Shown here: positions 1-64,000 of the stretch, piece after piece
Numbering within the stretch: the stretch's first letter is position 1
Layout: each line of letters starts with the position of its first letter
Assembly (NCBI RefSeq): GCF_002073975.1
Contig: NZ_CP020384.1
Span: forward strand, 1,550,001 to 1,614,000
DNA length: 64,000 nucleotides
Direction of reading: 5' to 3'
Source: Rhodovulum sp. MB263
GTDB taxonomy: Bacteria > Pseudomonadota > Alphaproteobacteria > Rhodobacterales > Rhodobacteraceae
Position numbers and translations under genes: made by a program
Notes under the pieces: model-generated
Told to the model about the DNA's origin: nothing
Databases searched by the model: none
The model's input: only the letters and a program-made list of their open reading frames with translations

Positions 1-32
1 AGGGCTGCGAACCGGAATTCCTTCCGCATCAT
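1..32 (-). CDS. 5' end of a gene downstream of ilvB, cut by the window edge
   Basis: Just after the ilvB stop there is a GGAG ribosome binding site at 35-38 followed by two consecutive ATG codons (30-32 and 27-29). The frame stays open to the window edge and encodes MMRKEFRFAA. The close spacing suggests co-transcription with ilvB. The small subunit gene ilvN is a common neighbour, but these ten residues do not let me recognise it, so no product is assigned. Confidence 0.4.
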   Translation of the reverse strand, partial: MMRKEFRFAA

Positions 33-39
33 CGCTCCT

Positions 40-1788
40 CTAGACCAGCGCCGCGCCTTCCTTGAAGGCCTCGGCATCGGCGGCCAGCAGCATGTCGTTA
101 TGCGCCCGCCCCGAGGGGATCATCGGGAAGCAGTTCTCGTGCTTCTCGACCAGGCAGTCGAAGATCACCGGCCCGTCATAGGCCAGCATCTCGGCGATGG
201 CATCGTCCAGATCGGCCGGGTCCGAACAGCGCAGGCCCTTGGCGCCGAAGGCCTCTGCCAGCTTGACGAAATCGGGCAGGGCCTCGGACCAGCTGTGCGA
301 ATAGCGCCCGCCATGCAGCAGCGTCTGCCACTGCCGGACCATGCCCAGCCGCTCGTTGTTGAGGATGAACTGCTTGACCGGCAGGCGGTACTGAATCGCG
401 GTGCCCATCTCCTGCATGTTCATCAGCCAGGACCCTTCGCCCGCGACGTTGACGACCAGCGCATCGGGATGCGCGACCTGCACGCCCACCGAGGCCGGCA
501 GGCCGTAGCCCATGGTTCCGAGCCCGCCCGAGGTCATCCAGTGCTTCGGAGCCTCGAAGCCGAGGAATTGCGCGGCCCACATCTGGTGCTGGCCGACCTC
601 GGTGCAGATGAAGCGGTCCTTGCGGTCCCTGGTCAGCGCCTCGAGCCGTTGCAGCGCATATTGCGGCTTGATGATCTTGTCGGAGTTCTCGTAGCGCAGG
701 CAGTTGACGGCCTTCCATTCGGCGATCTGCTCCCACCAGGGCTTCAGCGCCTCCTTGTTGACCTTGCGCCCGCGCGATTTCCAGATCCTGAGCAGATCCT
801 CCAGCACATGGGCCACGTCGCCGATGATCGGCAGCTCGACATGGATCGTCTTGTTGATCGACGAGGGATCGATGTCGATATGGGCCTTGAGCGAGCCCGG
901 GCTGAAATCGGCCACCCGGCCGGTGATGCGGTCGTCGAAGCGCGCCCCGATGCAGATCATCAGGTCGCAGTCATGCATGGCCAGATTGGCCTCGTAGAGA
1001 CCGTGCATGCCCAGCATGCCCAGCCACTTGTCGCCCGAGGCCGGATAGGCGCCCAGCCCCATCAGGGTCGAGGTGATCGGAAAGCCCGTGGCTTCGACCA
1101 GCTCGCGCAGAAGCTGGGTGGCGGCCTCGCCCGAATTGACGACCCCGCCGCCGGTATAGAAGATCGGCCGCTCGGCGGTCTCCATCGCCTCGACGAGACG
1201 GGTGATCGTCTCGCGGTCGCCCTTGACGCGCGGGTGGTAGTGGCCCTGGCCCGCCTTGACCGGGCCGACATAGGTGCCCTCGGCGAACTGGACGTCCTTG
1301 GGGATGTCGATCAGCACCGGGCCGGGGCGGCCCGAGGTCGCGACATGAAAGCCCTGATGGATGGTCTGGGCCAGCTGGTCGGGATCCTTCACCAGCCAGT
1401 TATGCTTGGTGCAGGGGCGGGTGATGCCGACGGTATCGGCCTCCTGGAAGGCATCGTTGCCAACGAGGAAGGTCGGAACCTGGCCCGACAGCACGACCAG
1501 CGGGATCGAGTCCATCAGCGCGTCCGTGATGCCGGTGACGGCATTGGTCGCGCCGGGGCCCGAGGTGACGAGCACGACGCCCGGCTTGCCGGTCGAGCGG
1601 GCATAGCCCTCGGCGGCGTGAACCGCGCCCTGTTCGTGGCGCACCAGGATATGCTCGATATCGTTCTGCTGGAACAGCTCGTCATAGATCGGAAGCACGG
1701 CCCCGCCAGGATAGCCGAAAATTACATCGACCCCCTGGTCCTTGAGCGCCTGAACCACCATTTTCGCGCCGGTCATGGGCTGTGTCAT
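40..1788 (-). CDS. ilvB: acetolactate synthase large (catalytic) subunit
   Basis: Thiamine-diphosphate enzyme that condenses two pyruvates to acetolactate, or pyruvate with 2-oxobutyrate, as the first common step of valine, leucine and isoleucine synthesis. The 582 residues match the family length. The N-terminal domain has YPGGAVLPIYDEL and the RHEQGAVHAAEGYAR stretch with the catalytic Glu52. The C-terminal cofactor domain carries GEGSWLMNMQE followed by NN, so Glu replaces the usual Asp of the GDGS metal motif; I recall this variant from other alphaproteobacterial enzymes. The start has a modest GGAGAACGAAAAG upstream. Expression is probably controlled by the leader peptide and attenuator directly upstream. 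A partial gene follows closely downstream. Confidence 0.96.
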   Translation of the reverse strand: MTQPMTGAKMVVQALKDQGVDVIFGYPGGAVLPIYDELFQQNDIEHILVRHEQGAVHAAEGYARSTGKPGVVLVTSGPGATNAVTGITDALMDSIPLVVLSGQVPTFLVGNDAFQEADTVGITRPCTKHNWLVKDPDQLAQTIHQGFHVATSGRPGPVLIDIPKDVQFAEGTYVGPVKAGQGHYHPRVKGDRETITRLVEAMETAERPIFYTGGGVVNSGEAATQLLRELVEATGFPITSTLMGLGAYPASGDKWLGMLGMHGLYEANLAMHDCDLMICIGARFDDRITGRVADFSPGSLKAHIDIDPSSINKTIHVELPIIGDVAHVLEDLLRIWKSRGRKVNKEALKPWWEQIAEWKAVNCLRYENSDKIIKPQYALQRLEALTRDRKDRFICTEVGQHQMWAAQFLGFEAPKHWMTSGGLGTMGYGLPASVGVQVAHPDALVVNVAGEGSWLMNMQEMGTAIQYRLPVKQFILNNERLGMVRQWQTLLHGGRYSHSWSEALPDFVKLAEAFGAKGLRCSDPADLDDAIAEMLAYDGPVIFDCLVEKHENCFPMIPSGRAHNDMLLAADAEAFKEGAALV

Positions 1789-1826
1789 CTTTTCGTTCTC
1801 CGTGCTGTCCGCCTGCTTCCGCGCAT

Positions 1827-1852
1827 AAAAAAGCCCCCGTTGTTGCGGGGGC
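1827..1852 (-). terminator. attenuator terminator in the ilvB leader
   Basis: On the minus strand GCCCCCG and CGGGGGC form a 7-bp stem with loop CAACAA, followed by six T. It lies between the leader peptide stop and the ilvB start, so it would end transcription before the structural gene unless an alternative hairpin forms. Confidence 0.88.
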
Positions 1853-1895
1853 GCATGGGGATGACCCTGGGTCCGCCGTTACCGGCCCATGCGCC
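1850..1895 (-). promoter_or_regulatory. antiterminator hairpin of the ilvB attenuator
   Basis: A perfect 10-bp inverted repeat, GGCGCATGGG at 1850-1859 and CCCATGCGCC at 1886-1895 on the plus strand. One arm lies in the last codons of the leader peptide and the other overlaps the 5' arm of the terminator by three bases. The two hairpins therefore exclude each other, as expected for translation-coupled attenuation. Confidence 0.75.
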
Positions 1896-1926
1896 TGTCT
1901 TCCGTCACTACGAGTACGAGCATCAT
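1879..1926 (-). CDS. ilvB leader peptide (MMLVLVVTEDRRMGR)
   Basis: A 15-codon reading frame with a good AAAGGAG ribosome binding site about nine bases before the ATG. Residues 3-7 are Leu-Val-Leu-Val-Val, the end products of the pathway encoded downstream. It is followed by an antiterminator/terminator pair and then ilvB. This is the layout of leader-peptide attenuation: charged Leu/Val tRNA lets the ribosome run on and the terminator form, while starvation stalls it and frees the antiterminator arm. The codons and hairpins are seen directly; the mechanism is inferred from known ilv attenuators. Confidence 0.85.
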   Translation of the reverse strand: MMLVLVVTEDRRMGR

Positions 1927-1961
1927 TGCCGCGGGGCTCCTTTGGCGTTGCGTGCGCGGGC

Positions 1962-1990
1962 ACATTAGGTGGCTGCCCGGAGGGGGTCAA
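1962..1990 (-). promoter_or_regulatory. putative sigma-70 promoter of the ilvB leader
   Basis: TTGACC (1985-1990) and TAATGT (1962-1967) on the minus strand are separated by 17 bp. The predicted start near 1955 would give about 30 nt before the leader peptide ATG. Confidence 0.5.
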
Positions 1991-2249
1991 CTGCAAAAAG
2001 CGCAAAGAATCCTTCGCGCGGGTCGAAAAAATTTTACGTTTGTTGCGTGTTCCTGCGGGGTTTGCGCATGAGTCTGAAATCGACACTGCGCAGAACGCAA
2101 TGCGGATATGCGAAAAAAGCAATACGAGGCGGCTGGCCGGGGCCTTCGGCTGCGGCTAGGGTCGCGCGCGTTTTGCCATGCCGCAGGTCCCGGCCGGTCC
2201 GAGCGACGGCCGGAGAGGGGCCGCGGTTCAATGAAAGGGACTGCTGACC

Positions 2250-3335
2250 ATGGATCGCCGCTCATTCCTGAAGACCTCCGCCCTTGGCGGATCGGCCGCC
2301 GCCGCCAGCGCGACGCTGGCCGCCCCCGCCCTGGCGCAGGGTAAGCGGGTGCTGACCATGGTCACCTCCTGGCCGAACGGCATGGCCGGGGTGCATGACT
2401 CCGCGATGTTCTGCAAGAACCGCATCGAGGCGCTGAGCGACGGGCAAATCAAGGTCGAGGTCAAGGCGGCAGGCGAACTGGTCGGTGCCTTCGAGGTGTT
2501 CGACGCGGTCAGCTCGGGCCAGGCCGACATGTATCATTCGTCGGACTACTATTTCGTCAACCAGCACCCGGCCTTCGCCTTCTTCTCGACCGTGCCCTTT
2601 GGGATGACCGCGCAAGAGCAGATCAACTGGTATTATCACGGCGAGGGCGCGGCCTTCCATGACGAGCTGGGCGAGATCTTCGGCATGAAGATGTTCCTTG
2701 TCGGCAATACCGGCGCCCAGTCGGGCGGCTGGTTCCGCAAGGAGATCAACGCGCCCGAGGACTTCCAGGGGCTCAAGTTCCGGATGCCGGGTCTGGGCGG
2801 GGTCGCGATGGGCAAGCTCGGCGCCTCGATCCAGAATATTCCCGGCGGCGAGGTCTATCAGGCGCTGTCGACCGGCGCGCTCGACGGCACCGAATGGGTC
2901 GGTCCCTGGGCCGATGAGAAGGCGGGCTTCTACGAGATCACCAAGATCTACTACACGGCGGGCTTCCACGAGCCGGGCGCCGGGCTCAGCCTGGCGCTGA
3001 ACCGCGATCTCTTCGACAGCCTGACGCCGTTCCAGCAGCAGGTCATGGAGACGGCCGCGGCCGAGTGCAACCAGTGGACGCTGTCGATGTTCCTGTCGCA
3101 GAACAGTGCGGCGCTGAGCCGGCTGGCCTCGGAAGGCGTGCGCATCATGACCTTCCCCGATCCGGTCTGGGACGCCTTCGGCAAGGCCGCACAGGAGGCC
3201 CTGGAAGAAAGCCGCGACGGCGACATCTACGACCGCATGCTGGACAGCTACATGGCCTCGATGCGGACCTCGTCGAGCTGGCTGCAGGCCTCCGAGGGCA
3301 CCTATCGCGCCCAGCGCGACCGCGTGATCGGCTGA
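2250..3335 (+). CDS. TRAP transporter solute-binding protein (DctP family), copy 1
   Basis: Periplasmic substrate-binding subunit of a TRAP transporter. The first 30 residues are a twin-arginine signal (DRRSFLK, a small hydrophobic stretch, then AxA before Gln30), so the protein is probably exported folded by Tat. Conserved DctP blocks include NTGAQSGGWFRKEI, LKFRMPG, the GEVYQALSTGALDGTEWVGP ligand-binding region and AGFHEPG. The EWVGP type resembles binding proteins for 2-oxo acids such as Rhodobacter TakP and the so-called mannitol/chloroaromatic group, but the ligand cannot be read from sequence. A closely similar paralogue follows, then the two permease genes. Confidence 0.92.
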   Translation: MDRRSFLKTSALGGSAAAASATLAAPALAQGKRVLTMVTSWPNGMAGVHDSAMFCKNRIEALSDGQIKVEVKAAGELVGAFEVFDAVSSGQADMYHSSDYYFVNQHPAFAFFSTVPFGMTAQEQINWYYHGEGAAFHDELGEIFGMKMFLVGNTGAQSGGWFRKEINAPEDFQGLKFRMPGLGGVAMGKLGASIQNIPGGEVYQALSTGALDGTEWVGPWADEKAGFYEITKIYYTAGFHEPGAGLSLALNRDLFDSLTPFQQQVMETAAAECNQWTLSMFLSQNSAALSRLASEGVRIMTFPDPVWDAFGKAAQEALEESRDGDIYDRMLDSYMASMRTSSSWLQASEGTYRAQRDRVIG

Positions 3336-3538
3336 GCCGGGCAAGGCGGCCTCTGGTCCTTCCGGGCCGGAGGTCGCCGAGACGCGGCCGTTTCCGGATG
3401 GTTTTCCGCAGGTTGCATGGGGTGGCCGCACAACTTTGGGGCAGATATCGGGCCGCTCGAGCAAGAAAACTTCGCACTCGCCCATACGGCTATTTATCTG
3501 ACCTGACCCTCCCGCTAGATTGTAAGCGTTTATACGAT

Positions 3539-3561
3539 CCGCCCGTCGAGATGGCGGGCGG
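3539..3561 (+). other. intercistronic stem-loop before the second DctP gene
   Basis: CCGCCCG at 3539-3545 pairs with CGGGCGG at 3555-3561 around a 9-nt loop, about 20 bases before the start of the next gene. There is no T-run, so it is more likely an RNA processing or stability element than a terminator. The preceding 3490-3536 stretch is locally AT-rich and could hold a promoter, but I see no convincing pair of hexamers. Confidence 0.4.
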
Positions 3562-3581
3562 GAAACAGGGAGGAGATTTTA

Positions 3582-4664
3582 ATGGACCGCCGTTCCTTTC
3601 TTCGCAGCTCTGCGCTGGGCGGGTCGGCCGCGGCAGCGGGCGCGCTCGCGGCTCCGGCCTATGCCCAGGGCAAGCGCACGCTGACGCTGGTCACCACCTG
3701 GGGGCGCGGGCTCGCGGGCGTGCATGACGCGGCGCAATATTGCGCCGACCAGATCACCGCCGTCACCGATGGCCAGCTCACCGTCGATCTCAAGGCCGCG
3801 GGCGAGCTTGTCGGCGCCTTCGAGGTGTTCGACGCGGTGACCTCGGGCCAGGCCGACATGTATCACGGGGTCGACTATTATTTCGTCGGCCAGCATCCCG
3901 GCTATCAGTTCTTCGCCTCGCTGCCCTTCGGCATGACCGCGCAGGAGCTGCACAACTGGTATTACCATTCGGGCGGGCACGAGCTGCATAACGAGCTGGG
4001 CCAGATCTTCGGGCTGAAAAGCTTCCTTGCGGGCAATACCGGGCCGCAATCGGGCGGCTGGTTCCGCAAGGAGATCAGGAGCCCCGAGGATTTCAACGGC
4101 CTGAAGTTCCGGATGCCGGGGCAGGGCGGCGAGATCCTCGGCAGGCTCGGCGCCTCGGTGCAGAACCTGCCCGGCTCCGAGGTCTATCAGGCGCTGTCCT
4201 CCGGCGCGATCGACGGCACCGAATGGATCGGCCCCTGGGCCGACGAGAAGGCCGGTTTCCAGGAGATCACCAAGATCTACTACACCGCCGGCTTCCACGA
4301 GCCGGGGCCGGGCCTGTCGCTGGCGATGAATCTCGACGTCTTCGAAAGCCTGACGCCCGCGCAGCAGGCCACGGTCGAGCAGGTCACCGCCTCGGCCAAC
4401 CAATGGGCGCACGCGCTCTTCATGAAGAACAACGCCTCGGCGCTGCGGCGGCTGCAGGCGGGCGGCGTTCAGGTGCGCGAGTTCAGCGACGATGTGTGGG
4501 ACGCCTTCGGGGCCGCCGCCCAGGAGGTCTTCGCCCAGTACATGGACGACGATCTCTACAAGAAGATCTATGACAGCTATATCGCCTCGATGCGCGATTC
4601 CGCTGCCTGGATCGAGATTTCGGAGGGGGTCTTCACCCGCCAGCGGAACCGCGTTCTGGGCTGA
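3582..4664 (+). CDS. TRAP transporter solute-binding protein (DctP family), copy 2
   Basis: Second solute-binding protein in the operon, 360 residues, with a Tat signal (DRRSFLRSSALGGSAAA, cleavage near AYA-Q). It is a tandem paralogue of the preceding protein: over the 75 residues starting at FRMPG the two differ at only 14 positions and have the same GTEW(V/I)GP ligand region. A strong GGGAGGAG ribosome binding site precedes the ATG. With a 246-bp gap upstream it may be expressed at a different level from copy 1. TRAP systems normally need one binding protein, so the two may have diverged in ligand affinity or specificity. Confidence 0.92.
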   Translation: MDRRSFLRSSALGGSAAAAGALAAPAYAQGKRTLTLVTTWGRGLAGVHDAAQYCADQITAVTDGQLTVDLKAAGELVGAFEVFDAVTSGQADMYHGVDYYFVGQHPGYQFFASLPFGMTAQELHNWYYHSGGHELHNELGQIFGLKSFLAGNTGPQSGGWFRKEIRSPEDFNGLKFRMPGQGGEILGRLGASVQNLPGSEVYQALSSGAIDGTEWIGPWADEKAGFQEITKIYYTAGFHEPGPGLSLAMNLDVFESLTPAQQATVEQVTASANQWAHALFMKNNASALRRLQAGGVQVREFSDDVWDAFGAAAQEVFAQYMDDDLYKKIYDSYIASMRDSAAWIEISEGVFTRQRNRVLG

Positions 4665-4785
4665 GCCCGCTCGCGTCCCGACCATCTGACGCGCGTGCGC
4701 GCGCCCCGGCTCCGGTCACGGGCCGGGGCGTCCACGCTTCACCGATCCCGCCGCGACGGACGGCGGTGCAAAAGGGGAGACCCGG

Positions 4786-5679
4786 ATGCTCGACGGCATT
4801 CTGTGGGTCGGCAGGAACCTCCTGCTGGCCTTCTACAATTTCGGTTATGCGCTGTCCCATCCGGGGCTGTGGCTGGACTGGTCCGACAAACAGGCGATCA
4901 TGCGCTTCGTCTATTACGGCGGTTCGGCCGAGTTCTTCTTCGTGGTCATCGCCGCCTTCCTGGTGCTGACCGGGATCGGGCTCTGGCGGCGGCAGGTGAT
5001 GTGGGGCGCGGTGCGGCTGCTGGAGGGGATGGCCAACGGGATCGGGCGCACGGTCGCCTGGTTCGGGCTCTTGATGGTGTTGCAGCAGATCATGATCGTG
5101 TTCCTGCAGCGGGTCTTCCGGGTCTCGGAAATCAGTGTCGGGCCGTTCGGCTACAGCTTCACCAAGGATCTCTCGTGGTGGTCGGAGGAGTTGAAGCTGT
5201 ACAACGCCGCCATCGTGGCGCTCTGCGCGACCTATACCTTCGTGCAGTCGGGCCATGTGCGGGTCGATCTGGTCTATTCGGCGGTGGGCTTCCGCGCCAA
5301 GCGGGTGATCGACATGCTGGGTGCGCTGTTCTTCATGATGCCGGTCGCGGTGCTGGTCTGGATGTATTCCTGGTTCTTCATGTGGCGGCATCTGATCACG
5401 CCCAAGCCCTCGGCCTCGGACACGCTCGAGCGGCTGTTGATGAAGGCGCGCGCGGTGCGCTGGAATGTCGAGACCATCGGCTTCTCGCCCAACGGTTTCA
5501 ACGGATACTTCCTGTTCAAGGTGCTTCTGGTGGCCTTTACCGGCCTCGTGTTCCTGCAGGCTGTCGCGTTCTTCTACCGATCCTTCCTCGAATGCGTCGA
5601 AGGCGAGCAGAGCGCCGGAAAATACCTCGACCGGGACAGCCTCGGCGCCGGCGAAGAAGCCTATGAAGGCACGCATTAA
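4786..5679 (+). CDS. TRAP transporter small permease subunit (DctQ family)
   Basis: Inner-membrane small subunit that pairs with the large DctM permease and docks the loaded binding protein. AAGGGGAG precedes the ATG. Hydrophobic segments are visible around residues 40-65, 85-110, 170-200 and 245-270. At 297 residues it is longer than the classical DctQ of roughly 160-230 residues, in line with the extended DctM next to it. The C terminus is hydrophilic. The next gene starts 17 bases later, so the two permease subunits are co-translated from one transcript. Confidence 0.88.
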   Translation: MLDGILWVGRNLLLAFYNFGYALSHPGLWLDWSDKQAIMRFVYYGGSAEFFFVVIAAFLVLTGIGLWRRQVMWGAVRLLEGMANGIGRTVAWFGLLMVLQQIMIVFLQRVFRVSEISVGPFGYSFTKDLSWWSEELKLYNAAIVALCATYTFVQSGHVRVDLVYSAVGFRAKRVIDMLGALFFMMPVAVLVWMYSWFFMWRHLITPKPSASDTLERLLMKARAVRWNVETIGFSPNGFNGYFLFKVLLVAFTGLVFLQAVAFFYRSFLECVEGEQSAGKYLDRDSLGAGEEAYEGTH

Positions 5680-5696
5680 AGGGGCAGGACAGGTAT

Positions 5697-8051
5697 ATGC
5701 TATTCGGACTTGACGGCGTCGAGATCGGTCTGATCATCGTCATTCTCTGCCTCTTCGGAGGCATTCTCTCGGGTTTTCCGGTGGCTTTCGCCATCGGCGG
5801 CGCGGCGGTCATCTCCTTCGGGATCATCGCGGCGCTGGACAATGCGGGTATCCTGGTGGCCCAGGCCATCGATACCGGCAGCGCGGCCTATGGCGCGCTC
5901 GTGGCCCGGGGGATCCATCCCGATGCGATCTCGCATTTCCGCTATCCCGAGCTGCCCACCGTCACCACGGCGCTGTTTCCGCAGGGCTGGGAGACGGCGA
6001 TGGACCGCAATATCAGCTTCATCGTCAACCGGATGAATGAACGGGTCTTTGCCGGGCAGTCGATCGAGACGCTGCTGGCGGTGCTTATGTTCGTGCTGAT
6101 GGGGATCACGCTGGAACGCTCGAAGATCGCCAATGACCTGTTGACCACAATGGCGCGGGTCTTCGGGCCGATGCCGGGCGGGCTGGCGGTCTCGGTGGTG
6201 GTGGTGGGCGCCTTCCTCGCCGCCTCGACGGGCATTGTCGGCGCGACCGTGGTGACGATGGGGCTTTTGTCGCTGCCCACGATGCTGCGCAACAAGTATT
6301 CGCCCGAGCTGGCGACGGGGGTCATCGCGGCCAGCGGCACGCTGGGGCAGATCATCCCGCCCTCGATCATCATCGTGCTTCTGGGCACGCTGGCGGGCGA
6401 CATCTACGCCACCGCGCAGGAGACGCGCGCCCAGCTGGCGGGCTGTCCCGATGCGCTGACCTATCTCGGTCAAGCGGCGGTGGTCTCTGTCGGCACGCTG
6501 TTTCAGGCCGCGATCCTGCCGGGGGCGCTCCTGGCGCTGCTCTATGCGGCCTATGCCTTCGGCTATGCGCTGTTGAACCCTTCGAAGGCGCCGCCGGTGA
6601 TCGAGGCCGGGGCGCGGCGGGCCGGGCGCAAGGGCGCGGCGCTGACCTGGTTTCTGGCAGCGCCGGCCGGGGTGATCGGACTGGCGCTTCTGCTCGCGGT
6701 GACGGGGGTCGCAGGTAGCCAGGATGTGGGCGTGTCGCGTTATACCAACACGGCCGAATCCGCGAGCCTCAGGACCAATGTGTCCGGCCAGTGCAAGGCC
6801 GCGATGATCGCGCTGCACGGGCAGTCGAAATGGGACAGTGCCGTCGCCCAGCAGAAGGAGATCGCGGCGGCGGGCGGCCAGATCGGAACGCAGGAGCTGA
6901 GCGACGATGAGCTGGCCGCGGCGCGTGCCGCCAGGCTCGCCGCGGCGCCGCCGGTCTCGGGGGGCGTCCTTTTGGGCTTCACCCTGCTCGGGCTGGCGCT
7001 GGTCACGGCGCGGGGCGTCGTACCCACGGCCCGGCCCGCGCCGCTTCTGATCGGGGGCGCGGGGATCGTGCTGGGCCTGCTGGTCGATGCGCTCTTCATC
7101 GGGCCGCTTGCCTCGCCCGGCACGGTGTTGCTGATGCTGGCGCTGCCGGTCGCGCTGACGCTTTACGGCTGTCGCTATGCCGTGGCCTGCCTGTCGCGCT
7201 CGGACCTGCTGCGGGTGGTCTTCCCGCCGCTGGTGCTGATCGTCGCGGTGCTGGGCTCGATCCTGGGCGGCATCACCAACCCGACGCCTGCCGCGGCGCT
7301 GGGCGCGGGCGGCGCGCTGATGCTGGCCGCCTATCGCAAGCTGCAGGAAGAGCACCGGACCGGCAAGCTGATCCTCTGGGCCGCCTATGCCATCGTCATC
7401 ATGCTTCTGGCCGGCACCAATTTCGATCTGAGGCTGGGCCGCGAGAGCGTGCCGCTCGAGGACTGGATCGCGTTCTTCGTGGCGCAGGGCACCTATCATT
7501 TCGCGATGTTCGGCATCCTTTACGCCTGCTGGGTGCTGCTGCGCTCGGGCGTGCTGGGGCCGGTGGTGCGCGAGACGGCCAAGGTCACCTCGATGGTCTT
7601 CACCATCCTGATCGGCTCTCAGCTTCTGAACCTCGTGGTGATCTCCTTCGGGGGCGAGCATTACATCCAGCAGTTCCTGCGCAGCTTCGACAACGAGCTG
7701 ACCGTCTTCCTGCTGGTGATGCTGGTGCTGTTCATCCTGGGCTTCGTGCTGGATTTCCTCGAGATCATCTACATCGTGATCCCGATCGTCGGGCCGGTGA
7801 TCTATGGCGGCACCTTCGATCCGAAATGGGTGACGATCATGATCGCGGTGAACCTGCAGACCTCGTTCCTGACGCCGCCCTTTGGCTTTGCGCTGTTCTA
7901 TCTGCGCGGCGTCGCGCCGAAGGAGGTCACGACCTGGCATATCTATCGCGGCGTCGCGCCCTTCGTGGTGATCCAGGTGATCGGGCTGGCGCTGTTGTGG
8001 TTCATGCCCGGGATCGTGACGATCGTGCCGAACCTGCTGCCGAACGGCTGA
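5697..8051 (+). CDS. TRAP transporter large permease subunit (DctM family), extended form
   Basis: Sodium-driven membrane channel of the TRAP system. DctM signatures are visible: GFPVAFAIGG near the N terminus, GPMPGGLAVSVVVVGAFLAASTG, ASGTLGQIIPPSI and, near the C terminus, NLQTSFLTPPFGFALFYLRGVAP. The protein has 784 residues against about 430 for ordinary DctM. The extra length includes a loop around residues 60-105 and a hydrophilic stretch around 340-420 flanked by additional membrane segments. This extended version occurs in the so-called mannitol/chloroaromatic TRAP group. It ends the operon before a hairpin terminator. Confidence 0.9.
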   Translation: MLFGLDGVEIGLIIVILCLFGGILSGFPVAFAIGGAAVISFGIIAALDNAGILVAQAIDTGSAAYGALVARGIHPDAISHFRYPELPTVTTALFPQGWETAMDRNISFIVNRMNERVFAGQSIETLLAVLMFVLMGITLERSKIANDLLTTMARVFGPMPGGLAVSVVVVGAFLAASTGIVGATVVTMGLLSLPTMLRNKYSPELATGVIAASGTLGQIIPPSIIIVLLGTLAGDIYATAQETRAQLAGCPDALTYLGQAAVVSVGTLFQAAILPGALLALLYAAYAFGYALLNPSKAPPVIEAGARRAGRKGAALTWFLAAPAGVIGLALLLAVTGVAGSQDVGVSRYTNTAESASLRTNVSGQCKAAMIALHGQSKWDSAVAQQKEIAAAGGQIGTQELSDDELAAARAARLAAAPPVSGGVLLGFTLLGLALVTARGVVPTARPAPLLIGGAGIVLGLLVDALFIGPLASPGTVLLMLALPVALTLYGCRYAVACLSRSDLLRVVFPPLVLIVAVLGSILGGITNPTPAAALGAGGALMLAAYRKLQEEHRTGKLILWAAYAIVIMLLAGTNFDLRLGRESVPLEDWIAFFVAQGTYHFAMFGILYACWVLLRSGVLGPVVRETAKVTSMVFTILIGSQLLNLVVISFGGEHYIQQFLRSFDNELTVFLLVMLVLFILGFVLDFLEIIYIVIPIVGPVIYGGTFDPKWVTIMIAVNLQTSFLTPPFGFALFYLRGVAPKEVTTWHIYRGVAPFVVIQVIGLALLWFMPGIVTIVPNLLPNG

Positions 8052-8090
8052 TCGCGCCCCTTGGGCGATGGCCCGGGGCCGATCCGGAGA

Positions 8091-8124
8091 AAAGCCCGCG
8101 TCGATGATGGCGCGGGCTTGCTCT
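8091..8124 (+). terminator. bidirectional terminator between the TRAP operon and bpt
   Basis: GCCCGCG (8094-8100) and CGCGGGC (8111-8117) form a stem. TTGCTCTTT follows on the plus strand and TTTTC on the minus strand, suiting the convergent arrangement of the two neighbouring genes. Confidence 0.7.
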
Positions 8125-8167
8125 TTCCTGTCGCAGGGATGCAGGCGGCCCCGCTCCGGCTGGGGGC

Positions 8168-9004
8168 TCAGTCGCGGCGAGACCGGCTGTCGGGAAGCTG
8201 GATCCGGGCGACCTGTTCGGCAATCGGCGCGACCGAGAGCGGATGGGTTTCGCCGTCATGCGCGGCGGGCGAGCCGATATCCTGCCAGCGGTCGTTCTTG
8301 TAGATCTCGAGCGCGGAGAAGTTGGATTTGTAGCCCATCTTCGGGCTGCCCGGCACCCAGTAGCCGAGATAGACGTAAGGCAGACCGGCCTCGCGCGCGA
8401 TCTCGATATGATCGAGGATCACATGGGTGCCGACCGACCGATTGGTGCGCTCGGGCTCGTAGAAGGAATAGACCATCGACAGCCCGTCATCGAGGAGATC
8501 GGTCAGGCAGACTGCGGCCAGCGGCCGGTGCCGTCCGCCATCGGCAGGCTTGGCCGTATATTCGACCACCCGCGACCGCACCGGGGTTTCCTCGATCATG
8601 GCCGCGAATTCGAAGATGTCCATGTCGGCCATGCCGCCATCGGCGTGGCGGCTGTCGAGATAGCGGCGAAACAGCGTGTATTGCTCTTCGGTGGCCCAGG
8701 GCGAACTGGCCTGCCGCCTGAGATCGGAATTGCGGTTCTGCGCCTTGCGCTGGCTGCGGGTCGGCTGGAAATCGGCGACCCGGATCCGGGCCGAGAGGCA
8801 GGCGGTGCATTCGGCGCAGGCGGGACGGTACAGTACGTTCTGCGACCGCCGGAAGCCCTGCTTGGACAGGGAATCGTTCAGCGTCTCGGCGGTGTCGCCT
8901 TGCAGCGCAGTGAACAGCTTCCGCTCCATCCGCCGGGGCAGATAGGGGCATGGCTGTGGGGCCGTCACATAGAATTGTGGCGCAAGCGGTAGGGTGTGGC
9001 GCAT
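8168..9004 (-). CDS. bpt: aspartate/glutamate leucyltransferase (Bpt)
   Basis: Transfers Leu from leucyl-tRNA to proteins with N-terminal Asp or Glu, marking them for ClpS/ClpAP in the bacterial N-degron pathway. The 278 residues match the Ate/Bpt family. The N-terminal domain has [14 protein letters not shown] with a cysteine cluster continuing in [17 protein letters not shown], and the C-terminal half has the acyltransferase-like fold with [20 protein letters not shown] near residue 230. It stands alone, convergent with the TRAP operon, and has a GTATC/GATAC stem in its short upstream region (9017-9035). Confidence 0.93.
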
Positions 9005-9072
9005 ATCGGGGCTGTCGTATCTTGGTTACAGATACGCTAACACTCGTCCCGCGAGGCGCCAAGGGATTGTTG

Positions 9073-9552
9073 TCACGGATTGGCAGGTCGGTTAATGGCG
9101 GCGGTTCCAAGGAGGAAATCAGGCAATCCCTGGGCACGTGCGCCGGTCAGCATCAGGATCACCGAGGCCACCTGCGGCAAGACAAAGGTGATGCAGGCCG
9201 AATAGGCCAGGGTATGCAGCGCCGCCGTGGTCAGGTCGAGTTTCTCGCCCCGCGCGCTGCGGATCTCTATCGCCATGATCCGCATGCCCCATGTGGCCGA
9301 GCCGCGGGCCAGCGTTACGGTGCGGTAGGCAAAGCCGATGATGGTGAAGAAGAGCGGCAGGACGAACAGCGCGGTGAAGGCGGTGAAGGGCAGCGCCAAC
9401 AGCGTGATCAGCAGGATCAGCCCGACATCGATGACCCAGGCGGCCAGGCGCTTGGATGGCACGCCGGCATAGAAATCTGGCTGGAGCACCGGGTCGGGCA
9501 AGCCCCAGAGGCGATCGGCGGAAGGTTCGGTCTGCTCTGTCATGGCTGACAT
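9073..9552 (-). CDS. RDD family membrane protein
   Basis: A 159-residue inner-membrane protein of the RDD family. The family residues appear in KRLAAWVIDVGLILL (Arg followed by an Asp inside the first membrane segment), and a second hydrophobic segment and an R-G-S-ATWGMRIMAIEI block follow. A third hydrophobic segment lies around 115-135. RDD proteins have been linked to ion or small-solute movement, but the function of this one is unknown. It sits upstream of bpt on the same strand, separated by 68 bases. Confidence 0.85.
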   Translation of the reverse strand: MSAMTEQTEPSADRLWGLPDPVLQPDFYAGVPSKRLAAWVIDVGLILLITLLALPFTAFTALFVLPLFFTIIGFAYRTVTLARGSATWGMRIMAIEIRSARGEKLDLTTAALHTLAYSACITFVLPQVASVILMLTGARAQGLPDFLLGTAAINRPANP

Positions 9553-9623
9553 GTAGGCGGCCGGAGGGCTGTGGGGAAGAGGCGGCGCGGTGGCCGCCTC
9601 TCCGGGGGCGCGAGGCGCGCGGA

Positions 9624-11129
9624 TCAGTCCATCTGCTTGAAGTGGAACTCGCCGCCTTCCTTCAGGCCCGAGGGCCAGCGCGAGGTCACGGTCTTGGTGC
9701 GGGTGTAGAAGCGGAAGGCATCGGGGCCGTGCTGGTTCAGATCGCCGAAGCCCGATTTCTTCCAGCCGCCGAAGGTGTGATAGGCCAGCGGCACCGGGAT
9801 CGGAACGTTGATGCCGACCATGCCGATATTGATCCGGCTGGCAAAGTCGCGCGCGGTGTCGCCGTCGCGGGTGAAGATCGCGGTGCCATTGCCATATTCG
9901 TGGTCCATGGCATAGCCCAGAGCCTCTTCATAGGTCTGCGCCCGGACCGTCGAGAGCACGGGGCCGAAGATCTCGGTCCGGTAGATCTCCATATCGGTGG
10001 TGACCCGGTCGAACAGCGTCGGCCCGACGAAAAAGCCTTTCTCGTAGCCCTGCAGCGCGAAGTTCCGGCCGTCGAGCACAAGCTCGGCGCCCTCGGCCAC
10101 ACCCTTGTCGATCAGCCCCAGCACCCGGGCCTTGGCCTCGGCGGTGACGAGCGGGCCGTAATCGACATCGGCCCCGGCGGTATAGGGACCGACCTTCAGC
10201 TTCTCGATCCGCGGCAGCAGCTTCTCGATCAGACGGTCGGCGGTCTCCTCGCCCACCGGCACCGCGACCGAGATCGCCATGCAGCGTTCGCCCGCCGCGC
10301 CGTAGCCCGCGCCCACCAGCGCATCGGCCGCCTGATCCATGTCGGCATCGGGCATCACGATCATGTGGTTCTTGGCGCCGCCGAAGCACTGCACCCGCTT
10401 GCCGTTCGAACAGCCGCGCCCGTAGATATACTGGGCGATCGGGGTCGAGCCGACGAAGCCGATGGCCTGGATCTCGGGATTGTCGAGGATCGCGTCGACC
10501 GCCTCCTTGTCGCCATTGACGACCTGCAGCACGCCGTCGGGCAGGCCTGCCTCCTGCAGCAGCGCGGCCAGCATCAGCGGCACGCTCGGCGCGCGTTCCG
10601 AGGGCTTGAGGATGAAGGCATTGCCGCAGGCCAGCGCCGGGCCCAGCTTCCACATCGGGATCATGGCGGGGAAGTTGAAGGGCGTGATGCCCGCGACCAC
10701 GCCGAGCGGCTGGCGCATCGAATACATGTCGATGCCGGGGCCCGCGCTGTCGCTGAACTCGCCTTTCAGAAGATGCGGCGCGCCGATGCAGAACTCGATC
10801 ACCTCGAGACCGCGCTGCACGTCGCCCTTGGCATCGGGAACGGTCTTGCCATGTTCGGCCGACAGCGCCTCGGCCAGCTTGTCCATGTCGCGGTTCAGGA
10901 GCCGCACGAATTCCATCAGCACCCGGGCCCGGCGCTGCGGGTTGGTGGCGGCCCATTTCGGCTGGGCCTCGGCGGCCGCGGCGATGGCGGCATCGACCTC
11001 GTCCTTCGAGGCCAGCGGCACCCGCGACTGCACTTCGCCGAGCGCGGGGTTGAAGACATCGGCGAACCGGCCCGAGCCGCCCGCAACCTGCTGGCCGTTC
11101 ACGAAATGAGTGAGATCTTTCATGTCCAT
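9624..11129 (-). CDS. mmsA: methylmalonate-semialdehyde dehydrogenase, CoA-acylating
   Basis: Oxidises methylmalonate semialdehyde or malonate semialdehyde to propionyl-CoA or acetyl-CoA, with CO2 release, in valine and inositol catabolism. The 501 residues have the aldehyde dehydrogenase layout: TPFNFPAMIPMWK, GNAFILKPSERAP, FVGSTPIAQYIY and the catalytic Cys283 in GERCMA. The position of the ELGGK glutamate of hydrolytic aldehyde dehydrogenases reads CFGGAKNH here, as in CoA-dependent family members. A divergent LysR gene starts about 100 bases away and may regulate it. Confidence 0.94.
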   Translation of the reverse strand: MDMKDLTHFVNGQQVAGGSGRFADVFNPALGEVQSRVPLASKDEVDAAIAAAAEAQPKWAATNPQRRARVLMEFVRLLNRDMDKLAEALSAEHGKTVPDAKGDVQRGLEVIEFCIGAPHLLKGEFSDSAGPGIDMYSMRQPLGVVAGITPFNFPAMIPMWKLGPALACGNAFILKPSERAPSVPLMLAALLQEAGLPDGVLQVVNGDKEAVDAILDNPEIQAIGFVGSTPIAQYIYGRGCSNGKRVQCFGGAKNHMIVMPDADMDQAADALVGAGYGAAGERCMAISVAVPVGEETADRLIEKLLPRIEKLKVGPYTAGADVDYGPLVTAEAKARVLGLIDKGVAEGAELVLDGRNFALQGYEKGFFVGPTLFDRVTTDMEIYRTEIFGPVLSTVRAQTYEEALGYAMDHEYGNGTAIFTRDGDTARDFASRINIGMVGINVPIPVPLAYHTFGGWKKSGFGDLNQHGPDAFRFYTRTKTVTSRWPSGLKEGGEFHFKQMD

Positions 11130-11227
11130 CTCCCTGAATGCTTCTCGAGGCGAGCTTAGTCTTGCAAAATTGTGGCGAAAAGCCTCAGAACTCCAAAAGC
11201 GTTTTGCGAAAATGCAGGTATGGGCAA

Positions 11228-12118
11228 ATGAACTGGGATGACATGCGGCTGTTTCTGGCCGTGGCGCGGGCCGAAAGCCTGACCGGGGCGGGCAAGGTCC
11301 TGCGGCTTGACCCGGCGACGCTGGGGCGCCGGATCGCGCGGCTGGAAGAGGGGCTCGGGGCGGCGCTGTTCGCGCGCTCGCCCCGGGGCTACGGGCTGAC
11401 CGAGGCGGGCGAGCGGCTGATGACCCGCGCGGCCGAGGCCGAACAGGCGCTGACCGAGGGCATCGAGGAGCTGCGCGGGCAGGAGGGGCAACTGACCGGG
11501 GCGATCAGGATCGGCGCGCCGGACGGGGTTGCCAACTATCTGCTGCCGCAGGTGGCGGCTGCGATCTGCGACCGCCATCCGGGGCTCGAGGTGCAGATCG
11601 TGGCGCTGGCGCGGGTGTTCAACCTAAGCCGCCGCGAGGCCGACATGGCGATCGCGGTCAGCCCGCCCAAGACCGGCCGGCTGACGGTGCAGCGGATCGC
11701 CGACTACCAGCTGCACCTTGCCGCCCATCGCGACTATCTGGCAGCGCATCCGCCGATCCGCGATCTGGACGATCTCGCCGGGCACCGGATCGTCGGCTAC
11801 ATCCCCGACATGATCTTCGACAGCGAGCTCGACTATCTGGCGACAACCGGGGTCGAGCGGGTGGCGCTGGGCTCGAATTCGGTCTCGGTGCAGCTCAACT
11901 GGCTGCGATCCGGGGCGGGGCTGGGGATCGTCCATGACTTTGCGCTCCCGGCCGCGCCGGGGCTGGTCCGGGTGCTGCCGGGCGCATTGGCGCTCCGGCG
12001 CAGCTTCTACCTGATCCGCCATGGCGACGACCGCAAGCAGGCGCGGCTGACGCGGTTCGCCGGGCTGCTGCTCGACGGTCTGCGCGAAGAATTGCAGCGC
12101 CTCGAAGGCTTGGCTTGA
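11228..12118 (+). CDS. LysR-family transcriptional regulator, divergent from mmsA
   Basis: A 296-residue DNA-binding regulator. The N-terminal winged helix-turn-helix runs from MNWDDMRLFLAVARAESLTGAGKVL to about residue 60, followed by an effector-binding domain. I chose the ATG at 11228 because the LysR fold begins there; an upstream in-frame ATG would add 30 residues unlike the family. Divergence from mmsA over a 98-bp gap is the classical LysR arrangement, so mmsA is the likely target. The gap contains related TTGCAAAA and TTTTGCGAA tracts that could be an operator. The inducer is unknown. Confidence 0.88.
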   Translation: MNWDDMRLFLAVARAESLTGAGKVLRLDPATLGRRIARLEEGLGAALFARSPRGYGLTEAGERLMTRAAEAEQALTEGIEELRGQEGQLTGAIRIGAPDGVANYLLPQVAAAICDRHPGLEVQIVALARVFNLSRREADMAIAVSPPKTGRLTVQRIADYQLHLAAHRDYLAAHPPIRDLDDLAGHRIVGYIPDMIFDSELDYLATTGVERVALGSNSVSVQLNWLRSGAGLGIVHDFALPAAPGLVRVLPGALALRRSFYLIRHGDDRKQARLTRFAGLLLDGLREELQRLEGLA

Positions 12119-12179
12119 CAGGATGTCGCAGCTCGGGTGACGCTGGGTCAGGCAAAGCCGCCATCCTGGGGAGGAGAGC

Positions 12180-12620
12180 ATGCAAGTTCATCAGATCCTG
12201 CGCGAGAAGCTGGTGCCGGGGGTAGCGACGATCCCGCCCGAGACCTCGGTGGCCGATGCCGCAGCCGAGCTGTCGGCCCGCCGTATCGGATCGCTTGTGG
12301 TCAGTGGCAGCGACAGCGGTGAGCGGATAGAGGGGATCGTGTCGGAACGCGACATCGTGCGCGAGCTGGGGCGCTGCGGGCCGAAATGCCTGACAGAGCC
12401 GGTGACGACGATCATGACCCGCCGCATCCAGTTCTGCGCGCTCGAGGACGGGGCCGATGTGGTGCTGGCGCGCATGACCGAAGGCCGGTTCCGGCACATG
12501 CCGGTCCTCGAGGATGGGCGGATGGTGGCGATCATCTCGATCGGCGACGTGGTCAAGGCGAGGCTCTCGGAACTGTCGATGGAAAAGGAAGCGCTCGAAG
12601 GCATGATCAAGGGCTACTAG
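12180..12620 (+). CDS. CBS-domain pair protein
   Basis: A 146-residue soluble protein made of two CBS domains (about residues 8-65 and 75-135), with the typical PETSVADAAAELSARRIGSLVV and RFRHMPVLEDGRMVAIISIGDVV blocks. Such stand-alone pairs bind adenosine nucleotides and often act as energy sensors, but the partner cannot be named from this context. GGGAGGAG lies just before the ATG. It is followed by coaD on the same strand after a 100-bp gap. Confidence 0.9.
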   Translation: MQVHQILREKLVPGVATIPPETSVADAAAELSARRIGSLVVSGSDSGERIEGIVSERDIVRELGRCGPKCLTEPVTTIMTRRIQFCALEDGADVVLARMTEGRFRHMPVLEDGRMVAIISIGDVVKARLSELSMEKEALEGMIKGY

Positions 12621-12720
12621 GCCCGCGACGCGCCGAAAAACGTCGGCCAAGCCCATGCTGCGCTTGCAAAATGAGCGATAATAATGTTGCGTGCGCCGGG
12701 AATGTGGAGGAGGTTTCCCG

Positions 12721-13212
12721 ATGCGCATCGGTCTCTATCCCGGGACGTTCGACCCGGTGACGCTTGGCCATATCGACATCATCACCCGGGCCTGTGCGCT
12801 GGTCGACCGGCTTGTGATCGGCGTCGCCATCAACCGCGACAAGGGACCGTTGTTCTCGCTGGAAGAGCGGGTCGAGATGATCGAGAGCGAATGCGCGGCG
12901 CTGGGCGAGCGGTCGGGGACCGAGATCGTGGTTCATCCTTTCGAGAACCTGCTGATCGACTGTGCCCGGGATGTCGGTGCCACGATGATCCTGCGCGGGC
13001 TGCGGGCGGTCGCCGATTTCGAATATGAATTCCAGATGGTGGGCATGAACCGGGCGCTCGATGCCAGTGTCGAGACGGTGTTCCTGATGGCCGACGCCAG
13101 GCGTCAGGCGATTGCCTCGAAGCTCGTGAAGGAAATCGCCCGGCTGGGCGGCGATGTGTCGAGCTTCGTGACCCCGGGGGTGCGGGACCGGCTGGTCGCA
13201 AAGTTCGGCTGA
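12721..13212 (+). CDS. coaD: phosphopantetheine adenylyltransferase
   Basis: Catalyses the fourth step of coenzyme A synthesis, ATP plus 4'-phosphopantetheine to dephospho-CoA. The 163-residue protein shows the nucleotidyltransferase motif GTFDPVTLGH near the N terminus, ILRGLRAVADFEYE in the middle and the C-terminal ASKLVKEIARLGGDVSSFV block. The start at 12721 is set by MRIGLYPGTFDP and a GGAGGAGG site nine bases upstream; an in-frame ATG 30 bases earlier is less likely. Confidence 0.95.
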   Translation: MRIGLYPGTFDPVTLGHIDIITRACALVDRLVIGVAINRDKGPLFSLEERVEMIESECAALGERSGTEIVVHPFENLLIDCARDVGATMILRGLRAVADFEYEFQMVGMNRALDASVETVFLMADARRQAIASKLVKEIARLGGDVSSFVTPGVRDRLVAKFG

Positions 13213-13381
13213 ACGTCCGGTCGCGCCGACAGGCGCGGGCCGGATCCGGGGCCCCGGCGGTCGTCTCGGGGGGGCGCATTCCGCCGCGCCTTGCGATACA
13301 CTTCCGGCAATGGCCCGCCACCGCGATTCGGAATGCGGCTGCGACAGGGCCCGGACAAGACAGGCCGGAGAGCAGGCGGAG

Positions 13382-13876
13382 ATGAGCGATATCGTGGAAC
13401 TGGAGCGCCGGATCGTCGCGGCGCTTGACCGCATCGGGCAGGGGCTCGATGCGCTTGGTTCGGGCGGCGATGCCGAGGAGAGTGCGGATGCCGCGGAACT
13501 CGACAAGCTGCGCGAGGCGCTCGAGACCGAGCGCGGTGTCAATGCGCAGCTGAACGAGCGGGTCAAGGCGATCCAGGAACGCCAGGAAACCCAGGTGGCG
13601 CGGCTTGAACAGCGGGCGGCCGATCTGACCGCGCGGGCCGAGGCGGCCGAGGCCGATGTCGACCGGCTGAGGGCGGTGAATGCCAAGCTGCGCGAGACCA
13701 GCGTGGCGCTGCGCGAGGCCAATGCCCAGGGGCTGGGCGATCCGGCCGCGATCGACGCCGCGCTGCTTGCGGAGCTCGAGGCGCTGACCGCGCTGCGCGC
13801 CAGCGACAGGGCCGAGATCGACGCGATCCTCGCCGAACTGATGCCCGTCGCCGAGGAAGGGGTCGCGCATGCCTAA
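13382..13876 (+). CDS. coiled-coil protein upstream of zapA
   Basis: A 164-residue hydrophilic protein without signal or membrane segment. From about residue 40 to 125 it is dominated by heptad-like Leu/Ala/Glu/Arg repeats, which indicates a long coiled coil. I start it at 13382 (MSDIVELERR), where the coil begins and a GGCGGAG precedes the ATG. Its stop overlaps the start of zapA by 8 bases, so the two are probably translationally coupled. ZapA itself works with a coiled-coil partner (ZapB) in other bacteria; this protein could have a similar role, but no homology to ZapB can be claimed from reading alone. Confidence 0.75.
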   Translation: MSDIVELERRIVAALDRIGQGLDALGSGGDAEESADAAELDKLREALETERGVNAQLNERVKAIQERQETQVARLEQRAADLTARAEAAEADVDRLRAVNAKLRETSVALREANAQGLGDPAAIDAALLAELEALTALRASDRAEIDAILAELMPVAEEGVAHA

Positions 13877-14267
13877 TATCGAGATCATCATCGGCGGGCG
13901 CAGCTTCGAGGTGGCCTGCCAGCCCGGCGAAGAGCCCTATCTGGCGGCTGCGGCCCGGACGCTCGATGCCGAGGCCTCGATGCTGTCCGAACAGAATGGC
14001 CGTTTGCCCGAGGCGCGGCTTTTGCTGATGTCGGGGCTGATGCTGGCCGACAAGACGGTCGGGCTCGAGGAACGCCTGAAGGGGCTCGAGGCGAAGCTTG
14101 CCGAGGCCTCCGCCCGGATCGAGGCGATGGAGACCGCGCCGCGCCCGGAGCCCGAGCGGATCGAGGTGCCGGTCATTCCGCCCTCTGTCGGCGAGAGCCT
14201 CGCCGATCTCGCGGCGCGGGCCGAGGCCCTGGCGGCGCAGGTCGAGGACAAGCTGGCGGGGGCGTGA
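13869..14267 (+). CDS. zapA: cell division protein ZapA
   Basis: Small FtsZ-binding protein that bundles FtsZ filaments at the division ring. The N-terminal half (MPNIEIIIGGRSFEVACQPG, then LAAAARTLDAEASMLSEQNGRLPEARLLLMSGLMLADKTV) matches the ZapA fold and dimer helix. The C-terminal 50 residues form a coiled-coil and acidic tail, making it, at 132 residues, somewhat longer than typical ZapA. It overlaps the preceding coiled-coil gene and is followed by a strong terminator. No 6S RNA gene is visible in the 75 bases after it. Confidence 0.88.
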   Translation: MPNIEIIIGGRSFEVACQPGEEPYLAAAARTLDAEASMLSEQNGRLPEARLLLMSGLMLADKTVGLEERLKGLEAKLAEASARIEAMETAPRPEPERIEVPVIPPSVGESLADLAARAEALAAQVEDKLAGA

Positions 14268-14300
14268 TCGCGCCCCGGCAGGCAAGGCGGCTTCAAGGAA

Positions 14301-14331
14301 ACGCCCGGCCCCTGGCAGGCCGGGCGTTTTT
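14301..14331 (+). terminator. terminator after zapA
   Basis: ACGCCCGGCC (14301-14310) pairs with GGCCGGGCGT (14318-14327), a 10-bp stem with 7-nt loop, followed by TTTTTC. It separates zapA from the convergent gene on the minus strand. Confidence 0.88.
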
Positions 14332-14342
14332 CATTCGGCCGG

Positions 14343-14858
14343 TCAGGACGGGTGTCGGCGCGGGCGCATGAGCTCGGAGAGCTCCGACAGCAGACGTCCG
14401 ATCCGCGCGGTCAGCGGCACCCGCGGCGCGGCAGGCGGCGCGAAGAATGACAGCCGTCCGGCCTCGGTATCCTCGACGATGGCGTCGATCGCGAAGGCAA
14501 GCGGCAGCAGCACGCTGCGCGACAGCGGCGCGGCGGGCGCGAAGGGCGTGTCCGGTGCGGGGTCGGACACGACGAGCCTCGCGGTACAGCGGGCGAGCCG
14601 CCGCGCCAGCGCGGGCGGCGCGCTGGCCGGAAGCCGGCTGACCAGATCGCCGGCCTCTCCCGAGACCTCGGGGCCGCGTTCGAGATAAAGCCGCGCCGGG
14701 ACCGGCGCGGTCAGCTGGATCTCCGAATGCCAGGCCCCGTCGAGATTGCATTCGCGCAGGCCGAGCGTACAGGCCAGCGGCCCGCGCAGATATTGCGCCA
14801 TACGCTCGGGCGGCAGCCGGTCCCCGGCCGGACCGTACCACAGGCGCGCCCTGATCAT
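14343..14858 (-). CDS. hypothetical protein, 171 residues
   Basis: Not a family I recognise. The protein is soluble-looking, Ala/Arg/Pro-rich, with no clear signal peptide. Residues 1-60 look folded (LWYGPAGDRLPPERMAQYLRG and a beta-rich EIQLTAPVPARLYLERG segment), and the C terminus ends in a basic Leu-rich helix. It starts 10 bases after the grxD stop on the same strand, so it is probably the last gene of a bolA-grxD transcript. Codon usage looks like the neighbours. Confidence 0.65.
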   Translation of the reverse strand: MIRARLWYGPAGDRLPPERMAQYLRGPLACTLGLRECNLDGAWHSEIQLTAPVPARLYLERGPEVSGEAGDLVSRLPASAPPALARRLARCTARLVVSDPAPDTPFAPAAPLSRSVLLPLAFAIDAIVEDTEAGRLSFFAPPAAPRVPLTARIGRLLSELSELMRPRRHPS

Positions 14859-14868
14859 GGCAGCGGCC

Positions 14869-15234
14869 TCAGGCGTTCGCTGCGCGGATCTTGTCGGCGG
14901 CGTCCTTGGAATAGGTGACCCCCTTGTCGTCGAAGAGCTTGTCGAGCTCGCCCGAGAGGGTCATTTCGGTGACGATATCGCAGCCGCCGACGAATTCGCC
15001 CTTGACGTAAAGCTGCGGGATCGTCGGCCAGTCCGAGAAATCCTTGATGCCCTGGCGGATTTCCTCGTCGGCCAGCACGTTCACATCGGCATAGTCGACG
15101 CCCATGAAGTTCAGAACGCCCGCGACCCGGCTGGAAAAGCCGCATTGCGGCGCGGCCTTGGTGCCTTTCATGTAAAGCACCACGTCATTTTCGGAAATCG
15201 TTTTCTGAATGCGGTCCTTGGCGGCGTCGGTCAT
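14869..15234 (-). CDS. grxD: monothiol glutaredoxin (Grx4/GrxD type)
   Basis: Class II glutaredoxin that carries a [2Fe-2S] cluster with glutathione and hands it to target proteins, usually with a BolA partner. The 121 residues include the monothiol active site CGFS at 31-34, the WPTIPQLY cis-proline block and GGCDIVTEM glutathione-binding region. The bolA gene is immediately upstream on the same strand, which fits the well known physical complex of the two proteins. Confidence 0.94.
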
Positions 15235-15343
15235 GATCTGCTGTCCTGTGTGCTTGGGGGGCGGGTGGTGGCCCCTGTTGCGTCTGGTGCGGGCGTCCGG
15301 AGCCCTGCGGCGGTCAATGTTGCGCCGCTCGGCCCTGCATCGG

Positions 15344-15586
15344 TCAGTCCGGGGCCTTGGTGGTCAGCGCAAGCGCATGCAGCGCCCCGTTGGAGCCCTC
15401 CATCTGCGCCTTGAGCGCGGCGTTGACGGCGCGGTGCTGCTGAACGCGGTTCATCCCACGGAAGCTTTCGTCGATCACCTCGGCCGCATAATGGTTCCCG
15501 TCGCCGGCAATGTCGGTGATGGTGATCTTCGCGGAGGGAAACTTCTCGCGGATCAGGCTTTCGATTTCTTCGGGCGTGATCGCCAT
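15344..15586 (-). CDS. BolA family protein
   Basis: An 80-residue BolA/IbaG-like protein, a partner of monothiol glutaredoxins in iron-sulfur cluster transfer. Family features are the N-terminal helix ([14 protein letters not shown]), the [15 protein letters not shown] region and C-terminal [14 protein letters not shown]...[12 protein letters not shown] start at 15586 (MAITPEEIE), preceded by AAAGGACG at good spacing; a start 30 bases earlier would add ten non-family residues. It lies between purL and grxD on the same strand. Confidence 0.9.
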
Positions 15587-15742
15587 GGGCGGGCGTCCTT
15601 TCTGCTTGCCGAACAAGATGTAGAGGCGAGGGCGTCCGGCTGCAAGCCGTCAGCCGCGGCGCGGGCGCCGCGGCCATCGGGGCGCAGCGCCTTGCGGCCC
15701 CGCGCGCCCCTGCGCAGTCGTCCTGTCCCGTCCGGCTGGGGC

Positions 15743-17902
15743 TCAGGCCAGCGCTTCGGCGAAGGCCGAGCGATAGAGGGCAATCAGATCGGAGAGCGGC
15801 GCCGACTGGCCCCCGAAGGAGACCTGATCGCCGCCGAAGCGGCCCACAGTCGTCAGCGGCACGCCGGCCCTGGCGGCCTCGACCATCAACGCCTCGGCCG
15901 CGTCGAAGCCGACCGCGATCAGGTAGCGGCCCTGATCCTCGCCGAAGAGCAGCGGGGTATCGGCCATGTCGAGGCTGATGCCGATCCCGCCCGCCTCGGC
16001 CATCTCGAAGGCCGCGAGCGCGAGCCCGCCATCGGCAAGGTCGGTTGCCGCCGAGATCAAGGCGCGATTGGCGCGGACGAAGTCGCCGTTCCGGCGCTCG
16101 GCCTCGAGATCGACCACGGGCGCGTCGCCGTCTTCGCGGTTGAAGACCTCGTAAAGCAGGGCCGATTGTCCAAGATGTCCCGCGCTCTCGCCGATCAGCA
16201 GGGCCAGCTGGCCCTCGGCCGGGACGCCCGCGATCAGATCGTCGAGGCTGTCCAGAAGCCCGACCGCGCCGATGGTCGGCGTCGGCAGGATCGGCTCGCC
16301 ATCGGTCTCGTTGTAAAGCGAGACATTGCCCGAGACGATCGGCATGTCGAGCGCGATGCAGGCCGCGCCGATCCCCTCGATCGCCCCGACGAACTGGCCC
16401 ATGATCTCGGGCTTTTCGGGATTGCCGAAATTCATGTTGTCGGTGCTGGCCAGCGGCCGTGCGCCCACTGCGCAGAGATTGCGGAACGCCTCGGCCACGG
16501 CCTGCTTGCCGCCCTCGACGGGGTTGGCGCGCACATAGCGGGGCGTGACGTCCGAGGTGAAGGCCAGCGCCTTTCCGGTGCCATGTACCCGGATCACCCC
16601 GGCGCCGAGGCCCGGACGGATGACGGTGTCGGCCATGACCTGGCTGTCATATTGTTCATAGACCCATTGCCGGGAACAGTAGTTCACCGACGAGATCAGC
16701 GCCTTGAGCGCGTCGATCGGGTCGATGCCGGGCACGTCGTCCATCGGTGCCGGGGCTGGCGTCGCAACCCAGGGGCGGTCATATTCCGGGGCATTGCCCG
16801 ACAGCGCCTTCAGGGGCAAATCGGCCCGCACCTCGCCGCCATGAACGATCAGGAAACGGTCCTCGGCGATGGTTTCGCCGACGATGGCGAAGTCGAGATC
16901 CCATTTGTCGAAGATGGCCTTGGCCTCGGCCTCCTTCTCGGGGCGCAGCACCATCAGCATCCGTTCCTGGGATTCCGACAGCATCATCTCATAGGCGGTC
17001 ATGTTGGGCTCGCGGCAGGGCACGCGGTCGAGATCCAGCCGCACCCCCAGATCGCCCTTGTCGCCCATCTCGACGGCCGAACAGGTCAGACCGGCGGCGC
17101 CCATGTCCTGGATCGAGATCACCGCGCCCGTGGCCATCAGTTCCAGACAGGCCTCCATCAGGCGCTTTTCGGTGAAGGGGTCGCCGACCTGGACGGTGGG
17201 GCGTTTCTCCTCGATGCCCTCGTCGAATTCGGCCGAGGCCATGGTGGCGCCGCCGACGCCGTCGCGGCCGGTCTTGGCGCCCAGATAGACGACGGGCATG
17301 CCGACGCCCGAGGCGGCCGAGTAGAAGATCTTGTCGGCATCGGCCAGACCGGCGGCGAAGGCGTTGACGAGGCAGTTGCCGTCATAGGCGGGATGGAAGC
17401 GGACCTCGCCGCCCACGGTCGGCACGCCGAAGCAGTTGCCGTAGCCGCCGATCCCCTCGATCACGCCATGCACGACCTGCCGCGTCTTCGGATGGGAGAG
17501 CTGGCCGAAGCTGAGCGCGTTCATCGCCGCGACGGGCCGCGCGCCCATGGTGAAGACATCGCGCAGGATGCCGCCCATGCCGGTGGCCGCGCCCTGATAG
17601 GGCTCGATATAGGAGGGGTGGTTGTGGCTCTCCATCTTGAACACCACGGCCTGACCGTCGCCGATATCGACGACGCCCGCATTCTCGCCGGGGCCGCAGA
17701 TCACCTGGGGCCCTTCGGTGGGCAGGGTACGCAGCCATTTCTTCGACGACTTGTAAGAGCAGTGCTCGTTCCACATCGCCGAGAAGATGCCGAGTTCGGT
17801 GAAGCTCGGCTCCCGGCCCAGAAGCTGCAGGATACGGTCGTATTCGTCCGGCTTGATCCCGTGCGCGGCGATGAGGTCCTCGGTGATCTGCGGCTCGTCC
17901 AT
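15743..17902 (-). CDS. purL: phosphoribosylformylglycinamidine synthase subunit PurL
   Basis: ATP-dependent synthetase subunit of purine synthesis step 4 (FGAR to FGAM), using ammonia supplied by PurQ. The 719 residues match the small PurL class, which needs separate PurS and PurQ. Visible motifs include [21 protein letters not shown] near residue 50, [17 protein letters not shown], the ATP-binding AMNALSFGQ region and the duplicated AIRS-like halves. purQ and purS are not in the window. The 397-bp region upstream probably carries its promoter. Confidence 0.96.
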
Positions 17903-18130
17903 GGCGGTCTGGTTCCCCTCGGGCAGTTTGTCGCCGTCCTACGACAGGAGAGCGGTAGTGGGAAGAGGGCGGATGGGCCCGGGAGCGATCTTGACGGAGG
18001 GCGGCGGCGTCGATTCGGGGCGTGACGCGATGGATCTCGGGGAGATCGGCCGCTGTTGCTATCCGGTTCGTGGTGATATCGGATGCGGACGCTGCGTCAG
18101 CTTGCACGAAAATGCGGCAACTGCGGAAGG
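17903..18130. other. gene-free stretch upstream of purL
   Basis: The gene-free gap runs 17903-18299. The purL-proximal part probably holds its promoter and leader, but no clear promoter hexamers or operator are evident. A short imperfect palindrome GACGCTGCGTC is the only symmetrical element. The remainder (18131-18299) holds the candidate sRNA and the LysR 3' end. Confidence 0.4.
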
Positions 18131-18210
18131 CGCAAAAAAAAGGCCGAGCACTAAGCTCGGCCCAAGTCCAACAGGGAGGTAAAGACAGAAGCGGTGCTTC
18201 CGTCTTCGTC
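18131..18210 (-). ncRNA. candidate trans-acting small RNA with anti-SD loop
   Basis: Read on the minus strand from about 18210: a first hairpin GACGGAAGC/GCTTCTGTC (18183-18203, one G-U pair, 3-nt loop), an unpaired linker containing CCTCCC (18174-18179), then a terminator of 8-bp stem GGCCGAGC/GCTCGGCC and eight T (18134-18162). Upstream lies TTGAAC (18238-18243) and CATACT (18217-18222), 15 bp apart, as a possible promoter. The two-hairpin layout with a C-rich loop resembles the alphaproteobacterial cuckoo/CcsR-type sRNAs. It could instead be the 3' UTR of the LysR gene that ends at 18300. Confidence 0.55.
18134..18162 (-). terminator. strong intrinsic terminator downstream of LysR gene/candidate sRNA
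   Basis: GGCCGAGC and GCTCGGCC form a perfect 8-bp stem with a 5-nt loop, followed by eight T on the minus strand. Confidence 0.93.
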
Positions 18211-18299
18211 CTAGGAAGTATGAACCCTGTCGCGTTGGTTCAACCCCAAACTTGCCGCAGGGTAGCATATGCGCCATGCGCATGGTGCATATCTCGGAT

Positions 18300-19202
18300 T
18301 TACGGCATGTCCTTGTCGCGCTGCCGCTTCTCCATGATCTGCTCGGTGATGAATTCGCGGAAGGCGGCGATCCGGCGCGAGGCGCGCAATTCCTCTGGAT
18401 AGGCGAGGAAAACCGGCACGTCGTGCGATTCGATGTCGTCGAGCACCCGCACCAGATGCGGATGGTCCTCGGTCACGTAGTCAGGCAGCACGCCGATGCC
18501 GAGCCCGTTCAGAACCGCCTGCAGCACGCCGAAATAGTTGTTCACGGTCAGCGTCGAGGGGATGTTGTAGGTCATGAGCTCGCGCACGAGGCGCGCACCG
18601 GCCGCGACCTGGGCCGAGGAGGTATTCTGGCAGATCAGCCGGTGATCCGAGAGATCCTCGGGCGTTGCGGGGGTTCCGCGCGCCTCGAGATAGGACCTGG
18701 TCGCATAAAGCCGCATCTTGATGTTCATCAGCCGGAGCCGGATCAGGTCGGCCTGACTCGGCTCCTTCATCCGGATCGCGACATCGGCCTCGCGCATCGG
18801 CAGGTCGAGCACCTGCTCTTCCAGCATCAGGTCGATCTTGAGCTCGGGATAGCGCTGATAGAGGATCGGCAGCCGCTTGGCGAGCCAGAGCGAGCCGAAG
18901 CCGGTGGTCGTGGTCACCCGAAGCTCGCCGAAGACCTCCTCGACGCTGTCGCGGATGCGCGCGACCGCAGTGTCGAGACGCCGTGCCATGGCAGAGGTCG
19001 CATCGAAAAGCAATTCGCCCTGTTCGGTCAGGATCAGTCCGCGGGCATGGCGGTGGAAGAGCGTCGAGCCGAGGCTTTCTTCGAGCGCCCTGATCTGACG
19101 CGACACGGCCGACTGGGACAGATGCAGGCTTTCGCCGGCATGGGTCAGGCTGCCCGCGTCGGCGACCGCATAAAATATCCTGAGCTTGTCCCAATCCATC
19201 AT
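18300..19202 (-). CDS. LysR-family transcriptional regulator, divergent from indolepyruvate oxidoreductase
   Basis: A 300-residue LysR protein. The helix-turn-helix covers WDKLRIFYAVADAGSLTHAGESLHLSQSAVSRQIRALEE (written in part; residues 4-45), followed by a wing and a substrate-binding-like effector domain from about residue 90. It is divergent from the indolepyruvate:ferredoxin oxidoreductase gene, with a perfect inverted repeat between them that is a candidate operator. The effector is unknown; aromatic 2-oxo acids or amino acids would be a logical guess from the neighbour. Confidence 0.88.
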   Translation of the reverse strand: MMDWDKLRIFYAVADAGSLTHAGESLHLSQSAVSRQIRALEESLGSTLFHRHARGLILTEQGELLFDATSAMARRLDTAVARIRDSVEEVFGELRVTTTTGFGSLWLAKRLPILYQRYPELKIDLMLEEQVLDLPMREADVAIRMKEPSQADLIRLRLMNIKMRLYATRSYLEARGTPATPEDLSDHRLICQNTSSAQVAAGARLVRELMTYNIPSTLTVNNYFGVLQAVLNGLGIGVLPDYVTEDHPHLVRVLDDIESHDVPVFLAYPEELRASRRIAAFREFITEQIMEKRQRDKDMP

Positions 19203-19296
19203 GCAATTCCCGCAAGGCCGGTATTCCGGTTTCGGCCATTACCTACAGGGCGCCGATCCGGGTTTGCAAACGGGAAGTGCCGCCGATTTCATTTTG

Positions 19297-19317
19297 TAGG
19301 TCACATAGCTTGACCTA
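19297..19317. promoter_or_regulatory. inverted-repeat operator candidate between LysR and indolepyruvate oxidoreductase genes
   Basis: TAGGTCA, seven bases, TGACCTA is a perfect 7-bp dyad 35 bases before the oxidoreductase start. It also satisfies the loose T-N11-A LysR rule, and TTGACC within it could be a -35 element. Confidence 0.5.
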
Positions 19318-19351
19318 AGCTGGTCCAAACAGACGCCAGGGGAGGGGCGCC

Positions 19352-22300
19352 ATGACCAGAGCCGATGTCCGCCTTCAGGACCGTTACGATCTGTCGAAAC
19401 CCACGATTTTGCTGAACGGAACGCAGGCGCTGGTCCGTCTGATGCTGATGCAGGCCGCGCGCGACCGGGCCGCGGGGCTGAACACCGGCGGCTATGTCAC
19501 CGGTTATCGCGGTTCGCCGCTGGGTGCGGTCGATCTGCAGATGATGCGGGCGCAGGCCGAGCTCGGGGCGGCGGGGGTGCTGTTTCAGCCCGGGCTGAAC
19601 GAGGATCTGGCGCTGACCGCGCTTTGGGGGACGCAGCAGGCCGAGCTGAGGGGCGAGGGGGCGCGGGACGGGGTGTTCGGGCTCTGGTACGGCAAGGGGC
19701 CGGGGGTCGACCGCTCGGGCGACGCGATCCGCCATGCCAATCTTGCCGGAACCTCGGCCCGGGGCGGGGTGCTGCTGGCGATGGGCGACGATCATACCGG
19801 CGAATCCTCGACCACCTGCCACCAGTCCGACTGGGCGATGGTCGATGCCTATGTGCCGGTGCTCTCGCCCGCGGGCGTGCAGGAGATCCTCGATTACGGG
19901 ATCTACGGCTATGCCCTGTCGCGCTTTGCCGGAGTGCTGGTCGGGCTGAAGGTGATGAAGGACACGGTCGAGGTGACCTCGGTCGTCGATGGCCGCCCCG
20001 GGCGGATGCAGGTGGTGTCTCCCGATTATCCGCTGCCGCCGGGGGGGCTGAACATCCGGCTGAACGATCACTGGGTGACGCAGGAGGCGCGCATGATCGA
20101 TCACAAGCGCTTTGCGGCCGAGGCCTTCGCCCGCGCCAACCGCATCGACCGGCGGGTCTGGGGCAGGCCGGGGGCGAAGATCGGGCTGGTGGCGGCGGGC
20201 AAGACCTGGCTCGATCTGGTCCATGCGCTGGATCTGCTGGGGATCGGCGAGGCCGAGGCCGAGCGGCTGGGGATTTCGACCTACAAGGTGGGGCAGGTCT
20301 GGCCGCTGGACATGACGGGCTTTGCCGAATTCTCGGAAGGGCTCGATCTGATCGTCACCGTCGAGGAAAAGCGCAAGCTGATCGAGGTGCAGGCCAAGGA
20401 GGCGATCTTCCATGACCGACGCGGTCGCCGGATCTATGGTTGGAAGAATGATCGCGGCGAAGAGCTGTTCCCGACCCGCTACGCGCTCGACCCGGTGATG
20501 ATCGCCGATACGCTGGGCCGGATCCTGATCGAGGAGGGGCGCGGCAGCGACCGGCTCCAGGCCGCGCTTGAGCGCATCCGCGCGGCGCGGCGCGCCGACA
20601 ATGCCGAGGACCTGGCGGCCCGGCTTCCCTATTTCTGCGCGGGCTGTCCGCATAACAGCTCGACCCGGGTGCCTGAGGGCGGGCGCGCCTATGCCGGGAT
20701 CGGCTGCCATATCATGGCGCTGTGGATGGATCGCGACACCAGCGGCTTCACCCATATGGGGGCCGAGGGGGCGAACTGGATCGGCGAGGCGCCGTTCTCG
20801 ACACGGGGCCACGTGTTCCAGAACCTGGGCGATGGCACCTACAACCATTCGGGGCGGCTCGCGATCCATGCCGCCATCGCGGCGGGCGTCAATATCACCT
20901 ACAAGATCCTCTATAATGACGCGGTCGCCATGACCGGCGGGCAGGGCAATGATGGCGGCCTGACCGCGCGCCAGATCGTCGACGAATTGCTGGCGGCCGG
21001 GGTGGCGCGGGTCGAGGTCGTCTATGACGAGAAGGAAGATCTCGACCCTAAGGGCTTTCCGGCCGGGGTTGCCAGCCAGCCGCGCGCGGATCTGATGGCG
21101 GTGCAGAAGCGGCTGTCCGGGATCGCGGGCGTGACCGCGCTGGTCTATGTCCAGACCTGTGCCGCCGAGAAGCGCCGGCGCCGCAAGAAGGGGGCCTTCC
21201 CCGATCCCGACAGGCGGGTCTTCATCAATACCGATATCTGCGAGGGCTGCGGCGATTGCGGGCTGCAGTCGAATTGCGTGGCCATCGTGCCGGTCGAGAC
21301 CGAACTGGGCCGCAAGCGCGCCATCGATCAGTCGGCCTGCAACAAGGATTTCTCCTGCCTCAACGGCTTCTGCCCCTCTTTCGTGACGCTGAAGGGGGCG
21401 CGGCCGCGCAGACAGGCTTCGGCCGAGGTCGAGATCGGTGCGCTGCCCGCGCCCGTCTTGCCCGCGATCGAGGGCACCTGGAACCTGGTCATTACCGGGG
21501 TTGGCGGCACCGGCGCCGTGACCATCGGCGCGATCCTGGCCATGGCCGCCCATGTCGACGGCAAGGGCGCGGGGATGATGGAGATGGCCGGGCTCGCCCA
21601 GAAGGGGGGCGCGGTCCATATCCACTGCCGGATCGCCGCGCGGCCCGAAGACATCTCGGCGATCCGGGTTGCGGCCGGCGAGGCCGATGCGGTGATCGGT
21701 GGCGATCTGGTGGTGACGGCGGGGGCCAGGACCGTCGGGCTGATGACGCCGGGCCGCACCGGGGCCGTGGTCAACAGCCATGACATCGTGACCGGCGCCT
21801 TCACCCGCGATCCGGAATTCCGGGTGCCCTCGGACCGGCTGGAACTGGCGCTGAAGGCTCGACTGAAGGACCGGCTGCAGCTTTTCGATGCGACCGAACT
21901 GGCACGGCGGCTGATGGGCGACACGATCTACACCAACATGATCGTCACCGGCGCCGCCTGGCAGCAGGGGCTGATCCCGCTCTCGCATGAGGCCATCGAG
22001 CGGGCGATCGAGCTGAACGGCGCGGGTGTCGCGGGCAACCGGCGCGCCTTCGAGATCGGGCGCTGGGCCGCGGCCGAGCCCGCCGCCGCGGACCGGGCGC
22101 TGGCCTCAGGGGCCGTCGCGAAGCCCCGCGCGCTTCATGAACGGATCGCCTTCCGCGAGGCGCATCTGCGGGCCTATCAGTCGGAGCGGCTGGCCCGGCG
22201 CTATCGCCGGATGGTCGGGCGCTTCGAGGACCCGGTCCTGCGCGCTGCCGTCGCGAAGGGCTATCACAAGCTTCTGGCCTACAAGGATGAATACGAGGTC

Positions 22301-22756
22301 GCCCGGCTGCATCTGGACACTGCCGCGAGGGCGCGCGCCGAATTCGAGGGCGATTTCGAGATCACCTGGCATCTTGCGCCGCCCTTCCTCAGGGGAAGCG
22401 GCCCGGATGGCCGCCCGAAGAAACGCGCCTTCGGGCAATGGATGGAACGGGGCTTCCGGGTGCTTGCGGCGCTCAGGCGGTTGCGCGGCACGCCCTTGGA
22501 TCCGTTCGGCTGGCAGGAGGAACGGCGGCGCGAACGCGCGGCGATCCGGCGCTACGAGGCCGATATGGAGGAGGTTCTGGCGCGGCTCTCGCCCGCGACG
22601 CTTGCGGCGGCGACGGCACTGGCCGAACTGCCGCTGTCGGTGCGCGGCTTCGGGCCGGTCAGGGCCGAGGCCGAACGGCTGGCCGAAGACCGGCGGGGGG
22701 CGCTTCTTGCCGAGATTCGGGCGGGCGGGGCGGCGCTCGACACGGCCGCCGAGTAG
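19352..22756 (+). CDS. indolepyruvate:ferredoxin oxidoreductase, fused alpha-beta form
   Basis: Thiamine-diphosphate and iron-sulfur enzyme that oxidatively decarboxylates aryl 2-oxo acids (indolepyruvate, phenylpyruvate) to aryl-acetyl-CoA and passes electrons to ferredoxin. The 1134-residue chain joins an IorA-like part (residues 1-690), with the YFCAGCPHNSS and GGQGNDGGLTA cofactor regions, to an IorB-like gamma domain beginning at GVGGTGAVTIGAIL. Between them lies a 4Fe-4S motif, CEGCGDCGLQSNC. The last 300 residues are basic and helical, as in other bacterial fusion forms. GGGGAGGGG precedes the ATG. The divergent LysR gene probably regulates it. Confidence 0.93.
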   Translation: MTRADVRLQDRYDLSKPTILLNGTQALVRLMLMQAARDRAAGLNTGGYVTGYRGSPLGAVDLQMMRAQAELGAAGVLFQPGLNEDLALTALWGTQQAELRGEGARDGVFGLWYGKGPGVDRSGDAIRHANLAGTSARGGVLLAMGDDHTGESSTTCHQSDWAMVDAYVPVLSPAGVQEILDYGIYGYALSRFAGVLVGLKVMKDTVEVTSVVDGRPGRMQVVSPDYPLPPGGLNIRLNDHWVTQEARMIDHKRFAAEAFARANRIDRRVWGRPGAKIGLVAAGKTWLDLVHALDLLGIGEAEAERLGISTYKVGQVWPLDMTGFAEFSEGLDLIVTVEEKRKLIEVQAKEAIFHDRRGRRIYGWKNDRGEELFPTRYALDPVMIADTLGRILIEEGRGSDRLQAALERIRAARRADNAEDLAARLPYFCAGCPHNSSTRVPEGGRAYAGIGCHIMALWMDRDTSGFTHMGAEGANWIGEAPFSTRGHVFQNLGDGTYNHSGRLAIHAAIAAGVNITYKILYNDAVAMTGGQGNDGGLTARQIVDELLAAGVARVEVVYDEKEDLDPKGFPAGVASQPRADLMAVQKRLSGIAGVTALVYVQTCAAEKRRRRKKGAFPDPDRRVFINTDICEGCGDCGLQSNCVAIVPVETELGRKRAIDQSACNKDFSCLNGFCPSFVTLKGARPRRQASAEVEIGALPAPVLPAIEGTWNLVITGVGGTGAVTIGAILAMAAHVDGKGAGMMEMAGLAQKGGAVHIHCRIAARPEDISAIRVAAGEADAVIGGDLVVTAGARTVGLMTPGRTGAVVNSHDIVTGAFTRDPEFRVPSDRLELALKARLKDRLQLFDATELARRLMGDTIYTNMIVTGAAWQQGLIPLSHEAIERAIELNGAGVAGNRRAFEIGRWAAAEPAAADRALASGAVAKPRALHERIAFREAHLRAYQSERLARRYRRMVGRFEDPVLRAAVAKGYHKLLAYKDEYEVARLHLDTAARARAEFEGDFEITWHLAPPFLRGSGPDGRPKKRAFGQWMERGFRVLAALRRLRGTPLDPFGWQEERRRERAAIRRYEADMEEVLARLSPATLAAATALAELPLSVRGFGPVRAEAERLAEDRRGALLAEIRAGGAALDTAAE

Positions 22757-23128
22757 CGGCGCGGGCCGAGGCCGGTCGCGGCTGTGCTTTGTCCGCTTGT
22801 CGGCCCGGGCGGGCGCCGTCTCGCCCGCAGGATATGGCGGGAAGAGCGGGCCGTGTTGCGCGGCGCCGCGTCAGGGCGGGCGGTGGGGAAGGTGGATCTC
22901 GCCGGTTTCAGCCTTCGCCATCCGCCCCGGCAAAGGCCGCGACTGGCGCCGGTCCGTCGGAGAGGCCCGCCCGAGAGCCGCGTGCGGGCGGCTGCGTCTG
23001 TACGCCCTCGGGCGATGTCAAAGCGATGATGGATTTTCCCTGCAACTCGACCTATGAGTTGTTTCCGCAGCCATCGAAGCCATTCGATTGCGGCTGCGAA
23101 TTCGATCAGAAACGCAGGGCATGAGAGC
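22757..23128. other. gene-free stretch before murI with two stem-loops at its end
   Basis: No credible gene. The last 90 bases contain two adjacent hairpins (annotated separately) just upstream of murI. The remainder is GC-rich with no clear promoter; short open frames on both strands have no family features. Confidence 0.5.
23043..23097 (+). promoter_or_regulatory. two stem-loops in the murI leader
   Basis: CAACTC/GAGTTG (23043-23048 with 23056-23061), then GCAGCCATCGAA pairing with TTCGAT..GGCTGC (23067-23078 with 23083-23097, a two- to three-base bulge). They end 31 bases before the murI ATG. There is no T-run after either, so they are not simple terminators. Confidence 0.4.
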
Positions 23129-23941
23129 ATGGCGGTTGGTGTCTTCGATTCCGGACTTGGCGGTCTGACGGTTCTGGACGCGGTGTCGCGCAGACTGCCC
23201 GATATGCCCTTCGTCTATTTCGGCGACAACGCCCATGCACCCTATGGCATCCGCGATGCCGAGGATGTCTACAAGCTGACCACCGCAGCGGTTTCGCGTC
23301 TGTTCGATGCGGGCTGCGATCTTGCGATTCTCGCCTGTAACACGGCCTCGGCCGCCGCGCTGCGGCGGATGCAGGAAAGCTGGGTGCCGAAGGACAAGCG
23401 GGTGCTGGGGGTCTTCGTGCCGCTGATCGAGGCGCTGACCGAGCGGCAATGGGGCGACAACTCTCCGCCGCGCGAGGTCGCGGTCAAGCATGTCGCGCTG
23501 TTCGCGACGCCCGCGACCGTGGCCAGCCGCGCCTTCCAGCGCGAACTGGCCTTCCGCGCCATCGGTGTCGATGTCGAGGCCCAGCCCTGCGGCGGGCTTG
23601 TCGATGCGATCGAGGCGGGGGACGAGATGCTGGCCGAGGCGCTGGTGCGCTCCCATGTCGAGGCGCTGAAGCGGCGGATGCCGCATCCCGAGGCCGCGAT
23701 CCTCGGCTGTACCCATTATCCGCTCCTGCAGGACGTCTTCCAGGAGGCGCTGGGCGAGGGGGTCAGGGTCTATTCCCAGGCCAATCTGGTCGCCGAGAGC
23801 CTTGCCGACTATCTGGGCCGGCATCCCGAGATGCAGGGGCCGGGCACCGAGACCATGTTCCTGACCACTGGCGATCCGGGCTTCGTGTCGGACAAGGCAA
23901 CCCAGTTCCTGCGCAGGCGGATCGCGTTTCGGTCCGCCTGA
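23129..23941 (+). CDS. murI: glutamate racemase
   Basis: Interconverts L- and D-glutamate to supply D-Glu for peptidoglycan. The 270-residue protein has [11 protein letters not shown] at the N terminus, the first catalytic cysteine Cys70 in ACNTASA and the second, Cys194, in GCTHYPLL. I start at 23129 (MAVGVFDSG); an in-frame ATG 75 bases upstream would add a Ser/His/Arg-rich extension unlike the family and lies in the hairpin region. The ribosome binding site is weak, which with the upstream stem-loops may signal post-transcriptional control. Confidence 0.94.
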
Positions 23942-24094
23942 ACCGCGCCCGCAACCGGTGCGGTCTTTCCTGCCGCGTCACGAGCGCGCAGAAGGGCCCG
24001 GAAACACCTTGTTTCCATGGTCCCCGGGAAATAAGGGCTTGGAAAATCTTGGGATTATGCTAAGGCGAGCCTGTATTATATCTTGGGGAATGGA

Positions 24095-24628
24095 ATGAAA
24101 CCTGTACTTGCCGCGGCTGCCCTTGCGGCAACCTTCGCTATGGGCGGGGCTGCGTCCGCCGCCACGATCACGCTGGATGGCAGTAAGGAAATCCGGCTGA
24201 CTCTGAACGATATCAGCGATCTCTCGCTGTCCTTCTCGATCGATGACAGCGCCGTTGGCTATACGAATTGGGGCGGCTACATCAAGTGGTCCACCCGCGA
24301 AGACGGTCGCCAGGACTGGGATGGCACCTGGGGCGACTGCCTCGAATGCGGCTATGCCGGCGGCGACTGGGCGCTGAGCTACGATCCCTATAGCGGATCG
24401 AACACGACCAGCACCGATCTGAAACTCGATTTCGGCAAGACGCTCGAGACCGTCTATGTCTGGATCCGCCCGACCTATGGCAAGGGCTCGGTGTCCTATG
24501 AGGATGGCAGTGCCGGCGGGTCCGACATCGCACCCGTTCCGCTGCCCGCGGGCGGTCTGCTGCTGCTTTCGGCCCTGGGTGCGGCGGCGCTGCTGCGCAA
24601 CCGCCAGAGCGCGCGGAAGGCTGCCTGA
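24095..24628 (+). CDS. exported protein with VPLPA-CTERM sorting domain
   Basis: A 177-residue secreted protein. It has a Sec signal peptide (MKPVLAAAALAATFAMGGAASA), a beta-rich mature part with Trp/Tyr/Gly/Asp-rich segments and two cysteines in CLECG, and the C-terminal APVPLPAGGLLLLSALGAAALLRNR: a VPLPA motif, a hydrophobic helix and a basic tail. That is the VPLPA-CTERM tripartite sorting signal described mainly in Rhodobacterales and relatives, thought to be processed by an exosortase-like enzyme in connection with exopolysaccharide. The ligand or structural role of the mature domain is unknown. Start ATG 24095 follows TTGGGGA; a TTG 12 bases earlier is in frame. No exosortase is in the window. 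Confidence 0.88.
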   Translation: MKPVLAAAALAATFAMGGAASAATITLDGSKEIRLTLNDISDLSLSFSIDDSAVGYTNWGGYIKWSTREDGRQDWDGTWGDCLECGYAGGDWALSYDPYSGSNTTSTDLKLDFGKTLETVYVWIRPTYGKGSVSYEDGSAGGSDIAPVPLPAGGLLLLSALGAAALLRNRQSARKAA

Positions 24629-24724
24629 GCGGGGATCGTCCCTCTCTTGCGTTCGGCCCCCCGCGACAGGTAAGAACGCCGGGCCCGCATCTTGCGGGTC
24701 CGTTTTCCGGCAGGGGCAGAAGCC

Positions 24725-25753
24725 ATGACACAATCCGTCGCCATCCTCGGCGCCTCGGGCTATACCGGGGCAGAGCTCGTTCGGCTGATCGCGACCCATC
24801 CCGAGCTTCGCATCACCGCCTTGTCGGGCGAGCGAAAGGCCGGCATGGCGATGGCGTCGGTGTTTCCCCATCTGCGCCATCTCGACCTGCCCGATCTGGT
24901 GAAGATCGAGGAGATCGACTTCGGCTCCGTCGATCTGGCCTTCTGCGCGCTGCCGCATGCGACCAGCCAGGCTGTGATCCGGGAGCTGCCCCGCGATCTG
25001 AAGGTCGTCGATCTCTCGGCCGATTTCCGGCTGCGCGACCCGGCTGCTTATGAAAAATGGTATGGCAAGCCCCATTCTGCGGTCGAGCTGCAGAAGGAGG
25101 CCGTCTATGGCCTCACCGAATTCTATCGTGACGAGATTCGCCGCGCCCGGCTGGTGGCGGGCACCGGCTGCAACGCCGCGACCGGGCAATATGCGCTGCG
25201 GCCGCTGATCGAGGCGGGCGTGATCGACCTTGACGAGATTGTGATCGATCTCAAGGCCGGGGTCTCGGGGGCGGGCCGGGCGCTGAAGGAGAACCTGCTT
25301 CATGCCGAGCTGTCGGAAGGCTTCCATGCCTATTCGGCAGGCGGTATTCACAGGCATCTGGGCGAGTTCGACCAGGAATTCTCGAAGATCGCCGGGCGGC
25401 CGGTCGAGGTGCAGTTCACCCCGCATCTGATCCCCGCCAACCGGGGAATTCTGGCCACCGTCTATGTCAGGGGCGAGGCCCGCGACATTCACGCCACCTT
25501 GGCAAAGGCCTATGGCGATGAAATCTTCCTTCAGGTCCTGCCCTTCGGCGAGCATCCCTCGACCCGGCATATCCGCGGCTCGAACTTCGTGCATCTCGGC
25601 GTTGTTGCGGACCGGCGACCGGGCCGGGCCATGGTGATCGCGGCGCTCGACAACCTGACCAAGGGCTCGTCAGGGCAAGCGCTGCAGAATGCCAACCTGA
25701 TGCTCGGGATCGCCGAGGAAACCGGCCTGATGCTGGCCCCCTGCTTCCCCTGA
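24725..25753 (+). CDS. argC: N-acetyl-gamma-glutamyl-phosphate reductase
   Basis: NADPH-dependent third step of arginine synthesis. The 342 residues begin with the nucleotide-binding [13 protein letters not shown], and [19 protein letters not shown] and [12 protein letters not shown] with the catalytic His are visible. The catalytic Cys149 is in [11 protein letters not shown], where the most familiar form of the motif is NPGCYPT. The start at 24725 is set by [12 protein letters not shown]. ccmE follows after 13 bases, so the pair is probably co-transcribed although functionally unrelated. Confidence 0.93.
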
Positions 25754-25766
25754 GGGAGAACGCAAG

Positions 25767-26228
25767 ATGCGCGGATTGAAGAAGAGACGGCGGATACAGA
25801 TCATCGTTCTGGCCTTCGTGGCTCTGGGGCTGTCGACCGGGCTGATCGGCTATGCGATGCGCGACGGCATCAACTTCTTCCGCTCGCCGAGCCAGGTGAC
25901 CGAGGCGCCGCCGCCGCCGACCGAGACCTTCCGCATCGGCGGCCTGGTCGAGGCCGGGACGCTGAAGCGCGGGCAGGGCGAGACCATCCGCTTCAATGTC
26001 ACCGATGGCGGCGCCAGCGTGCCCGTCACCTATACCGGCGTGCTGCCCGATCTGTTCAAGGAGAACCAGGGCATGATCGGCACCGGGCGTCTGGTCGACG
26101 GTGTGTTCGAGGCGCGCGAGATCCTTGCCAAGCATGACGAAAGCTACATGCCGAAGGAAGTGGTCGACGCGCTGAAGGAGCAGGGCGTCTATCGTGACCC
26201 GAAGGTTGAGGGCGCGAGCGGCAGCTAA
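25767..26228 (+). CDS. ccmE: cytochrome c maturation heme chaperone CcmE
   Basis: Periplasmic, membrane-anchored heme chaperone that receives heme from CcmC/CcmD and passes it to CcmF. It has a basic N terminus, one membrane segment (about residues 10-31) and the OB-fold domain with FRIGGLVEAGTLKR. The heme-linking His123 and Tyr127 lie in AKHDESYMP. The 153-residue length is normal. In many bacteria ccmF and ccmH follow directly; here two lysis genes intervene before ccmF. Confidence 0.95.
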   Translation: MRGLKKRRRIQIIVLAFVALGLSTGLIGYAMRDGINFFRSPSQVTEAPPPPTETFRIGGLVEAGTLKRGQGETIRFNVTDGGASVPVTYTGVLPDLFKENQGMIGTGRLVDGVFEAREILAKHDESYMPKEVVDALKEQGVYRDPKVEGASGS

Positions 26229-26252
26229 GCCCGACCCTAACCTTTGTGACCC

Positions 26253-26288
26253 AATCTCCCCCGGTTCCGATGTGAAGCGGGGGAGATT
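26253..26288 (+). promoter_or_regulatory. stem-loop that sequesters the endolysin ribosome binding site
   Basis: AATCTCCCCCG (26253-26263) and CGGGGGAGATT (26278-26288) form a perfect 11-bp stem with a 14-nt loop. The 3' arm contains GGGGGAG, the ribosome binding site of the endolysin gene whose ATG is at 26294. In RNA the stem would hide it. No T-run follows, so it is not an intrinsic terminator for ccmE. Confidence 0.7.
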
Positions 26289-26293
26289 CCGTC

Positions 26294-26905
26294 ATGAAGA
26301 CAGTTGAACAGCTGGCGCAGGAGATCGTCCTGCGCGAGGGGGGCTTTGTCGACGATCCCGACGATCCGGGCGGGCCGACCAAGCATGGGGTCACGCTCGG
26401 CACGCTCAGGCGGCTCGGGCTCGACCTGACCGGCGATGGGCGGGTCGATACCGACGATGTCCGGGGGCTCGATCCCGGGCGGGCGGCCGCGATCTACATC
26501 GAGCATTATTTCCGACGTCCCAGGCTCGACGCGCTGCCCGAGCTGCTGCATCCGTCCGTCTTCGACATGTATGTGAATGCGGGCGCCAATGCGGTGCGGA
26601 TCCTGCAGCGCCTGCTGAACGAGATGGACCAGCCCTGCGCGGTCGACGGGTCGGTCGGCCCAGAGACGGTGCATGCGGCGCGCATCGCGGCCGAGGCTGC
26701 ACCGGGGCATATCGCCGATGCCTATGGCATCGCCCGGCGCAACTACTATTACGCGCTGGCAGACCGCCGCCCGGCCAGTCGGAAATATGCCTGCCGCCGC
26801 GACGGAGGCAAGGGCGGCTGGATCCTCCGGGCCGAGGAATTCATCTCGCCGCGCTATCGGCTGAGCGAGGAAGAGCATCGCGAGAGGGTCGCGGGATGGG
26901 GATGA
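26294..26905 (+). CDS. GH108 family endolysin (muramidase), probable gene transfer agent release lysin
   Basis: A 203-residue peptidoglycan muramidase. The N-terminal glycoside hydrolase 108 domain has the catalytic-type Glu15 in LREGGFVDDPDDPGGPTKHG, and the C-terminal half matches the peptidoglycan-binding PG_binding_3 domain (VFDMYVNAGANAVRILQRLLNE onward). Residues 44-55 (DLTGDGRVDTDD) fit an EF-hand calcium loop. There is no signal peptide, so exit to the cell wall needs the holin encoded next, with overlapping reading frames. The same kind of pair releases gene transfer agent particles in Rhodobacter capsulatus. Translation may be limited by the upstream hairpin. Confidence 0.88.
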   Translation: MKTVEQLAQEIVLREGGFVDDPDDPGGPTKHGVTLGTLRRLGLDLTGDGRVDTDDVRGLDPGRAAAIYIEHYFRRPRLDALPELLHPSVFDMYVNAGANAVRILQRLLNEMDQPCAVDGSVGPETVHAARIAAEAAPGHIADAYGIARRNYYYALADRRPASRKYACRRDGGKGGWILRAEEFISPRYRLSEEEHRERVAGWG

Positions 26906-27486
26906 TGAACGGGGTTCTGGGCATGCTGTTTTCCGGCGGACCGACCGCGATCCGAGAGGCGGCCGAGCTGTTCCGCGTCAATGCCGAGGCGGCCGACAGG
27001 CGCGATCTCGAGTTGCGGCGCGCGGTTCTGGAGGAATTCTCCCATGAGTTCGCGCAGCCGCGCGCGACGACCTTCGACCGTCTGATTGACGGCGCCAACC
27101 GCCTGCCGCGCCCGCTGATGGCCCTGGGCACGGTGGGGCTGGCCGTCTCGGCAATGGTCGATCCGGTCTGGTTCGCGGCGCGGATGCAGGGCATGGCGCT
27201 GGTGCCAGAGCCGCTCTGGTGGTTGATGGGGGCGATCATCAGCTTCTATTTCGGCGCGCGCTATCAGGCCAAGGGGCAGGAGTTCCAGCGCTCTATCGCC
27301 GGAACGATGGCGATGGCGCCGGTGGTGGCGCGCAATCTGCAGCAGTTGCGCGTCTTGTCCGATGCGGGGTCCGATGTGGGGGCCGACGCGGGGAGGGCCG
27401 AGCCTGCCGGCCTGCAAAACAGTGGCACGATGCCGCGGTCGCAGGGGCCGAACCCGGCGCTGGAGGACTGGAGGGCAGGGCTTTGA
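26896..27486 (+). CDS. 3TM holin, GTA release type
   Basis: A 196-residue membrane protein of the GTA holin family (holin of three transmembrane segments). An N-terminal amphipathic region and FDRLIDGANRLPRPLMALG lead into hydrophobic segments at roughly 72-90 and 105-122 with a weaker one near the N terminus. The C terminus is hydrophilic. It overlaps the endolysin stop; alternative in-frame starts at 26902 and 26905 are equally possible, the former giving an ATGA coupling. The pore it forms would let the endolysin reach the wall. It is separated from ccmF by 213 bases with no other gene. Confidence 0.86.
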   Translation: MGMMNGVLGMLFSGGPTAIREAAELFRVNAEAADRRDLELRRAVLEEFSHEFAQPRATTFDRLIDGANRLPRPLMALGTVGLAVSAMVDPVWFAARMQGMALVPEPLWWLMGAIISFYFGARYQAKGQEFQRSIAGTMAMAPVVARNLQQLRVLSDAGSDVGADAGRAEPAGLQNSGTMPRSQGPNPALEDWRAGL

Positions 27487-27699
27487 GCGCGGGCCCGGAT
27501 CGTCCGGAGACGCGCGTCCTGTCGGCGGCTGCGGTCTGATCCGGGCATTCGCGGCGGTTCGGCGCGCGCCGCCGCTGGCGCGGATCGTACTCGTTCAGCC
27601 GCGCGCCGCGCCTCCAGGGGGCTCACGATTGCGTAAGGCTCCGGGGGGCGCGACGCAAAACCCATTGGCGCAGTCGCGCCGGCCGGGTAAGACAGCGGC

Positions 27700-29682
27700 A
27701 TGGTTATCGAGCTCGGCCACTTTGCCCTCGCCCTCGCCTTCGCCATTGCCCTGGTGCAGGCGATCATTCCTTTGATCGGCGCTCACAAGGGCTGGAGCGG
27801 CTGGATGGCGATGGCCGAACCGGCCGCCATCGCGCAGTTCCTGCTGACCGCCTTCAGCTTCGGGGTACTGACCTACGCTTTCGTGGTCTCGGATTTCTCG
27901 CTTCGGGTCGTGGTCGATAACTCGCACACGCTGAAGCCGATGCTTTACAAGGTGTCGGGCGTGTGGGGCAATCACGAGGGCTCGATGCTGCTCTGGGTGC
28001 TGATCGTGGCGTTTTACGGCGCGCTCGCGGCCTGGTTCGGCGGCGGCCTGCCGCCCGGTCTGAAGGCGCGGGTGCTGGCGGTTCAGGGGGCCATCGGCGC
28101 GGCCTTCTACGCCTTCATCCTGTTCACCTCGAACCCGTTCGAGCGCCTGCCCGAGGCGCCCTTCGACGGCCAGGACCTGAACCCGCTGCTGCAGGATCCC
28201 GGCCTCGCCTTTCATCCGCCCTTCCTCTATCTCGGCTATGTCGGGCTTTCGATCTGCTTCTCCTTCGCGGTCGCCGCCCTGATCGAGGGCCGTGTCGATG
28301 CCGCCTGGGGGCGCTGGGTCAGGCCCTGGACGCTCGCAGCCTGGATCTGCCTGACCGTCGGCATCGCGCTGGGGTCCTGGTGGGCCTATTACGAACTGGG
28401 CTGGGGCGGCTTCTGGTTCTGGGACCCGGTCGAGAACGCCTCTTTCATGCCCTGGCTCATCGCCGCAGCATTGCTGCATTCCGCGATCGTGGTCGAGAAG
28501 CGCGAGGCGCTGAAGAGCTGGACGATCCTTCTGTCCATCGTCGCCTTCGGCTTCTCGCTGGTCGGGGCCTTCATCACCCGTTCGGGCATCATCACCAGCG
28601 TCCATGCCTTCGCCAACGACCCCGAGCGCGGCGTCTTCCTGCTGATGATCCTGCTGGTCTTCATGGGCGGCGCGCTGACGCTGTTTGCGGTACGTGCCAG
28701 CGCGATGGAGGCCAAGGGCGTCTTCGGCTCGATCAGCCGGGAATCGGCGCTGGTCTTCAACAATATCCTGCTGGCGGTCGCTGCGCTGGTCGTATTCGTC
28801 GGCACGATCTGGCCGCTGGTCGCCGAGATGGCCTTCGACCGCAAGCTCTCGGTCGGCGCGCCCTTCTTCGACATGGCCTTCACGCCCTTCATGGTGGCGC
28901 TGGCCTTGCTGCTGCCTTTGGGCTCGATCCTGCCCTGGAAGCGGGCGCGGCTGGGCCGTGCGGCCAGGACTGTGCTTCCCGCGGCGGTACTGGCGGTTGC
29001 CTTTGGTGCCCTGATCTGGGCGATGCAGACCGGTCGCAGCGCGCTGGGTCCCGTCGGCGTGGCGCTTGGCATCTGGCTGATCGCAGGCGCCCTCGTCGAT
29101 CTTTTGATGCGCGCCGGGCGAGGCAAGGGGCTTCTGGTCCGGGCCGGGCGGCTTGCGCGGCTGCCGCGGGCCGACTGGGGCAAGGCGGTCGCGCATGCCG
29201 GGCTCGGGATCACCATGATCGGCATTTCCGCGATGCTGGCCTGGAACCAGGAAGACATTCGCGTGGCCCAGATCGGCGAGCGCTATGACCTGGGCGGCTA
29301 CGGCTTCCGGCTGGACCGGGTGCAGAAGCTGGAAGGCCCGAACTACATCTCGACCACCGCCACCATGAGCGTCTGGCGCGGCGACAAGCAGATCGCAGAA
29401 ATGCATCCCGAAAAGCGGGTCTACCCGGTCGCGGGCATGCCCACGACCGAGGCGGCCATCGACGGCGGGTTTCTGCGCGATCTTTATGTCGCCATCGGCG
29501 ATCCGCAGCAGGACGGCGGCTGGGCGGTGCGCACTTATATCAAGCCCTTCGCCAACTGGATCTGGATGGGGGCCATCGTGATGGCGCTGGGCGGGCTTCT
29601 CAGCCTTTCCGATCGCCGGGTCCGCGTTGCCGCCGGGGCGCGCAAGGATCGCGGCCCCGTGCTGCCCCAGCCCGCCGAATGA
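27700..29682 (+). CDS. ccmF: cytochrome c heme lyase component CcmF
   Basis: Multi-pass inner-membrane protein that attaches heme to apocytochrome c, working with CcmH and heme-loaded CcmE. The 660 residues contain the heme-handling WWD domain, GWGGFWFWDPVENASFMPW near residue 235-255, and many hydrophobic segments. The large periplasmic domain near the C terminus is also present (YDLGGYGFRLDRVQ). The start at 27700 has only a weak GGGTAAGAC upstream. It overlaps ccmH by four bases (ATGA). Confidence 0.94.
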   Translation: MVIELGHFALALAFAIALVQAIIPLIGAHKGWSGWMAMAEPAAIAQFLLTAFSFGVLTYAFVVSDFSLRVVVDNSHTLKPMLYKVSGVWGNHEGSMLLWVLIVAFYGALAAWFGGGLPPGLKARVLAVQGAIGAAFYAFILFTSNPFERLPEAPFDGQDLNPLLQDPGLAFHPPFLYLGYVGLSICFSFAVAALIEGRVDAAWGRWVRPWTLAAWICLTVGIALGSWWAYYELGWGGFWFWDPVENASFMPWLIAAALLHSAIVVEKREALKSWTILLSIVAFGFSLVGAFITRSGIITSVHAFANDPERGVFLLMILLVFMGGALTLFAVRASAMEAKGVFGSISRESALVFNNILLAVAALVVFVGTIWPLVAEMAFDRKLSVGAPFFDMAFTPFMVALALLLPLGSILPWKRARLGRAARTVLPAAVLAVAFGALIWAMQTGRSALGPVGVALGIWLIAGALVDLLMRAGRGKGLLVRAGRLARLPRADWGKAVAHAGLGITMIGISAMLAWNQEDIRVAQIGERYDLGGYGFRLDRVQKLEGPNYISTTATMSVWRGDKQIAEMHPEKRVYPVAGMPTTEAAIDGGFLRDLYVAIGDPQQDGGWAVRTYIKPFANWIWMGAIVMALGGLLSLSDRRVRVAAGARKDRGPVLPQPAE

Positions 29683-30170
29683 GGATGCCGATGCCCCGTC
29701 CCGCGCTGATCTCTGCCCTTCTGCTGGCCCTGAGCCTGACCCCGCTGCTAAGCGGGCCGCTGAAGGCGGTCGAACCGAACGAGATGCTGGCCGACCCGGC
29801 CGAAGAGGCCCGCGCCCGCGAGATCTCGAAGGGCATCCGCTGTCTCGTCTGCCGCAACGAAAGCATCGACGATTCCAACGCCGATCTGGCGCGCGACCTT
29901 CGGATTCTGGTGCGCGAGCGGATCGCGGCGGGCGACAGCGATACCGAGGTCGTCGACTATCTGGTCGACCGCTATGGCGAATACGTCCTGCTGAAACCCA
30001 CCGCCACCGGCTCGAACCTCGTGCTGTACATCGCAGGGCCGCTGATGCTGGTACTGGGGCTGGGCGCGGCCGTTTTCTACATTCGCGGACGCCGGGCCGG
30101 GCGCGATGCGGGCTCGGAGGCGCTGAGCCCCGAGGAAGAGGCGCGGCTGAAAGAGATCCTCGGCAAGTGA
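29679..30170 (+). CDS. ccmH: cytochrome c-type biogenesis protein CcmH
   Basis: Thiol-reducing component that keeps the CXXCH motif of apocytochrome c reduced for heme attachment. The 163 residues comprise a signal/anchor sequence (to about residue 28), a three-helix periplasmic domain with the redox pair Cys55/Cys58 in RCLVCRNESI, and a C-terminal membrane segment (114-135). Its start overlaps the ccmF stop. In-frame ATGs at codons 3 and 5 are possible. It corresponds to the short (Ccl2) form, without the fused CcmI-type TPR domain. Confidence 0.92.
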   Translation: MRMPMPRPALISALLLALSLTPLLSGPLKAVEPNEMLADPAEEARAREISKGIRCLVCRNESIDDSNADLARDLRILVRERIAAGDSDTEVVDYLVDRYGEYVLLKPTATGSNLVLYIAGPLMLVLGLGAAVFYIRGRRAGRDAGSEALSPEEEARLKEILGK

Positions 30171-30251
30171 GGCGCTGACCTCGCGTCTCCCTTTTCCCCG
30201 GGCGCGCTGCCGCTAGTCTGACCGGAGACCGGGCAAGGGGAGGATACTGCC

Positions 30252-31031
30252 GTGACGGATTACAAGACCATCGGATTTGACTGCACGAACGGGCTGGCGG
30301 TGGTGACGCTGAACCGGCCCGAGGTGATGAATGCGCTCAGCGCGCAGATGCGGGCCGAGATCGCCCATGCGATGCGCGCGGCGGGGCAGGCGGCGCGGGT
30401 CGTGGTACTGACCGGCGCGGGCCGGGCCTTCTGTTCGGGGCAGGACCTGGGCGACGGTGCCAACATCGCCAATATCGACATCGAGCGCACGCTGCGGGAC
30501 GAATACGAACCGATGCTGAACGCCATCATCGACTGTCCGGTGCCGGTGATCGCGGCGGTCAACGGCGCCGCCGCCGGGGCCGGGGCCAATCTGGCGCTGG
30601 CCGCCGATGTGGTCATCGCCTCCGAGGCTGCGGTTTTCGTGCAGGCCTTTACCCGCATCGGGCTGATCCCCGATGCGGGCGGCACTTACTGGCTGCCCCG
30701 GCAGGTGGGCTTTGCCCGCGCGATGGGGGCGGCCCTTTTCGCCGAACCCGTCCCGGCGCGTCAGGCGGCCGAGTGGGGCATGATCTGGGAGGCCGTGCCC
30801 GAGGACGGGTTCGAGGCCCACTGGCGCGCCCGGGCGGCGCAGCTGGCCTCTGGGCCGACCGTGGCTTACGCCAATCTCAAGACCGCGCTGCGGCGCTCGG
30901 TCTCGAACGATTTCGAGACCCAGCTGTCGCTGGAGGCCGAACTGCAGGGCCGCTGCGGTGCCTCGCGCGACTTCAAGGAGGGCGTGCTGGCCTTTCTCGA
31001 GAAGCGCAAGGCCCGGTTCGAGGGCTGCTGA
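30252..31031 (+). CDS. enoyl-CoA hydratase/isomerase, PaaG-like
   Basis: A 259-residue crotonase-fold protein. The oxyanion-hole segments RAFCSGQDLGD and NGAAAGAGANLALAAD are present, as is IGLIPDAGGTYWLPRQVG, a stretch very characteristic of PaaG, the ring 1,2-epoxyphenylacetyl-CoA isomerase. Other enoyl-CoA hydratases share the fold, so phenylacetate degradation is likely but not proven, and no other paa gene is in the window. The start is GTG at 30252 after GGGGAGGATAC. Confidence 0.85.
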   Translation: MTDYKTIGFDCTNGLAVVTLNRPEVMNALSAQMRAEIAHAMRAAGQAARVVVLTGAGRAFCSGQDLGDGANIANIDIERTLRDEYEPMLNAIIDCPVPVIAAVNGAAAGAGANLALAADVVIASEAAVFVQAFTRIGLIPDAGGTYWLPRQVGFARAMGAALFAEPVPARQAAEWGMIWEAVPEDGFEAHWRARAAQLASGPTVAYANLKTALRRSVSNDFETQLSLEAELQGRCGASRDFKEGVLAFLEKRKARFEGC

Positions 31032-31147
31032 GACGGGGGCGGTCGGCCGGTCCTTGCCGAGGCGAGGCCCGGCTCCGTGCGGCGATGGAACGGGACGGGC
31101 AAGCCGTGCGTTGGGCAGGGCAAATGACCCAAGGGAAAGGATCCGCC

Positions 31148-31336
31148 ATGACCCGTCTTCATACGATCACCGCCGTTTCGCTTCTTGGCGCCGCCTTGCT
31201 GGCGGGGTGCGGCGAAAGCTACGGCGAACGCGCACTGACCGGCGGCGTGCTGGGCGCTGGCGTTGGTGCAGCGACCGGCAACGATGTGGGGACCAGTGCC
31301 GCGATTGGGGCCGGTGCGGGTATCCTGACCAAGTAA
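31148..31336 (+). CDS. small Gly-zipper lipoprotein, 62 residues
   Basis: The ATG at 31148 follows AAGGGAAAGG. The product has a lipoprotein signal with lipobox LLAGC (cysteine at residue 21) and a mature part of about 40 residues rich in Gly and Ala, GGVLGAGVGAATGNDVGTSAA, a glycine-zipper type helix. It resembles entericidin-like or OsmB-like small lipoproteins in layout. Function unknown. It is followed by a strong terminator. Confidence 0.78.
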   Translation: MTRLHTITAVSLLGAALLAGCGESYGERALTGGVLGAGVGAATGNDVGTSAAIGAGAGILTK

Positions 31337-31385
31337 CCGGACCCCGCCGGGCGTCCGGCGCCCCGAGATGAACCCGAAATGAAAC

Positions 31386-31420
31386 GGACCCGCAGGCATC
31401 GGCCTGCGGGTCCTGTGTTT
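31386..31420 (+). terminator. terminator after the small lipoprotein
   Basis: GGACCCGCAGG (31386-31396) and CCTGCGGGTCC (31403-31413), an 11-bp stem with 6-nt loop, followed by TGTGTTT. It also lies just past the stop of convergent gltA. Confidence 0.8.
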
Positions 31421-31438
31421 CGGTGACGGCCGGGGCGC

Positions 31439-32737
31439 TCAGCGCCGGTCTTCGACATCCACGTAGTCGCGGCGGGTGGCGCCGGTGTAAAGCTGGCGCG
31501 GACGGCCGATCTTCATCGTCGGATCGGCGATCATTTCCTTCCATTGCGAGATCCAGCCGACGGTGCGGCTGACCGCGAAGATCGGCGTGAACATCGAGGT
31601 CGGGAAGCCCATCGCGTCGAGAATGATGCCCGAGTAGAAATCGACATTCGGGTAGAGCTTCTTCGAAACGAAATACTCGTCCTCCAGAGCGATCTTCTCG
31701 AGCTCCATCGCGACCTTCAGGGTCTCGTTGTTCTCGATGCCCAGCAGCTCCAGCACCTCGTCGGCGGATTGCTTCATCACCTTGGCGCGCGGGTCGAAAT
31801 TCTTGTAGACCCGGTGGCCGAAGCCCATCAGGCGGAACGGATCGTTCTTGTCCTTGGCGCGGGCGATGAATTCCGGGATGCGGTCGACGGTGCCGATCTC
31901 GCGCAGCATTTCCAGACAGGCCTGGTTGGCGCCGCCATGGGCCGGGCCCCAGAGGCACGCGATCCCGGCCGCGATGCAGGCAAAGGGGTTCGCGCCCGAG
32001 GACGAGGCCAGACGCACCGTCGAGGTCGAGGCGTTCTGCTCGTGATCGGCATGGAGCGTCAGGATCCGGTCCATCGCGCGGGTCAGGATCGGGTCGACCT
32101 CGTATTCCTCGCAGGGCACGGCAAAGCACATGCGCAGGAAGTTCGAGGCATAGTCGAGATCGTTGCGCGGATAGATGAAGGGCTGGCCGATCGAATACTT
32201 GTAGGCCATCGCCGCGATGGTCGGCACCTTGGCGATCAGCCGGATCGAGGCGACCTCGCGCTGCCAGGGGTCCGAGATGTCGGTCGAGTCGTGATAGAAG
32301 GCCGACATGGCGCCGACCACGGCCACCATGACCGCCATCGGGTGGGCGTCGCGGCGGAACCCGGTGAAGAAGCGGTGCATCTGTTCATGCACCATGGTGT
32401 GGCGGGTGACGCGGTTCTCGAAATCCTCAAGCTGGGGCGCGGTCGGCAATTCGCCGTAGAGCAGCAGGTAGCAGACTTCGAGGAAGTGGGATTTCTCGGC
32501 AAGCTGGTCGATCGGGTAGCCGCGATGCAGAAGTTCGCCCTTGTCGCCGTCGATGAAGGTGATCTTGCTTTCGCAGGACGAGGTCGAGGTGAAGCCCGGA
32601 TCGTGGGTGAAGATCCCCATCTGGCCGTAGAGCTTGCGGATATCGACCACGTCGGGCCCGGAGCTCGGGCTCAGGACCGGCAGTTCGAGCGAGGTTTCCC
32701 CCAGGGTCAGTGTCGCAGATTTCTTGCTGTCATCCAT
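31439..32737 (-). CDS. gltA: citrate synthase
   Basis: Condenses acetyl-CoA and oxaloacetate to citrate, entry step of the TCA cycle. The 432-residue protein is the hexameric, NADH-sensitive type II length. It has [22 protein letters not shown] near the N terminus (partly quoted), [10 protein letters not shown], the catalytic-His block [14 protein letters not shown] and the C-terminal [11 protein letters not shown]. The gene lies downstream of gltX on the same strand with an 87-bp gap that may hold a separate promoter. icd, the other TCA gene here, lies 30 kb away. Confidence 0.96.
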
Positions 32738-32824
32738 AAAAGTCCCTCTTCTTGAGAGACCGGGCCGCGCTCCCTGTTCGCGGCGCCGGTCGGTGGCGTG
32801 CAGAGGGCTTTCGGCGGGGATGCC

Positions 32825-34237
32825 TCAGCCCTGGCTGTCAGCCAGCCGGGCAAGCGTTTCCTCCCGGCCGATGACAAGCATCATATCAAAGATACTGGGC
32901 GTAACCGTCCGCCCGGCAAGTGCGGCGCGAAGCGGTTGGGCCAACTTGCCGAGACCGATGCCATGGGCCTCGGCAACTCCGGTCACGGCCGCCTCGAGTG
33001 CGTCACGCGTCCAGCTAGCACTTTGCAGCTGCGGCGTCAATTCTGCCAGTATACCACGGGATACATCATCGAGAGATTTTGCCGCTTTCTGATCCGGTTC
33101 GAATGGCCGCTCGCCCAGAATGAAATGTGCCTTTTCAAGAAGTTGCGGGATGTTCTTCGCGCTTTGCTTGAGGCAGGGCAGGGCGCGTGCAAAACCCTCT
33201 TGCTGCGCGGTCGAAAGCGGCGGTTGTTTCGTTGCGGCCAGATAATCCGCCACTTCTTGCAGGAGTGCAGCATCTTCCGACGCCGCCAGATGCCGCCCCG
33301 AAAGGTTCTCGAGCTTCTTGAAGTCGAGCCGGGCCGGAGAGCGCCCGATTCCCTCCAGCGCGAACCAGGCCCTGGCCTGGTCGTCGGTGAAGAACTCGTC
33401 ATCGCCATGCGACCAGCCGAGCCGGGCGAGATAGTTGCGCATGGCGGCGGCCGGGTAGCCCATGGCCTGATATTCCTCGACCCCGAGCGCGCCATGGCGT
33501 TTCGAAAGCTTCTTTCCGTCCGGCCCGTGGATCAGCGGGATATGCCCCCAGACCGGCACCGGCCAGCCCATGGCGTGGTAGATCTGCATCTGCCGGGCGG
33601 CGTTGTTGAGGTGGTCGTCGCCCCGGATCACATGGGTCACGCCCATGTCGTGATCGTCGACCACCACTGCCAGCATGTAGGTGGGCGTGCCGTCCGAGCG
33701 CAGCATCACCATGTCGTCGAGCTGGTCGTTGGCGATCTTCACATTGCCCTGCACCTTGTCCTCGATCACCGTCACGCCCTCGCGGGGCGCCTTCAGCCGG
33801 ATCACATAGGGGGCATCGGGATGGGTGGCCGGGTCGGCCTCGCGCCACGGGCTCTGGAACAACGTCGAGCGGCCCTCGGCGCGCGCGGCCTCGCGAAAGG
33901 CCTCGATCTCGTCCTGGGTCGCGAAACACTTGTAGGCGGTGCCGTTTGCCAGCATTTCCCGTGCGACCTCGGCATGACGGGGCGCGCGCTCGAACTGGCT
34001 GACTGCCTCGCCGTCCCAGTCGAGACCGAGCCAGGTCAGCCCCTTCAGGATCGCGGCCGTCGCCTCGGGGGTCGAGCGGGCGCGGTCGGTATCCTCGATC
34101 CGCAGCAGGAAGCGACCGCCCCGGCCGCGCGCGTAAAGCCAGTTGAACAGCGCCGTGCGTGCGCCGCCGATATGCAGAAACCCGGTCGGCGAGGGCGCGA
34201 AACGGGTGACGACAGGGCCGTCCGACAAGTCGGTCAT
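32825..34237 (-). CDS. gltX: glutamyl-tRNA synthetase
   Basis: Class I aminoacyl-tRNA synthetase charging tRNA-Glu (and, in many alphaproteobacteria, tRNA-Gln for later amidation). The signature [13 protein letters not shown] replaces HIGH by HIGG, and the KMSKS-type loop is [10 protein letters not shown] place the start at 34237 ([13 protein letters not shown]); an in-frame ATG 24 bases upstream (MVNKRLRL) is possible. The divergent neighbour is comEC. Length 470 residues is normal for the family. Confidence 0.95.
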
Positions 34238-34314
34238 GAGCCTTAACCTTTTGTTCACCATGATGGAGATAGCGTCTCCGCCTGTCTAGGAGATCGCTGC
34301 GGAGAGGACAAGCG

Positions 34315-36420
34315 GTGGGGCTGCTGCTGACGGGGCCGGTCACGCTTCGGCGACCGGCGCGGCTGGCGCGGATGCCGGCCCGGGCGATGTCGGCGCTGCT
34401 GACAGCGGTCGAGGCCCGGCGCGGCCATCTCTTCCCCTGGACGCCGGTCTTCCTGTCGCTGGGCATCGGCCTCTATTTCGCGCAGGCCACGGAACCGGCG
34501 GTCTGGGCACTCTGGGCCTGTGCCGGGGCGGCGGCGGGACTGGCTGTTGCCGCGCGGCGGGTGCCGGAGCTCTGGGCGCCGGTCCTGATCGCGCTGGCTC
34601 TGGTGGCCGGAGGCACTGCGCTTGCCGGCGCGCGTGCCCATCTGGTCGCGGCACCCAAGCTCGATCACCGCGTCTATGGCGCGCTCGAGGGCCGGGTGCT
34701 GGTGCTTGACCGCTCGATTTCGGATGCGCCGCGGATCACGCTCGACCGGGTCTGGATCGAGCGCGTCCCCCCCGGGGAGACGCCGCACCGGCTGCGCGTG
34801 GCGCTGCATGGCGAGGGCGGTGTCATGGCGCCGCCGCCCGGTGCCCGGATCGCGATGATGGCGCATCTGTCGCCGCCAAGCGCGCCGGCCGAGCCCGGCG
34901 GTTTCGATTTCCGCCGCCATGCCTGGTTCCAGAAGATCGGCGCGGTGGGGTATGCCAACAGCCCGGCGGTGACGCTGAGCGCGCCCGAAGGCGGTGCGAC
35001 GCTTCTGGTGCACCGGATGCGGATGGCGCTGTCCGGGGCGCTCCGGGCGCGCCTCCCGGGCGATCAGGGCGCCTTTGCCGCCGCGATCCTGACCGGCGAC
35101 CGCTCGGCCATGTCGCGCGACACGATCCAGGCGCTGCGCGATTCGAACCTCGCGCATCTGCTGGCGATCTCGGGGCTGCATATGGGGCTGCTGACCGGGG
35201 TGGTCTTCACCGCGCTGCGCTTCGCGCTGGCGCTCTGGCCGCGGCTGGCGCTGCGGCTGCCGACGAAGAAGATCGCGGCGGCAGGGGCGCTGGCGGCCGG
35301 GGCGGTCTATCTTGCGCTGTCGGGCGGCAATGTCGCGACCGAGCGTGCCTTCATCATGGTCGCGGTCGTGCTTGGCGCGGTGATGGCCGACCGCCGGGCG
35401 CTGACGTTGCGCGCCGTGGCGCTGGCCGCGCTGATCGTGCTGGTCCTGACCCCCGAAAGCCTGACCCAGGCGGGCTTCCAGATGTCCTTTGCCGCGACGA
35501 CGGCGCTGATCGCGGTCTTTGCCGCGCTGCGCGACCGCCCCGCCGACCGCTGGCGCCCGCCCCGCTGGGCGCAAGGCGCGCTGGCGGTGGTGATCTCCTC
35601 GGCGGTGGCGGGGGCCGCGACCGCACCCTTCGGGGCCGCGCATTTCAACCAGGTCTCGCAATTCGGGCTGATCGCCAATCTGGCCTCGGTGCCGCTGATG
35701 GGGCTTCTGGTGATGCCCGCCGCGGTCGCCGCCGCCTGTCTCGCGCCCTTCGGGCTGGCGGTGCTGGGGCTCGAGCCGATGCGCTGGGGCATCGCCTGGA
35801 TCCTCTGGGTGGCCGAGCGCGTGGCGGGGCTTGACGGCGCAGTCTGGCCCGTGCCCGCGCCGGGGCCGGCCGTGCTGCCGCTGATCGCGGTCGGGGCGCT
35901 TTTTGTCATGCTCTGGACGGGCCGCGCCCGGGCGCTGGGGCTGGTGCCGATCCTCGCGGCTTTCGCGCTCTGGTCGGCGGTCGAGCGCCCCGCACTGCTG
36001 ATTGCCGACAGCGGAGGGCTGATGGGCGCGATGGGCCCCGAGGGGCGGGCGCTGTCGAAACCCTCGGGCGAGGGCTTCGTGGCGCTGAGCTGGCTCGAGA
36101 ATGACGGCGATGGCGCCGATCAGGCCGGGGCCTTCGCCCGGCCGGGGCTGACGGGCGCGCGCGGCGCGCAAGAGGCGGTGGTGGCGGGACAGCGGGTGAC
36201 GTTGATCACCGGGCGCGGCTGGGTCGACCGGATCGCGTCGGCCTGTGCGCAAGGCTGGGTGGTGGTGCCGCAATATGTCGACGATCCGCCTGCGGGATGC
36301 CGGATCTTCGAGCGCGCGGCGCTTGCCCGGACCGGGGCGCTCGCGCTTTTCCCCGGTGCGGATGGCCCGCGCATTGTCACTGCCCGCGCGCGGGCGGGCG
36401 ACAGGCTCTGGGCTCAGTAG
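34315..36420 (+). CDS. comEC: ComEC/Rec2 family DNA uptake channel
   Basis: Inner-membrane channel for single-stranded DNA during natural transformation, and for recipient uptake of gene transfer agent DNA in R. capsulatus. The 701 residues show an N-terminal membrane/DUF4131 region (residues 35-200) and the competence domain with [20 protein letters not shown] and [12 protein letters not shown]. The C-terminal 150 residues are soluble and lack the HxHxDH metallo-beta-lactamase motif present in Bacillus-type ComEC. GTG at 34315 is the upstream-most start; ATGs at codons 20 and 25 are alternatives. It converges on lexA with a 7-bp overlap of stop regions. Confidence 0.9.
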
Positions 36421-37112
36421 GTTCGGATCAGACCGACCAGACGGCCCTGCACCTTGACCTGGTCCGAGCGCAGGATCCGGGTCTCATAGGCCGGGTTTGC
36501 CGCCTCGAGCGCGATCATCTCGCCCTTGCGACGAAAGCGTTTCAGCGTGGCCTCGAACCCCTCGACCAGCGCCACCACGATCTCGCCATTCTCGGCGGTG
36601 TTCTGTTCGCGAATGACCACCACGTCGCCATCGTTGATCCCGGCCTCGATCATCGAGTCGCCCTTGACCTCGAGCGCGTAATGCCGTGCCCGCCCCGACA
36701 GCATCGAGCCGGGCACCGCGACCGTATGCGAGACCTCCGAGATGGCCTCGATCGGCGTGCCGGCCGCAATCCGGCCCATCACCGGCAGTTCCAGCGCATC
36801 AACAGGCGTCACATCCATTGCCGCCGCCGGCGGAGGCGTCTCGGGGCGATCGCCCTCGATGACGACCGGGCGGAAGCCCCTGGCCTCCAGCGCTTCGGGC
36901 AGCTTGACGATCTCGATGGCGCGGGCGCGATGGGCCAGACGACGGATGAACCCGCGTTCCTCCAGCGCCGTGATCAGCCGGTGGATGCCCGATTTCGAGC
37001 GCAGGTCCAGGGCCTCCTTCATCTCGTCGAAGGACGGAGGAACGCCGTCACGCTGCATCCTTTTATGAATGAATTCAAGAAGATCAAGTTGCTTTCGAGT
37101 CAACATGTCCAT
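36414..37112 (-). CDS. lexA: LexA repressor
   Basis: SOS repressor cleaved in a RecA-dependent manner. Residues 1-70 form the winged helix-turn-helix ([11 protein letters not shown]...[23 protein letters not shown], partly quoted). The self-cleavage site is Ala117-Gly118 in GRIAAGTP, with catalytic Ser153 in GDSMIEAGI and Lys191 in FEATLKRF. The 232-residue length, with an extended linker, is typical of alphaproteobacterial LexA. Start alternatives are codon 1 (37112) or Met3 (37106), both after a GGGGGG run. The promoter contains a LexA box, so it autoregulates. It is the last gene in a row that starts with trpG. Confidence 0.96.
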
Positions 37113-37138
37113 CCCCCCACAGGATCGCGTTCCATCCT

Positions 37139-37167
37139 GTTCTACACATGTTCACGTTTTGTGTCAA
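37139..37167 (-). promoter_or_regulatory. lexA promoter with LexA box
   Basis: TTGACA (37162-37167) and TAGAAC (37139-37144) with 17-bp spacing on the minus strand. GTTC-N7-GTTC, the alphaproteobacterial SOS box, is at 37139-37153 (plus-strand reading GTTC TACACAT GTTC) and overlaps the -10 element, so LexA binding would block polymerase. Confidence 0.9.
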
Positions 37168-37174
37168 GCTTTAG

Positions 37175-38350
37175 TTACCGCAACGTTAAGTACTCTGCCA
37201 GGGCGCCCGCGGGCTGCGGACCGTCGCCCGCCGGACGGATCAGAAGCGCATCGGCCTCGGCCAGCACCGACAGAAGCGCGCTGTCCTGCCGCTCGAAGGG
37301 CAGAAGGCCATCCGGTGTCATCCGGGCCCGCAGGTAATGGGTGCGCGGGCCATTGGACTCGACACGGGCGGCGAGCGGCGCGCGGGCAATGGGCAGCGGC
37401 GCCTTGGGCAGTCCCTGGAAGGCGCGCAGCGCGGGGCGCAGGAAGATATGGCCGCAGACCATGGCCGAGACCGGGTTGCCGGGCAGCCCGATCATCGCAG
37501 CCGCGCCGAGACGGCCGGCCATCACCGGCTTTCCGGGGCGCATCGCCACCTTGTAGAACGAGGGCGCCATCCCGAGATCGGCCGCGACCTTGCCGACGAT
37601 GTCGTGATCGCCGACCGAGGCGCCGCCGATGGTCACCACCAGATCGGCCCCCTCGGCCAGCGCGAAGACGCTGCGCAGCGAGGCCTCGCTGTCGCGGGCG
37701 ATCGGCAAGAGCCGGGCGATGCCGCCCTCGGCCTCGATCAGCGCCTTCAGCCCGAAGCCGTTCGCGGCCACGATCTGGTCCGGTCCCGGGGTCTCGCCCG
37801 GCATCACCAGCTCGTCGCCGGTCGCGACCAGCGCAACCTCGGGGCGGCGGTGGACGGGCAGGGCGGGCAGGTTCATCGCGGCGGCCAGCGCCAGATCGGC
37901 GGGCCCCAGTCGGCGCGGCGCGGACAGAAGCTCGCCCTCGCGGAAATCGCCGCCCGCCGCGCGGATATTGGTGCCGTGATCGAAGCCCGCGCCCAGGACG
38001 ATGCGGTCGCCCGCGCGGCTCACATCCTCCTGGATGACGACGCGGTCGGCGCCCTCGGGCAGGGGGGCGCCGGTGAAGATCCGCACCGCCTGGCCCGGCG
38101 CCACGCTGCCGGTCCAGCCAGACCCGGCCGCGGCCTCGCCCTCGACCCGCAGCTCTGCGCCCGGGCGCGCGTCTTCCTCGCGGATTGCGTAGCCGTCCAT
38201 CGCCGAGGCCGCGAAGGGCGGCTGGCTGCGGCGCGCGGCGACCGGACGGGCCAGCACCCGGCCCGCGGCCTCGGCCAGCGGGACCTCCTCGACCGGCAGC
38301 GCCTCTATAAGGTCGAAGACATGGCCAAGCGCCTCTTCGACCGAAATCAT
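37175..38350 (-). CDS. moeA: molybdopterin molybdenumtransferase
   Basis: Inserts molybdate into adenylylated molybdopterin to complete the molybdenum cofactor. The 391 residues show [14 protein letters not shown]-type N-terminal sequence ([16 protein letters not shown]), [30 protein letters not shown] and the metal-binding region [14 protein letters not shown]. It overlaps moaC by four bases (ATGA), so both are translated from the trp-moaC-moeA transcript. lexA follows 62 bases downstream but has its own promoter in that gap. Confidence 0.95.
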
Positions 38351-38829
38351 TCGGCGGCCTCGTAGCGGCCCGACTTGCCGCCTTCTTTCAGCTTCAGCCG
38401 GATGCCGCCGATCTCCATGCCCTTCCCGGCGGCCTTGAGCATGTCATAGACCGTCAGCGCGGCGGTCGAGACCGCGGTCAGCGCCTCCATCTCGACCCCG
38501 GTGCGCCCGGCGGTCTTGACCGTGGCCTCGATCCGCAGCCCCGGCAGGCTGTCATCGGGGGTCAGATCGACCGCGACCCGGGTTATCGGCAGCGGATGGC
38601 AAAGCGGGATCAGGTCGGATGTCCTCTTGGCCCCCATGATGCCCGCCAGCCGCGCGACGCCGATCACGTCGCCCTTCCTCGCGGTGCCCGCGACCACAAG
38701 CGCGAGCGTCTCGGGGCTCATCCGGACCCAGCCGGTCGCGACGGCCAGCCGCGCGGTTTCGGGCTTCTCGGACACATCGACCATATGCGCCCGGCCTTCG
38801 GCGTCGAAATGGGTCAGCTCGGCCATCAA
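38347..38829 (-). CDS. moaC: cyclic pyranopterin monophosphate synthase
   Basis: Second half of the first molybdenum cofactor step, converting the MoaA product to cyclic pyranopterin monophosphate. The 160 residues have the family features [44 protein letters not shown] and [14 protein letters not shown]. It overlaps both trpC upstream and moeA downstream by four bases. moaA itself is not in the window. Confidence 0.96.
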
Positions 38830-39635
38830 TGCGCGCCCATCGCCGGGTTGGCCAGCAGCGAGCGGGTCGCGGCGGCGACATCGTCCTGGCGCATCAGGCT
38901 TTCGCCGATCAGGAAGCTGCGGACCCCGTACATCGCCATCTGCGCCAGATCGGCCGGGGTGTTGAGCCCGGATTCGCTGACGATCTGGCTGCCCTCGGGC
39001 ACCCTTTTGGCCAGTTGCCTTGTGGTCTCGAGGCTGGTCTCGAAGGTCTTGAGGTTGCGGTTGTTGATGCCGATCAGCGGCGATTTCAGCCGGGCGGCGC
39101 GATCGAGCTCGGTGGCATCATGCACCTCGATCAGCGCATTCATCCCCCAGGAAGTCGCCGCCTCCTCGAGCTCGGCGGCCTGGGCGTCCGAGACGCTGGC
39201 CATGATGATCAGGATGCAGTCGGCGCCCAGCGCGCGCGCCTCGGCCACCTGATAGGTGTCGTACAGAAAATCCTTGCGCAGGACCGGCAGCTTCACCGCG
39301 GCGCGGGCCTCGGTGAGATAGGCCTTGTCGCCCTGGAAGGAGGGGGTGTCGGTCAGCACCGACAGGCAGGTTGCGCCGCCCGCCTCATAGGCATGGGCCA
39401 GCGCGGGCGGGTCGAAATCGGGGCGGATCAGACCCTTCGACGGGCTGGCCTTCTTGATTTCGGCGATCAGCCCGTAGCCTGTCAGCGCGGCGCGGTGCAG
39501 TGCCTCGGCAAAGCCGCGCACGGGCGGCGCGGCGCGGGCCGCCGCCTCGATCTCGGAGAGCGGCCGCGCGGCCTTGTCGGCGGCGACTTCCTCCAGCTTG
39601 TAGGCCTTGATGCGGTCCAGGATCGTCTCGGTCAT
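38826..39635 (-). CDS. trpC: indole-3-glycerol phosphate synthase
   Basis: Closes the indole ring in tryptophan synthesis. The 269-residue TIM barrel has [56 protein letters not shown] and [10 protein letters not shown]. The start at 39635 is set by MTETILDRI and the four-base overlap with trpD. A longer frame reading upstream through trpD has no meaning. It is not fused to trpF. Confidence 0.96.
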
Positions 39636-40654
39636 ACCGCTTTCTCCGAACTGATCTGGGCGAGGCCCTCGACCTTGGCCCGGGCTGCGCCGCTGTCGAT
39701 GCTGGCGCGGGCCTGCTCGACCCCCTCGGCCAGCGTGGTGACGCGCCCTGCCACCACCAGCGCGGCGGCTGCGTTCAGCAGCACCGCGTCGCGATAGGCC
39801 GAGGGCTCGCCGTCGAGCAAGGCCGCGAAGGCGCGGGCATTGTGTTCGGGGGTGCCGCCGATGATGGCCTCGAAGGGATGGACCGGCAGGCCCGCCTCTT
39901 CGGGATGGAGCTCGCGCTCGGTGATGGTGCCCTCTTCCAGCATCGCGACATGGCTGATGCCGGCAATCGAGAGCTCGTCGGTGCCGTCGCCGCCATGCAC
40001 CAGCCAGGCGACCTCGCTGCCCAGCCGGTCGAGCGTCTCGGCCATCGGCCGCAGCAGTTCCTTCGAGAAGGCGCCGGTCAGCTGGCGCGTGACCCCGGCG
40101 GGGTTGGTCAGCGGGCCGAGGATGTTGAAGATCGTCCGGGTGCCCAGCTCGGCCCGGGTCGGCCCGACATGGGCCATGGCCGGATGGTGCATGGGCGCCA
40201 TCATGAAACCGATGCCGACCTCCTTCAGCGCCTTCTCGACCACATCGGCGCCGACCATCACGTTGATGCCCATATGGGACATGGCATCCGCCGCACCCGA
40301 TTTCGACGACAGGTTGCGGTTGCCGTGCTTGGCGACCGGCACGCCCGCGCCGGCTACCACGAAGGCGGTCGCGGTCGAGATGTTCAGCGTGCCCTTGCCG
40401 TCGCCGCCGGTGCCGACGATGTCGATGGCGTCCGCAGGCGCGCGCACCTTGCGGCATTTCGAGCGCATGACCTTGGCCGCGGCGGCATATTCGTCGACGG
40501 TCTCGCCGCGGGTGCGCAGTGCCATCAGCAGGCCGCCGATCTGGCTGGGCGTCGCCTCGCCCTCGAACAGCGCCTGGAAGGCGATCTCGGCCTCTTCCCG
40601 GGTCAGCGGGCGCTCGGCGGCAAGGCCGATCAGAGGTTTCAGGCTGTCGCTCAT
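39632..40654 (-). CDS. trpD: anthranilate phosphoribosyltransferase
   Basis: Transfers phosphoribosyl from PRPP to anthranilate. The 340 residues contain the PRPP-binding [35 protein letters not shown] and [11 protein letters not shown] motifs. It overlaps trpG and trpC by four bases each. trpE, normally nearby, is outside the window or elsewhere. Confidence 0.97.
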
Positions 40655-41232
40655 GCGGGTACCTTCATGCTGTCGAGGAACGTCCTGAGAAGGGCGTGAC
40701 CGTGTTCCGAGGCGATGCTTTCGGGGTGGAACTGCACCCCGTGGATCGGTAGCTCGCGATGGCGCAGCCCCATGATCGTTCCGTCTTCCAGCCAGGCATT
40801 GGCGATCAGGCAGTCGGGCAGGCTGGCGCGCTCGACGATCAGCGAATGATACCGTGTCGCCCCGAAGGGCGAGGGCAGCCCGGAAAACACGCCCGAGCCG
40901 TCATGTTCGATGCGGCCCATCTTGCCATGCACGATCTCGGAGGCACGCACGACCTTCCCGCCGAAGGCCTCGCCGATGGTCTGATGCCCCAGGCAGACGC
41001 CCATCAGCGGCGTGCCGGTCTCGGCCGCGGCGCGGGTCAGGGGCAGGCAGATCCCGGCCTGGGCCGGATCGCAGGGGCCGGGCGACAACAGGATCGCCGA
41101 GGGCCGAAGCGCCATCGCCTCCTGGACGTTCAGCCTGTCGTTGCGCACGACCCTGGTCTCGGCGCCGAGCTCGCCCAGATAGTGCACGAGATTATAGGTG
41201 AAACTGTCGTAATTGTCGATCAAGAGCAGCAT
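40651..41232 (-). CDS. trpG: anthranilate synthase glutamine amidotransferase subunit
   Basis: Supplies ammonia from glutamine to TrpE. The 193-residue class I amidotransferase has [22 protein letters not shown], the oxyanion loop [12 protein letters not shown], the nucleophile cysteine in [15 protein letters not shown] and the catalytic His-Glu in GVQFHPESI. It is the first gene of the overlapping trpG-trpD-trpC-moaC-moeA series. The 156-bp gap to the divergent deacetylase gene should hold the promoter; no leader peptide with Trp codons is evident there. Confidence 0.96.
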
Positions 41233-41388
41233 GGTCAGCGCCTTCGCGAAAGGGGATGAACCGGGTCGCGGGTCGGGCTATACATGCCCAGAGCGACGCG
41301 CCCCGGTCAAGGGGCGGCGGCGGGGCAAAGGGTCCCGCATCGGACAGGGCGGCGCGGGCAGGCCGCCGGGAAGTCGGAGGTAAGAGGC

Positions 41389-43167
41389 ATGGGCAGGGGG
41401 TTTTTCGGTGGCTTTCTCTGGGGGGCCGCGACCAGCGGTCTGGCGCTGGCCGCCTTGGCGGTGGTGACGCCGCCCGGCACCGAGCCGTCGGGGGAAGCGC
41501 CGGGCGAGACGCTGGGCGAGACCCCGGCGCCGCGCTTCCCGGCGGGGCCCGAGCGTGCGGCGCCGGCCGCGCCCGAACCCGACAGCGCCCCGGACCGGGT
41601 CGCGGCTCCGGCCTCGCGTCCCGGGATCTCGGCCGCGCCCGAAGCCGGGCCCGCCACCGATATCGACCTGCCGCCGGGTTCGGCATTCAACCGGCCCCGG
41701 CCCGAGGCCGAGACCCTGCCGCCCGAACAAGAGCTGCCGGACGAGGCCCCGGTGAGGGGCGCGCCCGCGCCGGTCGCCGTGACCGAGGCGCCCTTGCCCG
41801 ATACCGAGCCCGCCGCCGCGCCGGCGCCGGTTTCGGCAATGCCCGAGACGATGGCCCCGCCGATGGGCTCGGATGCGGCGCTCGATCTGGGCGGGGCCGC
41901 GGCGCCTGCGGCCGAGGAGCCGCGGCCTGCCGCCCGCTCCATGCGCGGCCCCTCCGCGCCGGATGCCGTCGCTGTTCCTGCGGCCGTTCCCGAGCCTGAG
42001 GCCCCCGAAACCCTGCACGAAACGCCGCCCGTGCCGGAGATGCCGGCGGCCTCCGCCGGTCCGGTGCCCGATACAGTTCCGGAGTCTGGCCCTGCCGCTG
42101 GCCCAGAGCCCGGCGCGGAGACTGGCCCTGAGACTGCCCTCGACCCGGAGACTGGCGCCGAGGCCGGTCCCGACACCGCGCCCAAGTCCGAACCCGAATC
42201 CGTCCCCGAGATGGTCCCCGAGATAATTCCCGAGGCTGGCTTCGCCCCTGAGACGGCTACCGAGACGGCCCCCGAGACCGGGCCTGTGACGGAGCCTGCC
42301 GCCGAGCTTGCCACCGAGCCTGAGGCTGCAGCCGGGGCGCCCGCGGTTCTGCCTGAGGTGCTGCCCGAGGTTCTGCCGCCGCCGGAGCCCGACGGCCCGG
42401 CCATCCCGGAACGCGCGGCGGCTTCGGAGGCGCCGCCGCCGGCGCTCGCAGAGGGTGCGGCGGTGTCCGGGCCGGATGCGGCAAGCCCTGCGGCGCCAGG
42501 AGCGCTGGCGCGCAATGCCGTGCCTTTCAAGGCCCCGCCCGGGTCGCCGCTCTTGTCGCTGGTCCTGATCGATGTCGGTGCGGAGGGGCTCGACCGCCAG
42601 ACGCTTCTGAGTTTTCCCTTTCCGGTGACCTTCGTTATCGACGCCGCCGCGCCCGATGCCGAAGCGGCGATGGAGACCTATCGCGCCGCGGGCTATGAGG
42701 TGGCGGTGCTGGGGAGCGGGCTTGCGGATCTGGCACCCGGGGCCGCCGCCGCCCGTGTCGGCGCGGCGCTCGACCGCATCGGTGGCAGCATCGCCATGCT
42801 CGACCCCGGACCGGGCGGGGGGCGGGACGATCGCGATCTGTCGGGGCCGGTGCTGGATGTGCTCGCGAAAAGCGGCCATGGGCTCGTCACTCCCGAACAG
42901 GGCCTGAACGATGTTCTGCGCGCGGCAGAGCGGGCCGGACTGCATGAGACCGTCGGCTTCCGGACATTCGACGATGCGGGACAGACGGCCGAGACCATCC
43001 AGCATATGCTCGACCGCGCGGTCTCCGAGGCGCGTCAGAACGGACATGCGGTGATGGTCGGGCACAGCCGTGCCGAGACCGTGGCGGCGGTATATGCTTG
43101 GGCGCTGTTGTCGGGGCCCGCCGATGCCGTGCTGGCCCCGCTTTCCGCGGTGCTGCGCCAGCCCTGA
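41389..43167 (+). CDS. divergent polysaccharide deacetylase family protein with long Pro/Glu-rich linker
   Basis: A 592-residue exported or membrane-anchored protein. After a basic N terminus there is one hydrophobic segment (GFLWGAATSGLALAALAVV, about residues 8-26). Residues 30-380 are low complexity, dominated by Pro, Glu, Ala, Gly and Thr in irregular PE/ET repeats. From about residue 385 (PGSPLLSLVLIDVGAEG) to the end lies the divergent polysaccharide deacetylase fold (YibQ type), with VTFVIDAAAPDAEAAMETYRAAGYEVAVLG and FRTFDDAGQ. The linker could span the periplasm so the domain reaches the peptidoglycan. The start at 41389 has GGAGG nine bases upstream. Substrate unknown. Confidence 0.82.
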   Translation: MGRGFFGGFLWGAATSGLALAALAVVTPPGTEPSGEAPGETLGETPAPRFPAGPERAAPAAPEPDSAPDRVAAPASRPGISAAPEAGPATDIDLPPGSAFNRPRPEAETLPPEQELPDEAPVRGAPAPVAVTEAPLPDTEPAAAPAPVSAMPETMAPPMGSDAALDLGGAAAPAAEEPRPAARSMRGPSAPDAVAVPAAVPEPEAPETLHETPPVPEMPAASAGPVPDTVPESGPAAGPEPGAETGPETALDPETGAEAGPDTAPKSEPESVPEMVPEIIPEAGFAPETATETAPETGPVTEPAAELATEPEAAAGAPAVLPEVLPEVLPPPEPDGPAIPERAAASEAPPPALAEGAAVSGPDAASPAAPGALARNAVPFKAPPGSPLLSLVLIDVGAEGLDRQTLLSFPFPVTFVIDAAAPDAEAAMETYRAAGYEVAVLGSGLADLAPGAAAARVGAALDRIGGSIAMLDPGPGGGRDDRDLSGPVLDVLAKSGHGLVTPEQGLNDVLRAAERAGLHETVGFRTFDDAGQTAETIQHMLDRAVSEARQNGHAVMVGHSRAETVAAVYAWALLSGPADAVLAPLSAVLRQP

Positions 43168-43260
43168 GCCCGTCATCTCTGCCGTGGCGAGCTGCGGCAG
43201 ACATGGAGCCCGCCGCAGAAACCTCTCGCAGGAACCTCCTGCGGCATCCCTCCGCGCGGG

Positions 43261-43695
43261 TTACGCCGCCGAGGCGCGCCGGAGCCGCGCCAGATAGCCC
43301 TGCCGTCCGGCGGCCTTCTGCCAGTCGGCTTCGGGCTGGCGAAGGGCGCGGTCGGCATCGATCTCGACCTCGTCGAAGCCGCAGGCCCGCGCCATAGGAT
43401 ATTGCTCGGGGATGAGCTGCCCGGCGGCACGCAGCCGCCCGGCAAAGCCCATCCGCCGCAGCCTGCGTGCGAGGGTGAAGCCGCGCCCGTCCGCAACCGC
43501 CGGAAAGACGATCCGGATCGCCACGATTCGCGCGAGATGCGGCCCCAGAAGGTCCGGATCGGCTTCCGGGGTCAGGACGACCCGGACCGGATCGCACAGC
43601 TCCGGGCTGCTGTCGAGATCGGCCGGGGGCAGCCAGTGCTCTGCGGGATCCGTGGGTGTAAAGCCCGCATCGGTGACGAGAATTGCCGTGCTCAT
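43261..43695 (-). CDS. DUF934 domain-containing protein of the sulfate assimilation operon
   Basis: A 144-residue soluble protein of the DUF934 family. The characteristic ARIVAIRIVFPAVADGRGFTLARRLR and ELRAAG-like GRLRAAGQLIPEQYPMARACGFDEVE blocks are present. The family is found almost exclusively next to assimilatory sulfite/APS reductase genes but has no assigned activity. It overlaps cysH by four bases and is the last gene of the operon. The start at 43695 (MSTAILVTD) is fixed by that overlap. Confidence 0.88.
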   Translation of the reverse strand: MSTAILVTDAGFTPTDPAEHWLPPADLDSSPELCDPVRVVLTPEADPDLLGPHLARIVAIRIVFPAVADGRGFTLARRLRRMGFAGRLRAAGQLIPEQYPMARACGFDEVEIDADRALRQPEADWQKAAGRQGYLARLRRASAA

Positions 43696-44438
43696 GCCAC
43701 GTCCTCCGCCCCCATCCGCACGAAGCGGCCGTTGACCAGGTGAATGCCGCATTCCTGCTTGTCCTGACCGCGCCAGCGGCCCGCGCGCGGGTCCTCGCCC
43801 GGGGCGACGCGGCTGGTGCAGGGCGCGCAGCCGATCGAGGGATAGCCGCGCGAGACCAGCGGATGCCGGGGCAGGTCGTGACGCGCCATATAGGCGGCCA
43901 CATCCTCGCGGCCCCAGGCATGGAGCGGGTTGATCTTGACCCGTCCGGCCTCGTCGGTCTCGCAGACATGCATCGCCTGGCGTTCGCGGGTCTGGTGGCG
44001 CTTGCGCCCGGTGATCCAGGCGCCGAAGCCCGCCAGCGCGCGTTCCAGCGGCTCGGTCTTGCGCAGATGGCAGCAGAGATCGGGATCGCTGCGATGCAGA
44101 TCGCCGGCCGGGTCGTGCAGCTCGAGCGCCTCGGCGTCGGGCCGCAGGGCGCGCACCCCGGTCAGCCCCAGCGCCTCCGCGACCTCACGCTGATAGGCCA
44201 GCGTCTCGGGGAACAGCATCTCGGTTTCCAGAAACAGCACCGGCAGGCCGGGATCGAGCTCGGCCACCATATGCAGAAGCACGACCGATTCCGCCCCGAA
44301 GGACGAGACCAGTGCCAGCCGGCCGGCATATCTTTCGGCCATCTCGGCCAGCACCTGTTGCGGCGTCGCGCCGTCCAGATGGCGGTTCAGCGCCGCAAGT
44401 TGCGGTTGCCCCCGTTCGAACCCGGTCTCAGGCCGCAT
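43692..44438 (-). CDS. cysH: assimilatory adenylylsulfate (APS) reductase
   Basis: Reduces APS or PAPS to sulfite. The 248-residue protein has the SSFGAESVVLLHMVAE P-loop-like motif and RKTEPLERAL. Both cysteine pairs of the [4Fe-4S]-type enzyme are present, CC in DLCCHLRK and CxxC in IGCAPCTS, and the C-terminal KQECGIH active-site Cys. Two cysteine pairs point to APS rather than PAPS as substrate. The start at 44438 (MRPETGFERG) lies inside the cysI end, an 11-base overlap. Part of cysG-DUF2849-cysI-cysH-DUF934. Confidence 0.94.
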   Translation of the reverse strand: MRPETGFERGQPQLAALNRHLDGATPQQVLAEMAERYAGRLALVSSFGAESVVLLHMVAELDPGLPVLFLETEMLFPETLAYQREVAEALGLTGVRALRPDAEALELHDPAGDLHRSDPDLCCHLRKTEPLERALAGFGAWITGRKRHQTRERQAMHVCETDEAGRVKINPLHAWGREDVAAYMARHDLPRHPLVSRGYPSIGCAPCTSRVAPGEDPRAGRWRGQDKQECGIHLVNGRFVRMGAEDVA

Positions 44439-46080
44439 CTTCCTTGCTCCCCTCGGTATAAAGCGCCTCCTGGAAGGGGGCGAGCCCCAGCCGCCGATAG
44501 GCGTCTGCAAAGGTCTCGTCCCGGCTTTCACGCCGCTCCAGATAGGCCATCACGATACGTTCCACCGCGCCCACGATCTCGTCCGCGGCAAAGCCCGGAC
44601 CGGTGCGCTCGCCGATGGCGATCCGCTCCGTCGGATCGCCCCCCAGCGTGATCTGATAGGTCTCGGCGCCCGCGCGTTCGAGCCCGAGAATGCCGATATC
44701 GGCGACATGGTGATGGCCGCAGGCATTGATGCAGCCCGAGACGTTCAGCCGGAGCGGGCCGACCTCATGGGCCAGATCGAGAGTCTCGAAGAGAACCGCG
44801 ATCTCCTGCGCGACCGGGATCGAGCGGGCCGTGGCCAGGGCGCAGTAATCCATGCCGGGGCAGGCGATGATGTCCGAGATCAGCCCGGCATTGGCCGCCG
44901 CCAGCCCCGCCGCCGCCAGCGCCTCGAAGACCGCCGGCAGGTCGTCCTTGCGGACATGGGGCAGGATCACGTTCTGGCGGTGGCTGATCCGGATCTCGTC
45001 ATAGCCATAGGTCTCGGCCAGATCGGCGATGACCCGCATCTGATCGGCGCTGGCATCGCCCGGCTGCTGGCCCGGCGTCTTCAGCGAGACGGTGACGATG
45101 GCATGATCCCCGCGCCGGTGGGCGGCAAGGTTGGTGTCGGCCCAGGCCCGGAAGGCGGGGCTGCCCGACGGGATCGCGGTACCGCCCGCGCGGAACCCGG
45201 GCGCGCGGAAGGCCGCGCGGATTTCGGCCAGGGCGGCTTCGGCGCCGGGAAATTCGGACCGGGTCTCGGCAAAGCGTGCCTCGACCAGATCGCGGATGGT
45301 GTCGAGCCCCATCTCGTGGACCGCGATCTTGATCCGGGCCTTGTATTTGTTGTCGCGCCGGCCGAGCTGGTTGTAGACGCCCAGCACCGCCTCGACATAA
45401 GGCACCAGATCGGCCTCGGGCAGGAAGTCGCGGATGATGCGGCCGATCATCGGCGTGCGGCCGAGCCCGCCGCCGACGCTGACCTGAAAGCCCACGGCGC
45501 CGTCGCGTGCCACGACGCGCAGCCCGATATCATGGGCACGCGTCACGGCGCGGTCGGCGGTGGCGCCGGTGATCGCGATCTTGAACTTGCGCGGCAGGTA
45601 CTGGAACTCGGGATGGTCGCTCGACCATTGCCGCAACAGCTCGGCATAGGGGCGCGGATCGGCGATCTCGTCGGCGGCAGCCCCCGCGAAATGATCCGAG
45701 GTGACGTTGCGCACGCAATTGCCCGAGGTCTGGATCGCATGCATGCCGACATCGGCCAGCGCGTCGAGCATGTCGGGCACGTCGCCGAGCTTGGGCCAGT
45801 TGAACTGGATGTTCTGGCGGGTGGTGAAATGGCCATAGCCGCGGTCCCAGCGTTCCGAGATCGCCGCAAGCTGGCGCATCTGGCGCGCATCGAGCGTGCC
45901 ATAGGGAATGGCCACGCGCAGCATGTAGGCGTGAAGCTGCAGATAAAGCCCGTTCATCAGCCGGAGCGGCTTGAACTCGTCCTCGGTCAGGCGGCCGTCG
46001 ATCCGGCGCGCGACCTGGTCGCGGAACTGGCGCACGCGGTCGCGCACGAAACTCTCGTCGAAATCGGAATAGGCGTACAT
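44428..46080 (-). CDS. cysI: sulfite reductase hemoprotein subunit (nitrite/sulfite reductase family)
   Basis: Six-electron reduction of sulfite to sulfide with siroheme and a coupled [4Fe-4S] cluster. The 550 residues show the duplicated ferredoxin-like fold. QTSGNCVRNVTSD contributes substrate-site residues, and the cluster cysteines are in CPGMDYC and NVSGCINACGHHHVAD. No flavoprotein partner (cysJ) is in the window, so electrons may come from ferredoxin or an unlinked reductase. Between DUF2849 (2 bases) and cysH (overlap). Confidence 0.94.
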   Translation of the reverse strand: MYAYSDFDESFVRDRVRQFRDQVARRIDGRLTEDEFKPLRLMNGLYLQLHAYMLRVAIPYGTLDARQMRQLAAISERWDRGYGHFTTRQNIQFNWPKLGDVPDMLDALADVGMHAIQTSGNCVRNVTSDHFAGAAADEIADPRPYAELLRQWSSDHPEFQYLPRKFKIAITGATADRAVTRAHDIGLRVVARDGAVGFQVSVGGGLGRTPMIGRIIRDFLPEADLVPYVEAVLGVYNQLGRRDNKYKARIKIAVHEMGLDTIRDLVEARFAETRSEFPGAEAALAEIRAAFRAPGFRAGGTAIPSGSPAFRAWADTNLAAHRRGDHAIVTVSLKTPGQQPGDASADQMRVIADLAETYGYDEIRISHRQNVILPHVRKDDLPAVFEALAAAGLAAANAGLISDIIACPGMDYCALATARSIPVAQEIAVLFETLDLAHEVGPLRLNVSGCINACGHHHVADIGILGLERAGAETYQITLGGDPTERIAIGERTGPGFAADEIVGAVERIVMAYLERRESRDETFADAYRRLGLAPFQEALYTEGSKEDAA

Positions 46081-46082
46081 GG

Positions 46083-46391
46083 TCAGTCTCCGGGGCGCTG
46101 GTCGTGGCTGTCAGGCTGGGGGCGCGCGGGGCCGCGGACGCGGAAAACCTCGCGGAAATGCAGTGGCGCGGGGCCGCGGGGTGTGGTCGCGACCTCGGCC
46201 AGATAGGGGCCGACGACCTGACCGGCCTCGGCTGCGGCCTCGGCGAGGCGGGCCTCGGCGGCCTCGGGGGTGTTCAGCACCTCGGCTTCGCGGATCGTGG
46301 CCGACCAGCGGCCCTCGGCGGTGCGCCAGACCGGATGGCCCTCGAACAGGTCGTTGGCGGTGACGACGCTGGGATGGAAGCGGCGTTTCAC
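46083..46391 (-). CDS. DUF2849 domain-containing protein
   Basis: A 102-residue protein of the DUF2849 family, characterised by the N-terminal KRRFHPSVVTANDLFEGHPVW block. The family accompanies cysI and cysG in alphaproteobacteria and has no assigned function; a role in siroheme delivery or sulfite reductase assembly is a guess based on context. It overlaps cysG by four bases. Confidence 0.85.
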   Translation of the reverse strand: MKRRFHPSVVTANDLFEGHPVWRTAEGRWSATIREAEVLNTPEAAEARLAEAAAEAGQVVGPYLAEVATTPRGPAPLHFREVFRVRGPARPQPDSHDQRPGD

Positions 46392-47758
46392 AGGGTGGCC
46401 TCCTGAAGGAGGGGAAGCGACCTGGCGGCCGCGCGCGGCGCGAGGCCCAGCAGGATGACGGCGGGGCCGGTCAGCCCGGCCGAGGCGATCTCGGTCGCCA
46501 GCGTGCCCAGCGTCGCGGCCAGGATGCGTTCGCCGGGGCGGCCGGCATTCTCGACCACGCTGACCGGGGTCGCGGCCTCGGCGCCATGCATCATCAGCCG
46601 CCCCTGAAGGAAGCGGGCGGCGCGCTTGCCCATGTAGATCGCGGCCACCGCGCCGGGCCGGGCCAGCGCGGCCCAGTCGTGATCGGCGAGCCCCTTCACG
46701 TCATGCCCGGTCAGCACCCTCAGCTCGGAATTCCGGCCGCGCCGGGTCAGGCTTTGCCCGAGGCTCGCGGCAGCCGCCGAGGCGGCGGTCAGTCCCGGCA
46801 CCACCGACCAGGCGATGCCCGCAGCCTCGCAGGCCTCGATCTCCTCGTCGAGCCGGCCGAAGACCGACGGATCGCCCGCCTTCAGCCGCACCACCACGAG
46901 GCCCTCTGCGGCATGATCGACGATCAGCCCGTTGATGGTCTCCTGCGGTGTCGAGGGGCCGAAGCCGGTCTTGCCGGCCTCGACGATCCTCGCCTCGCGG
47001 CGGGCAAGCTCCAGGATCGGCGCGGGGACCAGCCGGTCGTGGATCACCACATCGGCGCGGTCGAGCGCCCGGCGCGCGCGCAGGGTCATATCGTCCGGAT
47101 CGCCCGGACCGGCGCCGACGAACAGCACCTCGCCCGCAGCCGGGCGGGCGGCCTTGTGGGCTTCGAGCAGCTGCCCGAGCGGCTCGGGCGTTCCGCCGTC
47201 AAGCGCGCCCTCGAACACCGCCGCCCAGAAACCGCGGCGGGCCCGGCCCTTCGGCAGGATCTCGGCCTCGGGGCGGAAGGCCTCGGCGGCGCGCACGCGG
47301 GCGCCGAGAGCGGCCGGAAGCGAGGCCTCGAGACCGGCCTTGATCTTGCGGGCCAGAACCGGGGCCGCGCCCTCGGTGCCGATGGCCACCACCACCGGGT
47401 CGCGGTCGACCATGGCCGGGGTGATGAAGGCGCTGTCCTCGCGATTGTCGACGATGTTGAACAGCACGCCCGCCGCCTGCGCGAGGCCGGCCACGCGGGC
47501 ATCCTCGGCCGCGTCGTCGGTCGCGGCATAGACCAGCCGCGCGCCCTCGATATCGGCCGCCGCGACGGGCCGTGCGATCCAGTCGAGGCGGCCCTCGGCC
47601 TGCCATTCGGCGATGGCGGGGTCGATCTCGGGCGCATGCACCGCGATCCGGGCACGGGTCTTGAGCAGCAGCCGCAGCTTGGCCAAAGCGGTCTCGCCGC
47701 CGCCGGAAACCACGATCCGCGCGCCCTCGCTGCGCAGGAAGATGGGGAAGAACTGCAT
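46388..47758 (-). CDS. cysG: siroheme synthase (uroporphyrinogen methyltransferase and precorrin-2 dehydrogenase/chelatase)
   Basis: Makes siroheme, the prosthetic group of the sulfite reductase encoded two genes later. The 456-residue protein has the CysG layout. The NAD-dependent dehydrogenase/chelatase domain (residues 1-200) begins MQFFPIFLRSEGARIVVSGGGETALAK. The SAM-dependent methyltransferase domain follows with EVLFVGAGPGDPDDMTLRARRAL, VRLKAGDPSVFGRLDEE and TTPVSV-like ATPVSVVENAG. The start at 47758 is supported by GGGAGT upstream; frames reading further 5' are implausible. First gene of the sulfate operon. Confidence 0.94.
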   Translation of the reverse strand: MQFFPIFLRSEGARIVVSGGGETALAKLRLLLKTRARIAVHAPEIDPAIAEWQAEGRLDWIARPVAAADIEGARLVYAATDDAAEDARVAGLAQAAGVLFNIVDNREDSAFITPAMVDRDPVVVAIGTEGAAPVLARKIKAGLEASLPAALGARVRAAEAFRPEAEILPKGRARRGFWAAVFEGALDGGTPEPLGQLLEAHKAARPAAGEVLFVGAGPGDPDDMTLRARRALDRADVVIHDRLVPAPILELARREARIVEAGKTGFGPSTPQETINGLIVDHAAEGLVVVRLKAGDPSVFGRLDEEIEACEAAGIAWSVVPGLTAASAAAASLGQSLTRRGRNSELRVLTGHDVKGLADHDWAALARPGAVAAIYMGKRAARFLQGRLMMHGAEAATPVSVVENAGRPGERILAATLGTLATEIASAGLTGPAVILLGLAPRAAARSLPLLQEATL

Positions 47759-48020
47759 CGGGCACTCCCTGAAGATTTCGCTGCAGTAGAACAAAATTCT
47801 CCGCTGAAGGCGATAACCCCGAATGAAAAGGGTCATATCTCCGGTCTGGATGTCATGGCTGGGCGTATGTTCCGGAAATGCCCGCAAGTGCGGAAACCTG
47901 CCCGGTTTCTGCGGGTCGGGGCGAATGGCGGTCCGGCTGCGGCGGGCGCGCAATCCGCTGGCCCTGCGACCGAACCGGCCCTAACGTCTTTTCCGCATGT
48001 CCCTGTCCGGAGGTTGTCCG

Positions 48021-49979
48021 ATGCGTCTTCGCCCCCTTGTCCTGGCCGCTCTGCCGGTCCTCGCCGCGCTGAGCGGGCCGTCCGGGACCCCCGCACTGGC
48101 CGGGCCGGATGGCGAGATGCTGGGCGCGGAGACGGTGCGGCTGAGCCTCGATCCGGCCAGCGGTGCGATGACGCTCGAGGCGCTGCTGCCCGCGCCGCAG
48201 GGCGATGTGGCATTGCCGCGGCAGGACTGGCTGAACATCGAGACGCTTCGGATCGGCGGCGAGCCGAGCCCGCTGCCCGCCTCGGGGGTGATCCGGGCGG
48301 CGCGGCATATGGGGCGTCCGGTGACGGTCCGGCTGAGCGGCACCTTGCCGGAGCTGTCGCCCGGGATCGAGGCCGCGGCGCGCGGGGAGACGGCCAGTTA
48401 TCTCATGGGCTCGGGCTGGCTGCCGGTCGATGCGGCGCCCCGCGTGCGGTTCGAGCTGAGCCTCGATGTGCCCACGGGCTGGCGCCCGGCCGCGACCGGC
48501 ACGCTTTCCGCCGAGACGGCGCATCCCGATGGCCGTCGCGCCGATTTCGTCTTCACCGGGCGGGCCGGCGATCTCGGGGTCTTCGCGGGGCGCTATGCGG
48601 TGAACGAGGCGATGCATCGCGGGCTGCGGCTGCGCACCTATTTCGAGCCGCGCGATGCGGCCTTCTCGCCGGCCTATATCGCGGCTTCCGCAGCCTATAT
48701 CGACCGCTATTCTGCCGCGATCGGCCCCTATCCCTATGACGGCTTCTCGGTGGTTTCGGCGCCGATCCCGGTGGGGCTCGGGCTGCCGGGGATGACCTAT
48801 GTCAGCCAGGCGATCCTCGGCCATGGCTACATGCGGGGCCGCTCGCTTGCGCATGAGGTGCTGCATTCCTGGTGGGGCAATGCGGTCGCGGTCGATTACC
48901 GGCGCGGCAACTGGAGCGAGGGGCTGACCACCTACATGGCCGATTACGCGCTGGCCGAGGAGGCAGGGGCTGCAGAGGCGCGCGAGATGCGGCTGGGCTG
49001 GCTGCGCGATCTCGCGATGCTGCCCGCCGCCGAAGACCGGCCGCTGACCGAGTTCCGCGCCGCCGCGCATGGCGCGCGTCAGGCGGTCGGCTATGGCAAG
49101 GCGGCCTTCCTGTTTCACATGCTCCGGGCCGAGCTCGGAGAGGAGGACTGGCAGGCGGGGCTGCGCCGCTTCTATGCCGAACGGCGCGACCGGGTGGCGG
49201 CCTGGCACGATCTGCGCGCCGGTTTCGAGGCGGCGAGCGGGCGCGAGCTGCGCTGGTTCTTCGATCAGTGGCTGACCCGGAGCGGTCTGCCCGCGCTGCG
49301 GATCGAGGCGGTCGAACCGGAAGAACGCGCACTGCATCTGGTGCTGGGCCAGTCCGCGCCCGCCTATCGGCTGCGCGTGCCGGTGATGGTCGAGACCGAG
49401 GCCGGGACCGAGCGCCATCTGGTGACGCTCGAGGACGGCCGGGTCGAGGTCACGCTGGCGCTGGGGGCACGGCCGCGTTCGGTCGCGGTCGATCCCGATT
49501 TCGAGCTGGCGCGGGCGCTGGCGCCGGGCGAGGTGCCGCCGATGCTGGGCGATCTCTTCGCCGGTTCCGAACCCGCGCTGCTGGCGCTGGGCGAGGGGGC
49601 TGCGGAGGTGGCGACGGCGCTTGGGGCGCGGCTTCTGCAGGGCGCACCGCCGCTGGTCGATGAGGCGGCGGCCGGGGCCGCGCCGGTGCTGGTCGTGATC
49701 GGCTCGGGTGCCGATGTGGCGGCCTGGCGGCGCGCGCATCTTTCCGCGCCCGCCCCCTGGAGCATGGATGCCGGTCGCGCCCGTGCCTGGGTCGAGCGCG
49801 ATGCCCAAGGGCGGCTGATCGGTTTTCTCTCGGCCGACCGCACCGAAGATCTGCTGCCCGAGCTGGGAGCGCTGCGCTATCAGGCGGGCCGAAGCTATGC
49901 TGCCTTCGTCGATGGCGCCGTGGTGGCGGCGGGCGACTGGCCGGCCGGGGGCTCTGCGCTGCGCCGCCGTTTCGACTGA
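48021..49979 (+). CDS. periplasmic M1-like zinc metallopeptidase
   Basis: A 652-residue exported protein. A Sec signal (MRLRPLVLAALPVLAALSG to about residue 30) is followed by a beta-rich domain and a gluzincin catalytic domain with HEVLH (His278, Glu279, His282) and WSEGLTTYMAD giving the third ligand Glu300. The spacing between HEXXH and this Glu is 17 residues instead of the 18 usual in M1 aminopeptidases. A C-terminal part with PDZ-like or beta character follows. GGAGG precedes the ATG. Substrates unknown. It stands alone, divergent from cysG. Confidence 0.85.
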   Translation: MRLRPLVLAALPVLAALSGPSGTPALAGPDGEMLGAETVRLSLDPASGAMTLEALLPAPQGDVALPRQDWLNIETLRIGGEPSPLPASGVIRAARHMGRPVTVRLSGTLPELSPGIEAAARGETASYLMGSGWLPVDAAPRVRFELSLDVPTGWRPAATGTLSAETAHPDGRRADFVFTGRAGDLGVFAGRYAVNEAMHRGLRLRTYFEPRDAAFSPAYIAASAAYIDRYSAAIGPYPYDGFSVVSAPIPVGLGLPGMTYVSQAILGHGYMRGRSLAHEVLHSWWGNAVAVDYRRGNWSEGLTTYMADYALAEEAGAAEAREMRLGWLRDLAMLPAAEDRPLTEFRAAAHGARQAVGYGKAAFLFHMLRAELGEEDWQAGLRRFYAERRDRVAAWHDLRAGFEAASGRELRWFFDQWLTRSGLPALRIEAVEPEERALHLVLGQSAPAYRLRVPVMVETEAGTERHLVTLEDGRVEVTLALGARPRSVAVDPDFELARALAPGEVPPMLGDLFAGSEPALLALGEGAAEVATALGARLLQGAPPLVDEAAAGAAPVLVVIGSGADVAAWRRAHLSAPAPWSMDAGRARAWVERDAQGRLIGFLSADRTEDLLPELGALRYQAGRSYAAFVDGAVVAAGDWPAGGSALRRRFD

Positions 49980-50129
49980 GCCAGCGGCGCCACGGCGCCT
50001 TGCGGCAAAGGCGTGGCCGGGGCGACGCTCAGCCCCTCGGCAGGCCGACCCCGCTTTGCCTCGGACCGGTTGCGCCCCCCGGATGCCGGGGGAAGGGCTC
50101 TGCCATCCCCGGAATGGCCCCGCTAGCGC

Positions 50130-50744
50130 TCATGCCGCTCTCCAGGCACCGGCCAGCGCACGGGCGGCATCCTCGGGATCGGGGGCGGCCGAGATCGCCG
50201 AGACGACGGCCATGCCGGCCGCGCCGGCCGCCTTGAGCGCGCGCGCATCGGTGGCGCCGACGCCGCCGATGGCAACGCAGGGCAGGGGGCTCGCCGCCGC
50301 GATCCGCGCCAGCCCGCCGAAGCCAAGCGGGGCCGCGTGATCGGGTTTGGTGGCGGTTGCCCGCACCGGCCCGACGCCGAGATAATCGACGACGCCCGCA
50401 GGTATCGCCCCGAGCTGTTCCATGGCTTCGACCGACAGGCCCAGAAGCCGCCCCGGCCCCAGCGCCCGGCGCAGCGCCAGCGGGTTGCCATCGGACTGGC
50501 CGACATGGAGCCCGTCCGCGCCCGAGGCCAGCACCACGTCGAGCCGGTCATTCACGATCAGCGGAACGCCGCGCCGGGCCAGTTCGGGTTTCAGCGCGCG
50601 CGCCAGCGCGATCAGCGCCTCGTCCCCGGCCTGCTTGTCGCGCAGCTGTACCATGGTCGCGCCGCCCCGGACCGCGGCCAGAACCAGGTCGGCCGAGGCG
50701 CCGTCGGGGGTCACGAAATAGACCGGAAGCCTGTCGCGGGTCAT
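50130..50744 (-). CDS. thiE: thiamine-phosphate synthase
   Basis: Joins hydroxymethylpyrimidine pyrophosphate and thiazole phosphate. The 204-residue TIM barrel has VQLRDKQAGDEALI, VNDRLDVVLASGADGLHVGQSD, YLGVGPVRATATKPDHAAPLGF and PCVAIGGVGATDA. It overlaps thiM by four bases and belongs to the same TPP-riboswitch controlled transcript. Confidence 0.95.
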   Translation of the reverse strand: MTRDRLPVYFVTPDGASADLVLAAVRGGATMVQLRDKQAGDEALIALARALKPELARRGVPLIVNDRLDVVLASGADGLHVGQSDGNPLALRRALGPGRLLGLSVEAMEQLGAIPAGVVDYLGVGPVRATATKPDHAAPLGFGGLARIAAASPLPCVAIGGVGATDARALKAAGAAGMAVVSAISAAPDPEDAARALAGAWRAA

Positions 50745-51565
50745 GCCGCGCTCACCCGGGCGCCGCGCTCGAGCGTCTCGGGCGTCATCGCATGAAGCGC
50801 GTCGATCAGCGCAACTGCGAAGCTGCCCGGCCCGGACGCGCCCCTGGCCGCCTGTTCGCCCGCCAGCCCGAAACAGGCCAGCGCCGCGACGGTGGCCCCG
50901 GCCCGGTCGCCGCCGCCCGCGAGGAAGGCCGCGACCAAGGCCGTCAGCGAACAGCCGAGCGCGGTGACCTTGGGCATCAGCGGATGGCCGTTGGCGATGC
51001 GCCAGGCGCGGGTGCCATCGGTGACGTAATCGACCGGCCCGGTGACCGCGACCACCGCCCAGCTCCGTTCGGCGAGCGCGCGCGCCGCGGCCTCGGCCGC
51101 CTCGACGCTGTCGGCGCTGTCGGCACCCCGGCCGCGTGCCTCGACCCCGGCCAGCGCCAGGATCTCGGAGGCATTGCCCCGGATCACCGTCGGCTCGAAG
51201 GCCATGAGATCGCCGCAGAGCGCCTGCCGGTAGGCGGTGGCGCCGACCGCGACGGGGTCGAGCACCCAGGGCAGCCCCGCCGCCCGCGCGGCACTTGCCG
51301 CGGCCCGCATCCCCGTCGCCCAGCCGGGCGAGGGCGTGCCGATATTGATCGAGAGCGCCTGCGCCAGCGGGGTGAACTCGCCGGTCTCCTCGACCGCATG
51401 CAGCATCGCCGGCGAGGCGCCTGCCGCCAGCAGCACGTTCGCGGCGACGTTCATGGCGACGAAATTGGTGATGCACTGCACCAGGGGCGCGCGTGCCTGC
51501 ATCGCGGCCAGATGTTCTGCCGGCGTTCGAATCGGGTGGCCTGAGTGGTCTGCGGGGGCGGGCAT
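50741..51565 (-). CDS. thiM: hydroxyethylthiazole kinase
   Basis: Salvage kinase phosphorylating 4-methyl-5-hydroxyethylthiazole for thiamine synthesis. The 274-residue protein has VQCITNFVAMNVAANVLLAAGASPAM, LDPVAVGATAYR and the catalytic-Cys region ALGCSLTALVAAFLA. The start at 51565 is supported by AAGGAGG at good spacing. With thiE it forms a salvage pair; no de novo thiC/thiG is in the window. Confidence 0.95.
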   Translation of the reverse strand: MPAPADHSGHPIRTPAEHLAAMQARAPLVQCITNFVAMNVAANVLLAAGASPAMLHAVEETGEFTPLAQALSINIGTPSPGWATGMRAAASAARAAGLPWVLDPVAVGATAYRQALCGDLMAFEPTVIRGNASEILALAGVEARGRGADSADSVEAAEAAARALAERSWAVVAVTGPVDYVTDGTRAWRIANGHPLMPKVTALGCSLTALVAAFLAGGGDRAGATVAALACFGLAGEQAARGASGPGSFAVALIDALHAMTPETLERGARVSAA

Positions 51566-51619
51566 CGCGGTCCTCCTTGGGTGGCGGACGGGCGCATCGG
51601 TCCCGTCGGGACGCGGCAC

Positions 51620-51699
51620 GCGACTTCCTCCGCCAGCATGATCTGGTTCAGGTTCTAAGGGTGCTTCTCAGCCCGGATCGCTCCGGACGCCCCTGTCAC
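51620..51699 (-). ncRNA. TPP riboswitch (THI element)
   Basis: Read on the minus strand: a P1 stem GTGAC (51695-51699) with GTCGC (51620-51624), then CTGAGA, ACCCTT, GAACCTGA and GCGGAGGAAG in consensus order. It lies about 55 bases before the thiM start. No clear terminator follows, so control is probably on translation, although a GTCCC/GGGAC hairpin lies in between. Confidence 0.96.
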
Positions 51700-51927
51700 G
51701 GCCGCCAGAAAACCACGTCCTTGCGCGGATGGAAAGTCCTCTGGCGGCGGCGGTGGCTTGCCAGCGCCGAAGGCGGCTGCCAGAAGGCGGACAGGCGGCA
51801 GGCCCGGAAAGGGTGCAGCCAGACAAGAACGGGGCGAAAACGGCGCGAAGGAGCCAGGGATGACAAGGCGCGAGGCGGAGGCCGGGGGCGGCAGGCGCAT
51901 GCCTGTCCGGGGTCGGCGGGGGCTGCG
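51700..51927. other. gene-free stretch between thiM riboswitch and the methyltransferase gene
   Basis: No gene. One perfect 9-bp inverted repeat, GCCGCCAGA (51701-51709) and TCTGGCGGC (51740-51748), lies just upstream of the riboswitch, probably near the thiM promoter. An open frame reading from here into the downstream gene has Arg/Gly-rich non-family sequence. Confidence 0.4.
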
Positions 51928-53103
51928 ATGACGCCCGCGGCGCGGATCGCGGCGGCGGCCGAGCTGCTCGATGCCTGGCGCGGCGGCGCGCCGGCCGAGA
52001 AGCTCCTGACCACCTGGGCGCGGCAGAACCGCTTTGCCGGATCGAAGGACCGCGCCGCGATCCGCGATCATGTCTTCGATGCGATCCGCTGCCTGCGGTC
52101 CTTCGCGGCGCTGGGCGGGGCCGCGACCGGACGCGGGCTGATGCTGGGGATGCTGCGCGCCGCGGGCACCGATCCCGGAACTGTCTTCACCGGTGCGGGC
52201 CATGCCCCGGCGCCGCTCGGCACCGAGGAACTTGCGCCCGGGCCTGCGCTTGCCGATCTGCCCGAGCCGGTCGCCTGCGATTGCCCCGAGGCACTGGAAG
52301 GGCTGCTGCGAGAGAGCCTCGGCCCCGATTTCCGGGCGGTGATGGAGCGGCTCCGGCAGCGCGCCCCGGTCTTTCTGCGGGTCAATGCGCGCCGGAGCGA
52401 TGCCGCGGCGGCCATGGCGCGGCTGGCCGGGGAGGGGATCGAGACCCGGCCCCATCCGCTTTCGCCCACCGCGCTGGAAGTGGTGGCGGGCGCACGCCGG
52501 GTGCATCTGTCGCGCGCTTTCGCAGACGGGCTGGTCGAATTGCAGGATGCCGCCTCGCAGGCGGTGGCCGACATGATGCCGCTCGGCGAAGGCGCAAGGG
52601 TGCTCGATTATTGCGCGGGCGGCGGCGGCAAGACGCTGGCCATGGCCGCGCGCGGGGGCGCCCGGCATTTGGCCCATGATGCGGCGCCGCAGCGGATGCG
52701 CGATCTGCCCGCCCGGGCCGAACGGGCCGGGGTTGCGGTGCACTGTCTCGACGCGGCCGCGCTGAAAGGGGCGGCGCCCTTCGATCTGGTGCTTTGCGAT
52801 GTGCCCTGTTCGGGCAGCGGCGCCTGGCGCCGGAGCCCGGAGGCCAAATGGCGGACCACGCCTGCCGATCTGGACCGGCTGACCGCGCTTCAGGCCGGGA
52901 TTCTTGATCGTGCGGCCGGGTTGGTGGCCCCGGGGGGGTATCTGGGCTATGCGACCTGTTCGCTGCTTGCCGCCGAGAATGCTTCCCAGATCGGCCGCTT
53001 TCTTGCCGCCTTTCAGGGCTGGAGGCTTGTCTCCGAACGCCGGCTGACGCCGCTTGATGGTGGCGACGGGTTCTATGCCGCAGTCATGCAGCGCCCGGGC
53101 TGA
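51928..53103 (+). CDS. RsmB/NOL1/NOP2-family RNA m5C methyltransferase
   Basis: A 391-residue SAM-dependent RNA cytosine methyltransferase. The N-terminal NusB-like domain (residues 1-130) begins MTPAARIAAAAELLDAWRGG, and the catalytic domain has LDYCAGGGGKTLAMA, the PCS motif DVPCSGSGAWRRSPEAKW and the second catalytic TCS in YATCSLLAAEN. It is shorter than E. coli RsmB and typical of the alphaproteobacterial group; exact rRNA target not provable. I place the start at 51928, where family similarity begins. Confidence 0.9.
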   Translation: MTPAARIAAAAELLDAWRGGAPAEKLLTTWARQNRFAGSKDRAAIRDHVFDAIRCLRSFAALGGAATGRGLMLGMLRAAGTDPGTVFTGAGHAPAPLGTEELAPGPALADLPEPVACDCPEALEGLLRESLGPDFRAVMERLRQRAPVFLRVNARRSDAAAAMARLAGEGIETRPHPLSPTALEVVAGARRVHLSRAFADGLVELQDAASQAVADMMPLGEGARVLDYCAGGGGKTLAMAARGGARHLAHDAAPQRMRDLPARAERAGVAVHCLDAAALKGAAPFDLVLCDVPCSGSGAWRRSPEAKWRTTPADLDRLTALQAGILDRAAGLVAPGGYLGYATCSLLAAENASQIGRFLAAFQGWRLVSERRLTPLDGGDGFYAAVMQRPG

Positions 53104-53145
53104 GCGGCGGCGAAGATCTGCCATCCTCCGGGGTTGGGCGGCTCT

Positions 53146-53162
53146 GTTAACCACGGGTTAAC
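53146..53162 (+). promoter_or_regulatory. CtrA-type binding site upstream of cckA
   Basis: GTTAACC-ACG-GGTTAAC, a perfect dyad containing TTAA-N7-TTAAC, the consensus of the response regulator CtrA. It ends 46 bases before the TTG start assigned to cckA. TTAA is rare in this GC-rich sequence, which makes chance occurrence less likely. Confidence 0.7.
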
Positions 53163-53208
53163 ACCTGTGGAGAAAGAGTGGGCGAAATCGTCCTGCCGGG
53201 AGGTTCTC

Positions 53209-55545
53209 TTGCCGCGTCTCATGCCTGTTCTGCTATCTGTCCGTCGCTCGGCCGCGGCCTATGCCGATCGGGCCTGGGCGGCGCTGGCCCTTGGCATCCT
53301 GCTATCGGGCGCGGCCTGGACCTCGCCCTGGCCCTTGTTTTTCGCGCCGCTGCTGACGACGGGCCTCACCCTGTGCTGCCTGGCCGCGCTGTTGCGGATC
53401 CTGGGGCGCCCGGTCTCGGATATTCCCTCCGACAGGCTGAGGCGGCTTTGCGCCAGCGCGCCCGGCGCCACGCTGGTCACCGATGCCGAGGGGCGGGTTC
53501 TGATCGCCAGTCCCGAGGCACAGCGCCGGGTCGCGGCGGTGCGCGGCCAGCCGGTGTCCGATGCGCTGCAGGCCCTGTTTGCCGATCCCCGGCGTGCGGT
53601 CGGCGATCTGATCGCGGCCGCCGCCAGGGGGCTGCCCGCCTCGGCCCGGCGCTCTCTGGCCTCCGGGCCGTTGCAGGTCGGGGTCGAGCGGGCGGGCTCG
53701 GGCCTGTTCCTGTGGCGCTTTGATGCCAGTGCGACCGATGGGGTCGAGATCGCGTTGCCGATGGTGCGGCTCGATCCGGCGGGGCGGCTTTCGGCGATCA
53801 ATGCCGCCGCCCGCGGGCTGGTGGGCCAGAGCCACGAGGCGGTCGCGGCGCTTCTGGCCGGGGCCTCGGAAGAGACCGACGAGGTGGTGGTCGAGACCCC
53901 GGAAGGCCCGAGCCGGCGCCGCCTGCTGCAACTGCGCATGGCCGATGGCGGGCGTGAATTCTATATCCTGCCGCGCCGCTCGGAGGCCCGCGTCGCCGAG
54001 GCGCCCGAGGGCTTTCTCGATGCCTTGCCGGTGGCGCTTCTGCAGCTCGATGCCGATGGCACGGTGCGGCTGTCCAATGCCCGGGCGGTGCGGCTCTTGG
54101 GGGGCACGCCGGACGAGGCTCTGAACCTCTGCGACCGGCTCGAGGGGCTTGGCCGTCCGGTCAGCGACTGGCTGGCCGATGCCGCGCAGGGCCGGGCTCC
54201 GAACACGGCCGAGGTGCTGCGGGTCGCACGCGACGATCGCGAGCTCTTCGTGCAGGTGGCGCTGGCGCGGATGGCTGAGGGCGCGCTGGTCGCGGTGCTG
54301 CATGACGTGACCGAGATGAAGACGCTTGAGGCGCAGTTCACGCAAAGCCAGAAGATGCAGGCGATCGGCCAGCTTGCGGGTGGGGTGGCGCATGACTTCA
54401 ACAACCTGCTGACCGCGATTTCGGGCCATTGCGACCTGCTGATGCTGCGTCATGATGCGGGCGATCCCGATTACGGCGATCTGGTGCAGATCCACCAGAA
54501 CGCCAATCGCGCGGCGAGCCTGGTGGGCCAGCTTCTGGCCTTCTCGCGCAAGCAGACGCTGAGCCCCGAGGTGCTGGATCTGCGCGACACGATGGGCGAG
54601 CTGGCCCATCTGCTCGACCGGCTGGTGGGCGAGAAGGTGCGCCTGAGGATGCGGCATGCCGAGGCGCTGCCGCCGATCCGCGCCGACAAGCGCCAGCTGG
54701 AACAGGTTGTGATGAACCTCGTCGTCAATGCCCGCGACGCGATGCCCGAGGGCGGCGAGATCCGGCTGGAGACCGAGGCGGTGAAGCTTGCCACCGAATT
54801 GCAGCGCGACCGTGCCGTGGTTCCGCCCGGCCCCTATGCGATGATCCGCGTGCGCGACGAGGGTCAGGGCATCCCGCCCGACCGTCTGGCCAAGATCTTC
54901 GAGCCCTTCTACACCACCAAGCGCCTCGGCGAAGGGACCGGGCTAGGCCTCTCGACCGTCTACGGCATCGTCAAGCAAACCGGCGGTTTCGTCTTCGTCG
55001 ACAGCACGGTCGGGCAGGGCAGCTGCTTTTCGGTCTACCTGCCCGCCCATAGCGGCAAGGTCGGCCCGGCGGCGCCCCTGACGGAAGGCGGCGGGGCGGT
55101 CGAGGACATGCCGGGCTCTGCGGTGGTGCTGCTGGTCGAGGACGAGGCGCCGGTCCGCTCCTTCGCGGCCCGCGCGATGCGGATGCGCGGCCATACCGTG
55201 CTCGAGGCCGAAAGCGGCGAACAGGCGCTCGAGACGCTGGCCGATCCCGATCTCAAGGTCGATGTCTTCGTGACCGATGTGGTGATGCCGGGGCTCGACG
55301 GTCCGGGCTGGGTCAGCAAGGCGCTGAAGGCCCGTCCCGGGACGAGGGTGATTTTCGTCTCGGGCTATGCCGAGGACAGTTTCGGCGAAATCAAGGCACG
55401 GATTCCCAATTCGGTCTATTTGCCCAAGCCGTTCTCTCTGGCCGATCTGACCGCCACGGTCCAGCGCCAGCTGCGCGACGCCGCCAAAGCGGGCGATGCC
55501 GAGATCTCGCGCGATGGCGGCAGGTTGCCGGAGGAGGTGTCCTAG
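53209..55545 (+). CDS. cckA: hybrid sensor histidine kinase CckA
   Basis: Kinase/phosphatase that feeds the ChpT-CtrA phosphorelay; in R. capsulatus this controls motility and gene transfer agent production and release. The 778-residue protein has two membrane segments near the N terminus, a PAS-like region (roughly 90-370), HisKA with His395 in [11 protein letters not shown], an HATPase domain ([27 protein letters not shown]) and a C-terminal receiver with Asp690 in VTDVVMPG. I start at TTG 53209 because GGGAGG lies five bases before it; ATG 53221 is too far from that site, and an upstream frame to 53134 crosses the CtrA site. Confidence 0.92.
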
Positions 55546-55751
55546 CCGGACGCGCCTTTGCCCGCCTGTCCGCCGATCGGCCGGGCGGAAGAAGCCTGGG
55601 TGGGGATGGGAATAGACCTTTCAAGTCAGCGTCTTGTGCTGGGATTTTCGAGTGACGCATAAGCCTTTCGGCCATCGTCCGGGACGATTTTCGCGGTCGT
55701 GAACACTTCCTTAACCGTTTCGGCCGATCCTGAGAACGGGAACAATTTAAC
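55546..55751. other. gene-free stretch between cckA and recA promoter
   Basis: Part of a 304-base gap without a gene. The first half has a GC-rich imperfect hairpin (CCGCC...GGGCGG around 55563-55590) without a T-run. The second half is AT-richer and leads into the recA promoter. I see no other element. Confidence 0.4.
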
Positions 55752-55800
55752 TTGAAATGTTCGCTTTTTGGTCTCATATGGGTGAGAACAATCGGCGAAC
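55752..55800 (+). promoter_or_regulatory. recA promoter with LexA box
   Basis: TTGAAA (55752-55757) and CATATG (55775-55780) with 17-bp spacing. GAAC-N7-GAAC (55786-55800), the reverse-complement form of the alphaproteobacterial SOS box, lies just after the -10 element over the predicted start. Confidence 0.85.
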
Positions 55801-55849
55801 AACAGCAGCGATTGCCGCCCGCTTCCGGGTGTGGAATAAGGGACCAAAC

Positions 55850-56920
55850 ATGGCGACGGCGAACCTCCTGGACATGGCAGACAAGAAAGCTTCGGACAAG
55901 CAGAAGGCGCTCGACTCGGCGCTGGCACAGATCGAACGGCAGTTCGGCAAGGGCTCGATCATGCGGCTGGGGGCCGACAACCCGGTGCAGGAGATCGAGT
56001 CGACCTCGACCGGCTCGCTAGGGCTCGACATCGCGCTGGGGATCGGCGGTCTGCCCAAGGGCCGGATCATCGAGATCTATGGGCCCGAAAGCTCCGGCAA
56101 GACCACGCTGACGCTGCATTGCGTGGCCGAAGAGCAGAAAAAGGGCGGCGTCTGCGCCTTTGTCGATGCCGAGCATGCGCTCGATCCGATCTATGCCAAG
56201 AAGCTGGGCGTCAATCTCGACGAGCTTCTGATCAGCCAGCCCGATACCGGCGAACAGGCGCTCGAGATCGTCGACACGCTGGTGCGTTCGGGCGCGGTCA
56301 GCATGGTGGTGGTCGATTCCGTCGCCGCGCTGACGCCCAAGGCGGAACTCGAAGGCGACATGGGCGATTCCAATCTCGGCGTCCATGCCCGGCTGATGAG
56401 CCAGGCCATGCGCAAGCTGACCGGCTCGATCAGCCGCTCGAAATGCATGGTGATCTTCATCAACCAGATCCGGATGAAGATCGGCGTGATGTTCGGAAGC
56501 CCCGAGACCACGACCGGCGGCAATGCGCTGAAATTCTATTCCTCGGTCCGGCTCGACATCCGCCGGACCGGCTCGATCAAGGACCGCGACGAGGTGGTGG
56601 GCAATTCCACCAAGGTCAAGGTCGTCAAGAACAAGGTCGCGCCGCCCTTCAAGCAGGTCGAATTCGACATAATGTATGGAGAAGGCATCTCGAAGACCGG
56701 CGAATTGCTCGATCTCGGCGTCAAGGCGGGCGTGGTCGACAAGTCGGGCTCCTGGTATTCCTATGGCGACGAGCGGATCGGGCAGGGGCGCGAGAATGCC
56801 AAGAATTTCCTGCGCGAGAATACCGAGGTCGCGATGCAGATCGAGGACAAGATCCGCGCCGCACACGGGCTCGACTTCCACATGAGCGGCGACGAGAATG
56901 ACGAGATGATCGAGGAGTGA
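55850..56920 (+). CDS. recA: recombinase RecA
   Basis: ATP-dependent strand exchange protein and coprotease for LexA. The 356 residues carry Walker A GPESSGKT at 78-85, [16 protein letters not shown]-type Walker B and loop L2 [18 protein letters not shown], and an acidic C terminus. I start at 55850 ([13 protein letters not shown]); an in-frame start 93 bases upstream would cross the LexA box and adds non-family sequence. Expression is predicted to be SOS-inducible. Confidence 0.98.
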
Positions 56921-56943
56921 CGATCCCCTCTTTCGGACGTTTC

Positions 56944-56971
56944 GAACACCCGCCCCTTGTGGCGGGTGTTC
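56944..56971 (+). terminator. hairpin after recA
   Basis: GAACACCCGCC (56944-56954) pairs with GGCGGGTGTTC (56961-56971), an 11-bp stem with a 6-nt loop. Only CCG-rich sequence follows, so termination is probable but not typical. Confidence 0.55.
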
Positions 56972-57074
56972 CGCTGTCCGGGCAGGGCTTTGCTCTCTGA
57001 CCCATGGACAGGCCCCTTCCGCGGCGATACATCGGACGGCAAACCGGAAAACTCCCCCGAAAGGTCTGAGACCG

Positions 57075-59732
57075 ATGCCCACGCTGAACGAAATCCGCTC
57101 GACCTTCCTGAGCTATTTCGAACGGAACGGCCACGAGGTGGTCGACAGCTCGCCGCTCGTTCCCCGCAACGATCCCACGCTCATGTTCGCCAATTCGGGC
57201 ATGGTGCAGTTCAAGAACCTCTTCACCGGGGTCGAGAAACGGGATTATACCCGCGCCACCACCGCGCAGAAATGTGTGCGCGCGGGCGGCAAGCATAACG
57301 ACCTCGACAATGTCGGCTATACCGCGCGTCACCATACCTTCTTCGAGATGCTGGGGAATTTCAGCTTCGGCGACTATTTCAAGTCCGATGCCATCCCCTT
57401 TGCCTGGGAACTCCTGACCCGCGATTTCGGCATTCCGAAGGACCGGCTGCTGGTCACGGTCTATCACACCGATGACGAGGCGGCCGCGATCTGGAAGAAG
57501 GTTGCGGGACTTTCGGACGACAAGATCATCCGCATCCCGACCAGCGACAATTTCTGGCAGATGGGCGATACCGGCCCCTGCGGCCCCTGCACCGAGATCT
57601 TCTACGATCATGGCGATCACATCTGGGGCGGCCCGCCCGGATCGGCAGACGAGGATGGCGACCGGTTCATCGAGATCTGGAACCTCGTCTTCATGCAATA
57701 CGAGCAGTTCGAGGACGGCACCCGGCGCGAGCTGTCGGCGCAGTCGATCGATACCGGCATGGGGCTCGAACGGATCGGCGCGCTGCTGCAGGGCAAGCAC
57801 GACAATTACGATACCGACCTGATGCGCGATCTGATCGAGGCCTCGGCGCATGCCACCTCGACCGAGCCCGACGGCCCCGGCAACGTCCATCACCGGGTGA
57901 TCGCCGATCACCTGCGCTCGACCTCCTTCCTGATCGCGGACGGGGTGATGCCCTCGAATGACGGCCGCGGCTACGTGCTGCGCCGGATCATGCGCCGCGC
58001 CATGCGCCACGCCCATCTTCTGGGCAGCCAGGACCCGGTCATGTACCGGCTGGTGCCCGCGCTCGTCACCCAGATGGGCGCGGCCTATCCGGAACTCCGC
58101 CGCGCCCAGGCGCTGATCGAAGAGACGCTGAAGCTGGAGGAAACCCGCTTCATCCAGACCTTGGACCGCGGCCTGCGGCTGCTCGACGAGGAACTGGCCC
58201 GTCTGCCCGAGGATGGCGATCTGCCCGGCGCGGCGGCGTTCAAGCTGTACGACACCTACGGCTTCCCGCTGGACCTGACCCAGGACGCGCTGCGCGAAAA
58301 GGGCCGCAAGGTCGATGTGTCGGGCTTCGATGCGGCGATGGCCGAACAGCGCGCCAAGGCACGTGCCAGCTGGGCCGGATCGGGCGAGACGAAGGAATCG
58401 ACCATCTGGTTCGAGATCGCCGAGCGCGTCGCCGCGACCGAATTCCTCGGCTACGATACCGAGACCGCCGAGGGCCAGGTGATGGCGCTGGTGGCCGAGG
58501 GCGTCGAGGTCAAGGAACTGTCCGCCGGCACCACCGGCTGGATGATCGTCAACCAGACCCCGTTCTATGGGGAATCGGGCGGTCAGGTCGGCGATACCGG
58601 CACCTATCTCAAGCCCGAGGGCCGGGGCGAGATCCTCGATACCCAGAAGATGCCGGGCGGGCTCTTTGCCCATAAGGTCACGCCCGCCAAGGCCGCGCTG
58701 GCCGTGGGCGACGCGGTCGAACTCAGGGTCGATCACGCCCGCCGTTCGGCGATCCGGGCCAATCACTCGGCCACCCACCTGCTGCACGAGGCGCTGCGCC
58801 AGACGCTGGGCGATCATGTCGCCCAGAAGGGCTCGCTGAATGCGCCCGACCGGCTGCGCTTCGATTTCAGCCATGCCAGGGCGATGGCGCCCGCCGAACT
58901 CGCGGCGGTCGAAAGTCAGGTCAACGGCTTCATCCGTCAGAACTCGGCGGTCGAGACCCGGATCATGACGCCCGACGATGCCCGCGCCATCGGTGCCCAG
59001 GCGCTCTTTGGCGAGAAATACGGCGACGAGGTGCGGGTGGTCTCGATGGGCCGCGCCGCCAGCGGCAAGGGGCATGACGGCCAGACCTGGTCGATCGAGC
59101 TTTGCGGCGGCACCCATGTGACGCGCACCGGCGATATCGGGCTTTGCGTCGTCCTTGGCGACAGCGCCTCCTCGGCCGGCATCCGCCGCATCGAGGCCCT
59201 GACCGGGCAGGCCGCGCTCGACCATCTGATCGCGCAGGAACGCCGCCTCGCCGAGGTGGCCGAAGCGGTCAAGGCTCCGGCCGCCGATGTCGTCGCGCGC
59301 ATCCGCAGCCTGGTCGACGAACGCCGCGCGCTGGAACACGAGGTCGCCCAGCTTCGCCGCGAGCTGGCGCTGGCAGGCCCAGCAGGCGCAGCCCCCGAGG
59401 CCCGCGATATTGCGGGCGTGCCTTTCCTCGCCCAGGTGTTGCACGGCATTTCCGGCAAGGACCTGCCGCCGATCATCGACGATCACAAGGCCCGGCTCGG
59501 CTCGGGCGCGATCCTGCTGATCGCGGAGGCCGACGGCAAGGCCGCGGTCGCGGCGGGGGTCACGCCGGATCTGACCGACAAGGTCTCGGCGGTCGATCTG
59601 GTCCGGGCGGCGGTGGCCGAGCTTGGCGGCAAGGGCGGCGGCGGCCGTCCCGACATGGCGCAGGGCGGGGCGAAGGACGCTGCCAATGCCGAAGCCGCGA
59701 TCAAGGCGGCCGAAGCCGTGCTGGGGGCCTGA
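57075..59732 (+). CDS. alaS: alanyl-tRNA synthetase
   Basis: Class II synthetase charging tRNA-Ala. The 885 residues include the catalytic domain ([23 protein letters not shown] start; partly quoted), FTKLDR-type tRNA region, the editing domain with [12 protein letters not shown] and CGGTHV zinc-binding residues, and a C-terminal oligomerisation domain. Length and motif order are normal. recA-alaS neighbourhood is common in alphaproteobacteria. Confidence 0.97.
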
Positions 59733-59736
59733 GCCG

Positions 59737-60024
59737 ATGCCCGCGCTCTGGATCGCCCATGTCACCGTGACCGATGCCGAGGCCTATGGCAGATATGCCG
59801 AGCTGGCCGGTCCCGCGATCGCCAGCCATGGCGGCCAGTTCATCGCCCGCGGCGGCCGTTTCGTCCAGCTCGAGGGCCGCGAGCGTCCGCGCAATGTGGT
59901 CGCCCGCTTCCCCTCGGTCGAGGCCGCGGTCGCCTGCTACAACAGCCCCGAATACCAGGCCGCGCTCGACCATGCGCGCGGCGCTTCGGAACGCGAGCTG
60001 ATGGTCGTCGAGATCGACGAGTAG
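59737..60024 (+). CDS. DUF1330 family protein
   Basis: A 95-residue ferredoxin-like (dimeric alpha-beta barrel) protein. The DUF1330 signature AYGRYAELAGPAIASHGGQFIARGG followed by LEGRERPRNVVARFPSVEAAVACYNSPEYQAAL is evident (quoted in part). It starts four bases after the alaS stop, so it is co-transcribed. Molecular function unknown. Confidence 0.9.
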   Translation: MPALWIAHVTVTDAEAYGRYAELAGPAIASHGGQFIARGGRFVQLEGRERPRNVVARFPSVEAAVACYNSPEYQAALDHARGASERELMVVEIDE

Positions 60025-60047
60025 CGCTCGTCCGCCGACAGCGAAAG

Positions 60048-60090
60048 AAAAGGCCGCGCTCCGATCCCGGGCGCGGCCTTTTGCATTTCT
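60048..60090 (+). terminator. terminator after the alaS-DUF1330 unit
   Basis: AAAAGGCCGCGC (60048-60059) pairs with GCGCGGCCTTTT (60071-60082) around an 11-nt loop, with further T-rich sequence. The A-run makes it bidirectional. Confidence 0.9.
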
Positions 60091-60103
60091 TCCTGGCGCA
60101 AAT

Positions 60104-60135
60104 ACCCAAAAGAAAGCGGCCCCGACTGGGGCCGC
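60104..60135 (-). terminator. terminator after typA
   Basis: GCGGCCCC (60116-60123) and GGGGCCGC (60128-60135) with a GACT tetraloop, followed on the minus strand by TTTCTTTT. Confidence 0.88.
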
Positions 60136-60179
60136 CTCTGGAACGTTCGCCCGCAGGGCGTCCGATGGATGTCTCCCGC

Positions 60180-62000
60180 TCAGCCCGCCGCGCGGGCCTG
60201 GCGCTTGCGCTCATGCGGGTCGAGATACCGCTTGCGCAGCCGGATCGAATTCGGCGTCACCTCGACCAGCTCATCGTCGTCGATATAGGCGATGGCCTCC
60301 TCAAGGCTCATGCGGACGGGCGTTGTCAGCCGCACCGCCTCATCCGTGCCCGAGGCGCGGATATTGGTCAGCTTCTTGCCCTTGAGCGGGTTCACCTCGA
60401 GGTCGTTGTCGCGCGAATGCTCGCCGATGATCATGCCCTGATAGACCTGCTCCTGCGCGCCGATGAACAGCTTGCCGCGGTCCTCGAGGTTGAACAGCGC
60501 ATAAGCCACCGAGACGCCATCCTCGATCGAGATCAGAACGCCCGCGCGCCGGCCCGGTATCGGTCCCTTGTGCGGTGCCCAGTCGTGGAACACGCGGTTC
60601 AGGACGCCGGTGCCGCGGGTATCGGTCAGGAACTCGCCCTGATAGCCGATCAGCCCGCGCGAGGGCACATGGGCGATGATCCGGGTCTTGCCGGTGCCGC
60701 CCGGGCGCATCTCGATCAGATCGCCGCGCCGCACACCGGTCAGCTTCTCGATCACCACGCCCGAGAACTCGTCATCGACGTCGACGGTGACTTCCTCGAT
60801 CGGCTCGAGCCTCTGGCCGTTCTCCTCGCGCATCAGCACCTGCGGACGCGAGATCGACAGCTCGAAGCCCTCGCGGCGCATGTTCTCGATCAGGACGCCC
60901 ATCTGCAGTTCGCCCCGGCCCGCAACCTCGAAGGCCTCGCCGCCGGGCGTGTCGGTCACCTGGATCGCGACATTCAGTTCCGCCTCGCGCATCAGGCGCT
61001 CGCGGATCACCCGCGACTGCACCTTCTTGCCCTCGCGGCCGGCCAGCGGGCTGTCATTGATGCCGAAGCTGACGCTGATGGTCGGCGGGTCGATGGGCTG
61101 GGCGGGCAGCGCCTCGGTCACCTGCGGCGCACAGAGCGTGTCGGCGACGGTCGCCTTCGACATGCCCGCAAGCGTGACGATATCGCCCGCCTCGCCCGCC
61201 TCGATCGGCTGCTGCGACAGCCCGCGGAAGGCCAGGACCTTCGACACTCGGAAGCTTTCCAGCATCTCGCCGGTGCGCGAGAGCGCCTTAACGGTATCGC
61301 CGGGCCTGACCGACCCGCTTTCGACCCGACCGGTCAGGATGCGGCCGATGAAGGGATCGGCCGAGAGCGTGGTCGCCAGCATGCTGAAGGGCGCGTCGGC
61401 CCGGGCCAGCTGCTTCGGCGCCGGGACATGCTCGAGCACCAGCTCGAACAGTGCATGCAGATCCTTGCGCGGCCCGTCGAGCTCCATGTCGGCCCAGCCC
61501 GAGCGGCCAGAGGCATACATATGCGGAAAGTCGAGCTGTTCGTCATTGGCGCCGAGGCTGGCAAAGAGATCGAAGACCTCGTTCAGCGCGCGGTCGGGCT
61601 CGGCCTCGGGCTTGTCGACCTTGTTCAGCACGACGATGGGGCGCAGCCCCAGCGCCAGCGCCTTGGCGGTGACGAACTTGGTCTGCGGCATCGGCCCTTC
61701 GGCGGCATCGACCAGCAGCACGACGCCGTCGACCATGCTGAGGATTCGCTCGACCTCGCCGCCGAAATCGGCGTGGCCCGGGGTGTCGACGATATTGACC
61801 CGGTGACCGCCCCATTCGACCGAGGTGCATTTCGCCAGGATGGTGATCCCGCGCTCGCGTTCGAGATCGTTCGAATCCATGGCGCGCTCGGCCACGGACT
61901 GGTTCTCTCGGAAGGCGCCGGATTGCTTCAGAAGCTGGTCAACCAGTGTCGTCTTGCCGTGGTCCACATGCGCGATGATCGCGATGTTGCGAAGGTCCAT
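60180..62000 (-). CDS. typA: ribosome-associated translational GTPase TypA/BipA
   Basis: EF-G-like GTPase that acts in ribosome assembly and stress adaptation. The 606 residues contain the G-domain motifs [10 protein letters not shown] (G1), [12 protein letters not shown] (G3) and VLNKVDKP (G4), EF-G-like domains II, III and V and the TypA-specific C terminus. The start at 62000 is set by [18 protein letters not shown]; a frame extending 117 bases upstream has unrelated sequence. Confidence 0.97.
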
Positions 62001-62067
62001 GATCGTCCTCATTAAGGGGGTTGCCCTGCGCGATAGAGGCTTTCGGTCCGAAAATCCAGCGCGAATG

Positions 62068-62403
62068 CTAATGCGCGGCGGTTTTCGAGAAGAGGTGAAT
62101 GACGAGAATGCCCGCAATGATCATCCCGAGCCCCAGCGCGCCGGGCAGGTCGACACGCTGGCCGAACACCACCCATCCGATCCCCGAGATCAGCACGATC
62201 CCGAGCCCGGACCAGATCGCATAGACGATGCCGACCGGCATCACCTTCAGCGTCAGCGCCATGAAATAGAAGGAAAACATGTAGCCCAGCACGACCAGGA
62301 CCGAGGGCCAGAGCCGGGTGAATTGCTGGCTGGCCTGCAGTGAACTGGTGGCCATGGTCTCGGTGATGACGGCGAGCAGAAGATAGACATAATGCTTGGG
62401 CAT
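62068..62403 (-). CDS. small multidrug resistance (SMR/EmrE-type) transporter
   Basis: A 111-residue membrane protein with four hydrophobic segments that cover nearly the whole chain. The membrane-embedded glutamate of the SMR family is in TM1 ([13 protein letters not shown]), and [17 protein letters not shown] is a family block. Homologues export quaternary ammonium compounds or guanidinium by proton exchange; the substrate here is not predictable. It lies between typA and a YitT-like gene on the same strand. Confidence 0.93.
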
Positions 62404-62417
62404 GGCCCGCTCCGGTC

Positions 62418-63038
62418 CTAGCGCGCGATATAGCGGTCGCGCCGGTGGTTGGTGGCGATGATCAGGTTCAGCACGGCCGCACCCGCCATCGACCACAGAA
62501 CGGTCAAGGGTTGGATCACCGCGAAGGCCAGCGCGAAGACCACCGTGTCGAAGCCAAGCTGGACCCAGCCCGCGCGGATGCCGCGGCTGTCCTGCAGCCA
62601 GAGCGCCATGATGCCGACACCGCCGAGGCTTGCGCCATGTCGGAACAATGCCAGAAGTCCCGCGCCCGCAGTCACCCCCGCCAGCAGCGAGGCCGCCAGC
62701 GGATGCACCGGGCCGATCGTCAGGACATGGGGCAGAAGCTCGGAAAAGACCGAGAGCAGCGCCACCGCGGCAAAGGTCTTCAGAACGAAGGCCCTGCCCA
62801 TGCGGCGGTAGCCGAGCCAGTAGAAGGGCAGGTTCAGCACGAAGAAGACCGGTCCGAAGCCAAGGCCCGTCGCATAGGTGCCGACCAGGGACAGTCCCGC
62901 GATCTGCCCGGTGACCAGCCCCGCCGATTTCAGCAGGCTGACCGAGAGCGCGACCAGGAGCGTGCCGAAAACGAGCCCCTGGATGTCATCCGGAAGCGTG
63001 TGGCGCGGGGCGGGCAGGGGCGGCATGTCTGTGGGCAT
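62418..63038 (-). CDS. YitT family membrane protein
   Basis: A 206-residue, five- to six-segment membrane protein of the YitT (DUF161) family, recognised by GQIAGLSLVGTYATGLGFGPVFFVLNLPFYWLGYRRMG (residues 45-85; quoted in part) and the GGVGIMALWLQD region. Function unknown in the family. It starts at 63038 (MPTDMPPLPAP), 15 bases upstream of the SMR gene, so the two may form a small operon. Confidence 0.82.
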   Translation of the reverse strand: MPTDMPPLPAPRHTLPDDIQGLVFGTLLVALSVSLLKSAGLVTGQIAGLSLVGTYATGLGFGPVFFVLNLPFYWLGYRRMGRAFVLKTFAAVALLSVFSELLPHVLTIGPVHPLAASLLAGVTAGAGLLALFRHGASLGGVGIMALWLQDSRGIRAGWVQLGFDTVVFALAFAVIQPLTVLWSMAGAAVLNLIIATNHRRDRYIAR

Positions 63039-63100
63039 GGGACAGGGAATGGCGTGCGGCGCGGATCTTGTCCAGCGTCCCGCGCAAGGAACGCGCAAGG

Positions 63101-63130
63101 AAAAAGGGCCGACCCTGCGGCCGGCCCTTC
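63101..63130 (-). terminator. terminator after icd
   Basis: AAGGGCCG (63104-63111) and CGGCCCTT (63122-63129) form a stem; TTTTT follows on the minus strand. Confidence 0.85.
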
Positions 63131-63154
63131 CTGTCTGGCGTGCCGATGGGCAGA

Positions 63155-64000
63155 TCAGCCCGCCAGCGCCTTGTTCAGGTTCTCGTCGACCTTTTCGAGG
63201 AAGCCCATGGTGGTCAGCCATTTCTGGTTCGGGCCGACCAGCAGCGCGAGGTCCTTGGTCATGAAGCCCGATTCCACGGTCTCGACCACGGTCTTCTCGA
63301 GCGTCTCGGCGAAATGCGCGAGCGGCGCGTTGCCGTCGAGCTTGGCGCGGTGCTTGAGCCCGCCGGTCCAGGCGTAGATCGAGGCGACCGAGTTGGTCGA
63401 GGTCTGCTCGCCCTTCTGGTGCTGGCGGTAATGGCGGGTGACGGTGCCATGTGCCGCCTCGGCCTCGACGATCTTGCCGTCGGGCGTCATCAGCTGCGAG
63501 GTCATCAGCCCGAGCGAGCCGAAGCCCTGGGCCACGGTATCGGACTGAACGTCGCCGTCATAGTTCTTGCAGGCCCAGACGAAGCCGCCATTCCACTTCA
63601 TGCAGCAGGCGACCATGTCGTCGATCAGGCGGTGTTCGTAGGTGAGGCCCGCCTTCTTGAACTTGTCCTCGAATTCCTGCTCGTAGACTTCCTGGAACAG
63701 ATCCTTGAAGCGGCCGTCATAGGCCTTGAGGATGGTGTTCTTGGTGGACAGGTAGACCGGCCAGCCGAGGCTCAGGCCGTAATTCATCGAGGCCCGGGCG
63801 AAGTCTCGGATCGAGTCGTCGAGATTGTACATGCCCATGGCCACGCCGGCGGCGGGGGCGTCATAGACCACCTTCTCGATCACCTCGCCATCCTCGCCGA
63901 CGAATTTCATCGTCAGCTGACCCTTGCCGGGGAAGCGGAAATCGGTCGCGCGGTACTGGTCGCCGAAGGCGTGACGGCCGATCACGATGGGCCGGGTCCA
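63155..64000 (-). CDS. icd: NADP-dependent isocitrate dehydrogenase, 5' end beyond the window
   Basis: Oxidative decarboxylation of isocitrate to 2-oxoglutarate in the TCA cycle. The 281 visible codons open with [21 protein letters not shown] and include [23 protein letters not shown], the cofactor site [17 protein letters not shown] and [12 protein letters not shown], matching the eukaryote-type dimeric ICDH of alphaproteobacteria. The frame is open to the window edge; residues upstream are missing. Ends before a strong terminator. Confidence 0.96.

Follow-up and report, generated by a model that had tools for sequence, protein, structure and literature searches.

The closest described systems come from T4 and related phages. 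In gene e of T4, long early transcripts form an inhibitory structure and lysozyme is about 100-fold lower, while the late promoters lie in the 5' strand of this structure and give rise to RNA that lacks it (PMC3014915). The hairpin in the gene e leader goes back to McPheeters et al. 1986, as cited in PMC2988022. The same plan was described for I-TevI, segB and mobE (PMC2988022). In these cases (I-TevI and segB of T4, mobE of Aeh1), the read-through RNA is silenced by an SD hairpin and the gene is expressed from an internal late promoter.

The locus presented here appears to follow a comparable plan in a bacterial setting. Like T4 gene e, it concerns a lysis gene, and RNA folding places both its SD and AUG in a stable helix of the long upstream transcript. 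A dedicated promoter, recognized by its conserved motif and spacing, overlaps the 5' strand of this helix, its start being predicted. Unlike in gene e, the promoter is apparently of the host CtrA type and the long transcript would be that of a host housekeeping operon. The phage late promoter of gene e, TATAAATA, is absent, and the endolysin has TTAACC-N9/10-NAnnnT instead. Further, the protein made is the GH108 endolysin of a domesticated GTA, and relatives across a bacterial family conserve the element. With I-TevI, segB and mobE the locus shares the embedding of a gene in a foreign transcription unit, but those genes code for homing endonucleases of lytic phage and the present one for a GTA lysis protein. 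The general mechanism is already known from T4 gene e; it is the promoter and the host setting that differ. In the literature we searched, nothing joined GTAs with an SD hairpin, nor was it mentioned that the lysis genes lie between ccmE and ccmF. Within these limits, the statement of the earlier note that such control has not been described for GTA lysis genes still stands.

The window, i.e. the whole stretch of 64,000 nucleotides of Rhodovulum sp. MB263 DNA that was analysed, contains argC, ccmE, the endolysin, the holin and ccmF, all of them on the + strand (Table 1). The GTA structural cluster is found at another site of the same genome, near 2.49 Mb. Two peculiarities were seen in other genomes of the genus. 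Firstly, the endolysin match of L017/L019 (G009:C45:53022-53623) comes in two pieces with an in-frame TGA, which may mean a broken gene or a faulty assembly. Secondly, one genome harbors a second endolysin-holin pair (L018, G007:C1:4168-4776) that is 60% identical and has no ccm context; perhaps it comes from a prophage.

Table 1. Features of the lysis cassette, its start region and the neighboring genes (coordinates of the window)
Feature	Coordinates	Strand	Remarks
argC	24725-25753	+	13 nt 5' of ccmE; Pfam search and coordinates
ccmE	25767-26228	+	Pfam CcmE 4.3e-32; same strand, 65 nt 5' of endolysin
CtrA half-site-like element CTAACC	26237-26242	+	TTAACC in most relatives; first base C, not T
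Lower stem, 5' strand CTTTGTGAC	26242-26250	+	paired with 26291-26299 in minimum-energy structure
-10-like hexamer CAATCT	26252-26257	+	nearly all within 5' arm; fixed spacing in relatives
5' (masking) arm AATCTCCCCCG	26253-26263	+	inverted-repeat check and RNA folding
Loop, 14 nt, with minor 3-bp extension	26264-26277	+	RNA folding
Predicted endolysin-holin transcription start	26264-26265	+	first bases after 5' arm, in loop
3' arm CGGGGGAGATT	26278-26288	+	contains SD GGGGGAG (26279-26285)
Lower stem, 3' strand GTCATGAAG	26291-26299	+	contains AUG; minimum-energy structure
GTA endolysin	26294-26905	+	Pfam Glyco_hydro_108 3.9e-23, PG_binding_3 8.1e-20; ATG at 26294
GTA holin	26896-27486	+	Pfam GTA_holin_3TM 2.1e-25; overlaps endolysin
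ccmF	27700-29682	+	Pfam search; lysis cassette splits ccmE from ccmF

The earlier note had reported a perfect 11-bp hairpin at 26253-26293 whose 3' arm contains the endolysin SD, GGGGGAG. Both arms are located exactly at these positions and the SD lies where it was claimed to lie. The 11 bp are thus correct, but the extent of the structure was understated. The overall arms measure 26 nt each (26242-26267/26274-26299, 81% complementary), and because the lower stem extends the hairpin, SD and AUG are both buried. Folding of a 102-nt RNA yielded -42.4 kcal/mol with a z of -3.9, none of 200 shuffles being equally good, and for a 146-nt RNA z reached -5.46. The inverted repeat AATCTCCCCCG/CGGGGGAGATT occurs a single time in the 4.16-Mb genome. 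A bare 11-bp stem is no rarity by itself; the window, which is GC-rich, holds 10 perfect 11-bp stems (some of them nested) compared with 0-4 in shuffles. What exceeds chance is the placement of the stem on the SD, together with its family-wide conservation at this one start site. The window holds further perfect stems, 11 bp or longer and closed by short loops, at 31386-31413, 30652-30679, 56944-56971, 14299-14329, 60048-60082 and 21628-21667, and these are likely in part terminators.

For the study of conservation, endolysin loci were sampled from 16 Rhodovulum genomes (the genus of the window), from 80 Rhodobacteraceae loci and from 80 further genera. The endolysin is present in 260 of the 296 family genomes sampled (approximately one per genus), and in most Rhodobacteraceae the lysis cassette lies within the argC-ccmE-ccmF region. 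The conservation set comprised 146 distinct Rhodobacteraceae loci with ccmE at most 300 nt upstream of the endolysin. We regarded the SD as masked if the mean probability of pairing of positions -14 to -6 with the sequence just upstream exceeded 0.5. By this measure the SD is locally paired in 90% of the 146 endolysin starts, as compared with 24-47% for control starts of the same loci (argC, ccmE, ccmF and holin) and 21% for ctrA starts. The stretch from -46 to -1 has a median z of -2.0 against dinucleotide shuffles in these loci. The earlier note had let its claim depend on conservation of the stem; the stem is strongly conserved, with arms that compensate. Outside of the family, one locus (L184:850-880) has a GH108/PG_binding_3 endolysin beside a GTA-type holin, and there the SD, directly ahead of the ATG, is covered by a perfect TCCTCC-AACA-GGAGGA hairpin. 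An SD hairpin of this kind may recur in other families.

The 5' arm seems to serve as a part of a promoter as well. Its presumed type is TTAACC-N9/10-NAnnnT, with the spacing found in the promoter of ctrA itself. TTAAY or CTAACC is present between -75 and -37 in 120 of the 146 loci, where 0.015 would be expected per such interval from the upstream coding background, and its median position in the loci that have it is -52 from the ATG. In a -10 hexamer, the bases that matter most are A2 and T6. Among 113 loci, A....T is placed at +15 from TTAACC in 74% and at +16 in 21% (95% in total), and at any other offset tested in 8% at most. A pattern search brought up the ctrA promoter of the same genome, GTAAC-N6-TTAACC-N9-CAGGTT (L252, G000:C1:2051400-2052850). 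In ctrA promoters of the family (29 genera examined), A....T is at +15 in 19/22 and at +16 in 4/22 full sites. This near-fixed distance from TTAAC to the -10 in ctrA can be used as a template for CtrA-activated promoters of Rhodobacteraceae. GTAAC-N6-TTAAC is the published ctrA site of R. capsulatus (PMC6363796). The endolysin promoter shares the TTAAC-to--10 distance with CtrA-activated promoters of the ctrA P2 type (PMC4287350, PMC6363796). Unlike them, it has one well-conserved half-site, and its -10 doubles as an arm of the stem.

The start of transcription was predicted by two routes. In ctrA P2 of Caulobacter the full CtrA site is at -39 (PMC4287350), therefore the second TTAA is at -28, which gives a start at +28; counting from T-7 of the -10 gives +27. 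Both routes lead 27-28 nt past the first T of TTAACC and therefore to 26264-26265, the predicted start of the cassette's own transcript. The weak point of the CtrA half-site in the window is its one mismatch (CTAACC). A scan for the sigma-70 consensus found no promoter at the locus, as is expected for a promoter of the CtrA type. Genus-wide, TTAACC-N9/10-CANNNT is just slightly more numerous than its reversed control; the motif alone is therefore not diagnostic, and its value consists in position and conservation. Elsewhere in the window, 34243-34264 (+) reads TTAACCTTTTGTTCACCATGAT, which resembles a CtrA site; most of the 16 Rhodovulum genomes carry a nearly identical copy. It is possibly another CtrA promoter or site.

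If transcription starts just after the 5' arm, the cassette's own transcripts will be devoid of that arm. Over 113 loci, a median of 73% of the 5' arm is missing from the RNA predicted for the cassette's own promoter; at least half of the arm is absent in 86% of them and more than half is kept in 14%. The median cost of opening the SD is 11.0 kcal/mol in the read-through RNA vs 3.7 kcal/mol in the short RNA, and the values for the window are 23.2 vs 3.0 kcal/mol. A weaker alternative stem remains in the short RNA.

We consider it quite probable, from the sequences compared, that the GTA lysis cassette is under a translational lock whose promoter resides in the stem. RNA reading through from argC-ccmE would carry both arms, and the hairpin would hide SD and AUG. 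The endolysin would then stay untranslated from housekeeping RNA and so, probably, would the holin, by virtue of the overlap. CtrA (in R. capsulatus, CtrA~P and GafA) would switch on the cassette's own promoter with its -10 in the 5' arm. The resulting RNA would begin at the loop, the 5' arm would be missing from it largely or completely, and the SD would be accessible. We infer the exact start, the read-through in vivo and the translational repression. As far as sequence can go, the interpretation given in the earlier note is supported in both its parts. Masking of the site in argC-ccmE read-through RNA agrees with the computed pairing of the SD (the 90% above) and with the co-evolution of the arms described below, and free translation of a transcript from inside the stem agrees with the predicted start at the loop and the conserved promoter motif.

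Another imaginable function of the hairpin would be mainly that of a terminator of argC-ccmE read-through, which RNA from the internal promoter escapes since it lacks the 5' arm. In a few loci (e.g. L006, L127 and L145), a T-run does stand between a GC stem and the adjacent ATG. However, five or more T among the 8 bases that follow the stem are found in just 3 of 146 loci, and four or more consecutive T ahead of the ATG in 9 of 146. In the window no U-tract follows the stem, and a terminator scan of the ccmE-endolysin gap revealed no terminator-like site. Termination as the main role is thus unlikely. In six loci (L006, L008, L016, L039, L127 and L145) the stem is followed by 4-6 T just before the endolysin ATG, and there the translational lock may double as a terminator.

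RNA thermometers and some riboswitches likewise work by tying up the SD in a stem. By analogy, the hairpin could act as a sensor in the cassette's own transcript, whose 5' end is a predicted one; it would respond to temperature, a ligand or a protein and open at a late stage of GTA production. Yet the own transcript is predicted to lack most of the 5' arm, the loop sequences are not conserved across loci, and a scan of Rfam 15 (riboswitches, thermometers, leaders) gave no match up to E=5. We find a sensor quite unlikely.

How the two arms evolve bears on the nature of the element. In a MAFFT alignment its left half was good and its right half shifted, since loop lengths vary and make column alignment of the right half unreliable; alignment-free tests therefore replaced pair-by-pair covariation. 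In the arm-swap test, every 3' segment was matched in turn with the 5' segment of each other locus. The native partner ranked in the top 5% at 33% of the 141 endolysin loci, vs 6-14% for four control genes. The sister-pair test compared own with cross pairing in 73 nearest pairs, joined by the first 43 protein residues and disjoint, so that each pair is roughly an independent comparison. The own partner was favored in 56 of the 73 pairs and the reverse was true for 9 (median 5.5 kcal/mol, p=1e-9). The same test detected no coupling at the starts of ccmE, argC and holin, and a weak signal at that of ccmF (p=0.05).

These results also bear on whether the dyad might work at the DNA level, as an operator for GafA for instance, with RNA folding being incidental. 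GafA does bind the lysis promoter of R. capsulatus, where its site is imprecisely defined (excerpt of PMC6363796). A fixed operator would, however, keep its sequence, whereas the arms vary widely in sequence between genera and retain complementarity. In addition, conservation of the block is sharp when anchored on TTAACC and low when anchored on the hairpin. Pairing that persists while arm sequence changes points to an RNA structure rather than to an operator, which we consider very improbable. It is hardly credible that the complementarity of a C-rich -10 region to a G-rich SD reflects mere composition, with unselected pairing. Even swapped arms reach a median of -11.3 kcal/mol, but own arms surpass them in the sister pairs, and ctrA, with the same promoter type in another context, has no SD hairpin and leaves its SD unmasked.

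A lock aimed at read-through RNA can be confronted with loci where the neighborhood differs. There are 12 further endolysin loci without ccmE, and in 12/12 the adjacent upstream gene is divergent (in most cases Cupin_5, in others a BadF-type ATPase or a GNAT), so that no read-through from that gene is possible. These loci probably stem from one main relocation. Most of them keep the TTAAC promoter and its spacing. SD pairing above 0.5 is found in 42% of divergent vs 90% of ccmE-linked loci (p=1e-4, uncorrected for phylogeny), and the strength of the hairpin is -13.1 vs -17.7 kcal/mol. This weaker masking fits a lock directed against read-through RNA, though not cleanly; some pairing is left at the divergent loci, and context is therefore not the whole story.

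The element is present in R. capsulatus as well. The locus (L308) was taken from a genome with 100% identity to the capsid of PDB 6tba (3.9 Mb, two contigs). There, ccmE is 82 nt upstream of the endolysin, the promoter reads TTAACC-N9-CACCCT, and a CACCCTT/AAGGGGG hairpin covers the SD with a pairing of 0.77. With -13.6 kcal/mol (-46 to -1), this hairpin is weaker than that of the window. TTAAY together with SD pairing above 0.5 occurs in each of the 16 Rhodobacter loci found. Endolysin RNA of R. capsulatus requires CtrA and GafA (PMC6363796), and CtrA half-sites were noted at its lysis promoter (PMC9638019).

Taken together, we think it likely that a family-wide and so far undescribed RNA safety lock acts on a lethal gene of a domesticated phage which lives inside an essential host cluster. 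Because one and the same stretch would be CtrA-regulated -10, masking arm and start, opening of the lock would be inherent in the use of the right promoter. The proposal can be directly tested in R. capsulatus. GTA control in the literature searched is transcriptional (CtrA, GafA, quorum sensing), and the lock would add a translational layer to it, at the one step of GTA production that kills the cell. It would prevent accidental suicide from housekeeping read-through RNA, and it would explain how lysis genes persist in the argC-ccmE-ccmF region without leaky death.
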